Positions 1 to 56,548 of a stretch of 56,548 bases of DNA are shown here, piece after piece. The first letter of the stretch is position 1. Each line of letters begins with the position of its first letter. The stretch is taken from NCBI GenBank assembly GCA_026994195.1, contig JALWRH010000068.1, positions 1 to 56,548 on the forward strand, given 5' to 3'. This DNA comes from Sedimenticola sp. (GTDB taxonomy: Bacteria; Pseudomonadota; Gammaproteobacteria; Chromatiales; Chromatiaceae). A program made the position numbers and the translations under genes. The notes under the pieces were generated by a model. That model was not told where the DNA came from and searched no databases. It saw nothing but the letters and a program-made list of their open reading frames with translations.

Positions 1-1
1 T

Positions 2-397
2 CTGGCTCAGGGAGGCCAGGTATGGTTGTTTGGCTCGGATAAAGATCGTGCGGTGTGCGACAATATCGCCCGGATGGCAGGGGATGCCTGCGTCAACCTG
101 GCGGGGCGCACTACATTGGCCCAGGCTGTGGACCTGCTCTCCCTGGCAGATGCCGTGGTGAGCAACGATTCGGGGCTGATGCACGTGGCGGCTGCTCTGG
201 AGCGCCCCCTGGTGGCCATCTATGGTTCTTCGGATCCGGGTTTTACCCCACCCTTGAACCGGCGGCATGAAATCGTCAGCCTGGGTCTGGATTGCAGTCC
301 CTGCTTCAAGCGGGAGTGTCCTCTGGGGCATCTGCGCTGCCTGGCCGATATCGGGGTGGAAACCGTGCAGAACGCCTTGCGGCGTGTCAGCGCATGA
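2..397 (+). CDS. waaF: ADP-heptose:LPS heptosyltransferase II, 3' part only
   Basis: The gene is cut by the window edge; the frame is open from base 2 and only the last ~131 residues are present. WaaF adds the second heptose to the LPS inner core at the cytoplasmic face of the inner membrane. The C-terminal glycosyltransferase-9 signature is clear: a nucleotide-sugar site around SNDSGLMHVAAA, then YGSSDPGFTPPL and the Cys-containing CSPCFKRECPLGHLRC tail typical of WaaF. It is followed after 15 bp by cysC and by waaC, waaG and waaP on the same strand, so it is part of an LPS-core operon. Identification as WaaF rather than another heptosyltransferase rests on this tail and on the distinct waaC two genes downstream. 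Confidence 0.9.
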   Translation: MAQGGQVWLFGSDKDRAVCDNIARMAGDACVNLAGRTTLAQAVDLLSLADAVVSNDSGLMHVAAALERPLVAIYGSSDPGFTPPLNRRHEIVSLGLDCSPCFKRECPLGHLRCLADIGVETVQNALRRVSA

Positions 398-412
398 ACA
401 GTAAGGTATCTC

Positions 413-1018
413 GTGAACGATAAATCCGAAAACGTTGTCTGGCATCATGCCACGGTCACCCGGGAACGGCGCCAGCAGCTCAATGGACACCGCAGTTTTG
501 TCCTCTGGTTCACCGGCCTGTCCGGTTCAGGAAAATCCACCCTGGCCCATGCCGTGGAAGAGCGTCTGCACCAGATGAACTGCCGCACTTTTGTCTTCGA
601 TGGAGACAACGTGCGCCACGGCTTGTGCAGCGACCTGGGTTTCGGGGAGGAGGATCGGCGTGAGAACATCCGCCGCATCGGCGAGATGACCAAGCTGTTC
701 GTGGAAGCCGGGGTCATTGCCATGACTGCCTTCATTTCCCCGTTCCGCGCCGAGCGGCAGATGGTGCGCTCCCTGTTCGAGCCGGGGGAGTTCATTGAGG
801 TGTACTGCGACTGCAGTCTGGAAACCTGCGAAGAGCGGGATGTGAAGGGCTTGTATGCCAAGGCCCGGGCCGGCCTGATTCCCAACTACACGGGGATTTC
901 TTCTCCCTATGAAGAGCCCGAAGCCGCTGAGATCCGCATCCGGACCGACAGCCAGAGCCTGGAGGACAGTGTGGACCGGGTTCTGAATTATCTGCAGGAC
1001 AGGCAGCTTGTCGGATGA
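413..1018 (+). CDS. cysC: Adenylylsulfate (APS) kinase
   Basis: CysC phosphorylates APS with ATP to give PAPS, the sulfate donor for assimilation and sulfotransferases. The 201-residue product has the usual length. The P-loop GLSGSGKST is at residues 35-43, followed by the [12 protein letters not shown]-binding segment near residue 64 and the [12 protein letters not shown] and [13 protein letters not shown]-type lid segments. The start is GTG at 413 with an AAGG box about eight bases upstream. Its place between waaF and waaC is notable: no sulfate-assimilation gene is adjacent, so it may supply PAPS for surface glycan sulfation or may simply be a passenger. The enzyme assignment is firm; the role in this operon is inference. 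Confidence 0.93.
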
Positions 1019-1022
1019 ACCG

Positions 1023-2036
1023 ATGCGGGTGCTGCTAGTCAAGACCTCTTCCCTGGGCGATCTGATACACAGCTTTCCTGCCCTCAGCGACGCAAAGCGC
1101 GCCTTGCCAGGTATCGAATTCCACTGGTTGGTCGAAGAAGCGTTTGCTGAAGTGCCCGAATGGCATCCCGCCGTGAGCGCCACCCTGTCCATTGGTCTGC
1201 GCCGCTGGCGCAGGAACTGGCGCAAAACCTGGAAAAAGGGGGAGCTGGGCCACTTCAGGACGCTGTTGCAGCAGACGCCCTATGACCTGGTTATTGATGC
1301 TCAGGGCCTGCTGAAAAGCGCCCTGCCAGCCCGCTGGGCAAGAGGCCCGCTGGTGGGCTACGACCGTCATTCCATCCGTGAACCCCTGGCCAGCCTTTTC
1401 TACACCAGGAAATATGCTGTTTCCCGCGACCAGCATGCCGTGGAAAGGATACGGCAGCTGTTTGCCCTGGCCCTGGAATATCCTGTGCCCCAGAGCAGCC
1501 CCGAGTTCGGCCTGGAAGGTGAAGCGCCGGCCCCGTCCCGGGAGCTGGTGTTTCTTCATGGCACCACTTGGCCCAGCAAGCACTGGCCGGATGCCTACTG
1601 GATGGCGTTGACGCAGATGGCGGCGGAAGCAGGCTACTCCGTGGGGTTTCCCTGGTATAAATCAGAAGAAAGACGGCGCGCAGAGAAGATCATCGCCCGC
1701 TCGGAGCATGGCAGCCTGTTGCCGCGCATGGGCTTGTCTGAAATGAAACAATGCCTGGGCCGGGCATCCGGTGTAGTGGGGGTGGATACCGGTCTTGCCC
1801 ACCTGGCGGCGGCTTTGGGTACACCTGCCGTCACCCTGTACGGCCCCACGGCGCCAGGCCTCACGGGAGCCGTGGGATGCCGGCAGAAGAACCTGCCGGC
1901 GGACTGGTCCTGCGCGCCCTGCATGAAGCGGGGCTGTGATTACCCGGATCCGTCTCCGGTGAAACCGGCATGCTTCCAGAGCCTTTCTCCGGAAACCGTC
2001 TGGGCAGCCTTGCAACAACAGATGGCGGCATCATGA
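1023..2036 (+). CDS. waaC: ADP-heptose:LPS heptosyltransferase I
   Basis: WaaC transfers the first heptose to Kdo2-lipid A. The protein starts MRVLLVKTSSLGDLIHSFPAL, the typical WaaC N-terminus, and carries the family-9 sugar-nucleotide motif GVDTGLAHLAAALGTPAV followed by TLYGPT near residue 260. At 337 residues it is close to the family norm. A TTG at 1008 would extend the frame into the end of cysC, but ATG at 1023 fits the conserved N-terminus. The gene begins four bases after the cysC stop and overlaps waaG by ATGA, so the operon is translationally coupled. A Cys-rich C-terminal segment (CAPCMKRGC) resembles that of WaaF. Confidence 0.92.
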   Translation: MRVLLVKTSSLGDLIHSFPALSDAKRALPGIEFHWLVEEAFAEVPEWHPAVSATLSIGLRRWRRNWRKTWKKGELGHFRTLLQQTPYDLVIDAQGLLKSALPARWARGPLVGYDRHSIREPLASLFYTRKYAVSRDQHAVERIRQLFALALEYPVPQSSPEFGLEGEAPAPSRELVFLHGTTWPSKHWPDAYWMALTQMAAEAGYSVGFPWYKSEERRRAEKIIARSEHGSLLPRMGLSEMKQCLGRASGVVGVDTGLAHLAAALGTPAVTLYGPTAPGLTGAVGCRQKNLPADWSCAPCMKRGCDYPDPSPVKPACFQSLSPETVWAALQQQMAAS

Positions 2037-3145
2037 AGCTGGCGTTCGTGCTCTTCAAGTATTTTCCCTATGGCGGCCTGCAGCGTGACATGTTGCAGAT
2101 TGCCCGGGAATGCCGGGAGCGGGGCCACGATATCCATATCTTCACTCTGAGCTGGGAAGGTCCGCGGCCGGATGACATGCATATTCATGTGTTGCCGGTG
2201 CAGCGCTGGTCCAACCACCGGCGTTATCAGGCCTTCTGCGAAGGCCTGCCTGCCCGATACCGGGAATACGGCATCCAGCGAGTCGTCGGCTTCAACAAGA
2301 TGCCGGGACTGGATTTCTACTATGCGGCGGATCCCTGCCTGAAAGACAAGCTGATACGCGAGCGCAGCGCAGTCACGCGCCGACTGCCGCGCTACCGGCA
2401 CTTTCTGCGCTATGAACAGGCGGTTTTCGGTCGGGACAGTGACACCTGCATATTGCTCATTTCACCGCGGCAGCATCATATCTACCAGAAATACTATGCA
2501 ACCCCCGAAAGCCGCCTGTACATGCTGCCGCCCGGCATAGATCGTAGCCGCATGGCGGGACCGGATGCGCCGGAACTGCGCCGGAGCCTGCGCCAGGAAT
2601 TTGGTCTGGCCGATGATGAGAAGCTGATCCTGTGTATCGGCTCAGGCTTCAAGACCAAAGGCCTGGACCGGTCCCTCAAAGCCCTGGCCGGGTTACCGGA
2701 CCGGCTGCGGGAAAAGACCCGGCTGATCGCCATCGGCAGTGACAATGGCGATCCTTTCGTGCGTCTGGCCTCCCGGCTGGGTGTGGGGGAACGTTTTCTG
2801 GTATTGCACGGCCGGGATGATATTCCCCGTTTTCTCCAGGGGGGGGACCTGCTGCTGCATCCGGCCTACAATGAAAACTCCGGGATGGTGATCCTGGAAG
2901 CCATCATTGCCGGGTTGCCCCTGCTGGTCACCAGCGTGTGTGGCTATGCGTATTATGCGGAGGAGGCCCAGGCAGGGCGGGTGGTGCCTGAGCCGTTCGA
3001 TCAGGAGGTGCTGAATACCATGCTGGCGGAGATGCTGGAATCACCCAGGACCGCCGAATGGCGCAGGAACGGCATAGCCTATGGCCAGACCCATGACCTG
3101 TACAGCATGACCACCCATGCTGCCGACCTGATACTGGCCTCATGA
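2033..3145 (+). CDS. waaG: LPS core glucosyltransferase I (GT4 family)
   Basis: WaaG adds the first hexose to heptose II of the LPS core. The product has 370 residues, near the E. coli 374. The N-terminus MKLAFVLFKYFPYGGLQRDM is the WaaG signature. The GT4 C-terminal half contains GSGFKTKGLDRSLKAL (nucleotide-binding turn), LHGRDDIP, and the acidic ENSGMVILEAIIAGLP motif, which matches the EX7E element. The ATG overlaps the waaC stop (ATGA), and the stop overlaps the next start in the same way, indicating coupled translation within the core operon. The exact sugar added in this organism cannot be told from sequence. Confidence 0.92.
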   Translation: MKLAFVLFKYFPYGGLQRDMLQIARECRERGHDIHIFTLSWEGPRPDDMHIHVLPVQRWSNHRRYQAFCEGLPARYREYGIQRVVGFNKMPGLDFYYAADPCLKDKLIRERSAVTRRLPRYRHFLRYEQAVFGRDSDTCILLISPRQHHIYQKYYATPESRLYMLPPGIDRSRMAGPDAPELRRSLRQEFGLADDEKLILCIGSGFKTKGLDRSLKALAGLPDRLREKTRLIAIGSDNGDPFVRLASRLGVGERFLVLHGRDDIPRFLQGGDLLLHPAYNENSGMVILEAIIAGLPLLVTSVCGYAYYAEEAQAGRVVPEPFDQEVLNTMLAEMLESPRTAEWRRNGIAYGQTHDLYSMTTHAADLILAS

Positions 3146-3948
3146 TCTGGTTGTCCGAATCTTTCCGGAAACGCCTGAACCCGCCCTGGCGCGGGGTGCG
3201 GGATGCCATGGAAGTAAAGGGCCGGGTCTATCGCAATCCCCCGGGGGCCAACCGCCGTACCCTGCGATTCGAACGGGATGGCCAGGGTTATTTTCTCAAG
3301 CTTCATTGGGGCGTGGGATGGGGCGAGATCTTCAAGAATCTGTTCAGCCTGCGCCTGCCGGTGATCGGGGCCGGCAATGAATGGCGCGCCATACAGCGTT
3401 TGGAAAGTCTGGGGGTAGAAACCATGCGTCTGGAAGCCTGGGGGGAGGAAGGCTGGAATCCTGCTCGGCGCAGATCCTTCGTTGTCACCCGGGAGCTGGA
3501 AAACACCATCAGCCTGGAGGACTATTGCGCATCCTGGAAGCAATCGCCCCCGGATCCGGGTCTCAAGCGCCAGCTCATCGGGCGCGTGGCGGCCATGACC
3601 CGGCAACTGCATGAAAACGGCCTGAATCACCGGGACCTGTATATCTGCCATTTTCTTTTACGCCAGCCCTGGGACGGCAGCGCCGGGAGCCTGCACCTGT
3701 ATCTCATCGATCTGCACCGGGTGCAGCAGCACCGGCGGCTGCCCCGGCGCTGGCGGGTCAAGGACGTGGGGAGCCTGTATTTTTCCGCCATGGATCTCGG
3801 GCTGACCAACAGAGACAGGCTGCGCTTCCTGCGCGGCTATTACAAGCAACCCTTGCGCCGCATCCTGCAGGAGCACGGGGATTTTCTGCAAGCTGTGGAA
3901 CAACGCGCCCGGGCGCTTCGGAACAAGGGGATCAGGGAAAATGACTGA
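3142..3948 (+). CDS. waaP: LPS core heptose(I) kinase
   Basis: WaaP (RfaP) phosphorylates heptose I of the inner core, which strengthens the outer membrane through divalent-cation bridging. The 268-residue length matches the family. It shows the eukaryotic-kinase-like catalytic loop NHRDLYICHFLL (HRD with catalytic Asp) and the metal-binding segment YLIDLHRV; an ATP-binding lysine is seen in GYFLKLHWG. The start overlaps waaG by ATGA, and the 3' end overlaps the next kinase-like gene by eight bases. Orientation, spacing and neighbours all fit a waaFCGP core operon like that of Pseudomonas and enterics. Confidence 0.92.
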   Translation: MIWLSESFRKRLNPPWRGVRDAMEVKGRVYRNPPGANRRTLRFERDGQGYFLKLHWGVGWGEIFKNLFSLRLPVIGAGNEWRAIQRLESLGVETMRLEAWGEEGWNPARRRSFVVTRELENTISLEDYCASWKQSPPDPGLKRQLIGRVAAMTRQLHENGLNHRDLYICHFLLRQPWDGSAGSLHLYLIDLHRVQQHRRLPRRWRVKDVGSLYFSAMDLGLTNRDRLRFLRGYYKQPLRRILQEHGDFLQAVEQRARALRNKGIREND

Positions 3949-4720
3949 ATTTATCCTGCCGGGCTGGGAAAAGATTTTCGCCCACAACGGCCTGAACCGT
4001 TTCGAGGACTTCTGGACCGTGGATGCCGACTGGTTCGAACCGCCTAATTACCGGCGCGGCGGCTGGAGTGGTGCGTCACGCATGGTCCTGGAAGATCCCG
4101 ACGGCGGGGAGCAGGTCATTTTTCTCAAGCGCCAGGAAAACCATACCCGCAAAACCTGGCGCAATCCCATTGCCGGTGAGCCGACCTTTCGCGGTGAGGC
4201 GCGTAACCTGCGCTTTCTCAACAGCCATGATATCGCCGCCCCGGAGCTGGTCTACTATGCCGAGTTCCGTTCTCCCCAGGGATGGCAGGTGGTGTTGGCT
4301 ACCCGGGAGCTCACGGGATTCATCCCCCTGAATGAACTGGTAGAGCGTTGGCGAAAGCAGGGCTGGAAGCAATTTCATCATGAGCGTCAGCGCATCATTC
4401 CCGAAATGGCAGAGCTGATCAGGCGCCTGCATGGGTACAATCTGGTTCATGGCGCCTTGCATGCCAAGCATGTGTTTGTGAATCCGGAGAAGGCGCAGGC
4501 CTGCCTCATCGATCTGGAAAAGATGCGCCGCCGCCTGTTGCGCCGCCAGGCCATGGTACGGGATCTGGACACCTGCAACCGGCGCACCTTTGATGTAAGC
4601 CGTACTGACCGCCTGCGTTTTCTGCTCTGCTACCTGCAAAAAGACCGTTTCGACGCGCAAGCCCGCGATCTGTGGCGGGAACTGGCGGCCCTGGAAAAAC
4701 GCAAGAATGCGCGCTTGTGA
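3941..4720 (+). CDS. InaA/WaaP-family LPS kinase-like protein with altered catalytic loop
   Basis: A 259-residue member of the LPS-kinase (InaA-like) family, last gene of the core operon and overlapping waaP by eight bases. It aligns by eye with WaaP: a lysine in VIFLKRQENH, GEARNLRFLNSHDIAAPELVYY, a catalytic-loop position reading NLVHGALHAKHVFV, and a metal-site-like CLIDLEKMRRR. Where waaP next door has HRD, this protein has HGA, so the catalytic aspartate is missing. It may use another residue, or be a pseudokinase that assists WaaP. In Pseudomonas similar genes follow waaP. Family membership is fairly sure, activity is not. Confidence 0.75.
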   Translation: MTEFILPGWEKIFAHNGLNRFEDFWTVDADWFEPPNYRRGGWSGASRMVLEDPDGGEQVIFLKRQENHTRKTWRNPIAGEPTFRGEARNLRFLNSHDIAAPELVYYAEFRSPQGWQVVLATRELTGFIPLNELVERWRKQGWKQFHHERQRIIPEMAELIRRLHGYNLVHGALHAKHVFVNPEKAQACLIDLEKMRRRLLRRQAMVRDLDTCNRRTFDVSRTDRLRFLLCYLQKDRFDAQARDLWRELAALEKRKNARL

Positions 4721-4740
4721 AGCACTGCCTGGATTTATTC

Positions 4741-4785
4741 GCCCCTCTCCCTAACCCCCTCCCCGGGGGGAGAGGGGACTGTGTG
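4741..4785 (+). repeat. C-rich palindromic repeat, copy A
   Basis: A short C-rich tract runs into its own G-rich complement (CCCCTCTCC ... GGAGAGGGG) and ends GACTGTGTG. It lies just after the LPS operon. A second copy with the same end (GAGAGGGGACTGTGTG) lies at about 5817-5863, so the two flank the gene at 4847-5737 in the same orientation. It could act as a transcription-attenuating hairpin. It belongs to the family of dispersed C-rich intergenic hairpins seen in many proteobacteria. Confidence 0.7.
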
Positions 4786-4835
4786 ACGCTTTGATTTGAG
4801 CAAATGCCCCCTGTCCAGACAGGAGACAATTGCCT

Positions 4836-4847
4836 ATGATTGATTGA
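4836..4847 (+). other. Possible three-codon leader ORF overlapping the next start
   Basis: An AGGAGA ribosome-binding site at 4821-4826 is placed well for an ATG at 4836, which opens a three-codon frame whose TGA overlaps the ATG of the following gene (TGATG at 4845-4849). The main gene otherwise has no close ribosome-binding site. Reinitiation from this mini-ORF is an inference from spacing only. Confidence 0.3.
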
Positions 4848-5737
4848 TGAAGCTTAACCTGTTGCCAAGCCTTGTCCTGTTGGGCCTGCTGCCTCTGAAA
4901 GCGGTACTGGCCGATGATCCCCAGGCCCGGGATATTGCCCGGGATGTGTACTTCGTGAATCACTTCTTTGCTGTGGATAACATCAGCTACGGCAGCAAGC
5001 GCCATCCCATGCAGCTGTTCAACCAGCCGTCCCGGGGCAAAGGGCGGGGCCACAAGCTGGAGCGTCATCTCAACAACCGTTACGACAAGGGGGACATCAA
5101 GGCCCGGGATCTGGTGATCTTCCGTTCCGGGCAACTGCGAAGCACTGGCATACTGGTTGATATCTACAAAGATGCCGGGCGCCCCCTGAGTTTTGCCATC
5201 TGGCTGCCGGCCCTGCGAAAGATACGTCGCCATTCCGAGCCTGATCAGGCGGATATCTGGGGCGGCAGTGTCTTTACCTACGGTGATATCTACCTGCGCA
5301 AGCCTTCGGATGAACGCCATGAACTGTTGGGCAGGGTTGAGTTTTCCCAGTGCCTGGGCAGCCTGGATGACAGCCGTCTGCAGGCGCCCGACCCCTGGTG
5401 CGGCATCAAGGGCAAGGAGGTGCTGAAGCTGCGCAGTTATCCACGTAAATCCGGGTGGTGGTATGACTGGCGGGATCAGTACATCGACCCGGAAAGCCAC
5501 GCCGACTACCGGTCCGAGTATTTCAAGGATGGCCGGAAAATCAAGATCATCGACAAGGCTTGGAAAAGTATGGGGCTGGCAGATCCCAGGGGGCAGTATT
5601 GGCGCTACTGGTATGGCATCAATCTGCGAACGGGCGCCCGCGGCATGGCCTGGGTGGCAGAGGATCAGGTGCGCTGGAACCAGAAGGTGAAGAACAGCCT
5701 GTGGAGTCTCGCCACGCTGCGCAAGCTCAGTCGTTAG
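4847..5737 (+). CDS. Exported outer-membrane-lipoprotein-sorting-like protein (LolA-like fold)
   Basis: A 296-residue protein with a clear signal peptide (residues 1-20, cleavage near AVLA-DD). The mature part has features of the LolA/LolB-like TP0789-type domain: an early helix (ARDVYFVNHFF), basic strands, LVIFRSGQLRSTGILVDIY, RKIRRHSEPDQADIWGGSVFTYGD (a segment common in such outer-membrane lipoprotein-sorting proteins) and a final WRYWYGINLRTG block. It probably acts in the periplasm on lipid or lipoprotein. The usable starts are TTG 4844 and ATG 4847; ATG is chosen. It is isolated between two C-rich repeats, downstream of the LPS operon. The fold assignment is moderately sure, function unknown. 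Confidence 0.7.
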   Translation: MKLNLLPSLVLLGLLPLKAVLADDPQARDIARDVYFVNHFFAVDNISYGSKRHPMQLFNQPSRGKGRGHKLERHLNNRYDKGDIKARDLVIFRSGQLRSTGILVDIYKDAGRPLSFAIWLPALRKIRRHSEPDQADIWGGSVFTYGDIYLRKPSDERHELLGRVEFSQCLGSLDDSRLQAPDPWCGIKGKEVLKLRSYPRKSGWWYDWRDQYIDPESHADYRSEYFKDGRKIKIIDKAWKSMGLADPRGQYWRYWYGINLRTGARGMAWVAEDQVRWNQKVKNSLWSLATLRKLSR

Positions 5738-5816
5738 TGTGGAAGAACACTATAGATTCTTCCTCTCCTGGTTTCAGGGGAGGGGGTGAATGCTTTGTAT
5801 CCTTCCGCACCTCGAT

Positions 5817-5863
5817 ACCCCCTCACCCTAGCCCTCTCCCTGAGGGGAGAGGGGACTGTGTGG
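5817..5863 (+). repeat. C-rich palindromic repeat, copy B
   Basis: The copy reads CCCCCTCACCCTAGCCCTC, then TCCCTGAGGGGAGAGGGGAC, and ends TGTGTGG like copy A. A partial third palindrome (CCTCTCCTG ... CAGGGGAGG) lies just upstream at about 5761-5788. The intergenic region 5738-6031 holds these hairpins and nothing else I can name. Confidence 0.7.
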
Positions 5864-6031
5864 CAGTGTAAACAGCGGAATCATGAATCAAGTATTTGTG
5901 GGCATTTGGGAAAGCTGTTTTTCATGGAGTAGAAAGCCTACCCATTCTTTGCCAAAAGCTTCCTTATTTTCATCATAGTTGTTCTTGTCAATAATGTGCG
6001 CCATGAACCGTGTCACACTACTGGAAGAAAA

Positions 6032-6352
6032 ATGATGATTCGTAAAGCTGTATTTTCTCTCGTTCTGGTTTCCCTGGCCGGCATGAGCCTGTCCAGCGTG
6101 GTGCAGGCTGCGGCCATCCCCAAACGCACTCATGAAAGCACCGTCATTGGTGCGAAGGCAGGCGTCATTCCTCCGACCTCCAGCGTGCAGGATCTTGAAG
6201 CAACCCTGAAAAACTCCTATGTCGGCACTTATGTCATTTATGGTGCTTTGCCTGAAGATTACAAAGTGACCCTGTATTCATCCATCAAGGATGGTGGCAA
6301 TATCAAGGATTTTCGCAACCAGGTCATCAAGATGCGTTTGAATCGTCATTGA
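6032..6352 (+). CDS. Small secreted protein of unknown function
   Basis: A 106-residue protein with a typical signal peptide (MMIRKAVFSLVLVSLAGMS..., cleavage after VQA or QAA, near residue 26). The mature ~80 residues contain SSVQDLEATLKNSYVGTYVIYGALPEDYK and a basic C-terminus. No family was recognised. Two adjacent ATGs (6032, 6035) are possible; a GGAAGA box lies just upstream. The frame starting farther upstream at 5996 is unlikely because the signal peptide begins at MMIRK. It is convergent with the sensor kinase that follows, the stops being 22 bases apart. Confidence 0.7.
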   Translation: MMIRKAVFSLVLVSLAGMSLSSVVQAAAIPKRTHESTVIGAKAGVIPPTSSVQDLEATLKNSYVGTYVIYGALPEDYKVTLYSSIKDGGNIKDFRNQVIKMRLNRH

Positions 6353-6374
6353 CGGTTTCGGGACGAGGCGGTCG

Positions 6375-7697
6375 TCAGGGACGATCCCGCGGAATTTCGA
6401 TGCAGGCAGCCAGTCCGCCCGCCTTCCTGTTGTCGAGGGTTATTTTCCACCCCTGGAGCTGGGCCAGTTGCTGCACGATGGCAAGGCCCAACCCGCTGCC
6501 GCCGGTGCCGCGGTTGCGGGACGGGTCGAGCAGGTAGAAAGGCTGCAACACTTTGCCGAGTTCATCATCAGGGATGCCGGCACCCTGGTCCAGAATGCAG
6601 ATCTTTACCTTGCTTCCGGAGCAATGCAGTCGCAGGCCAACACCTTTTCCCTTCGCGTGGTGGAAAGCGTTGTCGATAAGATTGTTGAGGATCCGCATTA
6701 GCACCACTTCATTGATCACAGCCCTGCAGGGTGATGTGGCCTCGATATGCAGGGGGTTGCCTGCCTCTGTGTGTGTCGCACCGATATCAGTCACCAGTGC
6801 GGCCAGGTCGGTTTCCTTGTCCTGCGCCCCGTCTTGCTGCATCATTCGCGCCAGTTCCAGGGTGCGGGTGATCAGGGCATCCATCTCCTCTATGTCCTGC
6901 TGCATGTTATCGAGCAGATCATCGTCCTTCCTGCCCCGCAACAGTTCCGTGGCGATGCGCAATCTGGCCAGTGGCGTGCGCAGGTCATGGGAAATACCGC
7001 CAAGGAGAGTAGTGCGGTTTTCCAGCAGGCGTTCTATTTCACTGCTCAACTGGTTGAACTTGCGCGCCAGTTCCGCCAGCTCCCTGGGGCCGTCCTCCGG
7101 CAGGGGTAAGGGATGTATTCCCTGTCCCAGGCGTTGCACTCCCTGGGACAGGGTTTCCAGAGGCCGGGTAATGCGCCGTACCACCAGCAGGGTAGTCAGC
7201 AGGATAAAGAGGCTGGCGCCCAGGAGGATGCTGACAACGGCGCGGGGTGGTTCAGCGCCTATATGGCCATGGTTTATTCCCAAGTATAGCGTTTTACCGG
7301 CAATTGGCAGGATGACCCAATACAGGTCTGGCTTATTCTCCGACTGGTGGATATGCAGAGCCTGGTCCAGGCGGGTGCTCAGCGCCTCTTCCAGAAACAG
7401 CATGTAAGGCGAATGCAGCAGCGGGGTCTTCAGGGGGGGCTTTGGTGGTGTTGCCTGCAGTATCAGATCGTGACTGCTGCGCAATTCTTTTTGGAAGTCC
7501 TGACGTGCGGATGCCGGCAGTTCGGCCCAGGTTTTGGCTGACAGCACCATGAGGGCGGCCAGATCCCCTGCGCTTTGCCGGGCCACGGGTAGCAGCATGT
7601 AGTTCAGCACCACGAATCCTGTGAACAGTATGAAGCCAAGCAGCGCTGCCGAAATCGTCAGGCTGGTGCGGGCAAACAGGGTGTTGGGTAAACGCAT
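6375..7697 (-). CDS. envZ: EnvZ-type sensor histidine kinase
   Basis: A 440-residue inner-membrane kinase. The order is TM1 (about 13-35), periplasmic domain (36-154), TM2 (155-174), HAMP linker (RRITRPLETLSQGV), H-box GGISHDLRTPLARLR with phospho-acceptor His237, N-box NNLIDNAFHH, and G-boxes DQGAGIP and GGSGLGLAIV. The H-box and architecture match EnvZ. It is encoded three bases after the OmpR-type regulator and forms its cognate pair, presumably responding to envelope or osmotic conditions. The name is assigned by architecture and partner; true orthology with E. coli envZ is not proven. Confidence 0.85.
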   Translation of the reverse strand: MRLPNTLFARTSLTISAALLGFILFTGFVVLNYMLLPVARQSAGDLAALMVLSAKTWAELPASARQDFQKELRSSHDLILQATPPKPPLKTPLLHSPYMLFLEEALSTRLDQALHIHQSENKPDLYWVILPIAGKTLYLGINHGHIGAEPPRAVVSILLGASLFILLTTLLVVRRITRPLETLSQGVQRLGQGIHPLPLPEDGPRELAELARKFNQLSSEIERLLENRTTLLGGISHDLRTPLARLRIATELLRGRKDDDLLDNMQQDIEEMDALITRTLELARMMQQDGAQDKETDLAALVTDIGATHTEAGNPLHIEATSPCRAVINEVVLMRILNNLIDNAFHHAKGKGVGLRLHCSGSKVKICILDQGAGIPDDELGKVLQPFYLLDPSRNRGTGGSGLGLAIVQQLAQLQGWKITLDNRKAGGLAACIEIPRDRP

Positions 7698-7700
7698 GGT

Positions 7701-8426
7701 TTAACTGTCTGAACCCTGGGGGTTGAACAGATAGCCTTTGCCCCACACGGTGCGGATATAGTGTGGATGCTTGGGGTCGTCCTCAATCTTGTGCCTCAGG
7801 CGGGTTATACGCACGTCGATACTACGGTCGAAAGGCGAGCGGTCATAGCCTTTGAGAAGATCGATCAGATGATCCCGGGTCAGCACGTGGTTGGGGTACT
7901 GTGCCAGCAGGGCCAGCAAACTGATCTCCCCGCTGGTCAGGGCGATCTCTTTCCCATCCCGCTGCAAACTGTAGTTTTGCATATTCAGAACATAGGGGCC
8001 AAAGCGATAAAGGTTGTTGTTCGTGCCGTTAGCTTCCTTTTCCTTGGCCGGCGGGCTGTTTCTGCGCAGCACGGCGCGTATCCGCGCTACCAGTTCTCTG
8101 GGATTGAAAGGCTTGGCCAGATAGTCGTCCGCCCCGATTTCCAGTCCAACAATGCGATCGATATCTTCTCCTTTGGCGGAAAGTATCAGAACCGGCAGCC
8201 TGGTCGAGGCGCGCAGATGCCGGGTCAGACTGAGGCCGTCCTCGCCGGGCAGCATCAGATCCATGACCACCAGGTCGGGCTCGTGGTCCGCGAGCCAGCT
8301 TTTCATGGCTTCGCCATCGGCCACAACAGCCGTGGAAAAACCCTGTTCCCCAAGGTAGCGCTGCAGCAGGTCGCGCAGTGCCTTGTCATCATCCACGATA
8401 AGTATCAAGGGGGATTGGCGGCTCAT
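7701..8426 (-). CDS. ompR: OmpR-type response regulator
   Basis: A two-domain regulator of 241 residues. The receiver has the acidic pair VDDD (residues 11-14), phospho-acceptor Asp56 in VVMDLMLPGEDG, and Lys in YLAKPFNP. A winged-helix DNA-binding domain follows, with the FDRSIDVRITRLRHKIEDDP recognition helix and the IRTVWGKGYLF wing, both very close to OmpR. The start is put at MSRQSPLILIVDDD (8426). An in-frame ATG at 8459 would add 11 residues without family support. The sensor kinase is immediately downstream. A tandem GAAACA repeat in the upstream region may be its own binding site. Confidence 0.88.
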   Translation of the reverse strand: MSRQSPLILIVDDDKALRDLLQRYLGEQGFSTAVVADGEAMKSWLADHEPDLVVMDLMLPGEDGLSLTRHLRASTRLPVLILSAKGEDIDRIVGLEIGADDYLAKPFNPRELVARIRAVLRRNSPPAKEKEANGTNNNLYRFGPYVLNMQNYSLQRDGKEIALTSGEISLLALLAQYPNHVLTRDHLIDLLKGYDRSPFDRSIDVRITRLRHKIEDDPKHPHYIRTVWGKGYLFNPQGSDS

Positions 8427-8468
8427 GAAATCATGGTAACAAACATTACTCTTTGCCATGGCTATGCG

Positions 8469-8488
8469 GAAACATTTTGAAACATATC
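8469..8488. promoter_or_regulatory. Possible OmpR-type tandem binding site
   Basis: Two 10-bp direct repeats, GAAACATTTT and GAAACATATC, lie end to end in the divergent region between ompR and the DUF2202 gene. OmpR binds tandem 10-bp half-sites with a GTTACA-like core, so this is a good candidate for control of either or both genes. A second GTAACAAACATTAC motif (8436-8449) lies closer to ompR. This is pattern matching only. Confidence 0.4.
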
Positions 8489-8594
8489 TGCCCGATCCGG
8501 AAATATTTCAGAAAAGGAACAGGCCTACACTGAGCATCATGAAAAAGGAAGCTTGATAGGCTTCCTGCTTAACCGGATATCAGGAGAATTCAAG

Positions 8595-9275
8595 ATGAAA
8601 ATGATTCGTTTCACATTAGCCCTTCCCTTGGCCGCATTACTGGCTGTCAGCCCCTTGCAGGCAGGGTGGAAAGGTGGCAAGCCAGGGCCTGGAGGCCAGG
8701 GAAGCACAGGCATTCAGGTTACAACAGCATTGTCGGACGCGGAAGCCGCCACACTGGTTTTCATGCGGGAAGAGGAAAAGCTGGCCCGTGATGTATATAT
8801 CACCTTGTATGATCAGTGGGAGAACCCAGTTTTCAACAATATTTCGGGTTCCGAACAGCGCCACATGGACAGTATGAAGAGCAAGATAGACAAGTACGGC
8901 CTGGTTGATCCTGTGACCGATGATACGGTTGGAGTTTTCCAGAATGAAGCACTGTCCACCCTGTACAATGCGCTCATCGAACGGGGTAGTGTATCCCTGG
9001 AAGAGGCACTGCATGTCGGTGGCTACATCGAAGAGCTGGATATCAGTGATCTCGAGAAAGCCATCGCGGAATCCTCCCATGCGGACGTGGTGCGGGCGTA
9101 TGAGAATCTCGAACGGGGTTCCAGAAATCATCTGCGGGCATTTGTCGGCCAGATCGAAAACCTGGGCGTCGTGTATGAAGCCCAGGTGATGCTGCAGGAG
9201 GAAGTGGATGCCATCATCAACAGCGCCATGGAGCGCGGGGGCAAAGGCCGTGGTAAGCGCCGTGGTGGACGCTGA
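8595..9275 (+). CDS. Exported DUF2202 (ferritin-like) protein
   Basis: A 226-residue protein with a signal peptide (residues 1 to about 22, cleavage near LQA-GW), a Gly-rich linker, and a DUF2202 domain beginning LSDAEAATLVFMREEEKLARDVYITLYDQW. The Glu/His pattern EEEKLARD ... SEQRHMDSMK ... ESSHADVVRAYENLERGSRNHLRAFV resembles a ferritin-like four-helix bundle with a possible di-metal site. The C-terminus is strongly basic (GKGRGKRRGGR). The start has a good AGGAGA site at 8582-8587. It is divergent from ompR and may be under its control. Its biochemical role is unknown. Confidence 0.82.
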   Translation: MKMIRFTLALPLAALLAVSPLQAGWKGGKPGPGGQGSTGIQVTTALSDAEAATLVFMREEEKLARDVYITLYDQWENPVFNNISGSEQRHMDSMKSKIDKYGLVDPVTDDTVGVFQNEALSTLYNALIERGSVSLEEALHVGGYIEELDISDLEKAIAESSHADVVRAYENLERGSRNHLRAFVGQIENLGVVYEAQVMLQEEVDAIINSAMERGGKGRGKRRGGR

Positions 9276-9294
9276 TTGACCTTATATAACTTTT

Positions 9295-9330
9295 CCCCTT
9301 TCCCAACCATCCCCCGTAAGCGGGGGAGGG
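9295..9330 (+). repeat. C-rich palindromic repeat, copy C
   Basis: The palindrome CCCCCG-TAAG-CGGGGG is preceded by CCCCTTTCCCAACCAT. It sits 20 bp after the DUF2202 gene. A closely similar copy is at about 51493-51531, next to metH. It may serve as a terminator-like hairpin, although no strong T-run follows. Confidence 0.65.
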
Positions 9331-9428
9331 TGAATTTTGAGAGTTCTTCCACACCAAGTCATTGCCCAGGGATGGGCTGAAACTGGGGTAGAATTCCCTA
9401 TCTTTCTTAAGATTACTGGAATAAAAAT

Positions 9429-9890
9429 ATGTGTAAATTGTGCTGGACCCTGTTGCTATTGGTATTGCTTGCCATTGGCGGAGCTGTCTACAAATTTGGC
9501 TTCCTTGGCAGCGTGGAGATTGCTCCGGATGGACGCCAGGCCCTGCAACTGACCGTTGATGAGCGCAATATGGTGCTGGGAGAGATGCGCGGCTTTCTGG
9601 TCGCAGTGCAGAACATCATTGACGCCACCAACAGGGAAGATATGGAGGCCGCCGCCGTTGCGGCTCACAAAGTGGGCATGGCTGCCCAGGGCGCCATTCC
9701 GCCAGGGCTTATCGGCAAGCTGCCCCTGGAGTTCAAGAAACTGGGGTTTTCCACCCACAAGCAGTTTGATGCGCTGTCTCTGGATGCGGCACAGCTGGGC
9801 GATCCCCAGCATACCCGGGAACAGCTGGCGGAACTCATGAGCAACTGCCTGGCCTGTCATGCCACCTACAGTTTGTCCCTGGCAGACTGA
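9429..9890 (+). CDS. Membrane-anchored monohaem c-type cytochrome-like protein
   Basis: A 153-residue protein with an N-terminal hydrophobic anchor (residues 2-24) and a helical domain ending in a single haem-binding motif CLACH near residues 142-146. A C-terminal CxxCH after a helical bundle suggests the cytochrome c556/c-prime type rather than class I. It would face the periplasm and carry one haem as an electron carrier or gas-binding protein. No electron-transfer partner is adjacent. The ribosome-binding site is weak. The haem motif is seen directly; the subclass is inference. Confidence 0.72.
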   Translation: MCKLCWTLLLLVLLAIGGAVYKFGFLGSVEIAPDGRQALQLTVDERNMVLGEMRGFLVAVQNIIDATNREDMEAAAVAAHKVGMAAQGAIPPGLIGKLPLEFKKLGFSTHKQFDALSLDAAQLGDPQHTREQLAELMSNCLACHATYSLSLAD

Positions 9891-10028
9891 TTCTTGAAGC
9901 ATTGAGGGTCATATATTTAGTCGCCAGGTTAGTACTTATTCCGGCTTGACCGGATTCAAGGCAGATGCATTGAAACACTGGCACAATGGCCGCATGTCTA
10001 CGATCTTCTTTCTGCGGAAATTCTGCCC

Positions 10029-11048
10029 ATGAAAAAACTCTTGCCTCTGGTTCTCGTCCTGCTCATTGCCGGCGCTGTTTTCGCCTGGTTCAAACTGCGG
10101 CCCCAGGAGGCAGCGGGGAACACCCTCACTCTGTACGGCAATGTGGATATCCGCGAGGCGCAGCTTACGTTCAATGCTTCTGAGCATGTGGACAGGATTC
10201 TGGTGGAAGAAGGCGAGCATGTCACCAGGGACCAGTTGCTTGCTGTCCTGCATCAGGAACTGTTTCGTTCCCGGGTCGCCCAGGCCCAGGCTCAGGTGGA
10301 AGCCAAGCGCCAGCAACTGGCCAAGCTGAGGGCTGGCAGCCGTCCCGAGGAGATCGAAAAGGCCCGGGCCGAGGTGGCGGCTGCCCGGGCCAGGGCCAAG
10401 GCGGCTCATGACACCTGGCAACGCCTGCAGCGTCTGGTGGCCAGGAAGCTGGCCTCTCAGGAAGAAGTGGAAACGGCGCATTCCAATGCCAATGCGGCCC
10501 AGGCTCAGGTGGAGGCTGCTCAGGCTGCCCTGAAACTGCTGCTGGCCGGGCCGCGCAAGGAGGATATCGCCGCGGCTGAAGCCGATCTCAAGGCTGCGGA
10601 AGCCAACCTGGCCCTGGCGCGGCAGAACCTGGACAATACCGAATTGCGCGCCCCGGCGGATGGCATAGTGCGCACGCGCATCCTGGAACCGGGGGACATG
10701 GCCAGTCCCCTCAAGCCCGCCCTGACCCTGGCGTTTACCGATCCTGTGTGGGTGCGGACTTACCTGCCCGAAACCCTGCTGGGGAAAGTGAAGCCGGGCA
10801 TGCGCGCCACCATCACCAGTGACAGCTATCCGGACAGGAGCTATGCTGCCTGGGTAGGTTACATCTCACCCACGGCGGAATTCACTCCCAAGAACGTGGA
10901 GACGCCGGAGCTGCGTACGCGTCTGGTCTACCAGATGCGGGTCTTCGCCTGCAATACCAATGAGGAGCTGCGCCTGGGCATGCCCGCCACGGTGCAGATC
11001 GACCTTCAGGCCACCGTCGGCGACATTCCAGACTGCCAGAAGCCCTGA
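10029..11048 (+). CDS. ybhG: HlyD-family periplasmic adaptor of an ABC efflux system (YbhG-like)
   Basis: A 339-residue membrane-fusion protein: N-terminal anchor (3-20), split lipoyl/barrel-sandwich domain (GNVDIREAQLTFNASEHVDRILVEEGEHV ... LRAPADGIVRTRILEPGDMA), a long Ala/Glu/Gln-rich coiled-coil hairpin (about 80-200), and a beta-barrel domain. It would link the inner-membrane transporter to an outer-membrane channel. The start of the ATPase gene follows the stop by one base and two permeases follow, the same order as E. coli ybhGFSR. The substrate is unknown; in E. coli this system is linked to drug and cation export. Confidence 0.85.
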   Translation: MKKLLPLVLVLLIAGAVFAWFKLRPQEAAGNTLTLYGNVDIREAQLTFNASEHVDRILVEEGEHVTRDQLLAVLHQELFRSRVAQAQAQVEAKRQQLAKLRAGSRPEEIEKARAEVAAARARAKAAHDTWQRLQRLVARKLASQEEVETAHSNANAAQAQVEAAQAALKLLLAGPRKEDIAAAEADLKAAEANLALARQNLDNTELRAPADGIVRTRILEPGDMASPLKPALTLAFTDPVWVRTYLPETLLGKVKPGMRATITSDSYPDRSYAAWVGYISPTAEFTPKNVETPELRTRLVYQMRVFACNTNEELRLGMPATVQIDLQATVGDIPDCQKP

Positions 11049-11049
11049 C

Positions 11050-12786
11050 ATGAGCCAGCCCGCGCTCATTCTGCGCGATGTACACAAATGCTTCGGCGAG
11101 GGAGAGCATGCCCGCTGCGCCCTGGACGGGGTGAACATCGAGGTGGCGCCGGGGAGCGTTACCGGCCTCATCGGCCCGGATGGGGCAGGCAAGACCACCC
11201 TCATGCGCCTGTGCTGCGGCCTGCTGAAGCTGGATGGTGGCAGCATCCAGACCCTGGGCATGGACGTGGCGGACCAGCCAGCGGCGGTACAGGCGGCCGT
11301 GGGCTACATGCCCCAGCGCTTCGGCCTGTACGAGGATCTCAGCGTCCAGGAGAACCTGGACCTGTATGCCGATCTACAGGGCGTGCCTGTCCAGGAACGA
11401 CCGGCGCGCTATACCCGCCTCATGGAGATGACCAAGCTGGCTCCCTTCACCAGCCGCCTGGCGGGTAAGCTTTCGGGCGGCATGAAGCAGAAGCTGGGGC
11501 TGGCCTGCGCCCTGGTGCGCCCACCCCGGCTGCTGTTGCTGGATGAACCCACAGTGGGGGTGGACCCCGTGTCCCGCCGGGAGCTGTGGGAAATCGTTTA
11601 CAGCCAGGTGCGTGAGGCGGGTATGAACGTACTTCTGAGCACGGCTTACCTGGATGAAGCGGAGCGCTGCGACCAAGTTATCCTGCTGCACAAGGGCAGG
11701 GTGCTTGGCCAGGCGTCCCCCGACCGTTTCAGCCAGGGCCTCAAAGGCAGAACCTGGGAAGTGTCTGCACAGGACATACGCCCCCGGCGCCTGCAGGCGG
11801 ATCTGGTGAAACAGGCAGGCATCAGCGATGCCATCATCAACGGCGACCGGGTGCGCATCATCACCCGGGAAGGCTTTGAGCCGGATGCAGCAAGCCTGTT
11901 GCCGGGGCACCCGGGCTTGCATGTCGAGGCGGTGCCGCCCCGTTTCGAGGACGCCTTCATCGACCGTCTGGGAGGTGCCGGCGAAGGACGGCATGCCACC
12001 CCGGCGATTGGCCAGGTGGCGGCGGGGGAATACCCTGGTGATCCTATCGAAGTGGAGCAGCTGGAACGGGGCTTCGGCGATTTCGTGGCGGTGAAGAAAG
12101 TAAGCTTCTCCGTGAAGCGGGGAGAGATCTTCGGCCTCCTGGGCGCCAATGGCGCGGGCAAGACCACCACCTTCCGCATGCTCTGCGGCCTGCTGCCCCT
12201 GTCTTCGGGACGGGTGTCCGTGGCCGGCCATGATCTGCGCACGGCGTCGGCCCAGGCCAGGAGCCGTATCGGCTACATGGCCCAGAAGTTTTCTCTATAC
12301 GCTAATCTCACTGTGGCCCAGAACCTGGAATTTTTTTCCGCGGCCTACAATCTGCGGGGCAGTCACCAGCGTGGACGCATTCAATGGGCTCTGCAGGGGT
12401 TTGAACTGGAACCTTATGCCGGCACCAACGCAGGCACCCTGCCCCTGGGCTACAAGCAGCGTCTGGCCTTCGCGGCAGCCCTGATGCACGAGCCGGAGAT
12501 CCTGTTTCTGGATGAACCGACTTCCGGGGTGGACCCTCTGGCCCGGCGGGAATTCTGGGCCCGCACCAACGCCCTGGCGGAAGCCGGGGTGACGGTTCTG
12601 GTGACCACGCATTTCATGGAAGAGGCGGACTACTGCGACCGCTTGGTCATCATGGCCGAAGGGGCGGTGCTGGCGGAAGGCTCGCCCCATGAGATCCGCA
12701 CTCTGGCGCGCACCCCGGAAAATCCCCGGCCTCGCATGGAAGATGCCTTCATCGGTCTCATCCAGTCCCGGGAGAAAGCCGCATGA
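11050..12786 (+). CDS. ybhF: ABC exporter ATPase with two fused nucleotide-binding domains (YbhF-like)
   Basis: A 578-residue protein, the same length as I recall for E. coli YbhF. Two complete ABC domains are fused. The first has Walker A GPDGAGKTT, signature LSGGMKQ and Walker B LLLLDEPTVGVDP. The second has Walker A GANGAGKTT, a signature-equivalent LPLGYKQRLAF (degenerate from LSGG) and LFLDEPTSGVDP. The degenerate second signature suggests asymmetric ATP sites. A longer frame from 10960 overlaps the adaptor gene and is discarded; MSQPALILRDVHKCF is the natural start. The stop overlaps the permease start by ATGA. Confidence 0.9.
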   Translation: MSQPALILRDVHKCFGEGEHARCALDGVNIEVAPGSVTGLIGPDGAGKTTLMRLCCGLLKLDGGSIQTLGMDVADQPAAVQAAVGYMPQRFGLYEDLSVQENLDLYADLQGVPVQERPARYTRLMEMTKLAPFTSRLAGKLSGGMKQKLGLACALVRPPRLLLLDEPTVGVDPVSRRELWEIVYSQVREAGMNVLLSTAYLDEAERCDQVILLHKGRVLGQASPDRFSQGLKGRTWEVSAQDIRPRRLQADLVKQAGISDAIINGDRVRIITREGFEPDAASLLPGHPGLHVEAVPPRFEDAFIDRLGGAGEGRHATPAIGQVAAGEYPGDPIEVEQLERGFGDFVAVKKVSFSVKRGEIFGLLGANGAGKTTTFRMLCGLLPLSSGRVSVAGHDLRTASAQARSRIGYMAQKFSLYANLTVAQNLEFFSAAYNLRGSHQRGRIQWALQGFELEPYAGTNAGTLPLGYKQRLAFAAALMHEPEILFLDEPTSGVDPLARREFWARTNALAEAGVTVLVTTHFMEEADYCDRLVIMAEGAVLAEGSPHEIRTLARTPENPRPRMEDAFIGLIQSREKAA

Positions 12787-13907
12787 ACCGCCTGACCCGC
12801 ATGCGCCTCAAGGGCATGATCCGCAAGGAATGGCTGCAGATCCTGCGCGACCCTTCCAGTATTGCCATTGCCTTCCTCATGCCGGTGTTGTTGTTGTTCC
12901 TGTTTGGTTACGGGGTGTCCCTGGACGCCAAGGATATTCCTCTGGGGTTTGTCATCGACAGTCCGGACAGCAATACCGCCAGCTTCCGCGCCTCCTTTGA
13001 TCATTCGGATTTCTTTCGTCCCGAGGATTTTGCCAGCATCCAGGCTGCCCAGCAGGCCCTGGCACAACGGCGCATTGATGGCATCGTGTGGCTGCGCAGC
13101 AATTTCTCCAGCCTGCTGCTGTCCGGCCAGGAAGCACCCATCGCCGTGCGGGTGAATGCTGTGGATGCCAACCAGGCGCGCATCACCCAGGGTTACATCC
13201 AGGGGGCCTGGCTGGCCTGGCTAGGGCAGTATGCCCGTAGCCAGGGACGCCAGCTGCCCCTGCCCGTGTCCATGGAGCAACGGGTGTGGTTCAACGCGGC
13301 GCTCATCAGCCGGCACTACCTGGTGCCGGGCCTGGTGGCCATCATCATGACCCTCACCGGCTCTTTGCTCACCGCCATGGTGGTGGCCCGGGAATGGGAG
13401 CGGGGCACTATGGAGGCTCTCATGGTCACGCCCCTGAATATGAAGGAGATGCTGGTGGGCAAGCTGATTCCCTATTTTATCCTGGGGATGGGGGGCATGC
13501 TGTTCACCGTGGCCCTGGCGGTGTGGCAGTTCGACGTGCCCTTTCGTGGTTCCTTCGCGGCCCTGATGGGAGCCAGCGCTCTGTTCATGCTGGTGGCCCT
13601 GGCCCTGGGGCTGCTCATTTCCATCGTTTCACGCAACCAGTTCGTGGCGGGGCAGGTGGCCATCATCATCACCTTTCTGCCGGCCTTCATTCTTTCGGGC
13701 TTCATCTTCGACATCAATTCCATGCCTGCCCCCATTCAGGTGGTGACCCATGTGGTGCCGGCCCGCTACCTGGTATCCATTCTGCAGAGCTTGTTCCTGG
13801 CCGGGGACGTCTGGCCGGTGTACTGGGCCAACATGGGGGGCATGGCCATCCTGTTGGTGGTGCTCACGGCGGTGGTGAGGCACAAGGCCTACAAGAGGCT
13901 GGACTGA
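12783..13907 (+). CDS. ybhS: ABC-2 type permease (YbhS-like)
   Basis: A 374-residue ABC-2 permease. It has an N-terminal TM (about 29-45), a large periplasmic domain (about 50-170), then five TM helices from residue ~185 with the family motif AREWERGTMEALMVTPL and GSLLTAMVV. It overlaps the ATPase gene by four bases and is separated by one base from the second permease, so the two probably form a heterodimer that exports a hydrophobic or cationic compound through the inner membrane. Confidence 0.88.
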   Translation: MNRLTRMRLKGMIRKEWLQILRDPSSIAIAFLMPVLLLFLFGYGVSLDAKDIPLGFVIDSPDSNTASFRASFDHSDFFRPEDFASIQAAQQALAQRRIDGIVWLRSNFSSLLLSGQEAPIAVRVNAVDANQARITQGYIQGAWLAWLGQYARSQGRQLPLPVSMEQRVWFNAALISRHYLVPGLVAIIMTLTGSLLTAMVVAREWERGTMEALMVTPLNMKEMLVGKLIPYFILGMGGMLFTVALAVWQFDVPFRGSFAALMGASALFMLVALALGLLISIVSRNQFVAGQVAIIITFLPAFILSGFIFDINSMPAPIQVVTHVVPARYLVSILQSLFLAGDVWPVYWANMGGMAILLVVLTAVVRHKAYKRLD

Positions 13908-13908
13908 T

Positions 13909-15018
13909 ATGCTGCGGCACATTCTGGCATTGGCGATCAAGGAATTCCTGGCCTTGCTGCGGGACCCGCGCAGCCGTTTTGTGCTCATTGGCCCGCCCAT
14001 CATGCAGCTCATCATTTTCGGCTATGCCGCCAGCTTTGACCTGGATCACCTGGCCGTGGCCGTGTATGACGAGGATGGCGGCAGCGCGGCCCGGGCCCTG
14101 GTGAGCCGCATTCAGGGCTCGCCCCATTTCCATGTCGTGGCCCATGTCGCCCGGGAGGAGGAAGTGGCGCCCCTGGTGGACAACAAGGAGGTGTTGCTGG
14201 TGCTGCATATGGAACCGCGTTTTACCGCCCATCTGGCTCAAGGAGGCAGCGGTAGCCTGCAGGTGATCCTGGACGGGCGTAACTCCAACACTGCTCTGCT
14301 GGCCCTCAACTACCTGCGCAGCATCGTTCTGGATTTCAACCAGTCTCTGGCGGCCCGGCGGGGCAGCGACGGCCCGCCGGTTACCCTGAGCATGCGGGCC
14401 TGGTACAACGAGGACCTGGATTCCCACTGGTTCATCATTCCCGGTATCGTGGGCCTGCTCACCCTGGTGGTGACCCTGGTGGTCACGGCCCTGTCCGTGG
14501 CCCGGGAGCGGGAGCAGGGCACTTTTGATCAGCTGCTGGTGACGCCCCTGCGGCCCACGGCCATTCTGGTGGGCAAATCTATCCCCGGCCTGGTGATAGG
14601 CGTCATCGAGGCGAGCTTCATCATTGCGGTAGCCATGCTCTGGTTTGAGATTCCCCTGCGTGGCAGTGTGGGCGCCCTGTACCTGGGGTTGCTGCTGTTT
14701 CTGTTCTCCGCTGTGGGGGTGGGGCTGATGATATCCGCCATTTCCGTGACCCAGCAGCAGGCGGTGTTGGGGGCTTTTCTGTTTTTGGTTCCAGCGGTCA
14801 TCCTGTCGGGTTTCGCCACGCCCATCGCCAACATGCCCGAGGCGGTGCAGATGCTCACCTATCTTGATCCCCTGCGCTATTTCCTGGTCATCGTACGCGG
14901 GGTGTTTCTGGAAGGTGATAGCTATGCCCTCCTTGTGGATCAGTACTGGCCCATGGCCATCATAGGCGCGGCCTCCCTGGCGGCAGCCGGCTGGCTGTTT
15001 CGTCATCGCATGTACTGA
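13909..15018 (+). CDS. ybhR: ABC-2 type permease (YbhR-like)
   Basis: A 369-residue paralogue of the preceding permease with the same layout: first TM near residue 25, a periplasmic domain, then five TM helices with VAREREQGTFDQLLVTPLRP and VILSGFATPIANMPEAVQMLTYLDPLRYFLVI. It is the last gene of the four-gene operon. The intergenic region after it (15019-15133) has no obvious terminator. Pairing with YbhS as a heterodimeric permease is inferred from family knowledge and gene order. Confidence 0.88.
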   Translation: MLRHILALAIKEFLALLRDPRSRFVLIGPPIMQLIIFGYAASFDLDHLAVAVYDEDGGSAARALVSRIQGSPHFHVVAHVAREEEVAPLVDNKEVLLVLHMEPRFTAHLAQGGSGSLQVILDGRNSNTALLALNYLRSIVLDFNQSLAARRGSDGPPVTLSMRAWYNEDLDSHWFIIPGIVGLLTLVVTLVVTALSVAREREQGTFDQLLVTPLRPTAILVGKSIPGLVIGVIEASFIIAVAMLWFEIPLRGSVGALYLGLLLFLFSAVGVGLMISAISVTQQQAVLGAFLFLVPAVILSGFATPIANMPEAVQMLTYLDPLRYFLVIVRGVFLEGDSYALLVDQYWPMAIIGAASLAAAGWLFRHRMY

Positions 15019-15133
15019 TTCGGGTGCCTGTCCTGTTACATTCGGATACAAAACAGCAACACAACTACCATACCCAAAAGGGGCAAAGTTTCCTCTAATG
15101 TAATCTCCCAATGAATTCCCGAGGAGATACTCC

Positions 15134-16312
15134 GTGAGGGTTAAAAGCACTGTCTTAGCAACCAGCCTTATTATTGGGACGTCGTTCGCATTGGCGTCAC
15201 CCACAGTCGACAACAAGATGAAGATGAAAGTCCATTCTTCTGCGCGCATTGTGGGTGGGGTCAATGTGCCCGATGATGAACGGCCATGGATGGCAAGCAT
15301 TCAGTATGGAGGCTCACATTTTTGTGGCGGTTCACTGATTGCCAACCATTGGGTTCTGACCGCGGCGCATTGCGTGGAAGAAATCAATGGCAGCAACATG
15401 AACCAACTCAGGGTGCGTGCAGGTGTTACGGACTTGTCCCGGAATGAAGGCAAGACCGCCAAAGTAAAATCTGTGCACGTACACAAGGGTTATGCGCAAA
15501 CCAATGGCAATGCCGCAGACTTGGCATTGCTGGAACTGGCTTCGAATGTCAATGGCATCCAATACCTGAAACTGGCAACTCAGCAGATCATGGCGACGGC
15601 GGGCCAGCCCGGGGATATGGCTTCCGTATCAGGATGGGGTACTCAGGAAGAAGGTGGCGCCCCTTCCAACAGAATGATGAAGGTCGAGGTGCCTATCGTG
15701 TCCAACGAGACCTGCAATGAAGCCCGTGCGTATAATGGAATGATCACGCCCACTGAACTATGTGCCGGATATGATCAGGGTGGCAAGGATTCCTGCCAGG
15801 GCGACAGTGGCGGACCACTGGTTGTCAAAGAAGGGGGCGATTACTATCAGGCAGGGATTGTTTCCTGGGGCGAAGGTTGTGCCCAGCCCTACAAGTATGG
15901 CGTATACACCAGGGTCAGCGCCTTCAACCGCTGGATTCAGGACACCATGGAGGGTCAGGAAGGTGATGGCGGTGGTAATACCGATGAGCCTCCGGCGGAG
16001 GAGGGCTTCATTACCAGCGGGAAACTGGTCTCTGGCCTTTCTGCCGGGAGGGACGAGGAAATCGACTTCAAGATACGGGTCAGAAAGAATGCCAGGATTC
16101 TGTGGCTGGATATTCGCGGCGGCAGTGGCGACGCGGATCTCATGGCCCGTCATGGCCGGGCCCCGGAGCTAAATGATGGCAGCTATGCGCCCTATCTGAC
16201 CGGCAATGATGAAAGCATCCTGATACGGGATCCCAAGCCCGGTGTTTGGCATATCAGGATTGTCGGTTATGAGGCATTTGAAGGCGTGGAACTGATGGGC
16301 TTTTCACACTGA
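15134..16312 (+). CDS. Secreted trypsin-like serine protease (S1) with C-terminal PPC domain
   Basis: A 392-residue exported protease. It has a signal peptide (1 to about 21), a short propeptide ending in Arg38, and the mature-type N-terminus IVGG at 39-42, as in eukaryotic trypsin zymogens. The catalytic triad is visible: His in TAAHC, Asp in NAADLALLEL, Ser in GDSGGP. The KDSCQGDSGGP segment places an Asp at the specificity position, so cleavage after Lys/Arg is expected. An acidic Gly-rich linker (about 275-290) leads to a pre-peptidase C-terminal beta-sandwich (about 295-392). GTG start with GAGGAGA at 15120-15126. A strong terminator follows. Confidence 0.92.
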   Translation: MRVKSTVLATSLIIGTSFALASPTVDNKMKMKVHSSARIVGGVNVPDDERPWMASIQYGGSHFCGGSLIANHWVLTAAHCVEEINGSNMNQLRVRAGVTDLSRNEGKTAKVKSVHVHKGYAQTNGNAADLALLELASNVNGIQYLKLATQQIMATAGQPGDMASVSGWGTQEEGGAPSNRMMKVEVPIVSNETCNEARAYNGMITPTELCAGYDQGGKDSCQGDSGGPLVVKEGGDYYQAGIVSWGEGCAQPYKYGVYTRVSAFNRWIQDTMEGQEGDGGGNTDEPPAEEGFITSGKLVSGLSAGRDEEIDFKIRVRKNARILWLDIRGGSGDADLMARHGRAPELNDGSYAPYLTGNDESILIRDPKPGVWHIRIVGYEAFEGVELMGFSH

Positions 16313-16392
16313 CGAAAGACCCTTGCCGGTGGCTGGCGCCTTTGACGCATACGGGTCTGCCGGGTTACTATTTTTGCGCCCAGGAATGGGTC

Positions 16393-16425
16393 AACCGGGC
16401 AGCTTTTGGGTTGCCCGGTTTTTTT
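16393..16425 (+). terminator. Rho-independent terminator after the protease gene
   Basis: A nine-base stem AACCGGGCA / TGCCCGGTT with a ten-base loop is followed directly by a run of T. It lies 80 bp after the protease stop and 30 bp before the next response-regulator gene, so that gene needs its own promoter within or just after this hairpin. Confidence 0.85.
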
Positions 16426-16455
16426 CTGTGATCTGTGTGCAGGGCGTCCTTTGGG

Positions 16456-17148
16456 ATGAACAACGATAAAATTCTCATCATCGACGACGACCAGGAGCTG
16501 ACACTGCTCATCAGCCGTTTTCTTGGCAAGAACGGTTTTGTGGTTGAAGTGGAGAATACGGGGGAAAACGCCGCGGAGCACATCAAGCGCTTTATGCCGG
16601 ATCTGCTGGTGCTGGATCTGATGTTGCCGGGAAACGATGGCTTGAGCATCTGCCGGGATATTCGCCCGGAATTTCACAATCCCATTATCATGCTGACCGC
16701 GCTGGACGATGATATCGACGAAGTGACCGGCCTTGAGGTTGGCGCCGATGACTACCTGCGCAAACCCATCAGTCCCCGGGTGCTGTTGGCGCATATTCGC
16801 GCCCAACTGCGAAAGCACGGAAACCAGCCATCTTCCACGGCCGCTGCCATGACAGCCAACAACGGCCGCCTGCGTATCGATCCCGCCACCCGGGAGGTAA
16901 TGCAGAATCAGAAGAAAGTGCTGCTGAGCACGGCCGAGTTCGATTTGCTTCACACGTTGGTGGAGCAGGCGGGGCAGATCATCACCCGGGATCAGCTGCA
17001 CCGGAAGATCTTTCACATGGAATATGATGGTGTTGATCGCTCCATCGATATCCGTATTTCCCGGTTACGCAAGAAACTGGGAGATGATCCCAGGGAGCCA
17101 GCCCTGATTAAAACCGTGCGCGGACGGGGTTACCTGCTTGCGCCCTAG
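16456..17148 (+). CDS. OmpR-family response regulator (RstA-like)
   Basis: A 230-residue regulator. The receiver has IDDD near residue 10, phospho-acceptor Asp in LLVLDLMLPGNDG, and Lys in YLRKPISP. A winged-helix DNA-binding domain follows (VDRSIDIRISRLRKKLGDDP ... IKTVRGRGYLLAP). The start MNNDKILIIDDDQE (16456) is preferred over GTG at 16435, which would add seven unsupported residues. The ribosome-binding site is weak. The TAG stop lies inside the left terminal repeat of an inserted element that separates it from its sensor kinase. Resembles RstA/CpxR; signal unknown. Confidence 0.85.
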   Translation: MNNDKILIIDDDQELTLLISRFLGKNGFVVEVENTGENAAEHIKRFMPDLLVLDLMLPGNDGLSICRDIRPEFHNPIIMLTALDDDIDEVTGLEVGADDYLRKPISPRVLLAHIRAQLRKHGNQPSSTAAAMTANNGRLRIDPATREVMQNQKKVLLSTAEFDLLHTLVEQAGQIITRDQLHRKIFHMEYDGVDRSIDIRISRLRKKLGDDPREPALIKTVRGRGYLLAP

Positions 17149-17407
17149 CCCGCATTGCTCACCAGGGCGGCTGGCAACAGTCTGAGAAATATTGTCTACT
17201 CATTGCGTTAGGAAGAGAATGGGAAGTATGAACCAGGAACATTCGGCCTCTTGTTGCCAGCCTATCGCGGCCCTGGCGGATTTTCACTCGCTCTCGCTTG
17301 CCCTTCGCTCAACCCGTAGTCCCGGCTACGAGTTTCACTCAGGGTGGCGCGAGAGCGGCTGCAAATGCCGCCAGGATTCACGATCCCTGGTGAGCAATGC
17401 GGGCTAG
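17145..17407. mobile_element. 263-bp MITE-like element with 23-bp inverted ends
   Basis: Perfect inverted repeats of 23 bp (17145-17167 and 17385-17407) each end in CTAG, which may be a 4-bp target duplication around 19-bp ends. Inside are further inverted repeats: an 11-bp pair (17169-17179/17252-17262), a 9-bp pair (17289-17297/17349-17357) and CGTAG/CTACG. It has no transposase and no convincing gene. It lies exactly between response regulator and sensor kinase. YTAR-type targets such as CTAG are known for IS5-group elements, so mobilisation by such an element is a guess. Confidence 0.7.
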
Positions 17408-18698
17408 CCCACTGCAACCCTTGTGGCTGGCGCTGGGGTTGGCAGCGGTCAATCTTGTGATGTTCTTGCTGCTTACCACAACCCTGCGCCCATGGCTGGA
17501 TAATTTTGTCGCAGACAGCTATGAGGCTGTGCTGGAGGATGCCCGCTCGGCCATGCACCAGTATTTTTCTTCCAGCACCGCAGCGGACTGGGAAAGCATC
17601 TGCAATGCTCTGAACGCCAAACTGGATGCCCGCTGCAGCATCGTGCCTGGTAATTCCCACAACTTCAGCGAAGCGGTTTTGAAGCGCCTGCAGCAACCGG
17701 CGGCCCGGCAGGGCGTGATCGATCCGGTGGAGCACTTCATTTACCATCCTCTGGACAAGGAGCATATCGCCGTTCTTGATCCGCCGCCTTACCCCCGGTG
17801 GCTGGTGATCCTGGGACAGGATCTGCATTGGCTGGTGGCGGTCATGGTCAACATTCTTCTGGTCTATCTGTATCTTTACTACCGCGAAAGGCGCTGGACC
17901 GAGCTGGAGCGGGAGATCATGAAGCTGCCGGGCATGGAAGACCTGGGTGAAGAGGTACAGGATATTTTTGAAAAAGTCCGACGCCTGCAGGGCGTACTGG
18001 CGGATGCTCGGGAAGAGCACGCAAATCTGTTGCTGCTGCAACGGGATCTGCTGCACGGTGTGGCTCACGAATTCCGCAGTCCCATGGCGCGCATTCAGTT
18101 TGCCCTGGAAATGACGGAAGATGCCGATGAAGCCGAACAGGCCGAACTGCGTGCCGGCATTCATCAGGCCCTGAATGACCTGGATAAGCTGGTGCAGGAG
18201 TTGCTTTATTATGCGCGCCTGAAAGACAGCCGCTCAGAGCTGGATGTCGCTCCCCTGAAGTTGGGGGATCTGCTGGATGCCTGTCTGGAGCAGGTGCCCC
18301 CTTTCTATCCGGACGTGCGCTTCCATCTGAGCGATGAGGCCCAGGATGCCCGGATACAGGGGGATGAACGTTTGCTGAAAAGAATGCTGCTCAACCTGCT
18401 AAGGAATGCGGGGCGCTTTGCCCGGTCACGTTGCGAGATCAGTATCCGGCTCGACAATGAAACGGTTGTGATAAGGATAGAGGATGATGGCGTGGGCATT
18501 CCTCCCGGCAAGGTGCAACGGATTTTCGAGCCCTTTACCCGTCTGGATCCCAGCCGTTCCCGAGACTCCGGCGGTTGTGGGCTGGGGCTGGCCATCGTCA
18601 TGTCCATCGTGCGTAAACATGGGTGGTCCATACAGGTGAGGGACAGCCTGCTGGGAGGGGCCTGTTTCGAGGTGGGGATGCCTGTCAGCCGGGACTGA
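17397..18698 (+). CDS. Sensor histidine kinase (RstB-like), start supplied by inserted element
   Basis: A 433-residue kinase: TM1 (about 9-28), periplasmic domain (30-135), TM2 (about 138-160), linker, H-box GVAHEFRSPMARIQF, N-box LLNLLRNAGRFA, G-boxes EDDGVGIPPG and GGCGLGLAIV, with SRSRDSG between. It is the partner of the regulator upstream. Its first usable ATG (17397) and a GGTGA box six bases before it are inside the right end of the inserted element. Without the insertion the frame would probably begin at a TTG overlapping the regulator's last codons. The N-terminal hydrophobic segment is intact, so the protein is probably functional. Confidence 0.85.
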   Translation: MRASPLQPLWLALGLAAVNLVMFLLLTTTLRPWLDNFVADSYEAVLEDARSAMHQYFSSSTAADWESICNALNAKLDARCSIVPGNSHNFSEAVLKRLQQPAARQGVIDPVEHFIYHPLDKEHIAVLDPPPYPRWLVILGQDLHWLVAVMVNILLVYLYLYYRERRWTELEREIMKLPGMEDLGEEVQDIFEKVRRLQGVLADAREEHANLLLLQRDLLHGVAHEFRSPMARIQFALEMTEDADEAEQAELRAGIHQALNDLDKLVQELLYYARLKDSRSELDVAPLKLGDLLDACLEQVPPFYPDVRFHLSDEAQDARIQGDERLLKRMLLNLLRNAGRFARSRCEISIRLDNETVVIRIEDDGVGIPPGKVQRIFEPFTRLDPSRSRDSGGCGLGLAIVMSIVRKHGWSIQVRDSLLGGACFEVGMPVSRD

Positions 18699-18710
18699 AC
18701 AGTGTGTTTC

Positions 18711-19757
18711 CTACTCCAGCTCTACAGAATAGAAGTCCTTGACGCCGATAATGACTTCTCCGGCGCTGCCCCGGGCTGCCGACACCACCACCTGGTAGGC
18801 GCCTGGGGAAAAAACGGATACCACAGCGGGATCAGCCTCTTGATCCTGCTGCAGCGGGTCACTGCTGGCAACGAGTTCCCCGTTGGCATCATAGACCTGC
18901 AGGGCCGGAGGCAGACGGGGTGTCGCCAGGCGCGAAGTATTGAGCCGGGAGGCCAGGGCATAGATCATCAGTTCCGTATCCGGGTTCTGCACCACGAAGC
19001 CCACGCTGGCCTGGTAGTTGAGTTCCGCGGTGTTCGATATGTAGGCCCTTGCGGCAAGATTGATTTCATCGCCCAGGGAATCGCCGGGAGAAACCCGCCC
19101 GGCCGTGGTTTCTGATTGCAGCAGGTTGTCGAAGTGCTCGTCTTCTCCGGAAAACAGCGAACCCGAGGCAGGCGACAGGCCGCGGTTGGTGACGGTTTCT
19201 CCCCTGCCATTGCTGACCAGCAGGCTGGTGTCCATGAACGTAGCCGGTTCCCGGGGCGTGTGGCGGGCACTGGGCAGGAACCCCGTGGACCCGGGCAAAG
19301 CGGCTGTCTGAAGCGCTCCTGGTGCTTCAGGCCGGGGATCCGGGGTGGATATGTTTCCGGATGTGGCGGCCCCAGTGGTCTGGTGCTGTGTTGCTGCAAC
19401 CGCGGCCATTTGCCTGAACGAAGGAGTAATGGTTGGCGTGGGCTCGGATAGCGGGTTGAGGGCCGTCTGGGGGACGGGCGCAATCACTGGCGCCGAATTC
19501 TTCTGACCGGAAAGCAGGATATCTTTCGCGCCTGAACTCTTGATGGTGGCTGTGGATGGTCCCTCCCCCTGTGTGTTTTCCTCAGTAGAGGGGGCAAATA
19601 ACCGGGCCGGCGCCTCGACCATATAGTGGCTCCAGTGCGCCAGATTCTGGGTGATGGCTACCCGGTGGGCATCTGAACCCAGGTAAAAGAGCAGATACCC
19701 TGACGAGCTGGCCATGGCAAGCAGTGCCAGATGCAGTTTGATGCCCCGTAGCGACAT
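18711..19757 (-). CDS. Membrane-anchored periplasmic protein of unknown function
   Basis: A 348-residue protein with an N-terminal TM anchor (about 7-27), a long low-complexity Pro/Thr/Ser/Ala-rich stalk (about 50-200) and a C-terminal beta-rich domain (about 235-348) containing AELNYQASVGFVVQNPDTELMIYALA, LQVYDANGELVASSD and SPGAYQVVVSAARGSAGEVIIGV. The last part resembles a pre-peptidase C-terminal-like beta-sandwich, a domain also found on the protease at 15134-16312. No enzymatic motif was recognised. It is convergent with the kinase gene (12 bp between stops). It may be a surface or wall-associated structural protein. Confidence 0.65.
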   Translation of the reverse strand: MSLRGIKLHLALLAMASSSGYLLFYLGSDAHRVAITQNLAHWSHYMVEAPARLFAPSTEENTQGEGPSTATIKSSGAKDILLSGQKNSAPVIAPVPQTALNPLSEPTPTITPSFRQMAAVAATQHQTTGAATSGNISTPDPRPEAPGALQTAALPGSTGFLPSARHTPREPATFMDTSLLVSNGRGETVTNRGLSPASGSLFSGEDEHFDNLLQSETTAGRVSPGDSLGDEINLAARAYISNTAELNYQASVGFVVQNPDTELMIYALASRLNTSRLATPRLPPALQVYDANGELVASSDPLQQDQEADPAVVSVFSPGAYQVVVSAARGSAGEVIIGVKDFYSVELE

Positions 19758-19861
19758 TTGGCTAACCGACCCCCCGGTTCAGTAGATTGGTCCGTTTACA
19801 GGTGTATTTGTAGCACAGTTTCCCGAATATTGTCAGCCTTGGATTCTTCCCCGGCAAGCAG

Positions 19862-19891
19862 GAAAAAACAAAGGCTCCCGAAGGAGCCTTT
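19862..19891 (-). terminator. Rho-independent terminator of the qmo-hdr operon
   Basis: A stem AAAGGCTCC / GGAGCCTTT with loop CGAA lies 23 bp after the hdrB stop. Read on the minus strand it is followed by a T-rich tract (the complement of GGAAAAAACA). Confidence 0.85.
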
Positions 19892-19913
19892 GTGACAGAC
19901 TAGCTGGGCAGGT

Positions 19914-20813
19914 TTACTTCCCGGCGATGTCTTCCAGCTTCTTGGCCTTGATGAGCTGTCCGTCCAGCGCTGCATCAGAGGCAGAACGGCCATAGGCCAC
20001 AGAGATCAACTGGCTGTAGTACACCACGGGAATGTTGAACTTGGTGTTGTACTTCTCGTTGATCTGGTCCTGGTAGATCTCCACGTTGGCCTGGCACAGG
20101 GGACAGGGAGTGGCGATCATGTCGGCTTCGTTGTCATAGGCCGCTTCGATGATGCCCTTGATCATCTCCTGAGACTTTTCCGGTTCGGAGAAAGCCAGGG
20201 CGCCGCCGCAGCACTGCACCTTTTTCTCGTAGGTGGGAATGGAATCCGCCCCCAGAGAATCGACCAGGTGGTCCAGGTACATGGGGTTTTCGAAGGACTC
20301 GCCAGCAATGCCGAAGGGCCGGTTGGTCTGGCAGCCCACATAACCGGCGATCTTGATGCCTTCCAGGGGCTTTTTCACGCCTGCTTTGATCTCGTCCAGG
20401 CCAATGTCCTCGATAATGACTTCAGCCATGTGCTTGATGGGCGTGGTGTTCTGCAGCTTCAGGCCCGCTTCCGCCAGGGCGGTGTTGGCCTCGGCAAACA
20501 TGGACTCGTCTTCCTTCAGACGCTCGGCGGCTTCCTTGGTGGCCAGCCAGCAGGCGGCGCAGGTGGCGACGATCTCCTGGTTCTTGTTGTGCTCTTCAGA
20601 AAGGGCGATGTTGCGCGCCGACAGGGTCAGGCGCGGCAGCTCGGAGCCGCTGGCGTAGCCAATGGATGCCGAGCAGCAGTTCCAGTCCGGGATCTCGTTG
20701 AGCTGGATGTCCAGCTCCTGACACATGGTGTCCACGGACTTCATCAGGTTGGATGAGGATGCGCCTTTCTGGGAGGAGCATCCCGGGTAGTAGGAATATT
20801 CTCTTTTAGCCAT
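19914..20813 (-). CDS. hdrB: Heterodisulfide reductase-like subunit B (CCG domains)
   Basis: A 299-residue protein with two CCG domains, each with Cys, CC(G/S) and CxxC. The first is YYPGC, NCCSASIGYASG and CAACW; the second is YVGCQ, QCCGGALAF and CPLCQ. Such domains bind unusual 4Fe-4S clusters (in HdrB, non-cubane clusters) and act in disulfide or quinone-linked electron transfer. It is the last gene of a four-gene operon with hdrC, qmoB and qmoA. In sulfur oxidizers this set replaces the membrane subunit QmoC and is thought to receive electrons from APS reductase. Catalysis on a real heterodisulfide is not implied. Confidence 0.9.
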   Translation of the reverse strand: MAKREYSYYPGCSSQKGASSSNLMKSVDTMCQELDIQLNEIPDWNCCSASIGYASGSELPRLTLSARNIALSEEHNKNQEIVATCAACWLATKEAAERLKEDESMFAEANTALAEAGLKLQNTTPIKHMAEVIIEDIGLDEIKAGVKKPLEGIKIAGYVGCQTNRPFGIAGESFENPMYLDHLVDSLGADSIPTYEKKVQCCGGALAFSEPEKSQEMIKGIIEAAYDNEADMIATPCPLCQANVEIYQDQINEKYNTKFNIPVVYYSQLISVAYGRSASDAALDGQLIKAKKLEDIAGK

Positions 20814-20829
20814 CTTGGGATGCCTCCGG

Positions 20830-21453
20830 TTAGTCGAACTTCTTCATGCGCGCATCTTCGAGTTCCTGCGCCTTCTTGATCATCTTCTGCAATCCGCTGA
20901 CGTCCTTCACGCCATGCCCGCCAAAGAATTCGCTGGCGGCCATACGCTTGGCTTTCATCATCTTCATGCCCAGATCCTTGTTGCGCAGGGCCTCCTTGAT
21001 GCCCGGGCCGAAGCCGTCCTTGAAGTACAGGGACAGGCCCAGCTTGAGCTCGTTGACGCGGCCCTTCTTCATCATGTTGTTCCAGAAGATCTCCGCGAAC
21101 TTGGCCGTGGGCTGGTTCTTGGGGGTCAGCCCCAGCTTCTTGGCGTAGGTCGCCAGGCCATGCATGATGTGGGTGATGGGCAGCTGCCGCGGACAGCGCA
21201 CGATGCAGTTGTAGCAGGAGGTGCACATCCACATGGAGTCAGAGGTCAGCACCTCGTCGCGCTTGCCCGCACGGATCATCATGAAGATTTCCTGCGGGGG
21301 GTGCGCCCAGTGCTTGCCCAGGGGGCAGGAACCGGAGCACACGCCGCACTGCATGCACATCTTCACCCATTCGCCTTCTTCGACGTTGGCTTCAACTTCG
21401 CTCAGGAAGCTGTTGCGATATTGCTCGATCATTGCTTTGTTCATTTCACTCAT
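20830..21453 (-). CDS. hdrC: Heterodisulfide reductase-like subunit C (ferredoxin-type)
   Basis: A 207-residue iron-sulfur protein with two 4Fe-4S motifs, CMQCGVCSGSCPLGKHW and CTSCYNCIVRCPRQLP, in the HdrC arrangement. It has no haem-binding membrane domain, unlike QmoC of sulfate reducers, which fuses this module to a cytochrome b part. It probably passes electrons between the QmoAB flavoproteins and HdrB. A strong AAGGAG ribosome-binding site precedes the ATG. It lies 11 bp from qmoB and 16 bp from hdrB, so co-translation in one operon is clear. Confidence 0.9.
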   Translation of the reverse strand: MSEMNKAMIEQYRNSFLSEVEANVEEGEWVKMCMQCGVCSGSCPLGKHWAHPPQEIFMMIRAGKRDEVLTSDSMWMCTSCYNCIVRCPRQLPITHIMHGLATYAKKLGLTPKNQPTAKFAEIFWNNMMKKGRVNELKLGLSLYFKDGFGPGIKEALRNKDLGMKMMKAKRMAASEFFGGHGVKDVSGLQKMIKKAQELEDARMKKFD

Positions 21454-21464
21454 CGCCAGTCTCC

Positions 21465-23780
21465 TTAGAACTTGAATGGGCTCAGGCCGATCTTTTCAAT
21501 GGTGTCCGCCATATCCTGGATCAGCTGGGGAGCTCGGTCGATATCGGTGATGGCGACCTCTTCCACTACAACCCGCTCGGGTTCGAGGTTGAGGGACTCC
21601 AGGGTATCGCCGACCTTGGCCATGCGCTCATTGGCCATGGCGGAACCGCGTACGAAATGACACTGGTAATCGTCACCGCGCTTGCAACCCATCATGATGA
21701 TGCCGTCATAGCCGTTGTTCAGGGCGTCGGTCACCCAGGACAGGCTGGTGGAGCCCAGGCAACGCACGGGTACCACCCGCGCCCAGGGACTGATTTCCAC
21801 GCCGCTGATGGCGGCCTGGTCCAGGGCGGGATAGGCGTCGTTTTCACAGGCCAGTACCAGAATGCGGGGTTTCTCATCCCATTCCTCGGGAATATCGCAT
21901 TCTTTGATCTGGGCGCCCACGGTATTCACTGAGTAGTTCTCGAAGGAGATGACCCGCACCGGGCAGGCGCCCATGCAGGTGCCGCAACGGCGACAGCGGG
22001 ATTCGTTGTACTGCGGGTAACGCTCCTCGTCCTCGTCGATGGCGCCGAAGGGGCATTCCACGGTGCAGCGCTTGCACTGGGTGCAGCCTTCCTTGCGGAA
22101 GCTCGGGTAGGACAGGTCGCCAACGCGGGGGTGCGCGGCGCGGCCCTGGGCGGCGTTCTCGATTTCCTGGATGGCCTTCATGGCGGCGCCGGTGGCGTCG
22201 TCCATAGCCTGACGGATATCCATGGGACGGCGCACGGGACCAGCGGCATAGATGCCAGTACGGCGCGTCTCATAGGGGAAGCAGATGAAGTGGGAATCGG
22301 TAAACCCGTGCTTCAGATGCGGCAGGTCGGTGCCCTGGCGGTAGTCCAGGTTGAGGATGGATTCGACCTTGATGGAGTTTTCGTCCGCCGCGTGAGCCTC
22401 CTGGGCTTCCAGTTCTTCAGCGCGCTCTTCATCACTCATGCCTTCCAGCGCTTCGTTGGCGGCATAGGGGTCGGGGCCGGAGTTGGGCACCATGCCCAGA
22501 TCCAGAACCACCAGGTCCACTTTCACCTCGGCGTCTTCGTCGAGGATCTTGTCGTGCATCTTGACCGTGAGGCTGTCACCGGGAGTGACTTCCTTGACAT
22601 CACTCTTGGTGAAGATCACGCCATTCTTCTGACCGCTGCGGTAGAAGTCCTCGCCGGGCGCGCCGGGGGTACGCAGGTTGTTGTAGCAGATGGTGGTGTC
22701 GCAGCCATCGCCATTGTGGTGCTTGAAGTACAGGGCCTGCTTGATGGACACCAGATCGCCGATGCCGGAATCATAGGGCAGGCGGTCTTCATCGCTGGAG
22801 TTCTGGCCGGCATCCTGCACGAACAGCACGGAAGTGACTTCCTTGCCATCGGAAGGCCGCTTGATGGGGCCGTCGCCGGCGGCGTTGGCCAGGGCTTCCA
22901 TCTCCAGGTTGGTGATGATGTCCGGGGAGCCTGCGTAGTTGAACTCCGGCAGGTTCTCGGGATCGTACAGTTTGAAACCCGTGGCCTGGACGATGGAGCC
23001 GATGTTCTCGGTGGTGGTGTCACCGGACTCGGTGCTGATGTCCACGCTGAAACGACCCGGCGCACCGGAGGTTTTGGTGATGGTGCTGTTCAGGTACACC
23101 TTGATGTTGTCATTGCCTTCCACGGCGCTGATCATGTCAGCGATGCCGGTGTCTTCGGGCATGGGCAGGTTGGCGTCGGGGGAGTTGGGCGTGCCCACGG
23201 GCGCGGCCTTGAAGGGCACGCGCTTGTGCAGCTGGGCCACATGGCCGCCCAGGGCGCCGGTCTTCTCCACCAGATGAACCGTGTAGCCGGCTTCCGCGGC
23301 TTCCAGGGCGGCGGTCATGCCGGTCACGCCGCCACCGACCACCAGCACGTTGGGGTTGCGCCCCTGCTGGCCGGAAGGAGACGGCTTGTTCATCTGCTTG
23401 ATCTCGCCGCAGGACATGCGAATGTAGTCGTTCGCCATTTCCTGGGTGGTTTTCTTGTTCTCGTCCGTATCAGGACGTGCCCAGATGACAGCCTCACGGA
23501 TGTTGCAGCGGGTCATGGCGATATCGGTGATGTCGAAGGCTTCCACCTTGGCCCGGCGGGAGCAGCCGACGATAACCGCGTGGGTGACGCCATCGTTGGC
23601 GATATCGTCACGGATCATCTGCACGCCTTCCTTGTTGCACAGCATTTCGTGCATCTTGACCACGTTCATGCGGCCATCACGGGAGGCGGTTTGTTCCAGT
23701 TCACCGGTGTCCAGACGGTCGCCGATGCCGCAGCCGGTGCATATATAGGCTGCAAATTTCTTTTCTGCTACTTCAGACAT
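21465..23780 (-). CDS. qmoB: Quinone-interacting membrane-bound oxidoreductase flavoprotein subunit B
   Basis: A 771-residue HdrA/MvhD-like protein. In order it has an N-terminal Cys segment ICTGCGIGD, an FAD-binding domain (VVGGGVTGMTAALEAAEAGYTVHLVEK), two 4Fe-4S motifs (CTQCKRCTVECPFGA and CRRCGTCMGACPVRV, about residues 590-635), and a C-terminal MvhD-type domain with CENDAYP, VRCLGS and GCKRGDDYQC. This is the QmoB architecture. It works with QmoA in electron transfer to or from APS reductase. The start is MSEVAEKK (23780) with GGAGG upstream; an upstream ATG at 23798 overlaps qmoA and is less likely. It lies four bases from qmoA. Confidence 0.92.
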   Translation of the reverse strand: MSEVAEKKFAAYICTGCGIGDRLDTGELEQTASRDGRMNVVKMHEMLCNKEGVQMIRDDIANDGVTHAVIVGCSRRAKVEAFDITDIAMTRCNIREAVIWARPDTDENKKTTQEMANDYIRMSCGEIKQMNKPSPSGQQGRNPNVLVVGGGVTGMTAALEAAEAGYTVHLVEKTGALGGHVAQLHKRVPFKAAPVGTPNSPDANLPMPEDTGIADMISAVEGNDNIKVYLNSTITKTSGAPGRFSVDISTESGDTTTENIGSIVQATGFKLYDPENLPEFNYAGSPDIITNLEMEALANAAGDGPIKRPSDGKEVTSVLFVQDAGQNSSDEDRLPYDSGIGDLVSIKQALYFKHHNGDGCDTTICYNNLRTPGAPGEDFYRSGQKNGVIFTKSDVKEVTPGDSLTVKMHDKILDEDAEVKVDLVVLDLGMVPNSGPDPYAANEALEGMSDEERAEELEAQEAHAADENSIKVESILNLDYRQGTDLPHLKHGFTDSHFICFPYETRRTGIYAAGPVRRPMDIRQAMDDATGAAMKAIQEIENAAQGRAAHPRVGDLSYPSFRKEGCTQCKRCTVECPFGAIDEDEERYPQYNESRCRRCGTCMGACPVRVISFENYSVNTVGAQIKECDIPEEWDEKPRILVLACENDAYPALDQAAISGVEISPWARVVPVRCLGSTSLSWVTDALNNGYDGIIMMGCKRGDDYQCHFVRGSAMANERMAKVGDTLESLNLEPERVVVEEVAITDIDRAPQLIQDMADTIEKIGLSPFKF

Positions 23781-23784
23781 TTTT

Positions 23785-25068
23785 TCAGCCCTCCGCACGT
23801 GCTACACGATTGACAACCTGAATGGCTTTCAGGGCCGCACCGGTGGCGCTTTGCACCGCCCGGTTAACGTCCAGGGCGTCGCTGGCGCAACCCGCCGCGA
23901 ACACGCCGCCATTCTTCTCAGCAGGCTCGATGAAGCCCTCCCGGTTGATTTCCACATCGACGGGGAAACTGTCGATGGACACGGAAGGTTCCATGCCGGT
24001 GGCCAGTACCACCAGGTCATGCTCATTAGCATAGCGGTGGTAACCTTCGGTATCCACCCCGTTGAGGCAAGGGTTGTCGTCTTCGCCCCTGGTGATGGAA
24101 GCCACCTTGGACTTGATGAATTTCACGTTATCCATGTCCTTGACCGTCTGGTAAAAATCTTCGAAACGGTCGATAGCACGGATATCGATGTAGTAGATAC
24201 TCACCTGGGCGTCGTCGCCGTAGGCGTCCACGACATAGTGGGTCTGCTTCAGGGAAGCCATGCAGCAGATACGCGAGCAGTGGTAGAGGTGATTGCGGTC
24301 CCGGGAACCGGCGCACTGGATGAAGGCCACGTTTTTGGCCTCCTTGCCATCGGAAGGACGTACGATCTTGCCGCCGGTGGGTCCTTTGGGATCCGCCATG
24401 CGCTCGAATTCCACGTTGGTGATGACGTTTTCGAAGCGGTCATAGCCATAAGGCTGTATCTTGGCCGCGTCATAGGGTTTCCAGCCTGTGGCCCAGACGA
24501 TGGCGCCGGCAGGGAACTGGATTTCCTTCTCGGTGTCGTCCAGGTCGATGGCGTCGTACTTGCAGGCATCTTTCGCTTTCTGGGCGTCATCAGTGCCGAT
24601 AATGCTTGGATCCAGCACGTACTTCATGGGGTGGGCCATGACGTGGGGTAGATAGGCGCCTTTGCGCTTGCTCAGGCCATAGTTGTATTCGTCGTCGAAC
24701 TCCGCCTCTACGGCCTTGGCGCATTCACCGCAGGCCGTGCAGTTGTCATTGACATAGGTGGGCGTGAGCTTGACGGTTGCCGTGTAATTACCGGCTTCGC
24801 CCTCCACCTTGCTGACTTCTGCACCGGTGATGATGGTGAGATTGGGGTTCATCTTGGCGCGGCGCTGGTTGATCTCCAGGCCACAGGTCGGGTGGCACAG
24901 CTTGGGGAAATACTTGTAGAGCTGGCTCACGCGACCGCCCAGATAGGGACGTTTCTCGACCAGGACGACCTGGGCGCCGGTTTCTGCAGCTTCCAGCGCG
25001 GCTGTCATGCCGCTGATGCCGCCACCGACAACCAGAATGGTCTGGTTTGTGGCTACTACCTCCGTCAT
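23785..25068 (-). CDS. qmoA: Quinone-interacting membrane-bound oxidoreductase flavoprotein subunit A
   Basis: A 427-residue HdrA-like flavoprotein, first gene of the operon. The FAD-binding glycines are at residues 15-20 (GGGISG), followed by VEKRPYLGGRVSQLYKYFPKLCHPTCG, the Cys motif NCTACGECAKA, and the HdrA-family CSRICCMASLKQTHY. The SD is strong (GGAGGTAA). QmoA pairs with QmoB. In sulfate reducers and sulfur oxidizers the complex exchanges electrons with APS reductase. Genes for APS reductase (aprBA) are not in this window; the upstream neighbour is unrelated and divergent. The identification rests on motifs plus the qmoAB-hdrCB order. Confidence 0.92.
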   Translation of the reverse strand: MTEVVATNQTILVVGGGISGMTAALEAAETGAQVVLVEKRPYLGGRVSQLYKYFPKLCHPTCGLEINQRRAKMNPNLTIITGAEVSKVEGEAGNYTATVKLTPTYVNDNCTACGECAKAVEAEFDDEYNYGLSKRKGAYLPHVMAHPMKYVLDPSIIGTDDAQKAKDACKYDAIDLDDTEKEIQFPAGAIVWATGWKPYDAAKIQPYGYDRFENVITNVEFERMADPKGPTGGKIVRPSDGKEAKNVAFIQCAGSRDRNHLYHCSRICCMASLKQTHYVVDAYGDDAQVSIYYIDIRAIDRFEDFYQTVKDMDNVKFIKSKVASITRGEDDNPCLNGVDTEGYHRYANEHDLVVLATGMEPSVSIDSFPVDVEINREGFIEPAEKNGGVFAAGCASDALDVNRAVQSATGAALKAIQVVNRVARAEG

Positions 25069-25434
25069 GGAATTACCTCCGTTGCGGATTACATTTCAAG
25101 GATGGCTGGCTCTGCGACCGGAGTCGAAAAGCCGGGAATCTGTTTGCCGGGACAGGCCTGCTCCGATAGCTAAGCCCACCCTTGCAGGCGCAAGCCCGCA
25201 TTCAAGCTCGTTACGATACTCCCGTTCGCGCCGAATCGCCATGCTTCTACAATCGAATTTTCCAATATGCTAATAGATGTGCCTTGTGTACCCCCTCATG
25301 TGTCTGGACAGCCATGTTGGCTGCCTGCTGATTCACTTGTTACCGTATTCCCTGTATGATGAACGGCTTGCGAAGATTCTGAGGTGGTATCTTCGTGCGT
25401 TCCATTCCTACAATTGTTGGCGGTGGTAACCCAA
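25069..25434. other. Divergent intergenic region upstream of qmoA and the GGDEF gene
   Basis: 366 bp without a convincing gene. It must hold the qmoA promoter (minus strand) and that of the GGDEF protein (plus strand). The only structures I see are a short hairpin (CAGCC-ATGTT-GGCTG, about 25309-25323) and a mixed tract at 25170-25200. I could not place a -35/-10 pair with confidence. Confidence 0.5.
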
Positions 25435-27261
25435 GTGAACAGGATTTTACTTATACTGGCAGGATTGCTGGTGGCCCTGGCCGTGTTCTTTCAGTGGAAG
25501 ATTGCCCAGGACGCCCTGCATTACGCGCATCTTCAGAACCAGTACCAACTGGCCCAGGATGACTACAAGGAACGCAATATCTACTACACCCCTGCAAGAA
25601 CTGTGCAGTGGATTGTAAACCGCCAGAATCCCGCCGGATATTTCGTGCCCAACCCGGACATGCTGTTCGAGCCCTCGCAGCTCAATGACAGCACCCTGCG
25701 TGGCACCCGTTACGCCATCAGCACCCTGAAAGATCTGGATGCTCTGCCGTCCATCAATCGTCAGGCTGTGGCGCGCTACGTCATGAGTCTCTATCAGCCG
25801 GATATTCCCTGGAGCCTCCCGGGAGAGGTGAAACCTCTCCAAGGTCCCGGCTATGCGGGATTTGCGCCTTTGCCCGGGGAAACGGCAGGGGTGCGTCCCA
25901 CCATGGATGCCCTTATCATCCTGGCCGACCTGGGAATGCTGGATGATCCCAGGCTGAACCTGCCCCGTATCTGGAATTTCATCGTCAGCCATCAGAATGC
26001 TGATGGCGGTTTCTGGGACGAGCACTATCCCCAGTTCGGACAGCAATCCAGCATGAAAGCCACCTCTTTTGCCGCCCGTGCCCTGGGTATTCTGCACCGA
26101 CATATGGGCCGTTCGTTTCCTCCCGCTATGGTCATACGGGTGCGCGCCTTCGTGCGCAGCATGGAGGATTCCCGCAATGGGGGGATCAGGGCGTTGCAGG
26201 GGGAACCTGCCATGGATGCCTACAACAGCTTCCGCGCCTTTATCACCCTGAAGGAAATCACCAATGGTGATGAAGCCGAGCAGCGTCAGGCTGTCTCCGG
26301 TAATCTGGATATGGAGGGGCTCGTGGACAGTCTGCTCAATGATTACTACCTGGCGGACATCGGCGCATTCTCCCGCTACAGGGATGCCACCAGAAAAAAG
26401 CCTTCCCTCAAGGCTACCCACCTGATTGTCTGGATGCTGGGAGAAATGGACTATCTTGACCGCCTGAACAGCCACGCCGTCAGCAAGTATGTCATGTCCC
26501 TCAAATCCGCCAATGGCCAGTACGGCGGGGATATTTACACCACATATTCCGCCATTGGCCTGCTGCGGAAGCTGGGGGTGCCCACGGAGCCGCTGCCTGC
26601 GCCTTTGCGGCCGGTTAAGCCTGCCAGCATACCCGGATATGTTCCCGCGGTATTCTTCCTGGCTGCGTTGCTGGTGCTTCTGGTCGGACACCAGGCCAAG
26701 AAAATGGAATTGCAGAACATCAACCGGGCGCTTTCCATACAGGCCAGTATCGATGGACTCACCGGCGCCTACAATCGTCAGAAATTCGAGGCAGTGCTCC
26801 ATGAGCAACTTCAGCATTTTTCCCGTGAGCGTCACCCCATGTCTGTAGTGATGTTCGATGTCGACAATTTCAAATCCATCAATGATGAGCGGGGACATCT
26901 GTTTGGCGATCAGGTGCTCAGGGAAATCAGCGCGATTGTTCGCGAAGCCTTGCGCAGCACGGATGTCTTTGCCCGCTGGGGGGGTGAGGAATTCATCATT
27001 CTGCTGCCGGATACAGACCGTGTCGGAGCCTATGGGCTGGCACAGAAACTGCGGCAACTGTTGGAGAACAGCGCTTTTCCTGACGGCTTGAAAGTGACGG
27101 CCAGCTTTGGCGTCACCGAGTTGCTGGCAGAAGATGATACGGATGATTTCGTGGAACGCGCGGATATGGCCATGCTTTTCGCCAAGGCTCAGGGTAAGAA
27201 CCGGGTCTACAGCGTGGTGTCGGATGTTCAGGCCGAACTGATGTCCACAAGCTGCGCCTGA
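25435..27261 (+). CDS. Membrane diguanylate cyclase with periplasmic toroid-like (prenyltransferase/squalene-cyclase-like) sensor domain
   Basis: A 608-residue protein: TM1 (about 4-20), a periplasmic domain of about 370 residues, TM2 (about 400-422), and a GGDEF domain with GGEEF at 516-520. A c-di-GMP inhibition site RxxD (RSTD) lies five residues before it, so the cyclase should be active. The periplasmic part shows repeats of the alpha/alpha toroid kind (NPAGYFVPNP, GYAGFAPLPGET, NADGGFWDEHYPQ, NGGIRALQGEPAMDAYNSFRAF, NGQYGGDIYTTYSAIGLLRKL) like prenyltransferase/squalene-cyclase repeats. GTG at 25435 (GGTGGTAA seven bases upstream) starts just before TM1; GTG 25384 would add 17 residues. 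The fold call is by eye. Confidence 0.8.
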   Translation: MNRILLILAGLLVALAVFFQWKIAQDALHYAHLQNQYQLAQDDYKERNIYYTPARTVQWIVNRQNPAGYFVPNPDMLFEPSQLNDSTLRGTRYAISTLKDLDALPSINRQAVARYVMSLYQPDIPWSLPGEVKPLQGPGYAGFAPLPGETAGVRPTMDALIILADLGMLDDPRLNLPRIWNFIVSHQNADGGFWDEHYPQFGQQSSMKATSFAARALGILHRHMGRSFPPAMVIRVRAFVRSMEDSRNGGIRALQGEPAMDAYNSFRAFITLKEITNGDEAEQRQAVSGNLDMEGLVDSLLNDYYLADIGAFSRYRDATRKKPSLKATHLIVWMLGEMDYLDRLNSHAVSKYVMSLKSANGQYGGDIYTTYSAIGLLRKLGVPTEPLPAPLRPVKPASIPGYVPAVFFLAALLVLLVGHQAKKMELQNINRALSIQASIDGLTGAYNRQKFEAVLHEQLQHFSRERHPMSVVMFDVDNFKSINDERGHLFGDQVLREISAIVREALRSTDVFARWGGEEFIILLPDTDRVGAYGLAQKLRQLLENSAFPDGLKVTASFGVTELLAEDDTDDFVERADMAMLFAKAQGKNRVYSVVSDVQAELMSTSCA

Positions 27262-27348
27262 AAATACCCGCTTATTCTCCGGAATATCTTTCTCCTGCAA
27301 TCAGGCTACACTATTCCCATTGAAGCTATTTCCAAACAGAGATTATCC

Positions 27349-28170
27349 GTGACTCATCACCATGCCCGGGTTCTGACGCCTGAAGAATATGTTTTCAGCG
27401 AAGAACCCTATTACGAACCTGTTGGCGAGGAGATCGCCGTCTTTGAGGCTGCCTACAACAACGGCTTGCCGGTTCTGCTCAAAGGGCCGACGGGTTGCGG
27501 CAAGACGCGCTTCATGGAGCATATGGCCTGGCGGCTGCACCTGCCCCTGATAACGGTTTCCTGTCATGATGACCTGACGGCGTCTGACCTGGTGGGACGC
27601 TTTCTGGTGCGCGGAGGAGAAACTGTCTGGGTGGACGGCCCTCTGGCCCGGGCTGTGCGTAACGGCAGTATCTGCTATCTGGACGAGGTGGTGGAAGCGC
27701 GCAAGGACACCACAGTGGTGATCCATCCCCTGGCGGATGACCGCCGCGTGCTGCCCATGGAAAAAGTGGGGGAGCTGCTGGAAGCACCACCGGAATTCTG
27801 CCTGGCCATGTCCTACAATCCCGGTTACCAGTCCGTGCTCAAGGATTTGAAGCAATCCACCCGCCAGCGCTTCGTGGCCCTGGAGTTCGACTACCCGGAA
27901 GCGGCTCTGGAACAGAAAATTGTACAAAAGGAATCCGGTGTCGATTCCGCCATGGCCCGTCAACTGGTGAAGTTCGCTCAGATGACGCGCAATCTCAAGG
28001 GCCAGGGTCTGGACGAAGGCGCTTCCACGCGCCTGCTGGTGCATGCAGCAAAGCTCATGGCGGCGGATGTCGCGCCGGTTATCGCCTGCCGCAGCGCCAT
28101 TGCCCAGGCGCTTACGGATGACCCGGACATGCTTTCAGCCGTCAATGAACTGAGCGCATCACTGTTCTGA
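27349..28170 (+). CDS. cbbQ: CbbQ/NorQ-type MoxR AAA+ ATPase
   Basis: A 273-residue AAA+ protein with Walker [10 protein letters not shown], Walker [12 protein letters not shown] and the CbbQ-like segments [29 protein letters not shown] and [30 protein letters not shown]. CbbQ and NorQ partner with VWA-domain proteins (CbbO/NorD) to activate RuBisCO or nitric oxide reductase. Neither a VWA partner nor RuBisCO is in this window, so its client is unknown. It starts at GTG 27349. The next gene, moaE, begins eight bases after the stop. The family is clear, the Cbb-versus-Nor split is not. Confidence 0.8.
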
Positions 28171-28178
28171 GGTTTCCC

Positions 28179-28637
28179 ATGCACAAGTTTATCGCTGTCC
28201 AAACCGAATGTCTCGATCCCGCCCGCGAAGAACGCAAGCTGCGCCAGGGCAATCCCCGGGTAGGTGCTGTGGTAAGCTTTCTAGGGCTGATGCGGGATAT
28301 CAACGAAGGTGATTCAGTGAAGGCCATGACCCTGGAGCACTATCCCGGAATGACAGAGAAGGCGCTGGAAGCCATTGTCGATGAAGCGGGCCAGCGCTGG
28401 GATCTGGAGGGCATTCGGGTGATTCATCGGGTGGGCAAGTTGCTTCCGGAAGAGCCTATTGTTCTGGTCATGGTAGCCAGCCGCCATCGGGGCGAGGCTT
28501 TTCGCGCCTGTGAATTCGTCATCGACTATTTGAAAACCCGTGCACCCTTCTGGAAAAAGGAGAACACAGTGGACGGAGACCGCTGGGTGGAAGCCCGGCA
28601 CAGCGACAAGGATGCGGAATCCCGTTGGGAAAGTTGA
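28179..28637 (+). CDS. moaE: Molybdopterin synthase catalytic (large) subunit
   Basis: MoaE inserts the dithiolene sulfur into precursor Z with MoaD, in molybdenum-cofactor synthesis. The 152-residue product shows the family blocks GAVVSFLGLMRDINEGDSV, TLEHYPGMTEKAL, IHRVGKLLPEEPIVLVMVASRHRGEAF and the active-site stretch FVIDYLKTRAPFWKKE with the conserved lysines. No moaD or other moa gene is adjacent, so the partner is encoded elsewhere. It is separated from the CbbQ-like gene by eight bases. Confidence 0.93.
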   Translation: MHKFIAVQTECLDPAREERKLRQGNPRVGAVVSFLGLMRDINEGDSVKAMTLEHYPGMTEKALEAIVDEAGQRWDLEGIRVIHRVGKLLPEEPIVLVMVASRHRGEAFRACEFVIDYLKTRAPFWKKENTVDGDRWVEARHSDKDAESRWES

Positions 28638-28692
28638 CTTGGCAACGGAATCTGCAGAAGCAGTAAACCATCAATGATAGAGAGGGACAATC

Positions 28693-29403
28693 ATGGCAAT
28701 TGACGCAATGAAGATTCTTGGCAGCCTGCTCAACAGTGGTGCGCTTTCCCGGGGCTCTGGCTCCAACGTACTGGGTTCGGTGCTGGGTTCTGTACTGGGT
28801 GGTGGCAGCAGCAACGCTGCACCTTCCAGTAGCGGCGGCCTGGGAGGCATGCTGGGGGGCTTGCTGGGAGGTGGGTCGTCCGGCTCCGGTGGTATGGCAG
28901 ATGTATTGGGCGGTCTGCTGGGAGGTGGCGGGAAATCCGGTTCCGGTGGGCTGGGTGCACTGTTGGGGATGGCCATGAAGCAGTTTGGTGGTTCATCCGG
29001 CGCCATGGGGCTGGCAGATGTGGAAGCCAACCTGGAGCCGGAACAGGCGAATGAACAGGCCATGGTGATGATTCGTGCCATGATCTATGCCGCCAAGGCG
29101 GATGGCCGGGTGGATGATGAGGAACAGCGCCATATCATCGAAGGCCTGGGTGATGACATCACACCGGAAGAAATGATGTTTGTCCAGGACGAGCTGGCTG
29201 CGCCAGTGGACGTGCAGGCGTTGGCCCGCAGTGCTCCGCAGGGGATGGAGGGTCAGGTGTACCTGGCGTCCCTGATGGCTATTGATCTGGACAGCAATCC
29301 TGAAGCCCAGTATCTGCACCAGTTGGCCCAGGCACTGGACCTGGCGCCTGATGCCGTGAATGCCATTCACGATCAGTTGAAGGTGCCAAGGCTGTATTCC
29401 TGA
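28693..29403 (+). CDS. DUF533 (YebE-like) protein with Gly-rich N-terminal half
   Basis: A 236-residue protein. Residues 1-105 are Gly/Ser/Leu-rich low-complexity with repeated LGGLLGGG and SVLGG units; residues 115-236 form the DUF533 domain (NEQAMVMIRAMIYAAKADGRVDDEEQRHIIEGLGDDITPEE), which is related to TerB-like helical domains. The GLGGLLGGG stretch could insert into or associate with membrane. The role is unknown. It has a good GAGAGGGA ribosome-binding site and its own short leader. A multi-hairpin element follows the stop. Confidence 0.82.
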   Translation: MAIDAMKILGSLLNSGALSRGSGSNVLGSVLGSVLGGGSSNAAPSSSGGLGGMLGGLLGGGSSGSGGMADVLGGLLGGGGKSGSGGLGALLGMAMKQFGGSSGAMGLADVEANLEPEQANEQAMVMIRAMIYAAKADGRVDDEEQRHIIEGLGDDITPEEMMFVQDELAAPVDVQALARSAPQGMEGQVYLASLMAIDLDSNPEAQYLHQLAQALDLAPDAVNAIHDQLKVPRLYS

Positions 29404-29411
29404 GCAATGAT

Positions 29412-29590
29412 GACCCCTTCCGGGGAGGATGTCGTAAAAGCCCTTCCCTGGGCTTTTACGACTCGGAATCGGAAAAATACGATTTTCCGATTCCTCCATT
29501 TTCAATGGCTTACAGCCGTCGAAAATGGCGATGCGTCCCTGCATCACGGAGGCTATCGCCTTTTGCGACACCCTCCCGGGAGGAAGGGGG
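29412..29590. repeat. Compound multi-hairpin element with imperfect terminal inverted repeats
   Basis: Four consecutive palindromes lie inside an imperfect outer inverted repeat. They are a perfect 13-bp stem (29431-29443/29450-29462), a perfect 12-bp stem (29465-29476/29483-29494), an 8-bp stem enclosing GGCT/AGCC (29496-29503/29521-29528) and a 5-bp stem (29530-29534/29541-29545). Outer ends resemble each other: GAGGATGTCGTAAAAG against the complement of CTTTTGCGACACCCTC. It lies between convergent genes and has no coding capacity. It may be a MITE-type repeat or a structured RNA. Confidence 0.65.
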
Positions 29591-29591
29591 T

Positions 29592-29945
29592 TCAGCCCGG
29601 GGAAAGCCTGATCGCCGTTTCTCCCGTGTCTGCTTCAATGCGGATATCGATTTCGCAGTACTCGTTCACCCGGTCTACGGGCGTGGGATCGTCGGCGCAA
29701 CTGCAACCGGCGATCACGCCGCTGTAAAAGATGCCCGCATGCACTTCGATGTGCGCCTGTTTCTCTTCCACTGAAAGTATGATGACCTGAAGTTCATCGT
29801 CCAGAGCAACACTGGAAGCCGACAGGCCCTGCTGCAAAGGCAGTTCCTTCAGTCCGAGGTTTTCCAGGGCGGCTTTCAGTTGCATGGAGAACGCCGCCTT
29901 GTTCTTCTGGCGGTTGTTCAGGATTTTCTGTGGAAGAATGATCAT
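29592..29945 (-). CDS. Conserved-looking small protein of unknown function
   Basis: A protein of about 117 residues from ATG 29945 (MIILPQKILNNRQKNKAAF...). Upstream in-frame ATGs at 29984 and 30026 would add residues overlapping the glnA terminator and are less likely. None has a good ribosome-binding site. It contains LGLKELPLQQGLSASSVALDD, VEEKQAHIEVHAGIFYSGVIAGCSCADDPTPVD and an acidic C-terminus. The CSC pair and acidic strands suggest a small cytosolic beta-rich protein. No family was recognised. It lies downstream of glnA on the same strand but after its terminator. Confidence 0.55.
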   Translation of the reverse strand: MIILPQKILNNRQKNKAAFSMQLKAALENLGLKELPLQQGLSASSVALDDELQVIILSVEEKQAHIEVHAGIFYSGVIAGCSCADDPTPVDRVNEYCEIDIRIEADTGETAIRLSPG

Positions 29946-30010
29946 GAAACCATGTTGTACCCGGAAGTGCAGCCCTGCAACCATAAAATGCGATCGTATG
30001 GTCAGAGACG

Positions 30011-30041
30011 AAAAACCCCGGCACATGGCCGGGGTTTTTTT
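30011..30041. terminator. Bidirectional terminator after glnA
   Basis: A stem CCCCGGC / GCCGGGG with loop ACATG is flanked by five A on one side and seven T on the other, so it can terminate both the glnA transcript (minus) and anything from the left. It is 27 bp beyond the glnA stop. Confidence 0.85.
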
Positions 30042-30067
30042 CCAGTACGCTTGCGCGCCCGGGAGTA

Positions 30068-31477
30068 TTACAGGCTGTAATACATATCGAACTCCACGGG
30101 ATGGGTGGTCATGCGCAGGCGCGTGACTTCTTCCATCTTCAGCTCGATATAGGCGTCGATGAGGTCGTCGGTGAAGACGCCGCCTGCGGTGAGGAAGCCG
30201 CGATCCGCGTCCAGAGATTCCAGGGCCTGATCCAGGCTGTGGCAGACGGTGGGGATGGCGGCGGCTTCTTCCGCCGGCAGGTCGTACAGATCCTTGTCCA
30301 TGGCGTCGCCGGGATGGATCTTGTTCTGGATGCCGTCCAGGCCGGCCATCAGCATGGCGGAGAAGGCCAGGTAGGAGTTGGCGGTGGGATCGGGGAAGCG
30401 CACTTCGATACGGCGTCCCTTGGGGCTGGATACCCAGGGAATCCGGATGGAAGCAGAACGGTTGCGGGCGGAATAGGCCAGCATGACAGGCGCTTCGAAG
30501 CCGGGCACCAGACGCTTGTAGCTGTTGGTGGAGGCGTTGGTGAAGGCATTCAGGGCACGAGCGTGCTTGATGATGCCGCCGATGTAGTACAGGGCGGTTT
30601 CAGACAGGCCGCCGTACTGGTCGCCGGCGAAGATGTTCTCGCCGTCTTTGGCCAGGGACTGATGCACGTGCATGCCGGATCCGTTATCGCCTACCAGGGG
30701 CTTGGGCATGAAGGTGACGGTCTTGCCGTAGGCGTGGCCCACGTTCTGAATAACATACTTCATGATCTGGTTTTGGTCGGCGCGCTTCACCAGGGTGTCG
30801 AACAAGGTGCCGATCTCGCACTGGCCGCCGGTGGCGACTTCGTGGTGGTGTACTTCCACGGGAACGCCCATCTCGTCCAGGGCCAGGCACATGGCGGCGC
30901 GCAGGTCGTGGAGGGAATCGACAGGCGGTACGGGGAAATAGCCGCCTTTCAAACCGGGACGGTGACCGATGTTGCCGTCTTCGTAGACACGTTCGGAGTT
31001 CCACTCGGCTTCTTCGGAGTCGACCTTGTAGAAAGAACCGGACATGTCAGAGCCCCAACGCACGTCGTCGAGAACGAAAAACTCGGGCTCGGGACCGAAG
31101 TAAGCGGTATCGGCAATGCCGGTGCTCTTCAAATAGGCTTCGGCGCGTTTGGCCACAGAGCGGGGATCGCGCTCGTAACCTTCCATGGTGGAGGGCTCGA
31201 GAATGTCGCAGCGGATGTTGACCATGGTTTCATCAGCGAAAGGGTCGATGACCGCTGTGCTGGGATCAGGCATGAGAATCATGTCGGATTCGTTGATACC
31301 TTTCCAGCCGGCAATGGATGAACCGTCGAACATCTTGCCGTCGGTGAACATGTCTTCATCGATCTGGCTCACGGGCAGGGATACGTGCTGTTCCTTGCCG
31401 CGGGTGTCGGTGAAGCGTAAATCGACGAATTTCACGTCGTTGTCTTTGATCATTTTGAGGACGTCTTTTGCGGACAT
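30068..31477 (-). CDS. glnA: Glutamine synthetase, type I
   Basis: GlnA joins ammonia to glutamate using ATP and is the entry to nitrogen assimilation. The 469-residue length matches GSI. Visible signatures are [33 protein letters not shown], the glutamate/ATP region [35 protein letters not shown] with [10 protein letters not shown], and the adenylylation loop [10 protein letters not shown] with its Tyr, so control by GlnE is likely. The start [14 protein letters not shown] has GGAGG upstream; the frame could begin eight codons earlier but this is not conserved. Upstream there are a sigma-54-type promoter and two NtrC-type sites. Confidence 0.96.
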
Positions 31478-31568
31478 TTGCCCCTCCAATATGGTTAACA
31501 AAAAATAAAAGGTGGCCGTTGGGAAGCATCACTTCCGGCGCGCCTTGGTCTCGAGTCCCGATTTTTAG

Positions 31569-31584
31569 TGCATGAACCATGCCA
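31569..31584 (-). promoter_or_regulatory. Probable sigma-54 promoter of glnA
   Basis: On the minus strand the sequence TGGCATGGTTCATGCA gives GG and GC separated by ten bases, the -24/-12 elements of a sigma-54 promoter (consensus TGGCAC-N5-TTGCA). Transcription would start near 31557, about 80 bases before the glnA ATG. Paired NtrC-type sites lie 120-180 bases upstream. Confidence 0.75.
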
Positions 31585-31699
31585 CCAGGAAGGCGCGCAG
31601 GTCAAGGAGAAATGCTTGAGTGGCGCATAAGCCCTCTATATAGGAGTATGGATGTACCTAACGCGGAAAAACCGCAGCCGGGCGAACATTTCCGGGAGC

Positions 31700-31714
31700 G
31701 CACCATAACAGTGC
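31700..31714. promoter_or_regulatory. NtrC-type binding site 1
   Basis: GCAC-N7-GTGC (GCACCATAACAGTGC), matching the dyad core of NtrC sites. It lies about 150 bp upstream of the expected glnA start and touches the stop codon of the adjacent transporter gene. Confidence 0.65.
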
Positions 31715-32916
31715 TATTGCTGAGGGGGTGCACCTTCCGGGTGCGAAACGCCGCCAAAATACAGGTGCACTTCACCGAAGTCCGGGTAGTTCCTGAGAGA
31801 CTGCTGCATGGCGTTTTGCAGGGATTCTGCGGCTTTGCGGCTGATGTAGCAGTCCAGGGGATAAAATACCTCCAGGTCGATTTTTCCTCCCAGGTAATGC
31901 AACAGTATGTTTTCCTGGCGGCCCAGGCAGTCGAGGGTTTTCCAGGCTTCCTGGAGTATTTTCTCTGCTTCCCCGCGCAGGGGCAGCCCTTTGCAGGTGG
32001 GCATGGTTTCGTCGTCTTCCGGGTCGATATGGACGGTAACGTCGGAGATCTCTTCGATTTCTGCCTTGATTTGTTCTTCCACGGCAATGGCGATCATGTG
32101 GCCTTCGGATACAGAGATACGCGGATTGACCTGTACATGCACGTCTGCCATGGCTTCATGGCCCTGGCGCCGGGTGCGCAGCATGTGCAGGGAGCTGACG
32201 CCAGGAATACGGGTGATGATGTGGCGGATCTTCTCCACCTTGTCCTCTTCCAGGGACTCGTCCACCAGCTCGCGCATGGCGCCCCAGCCCAAATCCCAGC
32301 CGATTTTCGCCACCATGGCGCCGACGATGAGGGCGGCAGCCAGATCCAGCCAGCCGTGGCCGAGCATGGCGCCCCCCACGCCGATGAGTACCACAATGGA
32401 TGAAACAGCATCTGAGCGGTGATGCCAGGCGTTGGCGCGCAACAGTTCCGAGTTGATGCGCCGGGCGACCAGGATGGTGTACCAGTACAGGGCTTCGTTG
32501 GCGAGTATGGAGAACAGGGCGGCATACAGGGCCATGGCCTTGGGGGCTTGGGTATGGGCCGCCTGGAACAGTCGTTCGATGGAGTCCCACATAATGCCCC
32601 CTGCCACCAGCACCAGGAAAGCGCCCAGGGCCAGGGTGGCGGCGGTTTCGAAGCGGCCATGACCATAGGGGTGATTCTCATCCGGGCCATGGGAGGCCTG
32701 GTGGGAGGCTACCAGCACCAGAATGTCGGTCATCAGGTCAGACAGGGAATGAATGCCGTCGACAATCAGCGCCTGGGAGTTGCCGATGATGCCGACAATG
32801 ACCTTGACCGCACTGAGAATGATATTCACCAGGGCGCCAACGATGGCGACCCGGCCGGATTCCTGTTTGCGCAGATCCCGGTGCTCCTGAGAGCCGATCA
32901 GGGGTGCTTCGCTCAT
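31714..32916 (-). CDS. Cation diffusion facilitator family transporter
   Basis: A 400-residue CDF protein that would export a divalent metal (zinc, iron or manganese class) in exchange for protons. It has the TM2 metal site VDGIHSLSDLMTDILV, the loop NHPYGHGRFE, TM5 HHRSDAVSS, and a cytosolic domain starting near residue 220 with DVHVQVNPRISVSEGH. The C-terminal ~90 residues (from DDETMPTCKGLPL) are an extra extension beyond the usual ~300 residues, ending HLYFGGVSHPEGAPPQQ. The start MSEAPLIGSQ overlaps the tusA-like stop by ATGA, so the two are co-translated. The metal cannot be told from sequence. Confidence 0.86.
   Translation of the reverse strand: MSEAPLIGSQEHRDLRKQESGRVAIVGALVNIILSAVKVIVGIIGNSQALIVDGIHSLSDLMTDILVLVASHQASHGPDENHPYGHGRFETAATLALGAFLVLVAGGIMWDSIERLFQAAHTQAPKAMALYAALFSILANEALYWYTILVARRINSELLRANAWHHRSDAVSSIVVLIGVGGAMLGHGWLDLAAALIVGAMVAKIGWDLGWGAMRELVDESLEEDKVEKIRHIITRIPGVSSLHMLRTRRQGHEAMADVHVQVNPRISVSEGHMIAIAVEEQIKAEIEEISDVTVHIDPEDDETMPTCKGLPLRGEAEKILQEAWKTLDCLGRQENILLHYLGGKIDLEVFYPLDCYISRKAAESLQNAMQQSLRNYPDFGEVHLYFGGVSHPEGAPPQQ
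31729..31744. promoter_or_regulatory. NtrC-type binding site 2
   Basis: TGCACCTTCCGGGTGC, close to the consensus TGCAC-N7-GTGCA. Its centre is about 30 bp (three helical turns) from site 1, a spacing like the paired NtrC enhancers of enteric glnA. The site lies within the last codons of the cation transporter. Confidence 0.7.
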
Positions 32917-33149
32917 CAGGTGTTTTCCTGTACGCGGATGGTCAGAATGTATTCGTCGTCCTCCACTTTCTGTTCCAGTACTTCGTGACCGTTGATGCGG
33001 CACCAGGCGGGAATGTCCTGCATAACCCCGGGGTCCGTGCATACGGCTTGCAGCTCGTCTCCGGGTTGCAACTGGGCAATGCGGTCCTGCACCCGGATCA
33101 CGGGCATGGGGCAGAGCAGGCGGCGGCAGTCGAGAACCTCATGTGCCAT
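32916..33149 (-). CDS. TusA/SirA-family sulfur carrier protein
   Basis: A 77-residue protein with the TusA-type N-terminus VLDCRRLLCPMPVIRVQDRI. The CPxP motif Cys is the persulfide-carrying residue. The C-terminal half (GDELQAVCTDPGVMQDIPAWCRINGHEVLEQ) fits the fold. TusA relays sulfur for tRNA thiolation and in sulfur oxidizers also feeds the oxidation pathway. It overlaps the CDF gene and lies downstream of a PP-loop thiolation-type gene, suggesting a sulfur-relay group. The tusA versus tusA-like paralogue question is open. Confidence 0.85.
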   Translation of the reverse strand: MAHEVLDCRRLLCPMPVIRVQDRIAQLQPGDELQAVCTDPGVMQDIPAWCRINGHEVLEQKVEDDEYILTIRVQENT

Positions 33150-33176
33150 GGCTGCCTCCCGGACATGGCCTTTCCT

Positions 33177-33398
33177 GTAGGCCGGGCTTCAGCCCGACAT
33201 TATTCCTGCCGACGGGTGAGCCGCTCGATCCGGACAAGCCCCACCCGAGGCGGGTTGAAGAGACCGCTACAAGCACGTCCCTGTGCGCTTGGCCTTGGCC
33301 ATCCATGGCCTCGGACATCCCTTCAACCCGCCTCGGGCAGGGCACGCCTATTGCGAGCAGGGTGGCGGCCTCTGTTGTCGGGCTGAAGCCCGACCTAC
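33177..33398. repeat. Inverted pair of REP-like units enclosing another palindrome (BIME-like)
   Basis: Two REP-like units with a CGGGCTTCAGCCCG core face each other (33177-33199 plus, 33376-33398 minus). Between them a perfect 17-bp inverted repeat (33244-33260/33321-33337) forms an inner stem. The same core occurs at 48599-48620 and 54121-54142. The whole fills the gap 33150-33422 between the PP-loop gene and the tusA-like gene. It has no coding content. Confidence 0.75.
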
Positions 33399-33422
33399 AT
33401 TTGTTGACCAGGTTCGCGTCTG

Positions 33423-34460
33423 TCATACCACCCACTCCTTCTTCAGTTCGTGGGGAGACAGGGGCGCGACCTTCACTGGCCGGATGTTGCCTTCGGTGTC
33501 CCGGTATTCCAGTTCCACTTCCGGGGCATTCTTGCCCTGGCTGTAACGGGCCACGATACGCGCCGCCTGTTCGATCTGATCTTCGGCAAAATCCCCGTCG
33601 ATGAGGCACAGGGGGCCGGGGTGGCTGGTGGTCTTGAGGCTGGGATACTGCTTGCGGTAGCCCTGCAGAAACTTGCCTTCGCCTTCTTCCCGGGAAATGA
33701 TGAGCTTGTACTCCGGGGCGGGGCGGATATGGCGGCCCACTTTGAGGAGCATGATGTCGTCCATTTCATACTGCTTGCTGCCCCGGGCTTTCCACAGATC
33801 CTGGAGTTTTACGGAATACTGCTCATCCGTGAGGAAGCAGCAGCCGCCTGCGGGCTGGGCGTAGTCCTCGAACCCAAATTCTTTTGCAAGGGCCATCTGT
33901 GGCTTGCGGCTGCGGCCCGAAAAATCATAGAGTTTTTCCCTGTCCACCCAGCCTTCGCGCTCCGGCAGGGTTTCGGGAAGGTTCTTCGCGCACAGGGGGC
34001 GCAGCAGGCGGTCTTCGATGCCGGAATCCTTTTGCACCACAGGCATGGTGTCCTTGCGCTGGGACTTTGGGCGCTGGCCCACGACTTCCCCGGTGATGAT
34101 GAAGTCGAAATCATGGGCCTCCATCCATTCTTTGGCCTTTTTCACCATGAAGATCTTGCAGTCCAGACAAGGATTGAGATTGGCGCCATAGCCATACTGG
34201 GGATTGAATACCACATCCTTGTATTCTTCCACGATGTCGATGATATGGAGCTTGATGCCCAGTTGTTCTGCGCACCACAGGGCATTGTTGCGCTTGGGTT
34301 TTTTCTGGTCCTTCTTGCGGATGGCATGGGTGTGCCCTTCCACGCAGAAACCGGTAAAGAAGTTGATGCCTTCTACATAGACGCCCTGTTCCTGCATGAC
34401 GCGAACCGCCAGCAGCGAATCCAGTCCGCCGGAAATCAGGGCTACAGCTTTGCGTTGCAT
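33423..34460 (-). CDS. PP-loop tRNA-thiouridylase-like protein (MnmA/ThiI-related)
   Basis: A 345-residue protein with the PP-loop SGGLDSLLAVRVM at residues 10-22 (ATP pyrophosphatase), NPCLDCKIFMVKKA with two Cys, ITGEVVGQRPKSQRKD, and PAGGCCFLTD. The C-terminal third (VGRHIRPAPEYKLIISREEGEGKFLQGYR) looks like the NFACT-R/DUF814 module. Such proteins are annotated as thiouridylases; activation of a tRNA base for sulfur insertion is the likely chemistry, but the target is unknown. The TusA-like carrier encoded next, beyond the REP pair, may donate the sulfur. Confidence 0.8.
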   Translation of the reverse strand: MQRKAVALISGGLDSLLAVRVMQEQGVYVEGINFFTGFCVEGHTHAIRKKDQKKPKRNNALWCAEQLGIKLHIIDIVEEYKDVVFNPQYGYGANLNPCLDCKIFMVKKAKEWMEAHDFDFIITGEVVGQRPKSQRKDTMPVVQKDSGIEDRLLRPLCAKNLPETLPEREGWVDREKLYDFSGRSRKPQMALAKEFGFEDYAQPAGGCCFLTDEQYSVKLQDLWKARGSKQYEMDDIMLLKVGRHIRPAPEYKLIISREEGEGKFLQGYRKQYPSLKTTSHPGPLCLIDGDFAEDQIEQAARIVARYSQGKNAPEVELEYRDTEGNIRPVKVAPLSPHELKKEWVV

Positions 34461-34674
34461 GGTTCTCGGGGGTTCCTGCTCGAAGAAGACTTGGGAGAGG
34501 CATTATAACGGGAAACGGCTTTCCCATACTGACTGGTATTTTTTTGGGTTATTGCCTTCCCGCAAGGGTTGGCGGCCTCGTTTTGAGATAAAATGTGATG
34601 AAGTTGGCGTTATATGCACTAAAGGTTGGTGTCCATATCGGCTTCGTACAGAGGCCACAAGGCAGGGAGGGTTC

Positions 34675-36876
34675 ATGTTTTCGTTGTTGTTGCGTTGTTG
34701 TCTGCTGATGTTGCTGTGCAGTCAGATGACCGCTGCGTGGGCGAAAACAATAGTTAGGGTCGGTATCTATCAGAATGAGCCCAAGGTTTTCCTGAACAGG
34801 GAAGGGCGCCCCGATGGTTTCTTTCCCAGGCTTCTTGGGCGGGTGGCAGAGCAGGAAGACTGGAGCCTGGACTACATCCCCTGCAAATGGGAAGGCTGCC
34901 TGGAAAAACTGGAACGGGGAGAAATCGACCTGATGCCTGATGTGGCTTATTCAGCATCACGGGCAGAGCGGTTCCTCATGAGCAGGGAGGTGGTGCTTTC
35001 CAGTTGGTCAGTGGTGTATGTGCGCAAGGGCACGGATGTGCCCAGCGTCAAGGAGCTGGAGGGCAAGAGCCTGGCTGTGGTCAAAGACAGCATTCAATAT
35101 CAGGCCCTGGCGCTCAGGTTGGGCAAGCTGGGCGTGCATGTGGCTTTTCACGAAGTGAACAGTTTCGGTGATGTGTTCCGGCTGGTCAAGATCGGCTGGG
35201 TGGATGCAGGGCTGGTGAACACTTATTTTGGCCGCCGTCATGCCCGGGAGTTCGGCTTGCAGGCGACCAATATACTGGCCAAGCCATCCTTGTTGATGTT
35301 TGCGGCTGCCCCGGGCAAACAGGCCCTGCTGGACACATTGGATGCCAGGATTCGCACCTGGAAGAATGATCCCCATTCCTTCTACTATCAGGCCTTGCAT
35401 GACTGGTTTACTCCTGAAGGTGAGGGCAGGACTTTGCCTGCCTGGGTCAAATGGCTGCTGGGCATGGCGCTGGCTGTCGGGTTGGTGCTCCTGTTCCTGG
35501 TGTTGCTGTTTCGTGCCCTGGTTCAGCGCAGGACCCGGGAACTCAAGGAGAAGGCACGCAGCCTGGAGCACCTGGCCAATCATGACCTGCTCACGGGGCT
35601 GCCCAACCGCAAGCTGTTTTTCGACCGTCTCAAGCAGTCGCTGCGCCGGGTCAGCCGCACAGGAGAATTGCTGGCGGTGTTGTACCTGGACCTGGATCAG
35701 TTCAAACAGATCAACGACAGTTTTGGGCATGCCGTGGGGGATGAGGTGCTCAAGGAAGTCACCAAGCGCTTACGCGCCTCTGTACGGGAACAGGACACCA
35801 TCGCCCGCCTGGGGGGGGATGAGTTCGCCATTGTGATGGAGACGCTCAAGGAGCCCGAAAGCACCATGTACTGCGTGAAGCGCCTGCAGGATGCCTTGAA
35901 AGAGCCCCTGACTGTGCAGCACTATCAGTTTATCGTCACCATCAGTATCGGCATCAGCCTTTATCCCCAGGATGGGCAGGATGCGCACACCTTGTTACGC
36001 AATGCCGATACGGCCATGTTCAAGGCCAAGGAGGCCGGGCGCAGCACTTTCCAGTATTACGTGGAGGAAATGACCCGCACCGCCATCGAGCGCAGCAATA
36101 TGGAAGCCGATATGCGCAAGGCGCTGCGCGAGCATCAGTTCCGGGTTTGCTATCAGCCCCAGATTTGTCTGCGTACCGGTAAAGTGGTTGGGTTTGAAGC
36201 CCTGGCCCGCTGGCGTCATCCGCAGCATGGAGAAATCCCCCCCGGCCAGTTCATCCCTCTGGCTGAAGACACGGGATTGATCCTGGCGCTGGGGGAATGG
36301 GTGTTGCGCACGGCCTGCAGGCAGTTTGCCCAGTGGCGCAAGGAAGGAATGGATACGGGACTGGTTTCTGTAAACATTTCGGCCCTGCAATTGCGTGGCT
36401 ATGCGCTGCTGGATGTGGTGCGCAATGTGGTGCGGGAAACGGGCTGCCAAGCCGAATGGCTGGAGCTGGAGTTGACCGAAAGCTTCATCATGAGTCATAC
36501 CCAGCAAGCTATATCCGTCATGACGGAGCTGCGTGGCCTGGGAGTGTCCCTGGCGGTGGATGATTTTGGTACCGGGTATTCCTCCTTGGCCTATCTGAAG
36601 CAACTGCCCTTGTCCAAGCTGAAAATCGACCGCTCCTTCATCATGGGAATTCCTCAGGATGAGAACGATGTGGCTATCGTGCGCGCCATCATCGCCCTGG
36701 GCAAAACCCTCAACCTGAAGATCATCGCTGAAGGGGTTGAGAACAAAGAACAAGAGGAAATGCTGCGCCGGGAACAATGCGATGAAGTGCAAGGTTACTA
36801 TTATGCCCGTGCTCTGGAACCTGATGAGGCTCGGGAGTTCCTGGCGGCTGCTGGTCAGGGTGCTGGATTGGTATAG
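34675..36876 (+). CDS. Membrane GGDEF-EAL protein with periplasmic solute-binding domain
   Basis: A 733-residue c-di-GMP enzyme. It has a signal/anchor (1-23), a family-3 solute-binding domain (about 25-245: VRVGIYQNEPKVFL ... DLMPDVAYSASRAERF), a TM (about 260-285), a GGDEF domain with RLGGDEFAIV and a preceding RxxD inhibition site, and an EAL domain with GFEALARW, ELTES, DDFGTGYSSL, KIDRSFI and EGVEN. Both domains keep catalytic residues, so it may be bifunctional or switch with ligand binding. The start ATG 34675 (GGGAGGG before it) gives a signal peptide; a far longer frame from 34396 is rejected. Its end overlaps tas by 22 bp, convergently. Confidence 0.9.
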   Translation: MFSLLLRCCLLMLLCSQMTAAWAKTIVRVGIYQNEPKVFLNREGRPDGFFPRLLGRVAEQEDWSLDYIPCKWEGCLEKLERGEIDLMPDVAYSASRAERFLMSREVVLSSWSVVYVRKGTDVPSVKELEGKSLAVVKDSIQYQALALRLGKLGVHVAFHEVNSFGDVFRLVKIGWVDAGLVNTYFGRRHAREFGLQATNILAKPSLLMFAAAPGKQALLDTLDARIRTWKNDPHSFYYQALHDWFTPEGEGRTLPAWVKWLLGMALAVGLVLLFLVLLFRALVQRRTRELKEKARSLEHLANHDLLTGLPNRKLFFDRLKQSLRRVSRTGELLAVLYLDLDQFKQINDSFGHAVGDEVLKEVTKRLRASVREQDTIARLGGDEFAIVMETLKEPESTMYCVKRLQDALKEPLTVQHYQFIVTISIGISLYPQDGQDAHTLLRNADTAMFKAKEAGRSTFQYYVEEMTRTAIERSNMEADMRKALREHQFRVCYQPQICLRTGKVVGFEALARWRHPQHGEIPPGQFIPLAEDTGLILALGEWVLRTACRQFAQWRKEGMDTGLVSVNISALQLRGYALLDVVRNVVRETGCQAEWLELELTESFIMSHTQQAISVMTELRGLGVSLAVDDFGTGYSSLAYLKQLPLSKLKIDRSFIMGIPQDENDVAIVRAIIALGKTLNLKIIAEGVENKEQEEMLRREQCDEVQGYYYARALEPDEAREFLAAAGQGAGLV

Positions 36877-37898
36877 CGTTTGTGAATCCTGTCGATGGCA
36901 GCGAGGAGTTCTTCCGTAAGCTGTATCTCCTGGCTGGCGATGTTGCTGCGCAACTGTTCCATGCTGGTAGCGCCAATGATGTTGCTGGTGACAAAAGGCC
37001 GGCTGGAAACGAAGGCCAGCGCCATCTGTGCGGGATCCAGGCCGTGATCCCGGGCCAGTTTTACATAAGCCTGGGTAGCGGCCTGGGCCTGTGCATTGGA
37101 ATAGCGGTTGTAGTCGGGAAACAATGTCAGGCGGGCTTTTGCCGGATGTTGTCCGTTCAGGTACTTGCCGCTGAGCACGCCGAATCCCAGGGGTGAGTAG
37201 GCCAGCAAGCCCAGCTTTTCCCGGTGGGAGATCTCCGCCAAACCTATTTCGAAGCTGCGGTTGAGCAGGCTGTAGGGATTCTGTATGCCCTGGATGCGAG
37301 GCAGTCCGCGTGTTTCGGCCAGGCACAGGCATCGCATCACGCCCCAGGGCGTTTCATTGGAGACGCCGACTTCGCGCACTTTGCCAGCACGAACCAGATC
37401 CGCAAGTACCTGCAGGGTTTCTTCCAGGGGGATGCTGTTGTCCTGCTCAGGCCAGGGATAGCCCAGTTTGCCAAAATAGTTGGTCTGACGGTCCGGCCAG
37501 TGCAGTTGGTAATAATCAATGTAATCGGTTTGCAGGCGGCGTAGACTTTCGTCCACTGCGCTCTCGATGTTGGCGCGGTCCAGGCGGTTGTTGCCTCCGC
37601 GGAAGTGGGTCAGCCAATCGCGGCCTGGCCCGGCGACTTTGGTGGCCAGGATGATCCGGTCGCGGCAGTTGCGCTGTTTGAGCCAGTGGCCGATGATAGA
37701 TTCTGTGGCGCCCTGGGTTTGCGCCCGGGCGGGAACTGGGTACATCTCTGCGGTGTCCAGAAAGTTGATGCCCTGATCCAGGGCATAGTTCAGTTGTTTA
37801 TGGGCTTCGGCTTCGGTGTTCTGTTCGCCCCAGGTCATGCTGCCCAGGCAGAGTGCACTGACGCGGATGTCGCTGTTTCCCAGTGTTCTGTATTCCAT
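36855..37898 (-). CDS. tas: Aldo/keto reductase, Tas-like
   Basis: A 347-residue NADPH-dependent oxidoreductase of the Tas type. Landmarks are the N-terminal LGNSDIRVSALCLGSMTWGEQN, the catalytic Asp and Tyr in FLDTAEMYPVPA, Lys in ILATKVAGPGRD, His in YYQLHWPDR, the TRP-linked segment NPYSLLNRSFE and the cofactor site LLAYSPLGFGVLSGKY near IIGATSMEQLRSN. The substrate is unknown. It lies convergent to the GGDEF-EAL gene with overlapping 3' ends, and divergent from the membrane gene at 37920 with 21 bp between starts, so the two promoters must overlap. Confidence 0.9.
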   Translation of the reverse strand: MEYRTLGNSDIRVSALCLGSMTWGEQNTEAEAHKQLNYALDQGINFLDTAEMYPVPARAQTQGATESIIGHWLKQRNCRDRIILATKVAGPGRDWLTHFRGGNNRLDRANIESAVDESLRRLQTDYIDYYQLHWPDRQTNYFGKLGYPWPEQDNSIPLEETLQVLADLVRAGKVREVGVSNETPWGVMRCLCLAETRGLPRIQGIQNPYSLLNRSFEIGLAEISHREKLGLLAYSPLGFGVLSGKYLNGQHPAKARLTLFPDYNRYSNAQAQAATQAYVKLARDHGLDPAQMALAFVSSRPFVTSNIIGATSMEQLRSNIASQEIQLTEELLAAIDRIHKRYTNPAP

Positions 37899-37919
37899 AG
37901 TGTTTGAGGTATGGTGGGT

Positions 37920-38585
37920 ATGGAGTTATCCGGTAGTTTATTCCATCCTTTCTGGCAGGTGTTGTTCGCTGGCTTGTTTTTCTTTGCCCTGTGGTTCGCC
38001 CTGCGCTGGGCCAACTGGAGCCGCCTCAAGGAAAAAAGCCAGCAGCATGTGTTTCTTGGGGCCGTGGTATTCCTGTTCTTTCTGTGGAATATGCGGGTGG
38101 AACTGCTGCCGGGATTCTACTGGCATCTTTCGGGTATGGTCATCGTCACCCTGATGTTCGGCTGGTCCCTGGCCATCGTTGCTGGCAGTCTGGCGCTGCT
38201 GGGCATCATGTTGGCGGGTTTCAACGACTGGGGCGGCTGGTTCCCCTCCGTGGTGCTTTGCGTAGTGCTGCCTGCATCCATCACCCAAGCGCTGCTGGGC
38301 ATCACCCGGGTCAATGCGCCCAAACATTTTTTCGTCTATGTACTGGTGAATGCTTTTCTTGCAGGAGGCTTGGTTTTCGTGATCATGTCCGGCCTGATCG
38401 TTGGCGGCCTGGTGCTCATGGACGCCTATTCCTGGTGGGATCTGCAACATAATTTTCTTCGCGTGACGCCCATGATGTTCTTCCCTGAATGCATGCTCAA
38501 TGGCTGGATTATCGCCATGCTGGTGGGATTCAAGCCGGAATGGGTGGGGTCTTTCAGCGATGAAGAATACCTGCATGGAAAATGA
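37920..38585 (+). CDS. CbiM-like energy-coupling-factor membrane protein, orphan
   Basis: A 221-residue protein of about six TM helices. Order: LFAGLFFFALWFALRW, HVFLGAVVFLFFLW, WHLSGMVIVTLMFGWSLAIVAGSLALLGIML, SVVLCVVLPASITQALLG, FVYVLVNAFLAGGLVFVIMSGLIVGGLV, and a last helix near FPECMLNGWIIAMLVGF. The GWHL/LMFGW pattern is seen in CbiM-type substrate-binding subunits of ECF transporters for cobalt or nickel. No CbiN, CbiQ or CbiO is adjacent. ATG 37920 is preferred because GAGGT lies nine bases upstream; ATG 37911 is too close to it. Confidence 0.62.
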   Translation: MELSGSLFHPFWQVLFAGLFFFALWFALRWANWSRLKEKSQQHVFLGAVVFLFFLWNMRVELLPGFYWHLSGMVIVTLMFGWSLAIVAGSLALLGIMLAGFNDWGGWFPSVVLCVVLPASITQALLGITRVNAPKHFFVYVLVNAFLAGGLVFVIMSGLIVGGLVLMDAYSWWDLQHNFLRVTPMMFFPECMLNGWIIAMLVGFKPEWVGSFSDEEYLHGK

Positions 38586-38798
38586 GGCTTCTTGCCTGTG
38601 ACGCCGGAGGTCATTACTATCTCTCCTATCTGAATCCGTGAGTTCATTGGAGCGCGCAGCCTGAATTGGGCGGTTGGGGGACATAACCCGGCCTGAAGCT
38701 GCGCTGGCTGTTATGGCTGCGCCATTCCAATTCACAGCCTGAATGGGCCGCCACTCCGTATCCATGGGTCCAGTTATTCGTTCCACAAGGAGAACTCA

Positions 38799-39029
38799 AT
38801 GACCACGTCCATCGACCCAGTAATACTCAATGTCCTCTATGCCTGTATGGGTGGTGTACTCACCCTGTCGTTCATGTGGCTGGGCTGCAAGGTTTTCAGT
38901 CATATCGTCAATTTCAGTATTCCTGAACAGCTGGCGCAGGGCAATCAGGCCGTGGGTCTGATGATCATGGGTATGTTTATCGGCATTGGCACCGCCATGG
39001 GCCTGGTCATCGGCCTGGGCCTGAACTGA
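38799..39029 (+). CDS. Small two-helix membrane protein (DUF350-like)
   Basis: A 76-residue protein with two TM helices (about 13-32 and 50-72) joined by a loop with EQLAQGNQAVGLMIMG. The second half resembles DUF350 (YjfL) units, in which a polar E-x-x-x-GN-A motif precedes a glycine-rich helix. The start has AAGGAGAA. The next gene begins at the base after its stop, so they are translated together. Function unknown. Confidence 0.65.
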   Translation: MTTSIDPVILNVLYACMGGVLTLSFMWLGCKVFSHIVNFSIPEQLAQGNQAVGLMIMGMFIGIGTAMGLVIGLGLN

Positions 39030-39599
39030 ATGCGTTTGTCTTTCTGGCCCTGGCTGGTATTGGTGCTTCCCGCCCTTGCCTGGGCGGGAGAAAATTTCAA
39101 GCACGTCGATCACAAGCATTGGACGGACAAGTACGACCACTACTTCCGCAAGAACAGCAAACACTATTTTGGTCCTCTGGTGGAATGGCGCTGGTTCAAG
39201 GCCCAGGGCATCGCCGAATCGGGGCTGGATCCCAAGGCGCGCAGTCGGGCCGGCGCCGTTGGCATCATGCAGATCATGCCCAAGACCTTTGAATACATCC
39301 GTAAGAAGAATACCGCCCTGCAGGGCCTGGAAGATCCCAAGTGGAATATTGCCGCCGGCATCTACTACGATCGCTATCTCTATGAAAAATGGGATTTTCT
39401 GGGTACTGCTGGCCAGCAGCAGTTGTTTTTCGCCTTTGGCAGTTACAACGCCGGTTTCCGGCGGATCCGCCAGGCTTACAACAAGAGCCTGAAACAGAAC
39501 AAGCATGTCAATGAATGGGGGCAGGTTGAGGCATTTGTGCCAGGCGCGACGCGGCACTACGTCAAACGTATCCGCAAGTTGATGAGCGCCATACTCTGA
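39030..39599 (+). CDS. Exported SLT-type lytic murein transglycosylase
   Basis: A 189-residue enzyme with a signal peptide (1 to about 18) and an SLT domain. The catalytic Glu lies in KAQGIAESGLDPKARSRAGAVGIMQIMPKTFEYI, followed by NIAAGIYYDRYLY and FGSYNAGFRRIRQAYN, the three SLT motifs. It cleaves peptidoglycan to 1,6-anhydro-muropeptides in the periplasm. It directly follows the small membrane protein, with no intergenic base, and its stop overlaps the next start (TGATG). Confidence 0.87.
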   Translation: MRLSFWPWLVLVLPALAWAGENFKHVDHKHWTDKYDHYFRKNSKHYFGPLVEWRWFKAQGIAESGLDPKARSRAGAVGIMQIMPKTFEYIRKKNTALQGLEDPKWNIAAGIYYDRYLYEKWDFLGTAGQQQLFFAFGSYNAGFRRIRQAYNKSLKQNKHVNEWGQVEAFVPGATRHYVKRIRKLMSAIL

Positions 39600-40243
39600 T
39601 GAACACCGGACTGTGGTGGTTGGCGGTTTCCTGGCTGCTGTACTTTGTCGTTCATTCCGTGCTGGCTTCCTTGAAGGTCAAGTACCTGGTGGCGAAGCGA
39701 TGGCCTGGCTTCATGCCCTGGTACCGCCTGGTCTTCAATGCTGTGGCCACGGCGCTGCTGGCTGTTCCTCTGGGGCTGACCTGGTTTCTTGGCGGAGAAA
39801 CCGTGTTTGCCTGGAAAGGCGCCTGGTGGTGGTTGGGAAACGGCCTGGCAGTGGCGGCCCTGGCGGGTTTCCTGTACTCCCTGCGCCACTACGACGGTTC
39901 TGAGTTCCTGGGTCTGCGCCAGTTGCGCGATGGGGAACGGAGGGTGGAGGATCAGGAGCGCTTCCGCATTTCACCGCTGCACCGCCATGTGCGTCACCCC
40001 TGGTATTTTCTGGGACTGATTCTTGTCTGGACCCGGGATATGACGGCACCCATGCTGCTTTCATCCGTCATGATGACCTTGTATTTCATCATCGGCTCCC
40101 TCCTCGAAGAGCGTAAGCTGCTGGCTTACTATGGTGATGCCTATGCCGAATACCGGAAACGGGTGCCGGGGCTTTTTCCCCTTCCCTGGAAGCGATTGAC
40201 GGAGGAACGGGCCCGGGAGCTGGAACGCAAAGGCAATGAGTAA
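39599..40243 (+). CDS. Isoprenylcysteine-methyltransferase-like/NnrU-type membrane protein
   Basis: A 214-residue membrane protein with about five to six TM segments. The C-terminal part has the ICMT/PEMT-type signature FRISPLHRHVRHPWYFLGLILVWT, then SLLEERKLLAYYGDAYAEYRKRVPGLFPLP. Bacterial members methylate lipids or other small substrates; which one is not known. It is the third gene of a translationally coupled group (39029/39030, 39599 overlap). Confidence 0.8.
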   Translation: MNTGLWWLAVSWLLYFVVHSVLASLKVKYLVAKRWPGFMPWYRLVFNAVATALLAVPLGLTWFLGGETVFAWKGAWWWLGNGLAVAALAGFLYSLRHYDGSEFLGLRQLRDGERRVEDQERFRISPLHRHVRHPWYFLGLILVWTRDMTAPMLLSSVMMTLYFIIGSLLEERKLLAYYGDAYAEYRKRVPGLFPLPWKRLTEERARELERKGNE

Positions 40244-40341
40244 CGCGGGCTGGCAGGGTCAGAGTCCCCAATAAGCATTCTTCACGCGTTTCTTCCAGTG
40301 GGTGAACAGCCCCTCCCTGGGCTGGTGTCGCTCTGGAGCTG

Positions 40342-41259
40342 TCAGCGAACCGGATACCCTGGCCTTGGGGGATAGCCGTAAGGAGCGTAGGCTCCGTAAG
40401 GAGGATAGGGAGGATAGTAAGGCGCCACTGCAGGAGGGTAGCCAATACCATTGATGGCGTTGTTGATGCGGGCCTCCATGGCCTTGCGTCGTGCTTCCAT
40501 CTCTTCCCGATGGGCCTGAATCTCCTTTTCCTGCTGTTCTTGCCGTGCCGCCCTGTCAGCCTGACGTTGCTTGTCCATCTCTTCACGGCGTTTGCGCATT
40601 TTTTCACGCAAGGCATCCCGCCGGGCTTCCATGGATTTCAACAATTCTTCGTGGGACTGGCGAATGCTCTGGTACGGGGCTCTGTAGGCAGGCGCCATGG
40701 GCTTGATAGTGGGCAGGGCAGTAGTCGCCGGCTGAACCGGGGCAGGAGCTTTTTCGCTGTTGTTCGAGGCTGGAACCGGCACTTCAGGGGCTGGTTCCGC
40801 AGCTGGCGCGCTGGAGGTCTCAGCAGGAGCTGGAGTGACAGATTCGGCCTTGGGGGTGGGAGCAATGGCTGGCGCTGGTGGCGCAGCAGGTGCGGGTTCA
40901 GCGGGCGGCGCGGGAGGCGTTACCTCGGGTGCAGGCGCCGTAGGCGGCTCTGCCGGTGTTACAGGAATGGGGGGTATGGGGGCTGAACGTACGGGATCGA
41001 CGGCTGGTTGGTTGGCCTTGGCCAGGGGAGGCACCGTGTAGCCGGCATCCAGGGCGCGCTGGCGCAGCTTTTCGTATTCAGCCTGACGCAGGGCTTCACG
41101 CTCCGCGCCCTGTACACTGCCGAGCTTCTGCTTCAGAGCGGATGCCTCTTCTGCGGTGAGCAGACGGAAACCATTGTTCTGCTGTGGTGTGGGTGCCGCC
41201 AGGCTGGTGCCGGAAAGCATCAGACCGATGGATAATATGATGGGTTTGTGTACGGTCAT
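40342..41259 (-). CDS. Exported Pro/Ala-rich protein with coiled-coil and Pro-Tyr tail
   Basis: A 305-residue secreted protein: signal peptide (1-21), short helical block with LTAEEASALKQKLGSVQG (25-75), a Pro/Ala/Thr/Glu-rich linker (about 80-195), a highly charged coiled coil of Arg/Glu/Lys/Gln (about 200-275) and a Pro/Tyr/Gly C-terminus (YYPPYPPYGAYAPYGYPPR). The linker and tail suggest an extended periplasmic or surface protein, possibly wall-spanning. No family was recognised. A GGAGG site precedes the start. The DNA of the linker is highly biased because of its composition. Confidence 0.65.
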   Translation of the reverse strand: MTVHKPIILSIGLMLSGTSLAAPTPQQNNGFRLLTAEEASALKQKLGSVQGAEREALRQAEYEKLRQRALDAGYTVPPLAKANQPAVDPVRSAPIPPIPVTPAEPPTAPAPEVTPPAPPAEPAPAAPPAPAIAPTPKAESVTPAPAETSSAPAAEPAPEVPVPASNNSEKAPAPVQPATTALPTIKPMAPAYRAPYQSIRQSHEELLKSMEARRDALREKMRKRREEMDKQRQADRAARQEQQEKEIQAHREEMEARRKAMEARINNAINGIGYPPAVAPYYPPYPPYGAYAPYGYPPRPGYPVR

Positions 41260-41489
41260 AACCGGATCCTCCGTAATTATTATAGGGCGAACCCCGGGGG
41301 GTTCTGGATGAGCGCTCGAAACATTCCAGCCTGTTGAGGCTTTCTGCCCACCGGCTGATGTTTTCCCAGCTCCTCCTGTGCAACGATGTTATTTTTTTGG
41401 TGGGCGCAGGATTACACGCTGATTTATCCGGTCTGATACAGTATCTGACCAGAGAAACTCACCCCTGAGCATGGCTATAAGGAACAAAT

Positions 41490-41756
41490 ATGTCAACTTC
41501 TGTGCTGGATGATGTCCTCGAGCAGGTGCGGCTGGCGCCTCATTCCGCCACCGCCCTGGTGTTGTATGCACTGGTGAACACCTTGGAATATGAAGCCGCC
41601 GGCTGCCTGTTCAAACTCACCAAGCTGCGGGACCTGGATGCCCAGGGCCGGGAGCTGGCCTATGCGCTCATGGAACTCATGGCGGAAGGCGGCAACAGGG
41701 GAAATGCCTGGGATGCGGCCAAGGCGCGCATGGACGAGCTGGTGCGCAAAGGCTGA
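41490..41756 (+). CDS. Small protein of unknown function
   Basis: An 88-residue acidic-neutral helical protein (STSVLDDVLEQVRLAPHSATALVLYALVNTLEYEAAG ... LAYALMELMAEGGNRGNAWDAAKARMDELVRKG) with no signal peptide and no recognised family. AAGGAAC lies seven bases before the ATG. The composition and codon use look genuine. It lies 72 bp before the cytochrome b561 gene on the same strand. Confidence 0.6.
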   Translation: MSTSVLDDVLEQVRLAPHSATALVLYALVNTLEYEAAGCLFKLTKLRDLDAQGRELAYALMELMAEGGNRGNAWDAAKARMDELVRKG

Positions 41757-41828
41757 AATCCCGGCACTCCGGTTTTTCTTTGCTAGTCTTTGACAGGGAG
41801 CTTCCTTGGCGGAGAAGGGCGATAGAAC

Positions 41829-42389
41829 ATGAAATGGAAGAATGACCAGGCTGCCTGGGGATGGGTGAGTATCAGTCTTCACTGGATCATGGCTCTGATG
41901 GCCATCGGCCTGTTCTTTTTGGGCAAATACATGATCACGCTGGACTACTACCATCCCCTGTACCAGCGTCTGCCGGATCTGCACCGTAGCCTGGGGGTGC
42001 TGTTTGCCCTGCTGCTGGTCTTGCGCCTGCTGTGGCGCTGGATTAACCCGCTGCCAGTGATCCAGGCCAGTCCCGGGGAGCGGGTGCTGGCATTGCTCAT
42101 GCACCGGCTGTTCTACCTGGTGATGGCGACCATTGTGGCCAGCGGTTATCTCATCAGCACTGCGGATGGCCATCCCCTGGCGCTGTACGGCGGCCTGGAA
42201 CTGCCTGCCCTGGTTTCCGGGGTGGACAACCTGGAAGACCGGGCAGGTGCCATGCACGGATTTCTGACCTGGTTGCTCGCAGGCATGCTGGTATTACATG
42301 CAGCGGCAGCGCTCAAACACCAATACATCGACAGGGATCATAGCCTCAGCCGCATGTTGGGCATGTATCCTGGAAGGAGAGAGAAATGA
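41829..42389 (+). CDS. Cytochrome b561-family protein
   Basis: A 186-residue integral membrane cytochrome with four TM helices and histidine haem ligands: His in SISLHWIM, His in LPDLHRSLGVL, His in GAMHGFLTWLLAGMLVLHAAAALKHQYID. In bacteria these proteins are thought to move electrons to or from quinone. It is the first gene of a coupled set with yceI-like and lipoprotein genes (ATGA and GTGA overlaps), a grouping also seen in other proteobacteria for cytochrome b561 with YceI. Confidence 0.88.
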   Translation: MKWKNDQAAWGWVSISLHWIMALMAIGLFFLGKYMITLDYYHPLYQRLPDLHRSLGVLFALLLVLRLLWRWINPLPVIQASPGERVLALLMHRLFYLVMATIVASGYLISTADGHPLALYGGLELPALVSGVDNLEDRAGAMHGFLTWLLAGMLVLHAAAALKHQYIDRDHSLSRMLGMYPGRREK

Positions 42390-42967
42390 AGAAGATGATC
42401 ATGGCCGCGCTGTTTGGCGGGGCAATCCTGGGATCCGGTTTTGCGGGAGCCGTGGATTACGAAATTGATACCAAAGGCATGCACGCTTTTATTGAATTCA
42501 AGATCAAGCACCTGGGCTACAGCTGGCTGCTGGGGCGTTTCAATCGCTTCAAGGGCGGGTTCAGCTATGACGGGAAACATCCTCAGAAGAATCATGTACA
42601 GGTGGAGGTCGATATCGCCAGTCTGGACAGCAATCATGCCGAACGGGACAAGCACTTGCGTAGCGCCCGGTTTTTCGATGTGAAAAAGTACCCCAAGGCC
42701 TCTTTCCTGAGCACGTCCTGGGAAGATCTGGGAGAAGGCCGGGCGATTTTGAAAGGGGATCTGACCCTGCGCGGCATCACCAGGAATATCCGCATCGATA
42801 TCACGGATGTGGGCAATGGCCCCGATCCCTGGGGCGGCTACCGGCGGGGCTTCGAGGGGCATACGGTGCTGAAGCTGTCTGACTGGAACATGAAGGAAGC
42901 AAAGGTTCTTGGTCCGGCGGCTGAGGAGATCCAGGTCTATCTGTCCATCGAGGGTGTGCGCCAGTGA
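42386..42967 (+). CDS. yceI: YceI-family periplasmic lipid-binding protein
   Basis: A 193-residue exported protein with signal peptide (1-22) and the YceI domain: DYEIDTKGMHAFIEFKIKHLGYSWLLGRFNRFKGGF, VEVDIASLDSNHAERDKHLRSARFFDVKKYPKASF, ILKGDLTLRGITRNIRIDI. The lipocalin-like fold binds isoprenoids such as ubiquinone-8 in E. coli homologues. Its coupling to cytochrome b561 fits a quinone-related periplasmic role, which is inference. The start overlaps the upstream stop (ATGA). Confidence 0.9.
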   Translation: MKKMIMAALFGGAILGSGFAGAVDYEIDTKGMHAFIEFKIKHLGYSWLLGRFNRFKGGFSYDGKHPQKNHVQVEVDIASLDSNHAERDKHLRSARFFDVKKYPKASFLSTSWEDLGEGRAILKGDLTLRGITRNIRIDITDVGNGPDPWGGYRRGFEGHTVLKLSDWNMKEAKVLGPAAEEIQVYLSIEGVRQ

Positions 42968-43515
42968 GGTGGCTGGTCTCCGGGGCGGTGATGCTGCTGG
43001 CGGGGTGCTCCAGCTGGCTGCCAGACTACAGCGCCGAGGACAGCGGCTGGAGTCTGGTGCTGCACAAGTCGCTTACGGTGGCGGGAGACAACACCCGGGT
43101 GTTTCTACAGAAGGGCCGGATGCTGCCTTCCCTGGGATTCGACCAGTATCGTCCTGCCTGTAACCTGGAAGTGCGCAGTCTGGCCCCCCAGCCCCGCCAT
43201 ATCGAGCCTGGTAGCTTCGTGGTGAACCGTATCCAGCCTCTGCGCGAGGAAGTGGCATCCTGGCGGCCGGTGATGCTGGCTTCCCTGACCCTGGCCGGCG
43301 CGGAAGTGGATCACAGTCCTGCGGATATCTTTCTGGGGTATCACTTCTGGCTCAGCTCGGAAGCACAGCCCGATGTCCTGCGCATGACCTGTCGGGGCGT
43401 ATTCGCCGAACCCTGGGAAGCCGAATACCCGACCCTGGAGGAGATTGCGGTTGCCTTGGGGGATTACGCAACGCTGCAGGGGCCGTCGGATCGCCTGACT
43501 CCCGGTCATTACTGA
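42964..43515 (+). CDS. Lipoprotein of unknown function
   Basis: A 183-residue protein with an N-terminal lipobox (LLAGC, lipid-modified Cys15), so it is probably an outer- or inner-membrane lipoprotein. The mature part has Cys61 and Cys142, which may form a disulfide, with no recognised domain. GTG start overlapping the yceI stop (GTGA). The 3' end overlaps the convergent nei gene by seven bases. Its position in the coupled group suggests a link with the b561/YceI proteins. Confidence 0.7.
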   Translation: MRWLVSGAVMLLAGCSSWLPDYSAEDSGWSLVLHKSLTVAGDNTRVFLQKGRMLPSLGFDQYRPACNLEVRSLAPQPRHIEPGSFVVNRIQPLREEVASWRPVMLASLTLAGAEVDHSPADIFLGYHFWLSSEAQPDVLRMTCRGVFAEPWEAEYPTLEEIAVALGDYATLQGPSDRLTPGHY

Positions 43516-44330
43516 GGTTGGCAGGCCGGACACAGGTAACAGGCCTGACCTCCCTGCTGCTGGCGGAGGATGGTTGCGCCGCAGCTGTAACAGGGTTTTC
43601 CCGCGCGGCGGAATACCAGAAAGCGGGCGTCTTCGAACAGTGCGCCCTTACCCATGAGTTTTTCCGCCCGTTGCAGCGCATTGGTGATCCCGGCGCTGGC
43701 ATAGGACTGGCGGGGCAGCTGCAGGATGGTGGCGCTCAGGTGTGACAGGGCCTCGTGGGACAGTTCCCGGGGACGCCGGGAGGGATGCAGTCCGGCCTGG
43801 TGCAGGATTTCGCAGCGCAGGTAGTTGCCCAGGCCGGCGACGAAGGACTGATCCGTGAGCAGAGCGCCCAGGCTGCGTCCCCTGAAGTGCGGGTCTTCCA
43901 GGCGTGTGCGTATCAGGGTGGTGGAGGTGCCCTCGTCCAGCACGTCCGGCCCCAGTTTGCTCAGAAAAGGATGTTCCTGCAGACGCTCCGTGGGCCAGAC
44001 TTCGATATCCGAGGCGCTGTAGAGCAGGGCCCAGTGCTGGTCGCCGTGGATGGCCAGGCGCAGCTGACGTCGGCTCCGGGGCAGTTGGCCGGCGGGGACC
44101 ACCTGCCAGCGGCCATAGAGCTGGTTGTGGCTGTAGATGCTGAAACCGTTGCTGAACCGGGTGAGCATGGCTTTGCCCCGGCAGGTTACGGCTTCCACCT
44201 CGAGGCCGTCGAACCGCCCATTCCATTTTTTCAGGGCGGGCAGGTGGAATTCCACCCGGCGGGCGGTTTTTCCCTCGATGGCGGCGGCCAGTTCATCCCT
44301 GATCCGGCGGATCTCCGGCCCTTCGGGCAT
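43509..44330 (-). CDS. nei: Endonuclease VIII (formamidopyrimidine-DNA glycosylase family)
   Basis: A 273-residue DNA repair enzyme for oxidised pyrimidines with N-terminal catalytic Pro1/Glu2 (MPEGPEIRR), Lys in KAMLTRFS, the helix-two-turn-helix segment DQSFVAGLGNYLRCEILHQAGLHP, and a zinc finger CYSCG ... CYLCPAC at the C-terminus. Family-level placement (Nei versus Fpg) follows from MPEGPEIRR and the loop pattern. The ATG overlaps the hemerythrin stop, so the two may be co-translated. Confidence 0.9.
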   Translation of the reverse strand: MPEGPEIRRIRDELAAAIEGKTARRVEFHLPALKKWNGRFDGLEVEAVTCRGKAMLTRFSNGFSIYSHNQLYGRWQVVPAGQLPRSRRQLRLAIHGDQHWALLYSASDIEVWPTERLQEHPFLSKLGPDVLDEGTSTTLIRTRLEDPHFRGRSLGALLTDQSFVAGLGNYLRCEILHQAGLHPSRRPRELSHEALSHLSATILQLPRQSYASAGITNALQRAEKLMGKGALFEDARFLVFRRAGKPCYSCGATILRQQQGGQACYLCPACQPQ

Positions 44331-44764
44331 CAGTCCACGAAATTGGAAAGGAACTGGGCGGTGACGTTATCCATGCTGTTGACATGCATCTGGAACCACT
44401 GGGGCCAGGTGTTGAACACATAGTTGCCCAGTTCATCCAGGTTTTGGCTGTCGCGCCAGCTGGTCTGTATCCGGTGCAGATTGTCCAGAGCGCTGGCATG
44501 TTCCTGGGCATGCACGGGAAAAGGTGGAAAGCCATACTCCTGCATGAGGCGGTTCTCTCGCTCGAAATGGGTTTCCGTGTGACTGATCCAGGCATCCAGC
44601 GCCTGTCCGATGGCGTCCAGGTCGGGATTGCCGTTCCTGGCCTCCAGGAGCAGGGCTCCCAGGGCGTTCACCAGGGCGACTTCTTCATGATGAGTGTCGT
44701 TCATGGAACCCACGGCAATACCGGGTATGTCGTCGGGCGCCATTACGGGATTTTGTTCTGACAT
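44330..44764 (-). CDS. Hemerythrin-like protein
   Basis: A 144-residue helical protein with the hemerythrin di-iron ligand pattern: His in MNDTHHEEVALV, His and Glu in ISHTETHFERENRLM, His in FPVHAQEH, and His/Asp in WFQMHVNSMDNVTAQ. It probably binds O2 reversibly or senses oxygen. The DD(I)PG-type N-terminus is an extension. It overlaps nei by one base (ATGA). A weak ribosome-binding site precedes the ATG. Confidence 0.85.
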   Translation of the reverse strand: MSEQNPVMAPDDIPGIAVGSMNDTHHEEVALVNALGALLLEARNGNPDLDAIGQALDAWISHTETHFERENRLMQEYGFPPFPVHAQEHASALDNLHRIQTSWRDSQNLDELGNYVFNTWPQWFQMHVNSMDNVTAQFLSNFVD

Positions 44765-44796
44765 GGCAGGTCTTCCAGATTGTTCTCGAAAGGAAA

Positions 44797-46833
44797 TTAC
44801 ACTCCCATTGGTGGTTGTTGGCTTTGAGAAATGTCAAATGCCTGGTTCTGCCGCTCCTCTTCCTGGGGATGCTGCTGCAGCCAGCTGGACACGGTGGCGC
44901 GCAGGGCCTGTAAAACTGCTTTCTTTCCGGGCAGGCCCATGGCTGCCGCTGTTTCCTGCCAGTTGCGTCCCTGCAGCAGCTTGAGGATCAGTACGGGCCG
45001 GGTGGCCGCGTCCGCAATGGCCAGCTGGCGCAGGGCGCCCAGGGCATCGGCGTACTGGCGTTGTCCCGCGGCAAAAGCCTTTAGAATCTGCCGGTTCCTT
45101 ACGGAAACTGTTCCACCCGGCTGTCCCTGGAAAAAGCGCCCGGCCAGGGACGGAGGCAGTTTGCTGAAAGTTTCCCCCAGCTGCAGGGGAAACAATTCTT
45201 GGAAAGCTGCCTGCGCCCGGGACTGCAGGGCCTGCCCGGCGGGACTGATGCCCCGCAGCAGGGTGGCGGCATGGGCGCCACTGCTGGCTTCACGGCGTTG
45301 ACCCAGGCGCACCGGCGCGTAGCCGTTGCGCAGCCAGAAGTCCATGAGACGGGAGGTCGCGCCGAAACAGGCGCCGAGAAGATCTGTGCCCCGTGCTTCG
45401 GCATCGTGAGCAAGCTGTGCCAGCATGCGGCTGCCGATGCCCTGTCCCTGAAGACGGGGATGCACGGCAATGCGCAGTACCCGCTCCCAGCCTAGATCCA
45501 GGGCTTCGGGAAACCCGCAATGGCAGGCCAGCTGGGTAGGCAGCAGCTGCCCCCGGGGGCGCCGCTGGGCGGTGAGGATTCCGGGATGCTGGCTGGAGGG
45601 CAGGCGGCCTTCCCGGGCCACCAGAAGTGCCGCGACTACATCATCTTCCTGGCGGGCGGTGTAAACCGTCAGGCCGGGTGCATCCAGCAGGTGCTTCAGA
45701 TCCGTCGGCGTGGTGCGGTAGTGGGCGTCCACCAGCAGACCAAAGAGCTGCTCCAGAAGAGCGTCATCCCGGGCCAGGACGCTCCGGTCCAAGAGGCTGA
45801 TATCCAGATCATTTGCTTCCAGGCGGCGGAGCTGGGTCAATGGGGCGGGTTCGGCGTCCAGCAGCAGGGTTTGGAAGATGAAGGCTTCCAGAGGGTCTCC
45901 CGCAGCCCAGCGCACGGGTTCATGCAGGGTCAGCTTTTTCCATTGCGGGCAGTGTTTGTCCAGGCGGTTGGAAAAACGCAGGCCAAAGCCCCTTCCGCTG
46001 CCTTCATACCCATGCACGGTACTGGCAAAGGCAATACGGTGATAGTGTTGCAGCATTTTTTCCAGCATGGGCAGGGGAATCCCGGCGGCTTCGTCCACCA
46101 GCAGCAACTGGGTGTCCGGCCGTTCCTCCAGCAGTTTGTCCGGGGCTATGAAACGTAGGTTGGTGTGGCCGAGGCGCAGCTGTCCCCTGGTGTAGTCTGC
46201 ATCTTCCAGTTCCCGGGCGGCATGCCTGAACAGCGCGTTGGTGGCGTCCCGGCGGGGAGCGGTCACCAGGATGTTTTCTGTGCCCGAGGCCAACAGCCGG
46301 GCCGCGCCGATACCGAAAGCCGAGGACTTTCCCCGCCCCCGGTCGGCGATCACCACCAGGGGCCGGTTGCGGTGGCCTCTTGCGGTTTTGTGCAGGGCCT
46401 CAATGACCTGGGCTTGTTCCCGGGTAAGGGTTTCCCCCGGTTCCGTTCCGGCGGGGGAAGTATCGCAAGGCTTCTGATCCTGGCACAGCCGGGCCATGCG
46501 TTGCAGGAAACGGCTGGGTGGCTGCTGGCCCCAGGTGGCCAGATTCGGCGTGAGCAGCAGGAACCGGCCCCCACCCTGTACTAGGCCCGCGGCGATGGCC
46601 AGGGCATCGGGGTCCAGGTCGTCCAGGGCATCAAATACCAGTTGCTGGACTTCCTGACCCAGATACTGGGCAAGTTGCTTTGGACTGGTTCCCTGAAAGC
46701 CGCCGGGAGGATTGGCGCCAACCCACAAGGCATCCTGTCCCTGGAGCTGATGGACGGCCTGTTCCCGGCACTGGCCGGGATCGCCGCTGATGATATGGAA
46801 TTTCCGCCACAGGTGGCGGGGGGGCAGGGTCAT
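44797..46833 (-). CDS. tmcA: tRNA(Met) cytidine acetyltransferase
   Basis: TmcA acetylates the wobble cytidine C34 of elongator tRNA-Met with acetyl-CoA and ATP. The 678-residue length is normal. Domains are an N-terminal DUF1726-like part, an RNA-helicase-like ATPase with Walker A ADRGRGKSSAFG and Walker B LLLVDEAAGIPLPM, and a GNAT domain with RIAVHPRLQGQGIGSRML. The C-terminal region from about residue 525 is a tRNA-binding tail. The ATG overlaps the upstream gene's stop (ATGA). Confidence 0.93.
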   Translation of the reverse strand: MTLPPRHLWRKFHIISGDPGQCREQAVHQLQGQDALWVGANPPGGFQGTSPKQLAQYLGQEVQQLVFDALDDLDPDALAIAAGLVQGGGRFLLLTPNLATWGQQPPSRFLQRMARLCQDQKPCDTSPAGTEPGETLTREQAQVIEALHKTARGHRNRPLVVIADRGRGKSSAFGIGAARLLASGTENILVTAPRRDATNALFRHAARELEDADYTRGQLRLGHTNLRFIAPDKLLEERPDTQLLLVDEAAGIPLPMLEKMLQHYHRIAFASTVHGYEGSGRGFGLRFSNRLDKHCPQWKKLTLHEPVRWAAGDPLEAFIFQTLLLDAEPAPLTQLRRLEANDLDISLLDRSVLARDDALLEQLFGLLVDAHYRTTPTDLKHLLDAPGLTVYTARQEDDVVAALLVAREGRLPSSQHPGILTAQRRPRGQLLPTQLACHCGFPEALDLGWERVLRIAVHPRLQGQGIGSRMLAQLAHDAEARGTDLLGACFGATSRLMDFWLRNGYAPVRLGQRREASSGAHAATLLRGISPAGQALQSRAQAAFQELFPLQLGETFSKLPPSLAGRFFQGQPGGTVSVRNRQILKAFAAGQRQYADALGALRQLAIADAATRPVLILKLLQGRNWQETAAAMGLPGKKAVLQALRATVSSWLQQHPQEEERQNQAFDISQSQQPPMGV

Positions 46834-47171
46834 GGCTTGGAGGTGGGCGCCGGGCTGCTGTCTTTCATGAGCACTTTGTCGATGAGGGATTCACCGCCCA
46901 GATAATGCTGCTCCACGTATTTCAGTGCAAACCAGGCGCCGCCCAGAATCAGGCCAATGGCGAGGACAGGGCCGAGAAGTTCCGCCACCCAGAAAATGCG
47001 CACGTTGCGCCGGACCCGCTTCAGCTCCTGCTGCATTTCCAGCAGCCGGTTTTCCATGGCTTCGGAGTTGTTGCGGATAGTCTTGAGCTGCTGTTCCAGA
47101 GCGTTGCTCTTCTGCAGTTGCAGCATGACAGCATCTTCCAGCAATTGTGGTTTGTCGTTTTGGTTTTCCAT
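46830..47171 (-). CDS. Small coiled-coil membrane protein of unknown function
   Basis: A 113-residue protein: an N-terminal coiled coil (about 8-53, rich in Leu/Glu/Gln/Lys), a TM segment (about 60-84: VAELLGPVLAIGLILGGAWFALKYV), and a short C-terminal tail (YLGGESLIDKVLMKDSSPAPTSKP). It is co-translated with tmcA. No family was recognised. Confidence 0.65.
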   Translation of the reverse strand: MENQNDKPQLLEDAVMLQLQKSNALEQQLKTIRNNSEAMENRLLEMQQELKRVRRNVRIFWVAELLGPVLAIGLILGGAWFALKYVEQHYLGGESLIDKVLMKDSSPAPTSKP

Positions 47172-47305
47172 GAGAAGGTTTTTCCCTGCTGCTCAAATCC
47201 GGGGCATGGCGTGGCGCTGTTGGGAGGGCTTTGTCCGCCTTCCTGCTACAATACGCTCCGGCTGACGTGAATCATATCAAATCCGCAACATATGAGGAGA
47301 TGAGC

Positions 47306-47581
47306 ATGTTGAATGAGCATTGCCAGTCGCTGTTCGATCAGTTTGTTCCCATGGCCAGGCAGTACCTGGATTCACCGGGGGTCATGGCGGCCCTGGAGCT
47401 GGATCAGCTGTGCATGAAACTCTACCCTGCGGTTGCCCGGGAAAAGCAGAACCAAGAACTGTCCAATCGGATCCGGGAGTTTGGCCGGGGGCTGCCGCGC
47501 AAGGAAACGGAGGAATTGCGCGGGCTCCTCCAGGATATATTTACCGAGGCCCAGGCGGCGGGCTTGAATCTACCGGATTGA
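47306..47581 (+). CDS. Small protein of unknown function
   Basis: A 91-residue protein with helices: LNEHCQSLFDQFVPMARQYLDSPGVMAALELDQLCMKLYP ... NRIREFGRGLPRKETEELRGLLQDIFTEAQAAGLNLPD. ATG 47306 has GAGGAG six bases upstream; ATG 47300 is too close to it and ATG-like codons farther upstream have no site. No known family. It is convergent with metH and followed by a strong hairpin. Confidence 0.6.
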   Translation: MLNEHCQSLFDQFVPMARQYLDSPGVMAALELDQLCMKLYPAVAREKQNQELSNRIREFGRGLPRKETEELRGLLQDIFTEAQAAGLNLPD

Positions 47582-47595
47582 GCGCGGAGTTTTGG

Positions 47596-47635
47596 GGGGT
47601 CAGCGTCAAATCAGCTCCTGAATGACGCTGACCCC
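47596..47635. terminator. Large hairpin between convergent genes
   Basis: A perfect 13-bp stem (GGGGTCAGCGTCA / TGACGCTGACCCC) with a 14-nt loop sits between two converging genes. It resembles dispersed GGGTCAG-type palindromes common in gammaproteobacteria, and could terminate or protect both transcripts. There is no strong T-run, so its termination activity is uncertain. Confidence 0.55.
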
Positions 47636-47672
47636 TCATCATTTGTCCGCCCATGAGTTGACCCGGAGCTTG

Positions 47673-51410
<3,738 letters not shown>

Positions 51411-51492
51411 AGGAAAAACCGGTGTTGTTTCGTCGGGCGATCATTATATCAGGAAAGCTGCTTTTCCCGTTCTTTGGGCGTTTCGCCATTTC

Positions 51493-51531
51493 ACCCCCTC
51501 CCCAACCCTCCCCCGCAAGCGGGGGAGGGGG
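51493..51531 (+). repeat. C-rich palindromic repeat, copy D
   Basis: CCCCCTCCCCAACCCT then CCCCCGCAAGCGGGGG and AGGGGG. Close to copy C at 9295. It lies between metH (divergent, 82 bp away) and the HPP gene, where it could act as a transcriptional barrier. Confidence 0.65.
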
Positions 51532-51645
51532 CTAAGAGCCATTTCGCCAGTGGAGCCTGTGTTTTCTGCACCAAGCCCAGGGAGGGTCTTTTTCAATATC
51601 CTGTTAAGATTCTTTCAATCATTTGCTTTTTCAGTTGAAAGGATC

Positions 51646-52326
51646 ATGCAGATAAATACATTCATCGATCTTATCGGAATGAACCGCCTGCCCATGAACT
51701 ACAAGGATGCCCTGATTTCTGGAGTGGGTGGGTTCCTGGGGATTTTCGGCATCCTGATGAGCAGCTATTGGCTGCTGGACCCGGAAACCGCCGTGCTCAT
51801 CGTTCCCTCCATGGGGGCGAGCGCCGTGTTGCTGTTTGCCGCGCCCCATGTGCCTTTTTCGCAGCCGTGGAATCTGGTCGGCGGGCATGCGGTGTCGGCA
51901 ATCGTCGGGGTATTCTGCTGGCAATGGATTCCAGACTATACGGTGGCGGCATCAGCCAGTGTGGGGATAGCTATCAGCGTCATGTACCTGCTGCGCTGCA
52001 TTCATCCGCCTGGAGGCGCCACCGCATTGGCAGCAGTCATTGGTTCTGAAAGGCTGCATCATCTTGGGTACAGCTATGAGTATGCGCCCATTCTGCTTAA
52101 TACCATTACGATCCTGATCGTGGCGGTGAGTTTCAATGCCTTGTTCAAGTGGCGCCTGTATCCCGCTTATCTGGCGTTTCACAAGAAGAAGGCCGAAGCC
52201 TATGGTCCCATCAGCCATGAGGACTTTGTGTATGCCCTCAGTCATATCGATACCATGGTGGATATCAGCGAGGATGATTTGATACGGATTTATGAGCTGG
52301 CAACCAAGAGAAAGGTAAAGGAATAA
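51646..52326 (+). CDS. HPP-family membrane protein
   Basis: A 226-residue membrane protein with four to five TM helices and the family motif IHPPGGATALAAVIG near residue 118. It has the conserved LIVPSMGASAVLLFAAP segment and a C-terminal acidic helix (SHIDTMVDISEDDLIRIYELATKRKVKE). HPP proteins are thought to be involved in nitrite or other small-ion transport (the plant NITR2 family is a distant relative), but the function in bacteria is unclear. The start at MQINTFIDLIGMNRLP is supported by AAAGG upstream. Confidence 0.85.
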   Translation: MQINTFIDLIGMNRLPMNYKDALISGVGGFLGIFGILMSSYWLLDPETAVLIVPSMGASAVLLFAAPHVPFSQPWNLVGGHAVSAIVGVFCWQWIPDYTVAASASVGIAISVMYLLRCIHPPGGATALAAVIGSERLHHLGYSYEYAPILLNTITILIVAVSFNALFKWRLYPAYLAFHKKKAEAYGPISHEDFVYALSHIDTMVDISEDDLIRIYELATKRKVKE

Positions 52327-52500
52327 GCTTTCGGTCGAGTGTTCCATGAACACCGGTGGCCCTGATTTGATATGGACAGGGGTTGAGGCCGGGGTAAACA
52401 GATCCATGCCGGTAGCCGGAAACGCCTCATCGAGCGTTGAAAAAGCATGCGCTTCCCGCCACAATCAGAACACTGTTCTTCCACGGCCCGGTTCCGCATC

Positions 52501-54090
52501 ATGAATGCATGGCGTTGGCTCCTGTTGTTCTTTCTACTGTCGTCACCTTTGGCTCAGGCGGGCAAGGGAGAGATCCGGTTCGTGGAAACCACAGTGGATC
52601 TCAAGGCCGATGGCAGTGCCGTCGTGCTCTACCAGGTGCAGTGGCAGGTCACGTCCGGTGAGTTGCACGGTTTTTATTTCCAGGGCAACGACAAGCTCAA
52701 GGTGGCTATGGCCGTGGACCAGGCCGGCGCCGTGGACAGCCGGGGCAACAAATACCGGCTGGATATACGCAAGCTCTCCGGAGGCAAGTGGGATATTCTC
52801 CTGGCCAATGGCGAGGGGGTGCCCAAGGGGCAGACGGTTACCTTCAATCTCCCGTTCAGGACGGATTTTCGCGCAGCGGGTTACCTGGGGTCCACAACGG
52901 CCCAGGATAGGAGGGAGCTGGTATTCTTCAACTGGTCTCCGGTGCAGTGGGATGAGGCGTCCCGCCAGGATCATTACACCCTCAAGATTCTCACGCCCTA
53001 CCGCTTGCCCGATGAATCTGTGAACCCTCGCAGTGTGGCGGATACAGAACGCCTGATTCTTACCGAACCCTGGGTGAACAAAAAATACCTGATCGATTAT
53101 CAACGCGGCCCGAGCAACCGGCTGTTGCTGGTGTTTCACAAGAATCAGCCGGGCAACCGTTTTCACATGCGGGTGCAGTTCTACATGCCGGCGGACTGGT
53201 TCGATCTGGCGGTGCCTGCGGCGGTTCCGGCCCCGGCTTCTGTGCGTAAGCAAGAGTCCAGCCCGGATTCCCTGTTACTGGTTCTGGGGCTGGCGGTGAT
53301 TGGCGCTTTCTTCGGTGTGGTAAGAGGCAAGCAGCGTTCCATGATCAAGGCCCGGGAAGGGCTGGATGAGGTGCGCTGGGAAAACCTGGACTGGACGCCG
53401 CCCAAACTGATTCTTTCCGAGTTCCGCAAGCCCGGCAAGGTGTGCGAGGATCTGACGCCCCTGGAAGCCGCGTTCTACCTGGAAATTCCTTTCAAGATGA
53501 TTGTCTCGGCCATGCTCAATTCCATGGTGAGGGAGGGTTTCCTGAAGGTTGAATCCAGATCTCCCCTGAAGGTCAATGTGCTGCAAACGCCGAATCTGCA
53601 TGAACTGGATGAATACGAGCGCCAGTTCTACCACGCCCTGGAGGATGACGGGGAACTGTCCCAGGCAGAGCTGGAGGATCTGATGAACACCGCGGTGAAG
53701 AAAGTGCAGCTCAAGGCCTGGGATGCGGATGTGGAAGCGACCCAGAATTACTATCGCAACAAGGTTCATGCGTTCATCCGGAATGCCGGGGCCGGTGAGG
53801 CCATTGCGGAGCAGTCCGACGCCCGCAACTGGTATTTCTGGTATCACAACCAGCATCCGTATTATCACCGGCGCTGGAACTATGACAACGATCCGGCCCG
53901 CTACGCCACGGACATGCCGGTCACGGTGGATCACATCATCCACGGCCCCCTGGATACGGATATCGCCCTGGAACTCAATGTCTGCCATGACGCCTGTCAT
54001 TCCGCCTGCCACAGCGCCTGTCACTCGGCCTGTCATTCCGCCTGTCACAGCGCCTGCCATTCGGCCTGCGTCAGTGGGGGGTCGCATTGA
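52501..54090 (+). CDS. DUF2207-type membrane protein with periodic Cys-His-Ser-Ala C-terminal tail
   Basis: A 529-residue protein. It has a signal peptide (1 to about 20), an extracytoplasmic DUF2207-type domain (22-235), a single TM (about 258-277), a cytosolic winged-helix-like part (PPKLILSEFRKPGKVCEDLTPLEAAFYLEIPFKMIVSAML), an aromatic His/Tyr/Trp stretch (about 442-465) and a tail from Cys495. The tail has eight Cys exactly four residues apart (495-523): CHDA, six CHSA, CVSG, ending GSH. The topology puts the tail in the cytosol, where the radical SAM enzyme of the next gene could act. I infer it is the substrate. The ATG at 52501 gives the signal peptide; a start at 52447 lacks one. Confidence 0.82.
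   Translation: MNAWRWLLLFFLLSSPLAQAGKGEIRFVETTVDLKADGSAVVLYQVQWQVTSGELHGFYFQGNDKLKVAMAVDQAGAVDSRGNKYRLDIRKLSGGKWDILLANGEGVPKGQTVTFNLPFRTDFRAAGYLGSTTAQDRRELVFFNWSPVQWDEASRQDHYTLKILTPYRLPDESVNPRSVADTERLILTEPWVNKKYLIDYQRGPSNRLLLVFHKNQPGNRFHMRVQFYMPADWFDLAVPAAVPAPASVRKQESSPDSLLLVLGLAVIGAFFGVVRGKQRSMIKAREGLDEVRWENLDWTPPKLILSEFRKPGKVCEDLTPLEAAFYLEIPFKMIVSAMLNSMVREGFLKVESRSPLKVNVLQTPNLHELDEYERQFYHALEDDGELSQAELEDLMNTAVKKVQLKAWDADVEATQNYYRNKVHAFIRNAGAGEAIAEQSDARNWYFWYHNQHPYYHRRWNYDNDPARYATDMPVTVDHIIHGPLDTDIALELNVCHDACHSACHSACHSACHSACHSACHSACVSGGSH
53983..54066 (+). repeat. In-frame 12-bp tandem repeats encoding the CHSA tail
   Basis: Seven 12-bp units from CHDA to the last CHSA. The codons vary: Ser is TCC, AGC, TCG, TCC, AGC, TCG. 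Units 2-4 and 5-7 form two 36-bp blocks that differ at three synonymous sites and at no amino acid. A block duplication followed by selection on the protein explains this. Confidence 0.85.
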
Positions 54091-54120
54091 TGGCGTCGGA
54101 CATGGGGATGCCTTCTTCCC

Positions 54121-54142
54121 GTAGGTCGGGCTTCAGCCCGAC
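54121..54142 (+). repeat. REP-like repeat before the radical SAM gene
   Basis: The same palindromic REP core as at 33177, 33376 and 48599, in plus orientation. It lies between the DUF2207 stop and the radical SAM start; the AGGAA ribosome-binding site directly follows its end. It could form a stem near the translation start. Confidence 0.75.
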
Positions 54143-54155
54143 AGGAATCCGCCAA

Positions 54156-55559
54156 ATGCTGAAATCTTTCCTGCGCCCATTGAAGCCCGCACCGGCCAGC
54201 ATGCCCGACTTGGCCTGGGTGGACGAGTTCATTGCCAATGTTGGCCCTTATATCTTCGTGCGTACCGAGGACAATATTCTCATCAAGCGCCCCAACCAGG
54301 CCCAGAAGCTCAACGCTCAGGGTGCGCAGATCCTCAAGTTCCTTCTCGATGGGGGCAAGATTGCCGGTGTGGTGCGGGGCCTGGGCGGCGACAAAAGCAA
54401 GCTGGAGCAGGTGGCCCTGTTCCTGCATGGAGTGCGGGGTTTCCTGGAAGGACAGATTACCGCGGATTCGGCGCATCCGGGGGTGGAAGTGGAAGTCTTC
54501 AACCGGCATTTTTCTGATCTTCCGATTCTTTCCGAAGTGGCCATCACCTACAAATGCAACCTGCGCTGTGTGTTCTGTTATGCCGGCTGCAACTGCACCA
54601 CCCAGCCGGTGAATGATGAGAAAGTGATGTCCGTGGAGGAGATCAGGCGCGTGTTGTACAAGCTCTGGCATGAAGGCAAAGTGCCTTCCGTGAGCTTCAC
54701 CGGGGGGGAGCCCACCCTGCACAAGCAGCTGCCTGAACTCATCGCTTACGCCAAGGATCTGGGCATGCGCGTGAATCTCATCACCAATGGCACGCGCATC
54801 AACGGAGAACTGGCGCAACGTCTTGCTGATGCCGGCCTGGATTCGGCCCAGGTCAGCCTGGAAGGCACCAGCGCGGAGATACACAATCTGGTTACACAGG
54901 GGCAGGCGTCCTTCGACAAGACCGTGGCGGCGGTGGGGCACCTGAAAGCCGTGGGGATACGGGTGCATACCAATACCACCATCAACCGGATGAATGTCCA
55001 TGAAATGCCGGGCATGCCGCGTTTTGTCCGCGAGGTGCTGGACAACGAACGCTTCAGCATGAACCTGTTGGTGCCCACGGGCAGCGCCGTGGTGCACCCG
55101 GATCTGATCGTGCGCTACACCGAGATCGGTGACTGGCTGATGAAGATCCAGGAGCAGAGCAAGGCCCAGGATGTGGAGTTTCTCTGGTATTCCCCCACGC
55201 CCATGTGCATGTTCAATCCCATTCCCGCGGGTCTGGGCAATCATGGCTGCAGCGCCTGCGACGGCCTGATCTCCGTGGCCCCCAATGGCTCGGTGATTCC
55301 CTGCGCCTCCTATGATGATGAAGTAGGCAGCCTGCTGGAGAAGAATCTGGTGGATGTCTGGAACGGTCCCAAGGCCAGGGGATACCGGGACAAAGCCCTG
55401 GCGCACCCCCAGTGCCGGGAATGCAGCCAGTTCGATATTTGCAATGGCGCCTGCCCCCTGTACTGGCGGGAACTGGGTTTTGAGGAGCTGGAAGCGCACA
55501 ACGGCTTTTCCCGGGCCGAAGCCCTGGGGTACGTGCTGCCAGAGGAGAAGGAACAATGA
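54156..55559 (+). CDS. Radical SAM/SPASM protein with N-terminal PqqD-like domain
   Basis: A 467-residue protein. Residues ~30-105 (YIFVRTEDNILIKRPNQAQKLNAQGAQILKFLLDG) resemble PqqD, the RiPP recognition element fold. The radical SAM motif CNLRCVFC has Cys134, Cys138 and Cys141, then SFTGGEPTL and ITNGTRIN. The C-terminal SPASM region has GNHGCSACDG, SVIPCASYDDE and HPQCRECSQFDICNGACP, for auxiliary 4Fe-4S clusters. This architecture is typical of peptide-modifying enzymes (sactipeptide or thioether, PQQ-like). The start MLKSFLRPL (54156) has AGGAA eight bases upstream. The next gene overlaps by ATGA. The substrate is probably the CHSA tail protein. Confidence 0.88.
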   Translation: MLKSFLRPLKPAPASMPDLAWVDEFIANVGPYIFVRTEDNILIKRPNQAQKLNAQGAQILKFLLDGGKIAGVVRGLGGDKSKLEQVALFLHGVRGFLEGQITADSAHPGVEVEVFNRHFSDLPILSEVAITYKCNLRCVFCYAGCNCTTQPVNDEKVMSVEEIRRVLYKLWHEGKVPSVSFTGGEPTLHKQLPELIAYAKDLGMRVNLITNGTRINGELAQRLADAGLDSAQVSLEGTSAEIHNLVTQGQASFDKTVAAVGHLKAVGIRVHTNTTINRMNVHEMPGMPRFVREVLDNERFSMNLLVPTGSAVVHPDLIVRYTEIGDWLMKIQEQSKAQDVEFLWYSPTPMCMFNPIPAGLGNHGCSACDGLISVAPNGSVIPCASYDDEVGSLLEKNLVDVWNGPKARGYRDKALAHPQCRECSQFDICNGACPLYWRELGFEELEAHNGFSRAEALGYVLPEEKEQ

Positions 55560-56509
55560 ACGCAGAAACCACGGCCATCGACAACGCCAGGGATTCGGTG
55601 GTGTTCTGGGTGCTGCCGGGCATGATTTATTCCCGGCGCATGCTTATCGCTTTTGGGCTGATTGTGCTGGGGTTGCTGTTGCAATGGTATTCGGGAGAAG
55701 TGTTTGCGGGGGTTTTCCCCCTGATCGCGGGGAATGCTCTGCTGCTGGTAAAGGGTTATGACAACCGGGTGGAGTTTGCCGGGTTCAGCCCTTCCAGCCA
55801 GTGGCAGAAAGTGGAGCGCAGCCGTCTTGCAGAGCTGAAAGCCTTCGACAAGAAAGTGCGGCGCTGGGATCGCAGCTTTGTTGATATCACCAATGGCTGG
55901 GGGCTATTTACTTTTGTCCTGCTGGTATTTCTGTTGGTGTTGATGCATATAGGCTTCAGTGAATCCAGCAGGTACAGGCTGCTGGAAGCGATTCCCGTGG
56001 ACATGGCGATTCTGTTTCTGCCTCACTGGTTTACAGGCACCCGGCGCATCCTGCGTCTGCCCGGCCTGCTCATCAAGAGCGAGACCCTGGAGCGGGTTCT
56101 GCAGGAGGTCGATCCTGAGCGCAGTGGCTACAAGGTGGACGTGCTGATGCTCCTCAAAGGCAAGGAGAGCAAACTGCCGGCTGATATCAAGATCAAGATA
56201 GAACCGAAAAACGCCCCGGAAGGGTTTCTGGGCTTATATGGGCAGGTGGTCATCAATGCCGTGCAGGGGAAGTCCTACCCGTATTTCTACGTGGTGCTGG
56301 TAGCGCGCCCCGGCATGGGGTTGAGTGCTTTGGCCGGGACGTTTTCTCCCCCTGATGACGTGGTAAAGGAAATGCGCACCCAGGAAGGCGTGAAGGTGCT
56401 GGTGATACGCCAGCATACCACCAAGCGCTCCGGCTACCATACCAGGCCGGAACGGGTCCGGGAGTTGCTGGAACTGGGCATGCAGCAGATGCAGCGCTTG
56501 CTGGCATAA
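55556..56509 (+). CDS. Membrane protein of unknown function coupled to the radical SAM gene
   Basis: A 317-residue protein with two hydrophobic segments near residues 29-66 and one near 116-134, a fourth around 150-160, and a soluble C-terminal half (about 190-317) with YKVDVLMLLKGKESKLPADIKIKIEPKNAPEGFLGLYGQVVINAVQGKSYPYFYVVLVA. No family was recognised. It overlaps the radical SAM gene by ATGA. It may serve as a partner, exporter or quality-control factor for the modified protein; this is inference from gene order. Confidence 0.7.
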   Translation: MNAETTAIDNARDSVVFWVLPGMIYSRRMLIAFGLIVLGLLLQWYSGEVFAGVFPLIAGNALLLVKGYDNRVEFAGFSPSSQWQKVERSRLAELKAFDKKVRRWDRSFVDITNGWGLFTFVLLVFLLVLMHIGFSESSRYRLLEAIPVDMAILFLPHWFTGTRRILRLPGLLIKSETLERVLQEVDPERSGYKVDVLMLLKGKESKLPADIKIKIEPKNAPEGFLGLYGQVVINAVQGKSYPYFYVVLVARPGMGLSALAGTFSPPDDVVKEMRTQEGVKVLVIRQHTTKRSGYHTRPERVRELLELGMQQMQRLLA

Positions 56510-56548
56510 CAGGCATCCGGCTTGGTTTACATGCCAGTGGTGTAATAC

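Follow-up and report, generated by a model that had tools for sequence, protein, structure and literature searches.

The window analysed here is the whole stretch of 56,548 nucleotides, and three consecutive genes, designated A, B, and C, lie at its downstream end. A encodes a membrane protein that closes with a Cys- and His-rich repeat, B a radical SAM/SPASM enzyme, and C a second membrane protein (Table 1). The genes overlap. The stop codon of A shares bases with an ATG in the frame of B (TGATG, 54088–54092), and the start of C overlaps the end of B by ATGA (55556–55559), as the preliminary description had it. A REP-like palindrome, one of four in the window, separates A from the main part of B and is probably an insertion outside the system.

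Table 1. Genes and features of the A-B-C locus, in window coordinates.
Feature	Position	Strand	Details
Gene A, putative substrate	52501..54090	+	529 residues counted to the tail end; ends ELNVCHDACHSACHSACHSACHSACHSACHSACVSGGSH
Single TM helix of A (predicted)	53272..53373	+	residues 258–291, AlphaFold2 model; hydropathy 253–277
C-terminal tail of A	53983..54087	+	CHDAC(HSAC)6VSGGSH; residues 495–529; 8 Cys, 8 His
Gene B, RRE-radical SAM/SPASM enzyme	54090..55559	+	ATG at 54090; alternative in-frame ATG at 54156
REP-like palindrome	54121..54143	+	GTAGGTCGGGCTTCAGCCCGACA
PqqD-like (RRE) region of B	54246..54440	+	residues 30–94, frame from 54159; homologue-derived profile and alignment
Radical SAM CxxxCxxC of B	54555..54578	+	kept in 64/64 aligned homologues
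SPASM region of B	55206..55454	+	seven Cys: C350, 364, 382, 419, 422, 428, 432 (frame from 54159)
Gene C, membrane protein	55556..56509	+	soluble α/β domain at about residues 169–317

The A protein is sequentially composed of a hydrophobic helix, which we read as a signal peptide, an all-β domain resembling DUF2207_N, a transmembrane (TM) helix, a domain resembling TIGR04222/DUF2207_C, and an HxAC tail. A proteins with such tails span roughly 500–920 residues. The window protein scores below the gathering thresholds of PF09972 (17.8 bits, cut-off 24.4) and PF20990 (15.4 bits, cut-off 33) and below the TIGR04222 cut-off (24.3 versus 43 bits). A PF09972 search of the window's own genome gave 0 matches. 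At E ≤ 0.1, PF09972 matches 21 of 51 A homologues and TIGR04222 matches 16. A had been called a DUF2207 protein; the resemblance stands and A can be termed DUF2207-like, but with both Pfam scores below threshold the family assignment does not.

The topology of A is taken from the AlphaFold model, as hydropathy is mixed across the homologues. Two hydropathy segments are found in 28 of the 51 homologues, three in 12, one in 9, five in 1, and none in 1. The charge flanking these segments is greater downstream in 31 cases, greater upstream in 15, and equal in 4. The model predicts one TM helix between two domains. The TM helix is followed by a basic stretch, suggesting that the C-terminal half and the tail would face the cytosol. 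The tail itself is modeled with low confidence (pLDDT about 43).

A CHx[A/G] array pattern has five matches in the window, all within the tail of A, and none in 100 dinucleotide shuffles, so the Cys-His repeat seen at the end of A is real. The repeat was originally written C-H-S-A, but the unit conserved across phyla reads H-x-A-C. Of 795 cases counted in the tails, 713 have Ala before Cys and 644 have His. The number of units is narrow, mostly 7–9 across loci. In the eight Thiolapillus genomes that carry it, the tail is identical in amino acids (8/8) despite synonymous substitutions at 30 of 37 codon columns. The narrow unit number and this identity fit the earlier idea that the tail is a fixed structure. 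A selenocysteine-like tail with CH*A repeats (L074) arose from reading an ATEP repeat in the wrong frame.

B is matched by the Pfam models Radical_SAM (8.6e-31) and SPASM (9.1e-9), which at E ≤ 1 match 64/64 and 63/64 B homologues, respectively. All seven SPASM Cys, and the full set of three radical SAM and seven SPASM Cys, are present in 64/64 aligned homologues, in agreement with the enzyme class first assigned. The PqqD-like N terminus is supported through homologues. The Pfam PqqD model (PF05402) has no match in window B, nor at E ≤ 0.01 in four nearer relatives tested; at E ≤ 1 it matches 41 of the 64 homologues, the strongest at 6.6e-11, and it exceeds its cut-off in four of eight tested singly. 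A profile built on the region that aligns to PqqD in 15 distant homologues recognises each of the other 49 B proteins, window B among them at 1.2e-9 over residues 30–86. By this homologue evidence, B possesses the hallmark of an RRE-dependent maturase, a PqqD-like RRE fused to the enzyme.

Among the matches listed, neither B nor C reaches an NCBIfam cut-off. The highest NCBIfam scores of B are to the haem-type AhbD/NirJ enzymes; for AhbD, 61 of the 64 members give a match of at least 1e-30 in strength. AhbD and NirJ act on tetrapyrroles, and a non-peptide substrate of B is therefore possible. B differs from these enzymes by its PqqD-like domain and by a score far below the AhbD cut-off, window B reaching 129 of 500 bits, about a quarter. 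No tetrapyrrole genes were seen by eye among the clustered neighbours of 78 loci.

The nearest solved structure to B by profile is SkfB (9.2e-34), a thioether-forming maturase. Sactipeptide and ranthipeptide maturases of the SkfB, CteB, and SuiB class contain an N-terminal RRE, a radical SAM core, and SPASM, and act on small cleaved peptides. B has the same three elements but would act on a tail carried by a large membrane protein. The CXXX-repeat (TIGR04117) and ACGX (TIGR04340) systems likewise pair Cys repeats with a radical SAM/SPASM enzyme, and their targets are small peptides. Weak matches to TIGR04117 are seen for 11 of the 51 A proteins (E ≤ 0.1, best 3e-4). The scores of 9.8 of 50 bits for TIGR04117 and 104 of 400 bits for B against rSAM_ACGX (TIGR04340) are far under the curated cut-offs and do not place the locus in either family.

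C was compared with known folds. Foldseek returned nothing for C at E ≤ 0.001. VIA-align related residues 169–317 to type III secretion chaperone and YbjN-like folds (best Z 8.3, rmsd 3.4, 113 aligned), a hint only, as Z values of 7–8 are common. C is present in 30 of the 31 type I tail loci having enough downstream sequence, and the other branch carries a coiled-coil protein in its place. Neighbours were clustered for 78 tail loci, in stretches of at most about 8 kb. The only clusters common to at least 10 loci are those of A, B, and C (with the coiled-coil protein as its alternative) and one of reverse-strand reading frames; each remaining cluster occurs in 5 loci or fewer. By eye, no protease or exporter cluster occurs in more than 3 of these 78 loci within such stretches. 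Two 3-locus clusters, one in Chloroflexota and one in Thorarchaeota, contain HExxH-like motifs on visual inspection and look peptidase-like, so cleavage is possible in some branches.

HxAC tails occur in at least 82 loci in at least 26 named phyla of bacteria and archaea, including Asgard. The tail pattern was found in 117 stretches, of which 84 pass a motif test and 33 are other sequences; two of the 84 (L115 and L084) were judged spurious and left out of the counts, as were 25 viral stretches. L130, with a cut tail, was left out of the Cys profile. Among the matches listed, a B protein above 200 bits lies in the same stretch as the tail in 67 of 82 loci. Thirteen of the other 15 genomes have a B match (at least 2 unlinked) and two have a B fragment at a contig end, so that, among those matches, 80 of 82 tail loci come with B, either nearby or elsewhere in the genome.

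The pairing also holds in the reverse direction. An enzyme-first search in four phyla found the tail in 45 of 45 genomes examined: spirochaetes 11/11, Chloroflexota 3/3, Planctomycetota 12/12, and Asgard 19/19 (19 examined of 29). These genomes partly overlap the tail-first set. The weakest Planctomycetota match to B, at 4.4e-51, appears to us AhbD-like by its neighbours. In the genus of the window, which belongs to a Thiolapillus-type gammaproteobacterium, the same 8 of 15 genomes carry A and B, and the other 7 carry neither. Tail and radical SAM enzyme had been expected to stand side by side, and the near-perfect two-way linkage bears this out; it also gives what is looked for in a RiPP system, a putative precursor that has a conserved core with Cys and whose gene neighbours that of the enzyme. 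Exceptions are few. In a WOR-3 genome the tail is far from a partial B match, one Myxococcales genome carries an additional tail gene that lacks a B of its own, and in one archaeon 8.5 kb separate the tail from B. The viral collections scanned with B contain no relative, and the profile search detected B in none of the 25 viral stretches with the tail pattern. CHSAC repeats can be read in three of these stretches (L143, L144, and L146), in frames of 65–94 residues, and these three were set aside by judgement as short repeats.

A sister enzyme family adjoins proteins with a (CA)n tail in 17 of 17 loci examined. Five aligned (CA)n-tailed proteins are homologous to A (hhalign 99.7%, 5e-27). Mapped on the enzyme tree, the type of tail, HxAC or CA, switches the fewest times possible.

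Membrane proteins of a related kind have been described. According to PMC12452194, TIGR04222-type membrane proteins with Cys-rich C termini are encoded beside MNIO (DUF692) enzymes and are putative precursors, and many such proteins occur without MNIO. The two systems share a broad domain family, a low-complexity Cys-containing C terminus, and a RiPP-type enzyme partner. They differ in the partner (RRE-radical SAM/SPASM here, MNIO there), in the tail (an HxAC or CA repeat versus a Ser/Gly-rich sequence with scattered Cys), and in the predicted side of the tail (cytosolic in our model, periplasmic there). In that paper the term "radical SAM" is confined to the references, and "rSAM" does not appear. 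MNIO was considered as the partner here and set aside, as 22 of 30 tail or enzyme genomes have no MNIO match. The MNIO match in the window's genome lies on another contig, and that in a genome of the same genus (G006) shares a contig with A at a distance of about 420 kb. The tail strings do not occur in the literature searched, which also contained no paper joining radical SAM, SPASM, and DUF2207, nor any two of CXXX repeat, ACGX, and SPASM. The pairing of tail and enzyme seems new to the literature.

We propose, with a probability of roughly 0.75, that A, B, and C form a RiPP-like protein-maturation system whose substrate stays membrane-bound, with B modifying the tail into a rod, most likely through thioethers. 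On this best reading, B would be a RiPP-type maturase of a cytosolic tail and thioether cross-links its probable products. A would be synthesised and inserted so that its C-terminal half, as modeled, faces the cytosol. B would bind A via the PqqD-like domain and, with SAM, its radical cluster, and the SPASM clusters, modify the HxAC units one by one, each Cys most likely being cross-linked to a neighbouring residue. C may help to hold or position the substrate, a part that the coiled-coil protein may take in the other branch. The end product would be a stiff Cys/His rod on the inner membrane face, probably metal-binding or redox-carrying. A more specific and tentative version, to which we give rather less than even odds, is a new class of enzyme-made, built-in cofactor: HxAC and CA tails would be processively cross-linked by dedicated RRE-radical SAM enzymes into rigid Cys/His rods that remain attached to the membrane protein, bind metals or clusters, and serve redox or metal signalling at that face, with little change between bacteria and Asgard archaea.

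The tail might instead be an unmodified metal-binding or redox rod, with B maturing another part of A, loading a cofactor, or acting elsewhere in the pathway. Eight Cys and eight His at fixed spacing are natural soft-metal ligands, and the low-confidence helix of the model would put the Cys on one face. However, the Ala ahead of Cys is no less constant than His, which metal binding alone leaves unexplained, and an enzyme with a peptide-binding domain accompanies the tail in 80 of 82 cases while its sister accompanies a different Cys tail. We consider this explanation unlikely.

RRE-containing radical SAM enzymes usually serve RiPP pathways, and this custom, the maturase-like profile matches of B, and the two peptidase-like neighbour clusters would suit a secreted natural product, the tail being cut off after modification and exported. 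Only A, B, and C or the coiled-coil protein recur widely in the stretches of at most about 8 kb around the 78 loci, and the tail is nearly invariant across phyla, unlike competitive natural products, which makes such a product quite improbable.

Each CHSACH can also be read as CxxxCH, and the tail could on that ground be a c-type haem rod loaded by a cytochrome c maturation system. The window's genome has three PF01578 (CcmC/CcsA-type) matches, and the family is present in 20 of 30 tail or enzyme genomes. Since most of the 10 genomes without it are drafts, a few of them may only seem to lack it. Even so, the canonical haem c spacing is CxxCH, the model places the tail in the cytosol, and neither the constant Ala nor the radical SAM partner is explained; a haem rod is very improbable. 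A low-complexity repeat without common function in a coincidental neighbourhood, as the 33 unrelated and two spurious pattern stretches and the short viral frames might suggest, is refuted by identical tails with silent codons, the narrow unit number, and the two-way enzyme linkage, and has practically no standing.

RiPP enzymes are mostly known for small diffusible products that are quick to diversify. Here the same enzyme architecture is tied to the C terminus of a large membrane protein, near-unchanged over at least 26 named phyla and two domains of life. The near-constant tail and its mostly 7–9 units point to a housekeeping protein modification by a radical SAM enzyme. This modification would probably be new chemistry on His-x-Ala-Cys. 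A and B constitute a directly testable gene pair, and the CA-tailed sister family is a natural comparison for which tail residues matter. Ala precedes Cys in both the HxAC and the CA tails.

Genes A, B and C of the window are arranged head to tail (table below). Gene A encodes a DUF2207-like membrane protein with a Cys-rich C-terminal tail, the putative substrate, B a radical SAM/SPASM enzyme with a PqqD-like N terminus, and C another membrane protein. The upstream ATG of B overlaps the stop codon of A, reading TGATG, and C overlaps B as ATGA. A REP-like 23-base palindrome, GTAGGTCGGGCTTCAGCCCGACA, has four copies in the window with 0–1 mismatches, and one copy separates A from the body of B. 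The palindrome occurred in none of 100 shuffles.

Coordinates in the window and its genome, and loci of the sister family
Feature	Start	End	Remark
Genes A, B and C	52501	56509
Gene A	52501	54090
Gene B	54090 or 54156	55559	either ATG as start
Gene C	55556	56509
REP-like palindrome, copy 1	33177	33199
REP-like palindrome, copy 2	33376	33398
REP-like palindrome, copy 3	48598	48620
REP-like palindrome, copy 4	54121	54143
MNIO gene, other contig	12827	13612	G000:C44, window's genome
Sister (CA)n loci			L196–L210, L238, L277, L278, L279

The conserved tail unit is H-x-A-C, as defined by the context of the Cys residues and the variable residue before His. Of 795 Cys in the C-terminal 85 residues of 77 proteins, 642 are found in this context. 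S predominates at position x, followed by D, N, and other residues. His is usually preceded by Cys, and in other units by V, S, E, T, N, or A. The final 37 residues of A are identical in eight of eight genomes of the genus, while the whole proteins share 67–84% identity with the window copy. When 210 genomes of the order were searched with a profile, A turned up only in these eight, all of one genus, so no variant tail was missed in the order. Silent variation is present in 30 of the 37 codon columns, with 372 codon differences summed across 28 genome pairs that are not independent. In 37 of 78 tails, serine is encoded by TCN as well as AGY codons, indicating that those tails are not fresh tandem copies. 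The 78 tails contain seven (32 tails), eight (31), or nine (14) CHx[A/G]C units, and one, L130, has six and is cut by a contig end. Among 42 tails from the enzyme-first searches, 40 have 7–9 units and L271 has 10. The remaining one, L171, has five and is the L130 array again, broken by a contig end.

Tail and enzyme were linked by searches in both directions. B scores above 200 bits in 67 of the 78 loci first analyzed with a readable tail gene, a few being cut by contig ends. A whole-genome search for B covered the remaining 11 loci and four loci with the tail at the stretch edge (18 genomes, including three controls). The genome contains a B match for 13 of these 15 loci, and the other two (L041 and L099) have a B fragment running off a contig end. 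The linkage breaks in L100, where the tail and a partial B match are far apart on one contig, and in L031, a second tail gene in a genome whose single B adjoins the other one. Tail and B are split over contigs in L082 and L124.

The enzyme-first searches used a 64-member B profile. B was found in 11 of 247 genomes of the spirochaete phylum, and all 11 have the tail. The tail also accompanies all three high-scoring B in Chloroflexota and B in 12 of 12 Planctomycetota genomes. In the Asgard phylum of a Thorarchaeota genome, the tail is present in all 19 loci examined of 29 high-scoring ones (16 chosen for contig room, plus L236, L027, and L051), in one case 8.5 kb from B. Of 15 genomes of the window's genus, the eight that have A are also those that have B. 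Among the enzyme-first genomes examined, every B of this score class came with a tail, the presence of B being judged by profile scores of the best few candidates per genome. Several of these genomes were also found by the tail scan, and the two directions thus overlap.

A second class of B-profile matches (1e-83 to 1e-109) is found in Chloroflexota, Asgard archaea, and Planctomycetota. In all 17 sister loci counted (15 Chloroflexota, one Asgard, and one Planctomycetota, with many other Asgard matches outside the count), the enzyme adjoins a protein whose C terminus reads CACA...GCACACAGGGR or differs little from it. An alignment of five (CA)n proteins shows homology to the body of A (99.7%, 5e-27). 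Five sister enzymes form their own clade against the 64 B, and both sister enzymes scanned have SPASM and PqqD matches. Each of the two related enzymes thus has its own kind of Cys tail as partner, and the membrane proteins that carry the tails are related too. This pairing is the strongest indirect evidence that the enzyme would work on the tail. Another protein follows in L278, similar at its N terminus and apparently lacking the CxxxCxxC motif.

The pattern scan of a species-genome collection (described as comprising 84,980 genomes) required at least three consecutive units, so that shorter arrays would escape, and yielded at least 117 stretches. The motif test was passed by 84, of which L084 and L115 were judged spurious and dropped. 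The tail loci number at least 82, in at least 26 named phyla plus unnamed ones, and at least five are archaeal (Thorarchaeota, Heimdallarchaeota, and Thermoproteota). In a sample of 398 genomes of the phylum, B was found at E ≤ 1e-50 only in the window's own genome. This distribution, with A confined to one genus of the window's order, is patchy and suggests that A–B probably spread horizontally or was often lost. Many of the genomes are drafts. Viral contigs L143, L144, and L146 contain CHSAC repeats in short reading frames, and the enzyme is absent from the viral stretches examined.

The 78 tails end in two ways, type I (61 tails, mostly VSGG) and type II (17 tails; VHDAC units, ending F, or GGFR). 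Where at least 3.2 kb lies downstream, type I loci contain B in 29 of 31 cases and C in 30 of 31. The corresponding type II loci contain B in 10 of 11 cases, and in 10 of 11 the place of C is taken by a coiled-coil protein. This protein, about 390 residues long, was seen in L029, L040, L076, L086, L087, L097, L105, L107, L111, and L117. In L076, L087, L097, L111, and L117, it is followed by a small membrane protein whose end resembles a zinc ribbon, at a score below the Pfam cut-off. The tail types require the minimum number of changes on a B tree built by a quick method. By eye, a protein resembling the type II accessory one precedes the (CA)n genes in L278 and L279. Spirochaete loci L067, L069, L081, L120, and L127 have one more gene in common, for a small membrane protein with no family assigned.

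All 64 B have the three Cys of the radical SAM motif and seven Cys in the SPASM region. PqqD matches 41 of the 64 (E ≤ 1). Tested singly, four of eight B pass (two Chloroflexota, one Thermoproteota, and one Thorarchaeota locus) and the four nearer to the window fail. A profile built on the PqqD stretch of 15 type II enzymes picks up all 49 other B, the window's B at 1.2e-9. B reaches no NCBIfam cut-off in the tables examined, and its best neighbors there are of the AhbD/NirJ/PqqE types. The nearest solved structures are SkfB and PqqE; 5v1q and 5wgg, which we take to be SuiB and CteB, rank further down.

Matches of A to DUF2207 and to the membrane protein family TIGR04222 are sub-threshold (Pfam, NCBIfam), and a PF09972 search of its own genome gave no match. 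Among 51 homologues, DUF2207 matches 21 and TIGR04222 matches 16 (E ≤ 0.1). The AlphaFold2 model of A (pLDDT 84.6, pTM 0.52) is sequentially composed of an N-terminal hydrophobic helix, an all-β domain, one transmembrane helix (258–291), a further domain that we read as helical or winged-helix-like, and the tail, modeled as a low-confidence helix. In Foldseek, the model comes closest to 8b6l chain O (1.7e-9), a component of the human translocon/OST complex that is presumably ribophorin I; ER/insulin-regulated aminopeptidases are also near (about 240 columns, rmsd 5–6). A cleaved signal and one transmembrane helix, followed by basic residues, suggest that the tail should be cytosolic.

C of the window reaches no family cut-off in Pfam or NCBIfam, and 39 homologues give scattered weak Pfam matches only. 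In its model (pLDDT 88.7), the domain of residues 169–317 superposes on type III secretion chaperones and YbjN-like proteins with a best Z of 8.3, a level common for the tool and no more than a hint of polypeptide binding.

We propose that B would recognize the cytosolic domain of A via its PqqD-like domain and then modify the HxAC units one by one in series. The first guess for the chemistry is Cys-based cross-linking (thioether), because Cys is present in every unit and SkfB, the nearest solved relative, reportedly forms thioethers. Alternatively, B might form a His-to-Ala bond, of the three-residue cyclophane type, in place of the thioether; the constancy of His and Ala comes close to that of Cys, but Gly replaces Ala in some upstream units. 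Neighbor clustering found no protease or exporter common to many tail-locus neighborhoods, so the product probably stays on A. It may have a metal or redox function. HExxH-like motifs were noticed by eye in two three-locus neighbor clusters (L029, L105, L111; L027, L051, L090), which may be metallopeptidases.

The tail strings have no occurrence in the literature searched, subscription literature and bioRxiv being outside its scope. The closest printed work is PMC12452194, in which TIGR04222 proteins that end in Cys-rich tails are put forward as candidate substrates of MNIO. Radical SAM appears there in the references only; the partner of A is a radical SAM enzyme. For MNIOs, the DUF692-type RiPP-modifying enzymes, 22 of the 30 genomes examined that carry the tail or the enzyme have no match, and in G006, of the same genus, the MNIO is about 420 kb from A. 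The window's genome has one MNIO (MbnB_TglH_ChrH) gene, and such a gene is also found in three of four other same-genus genomes tested.
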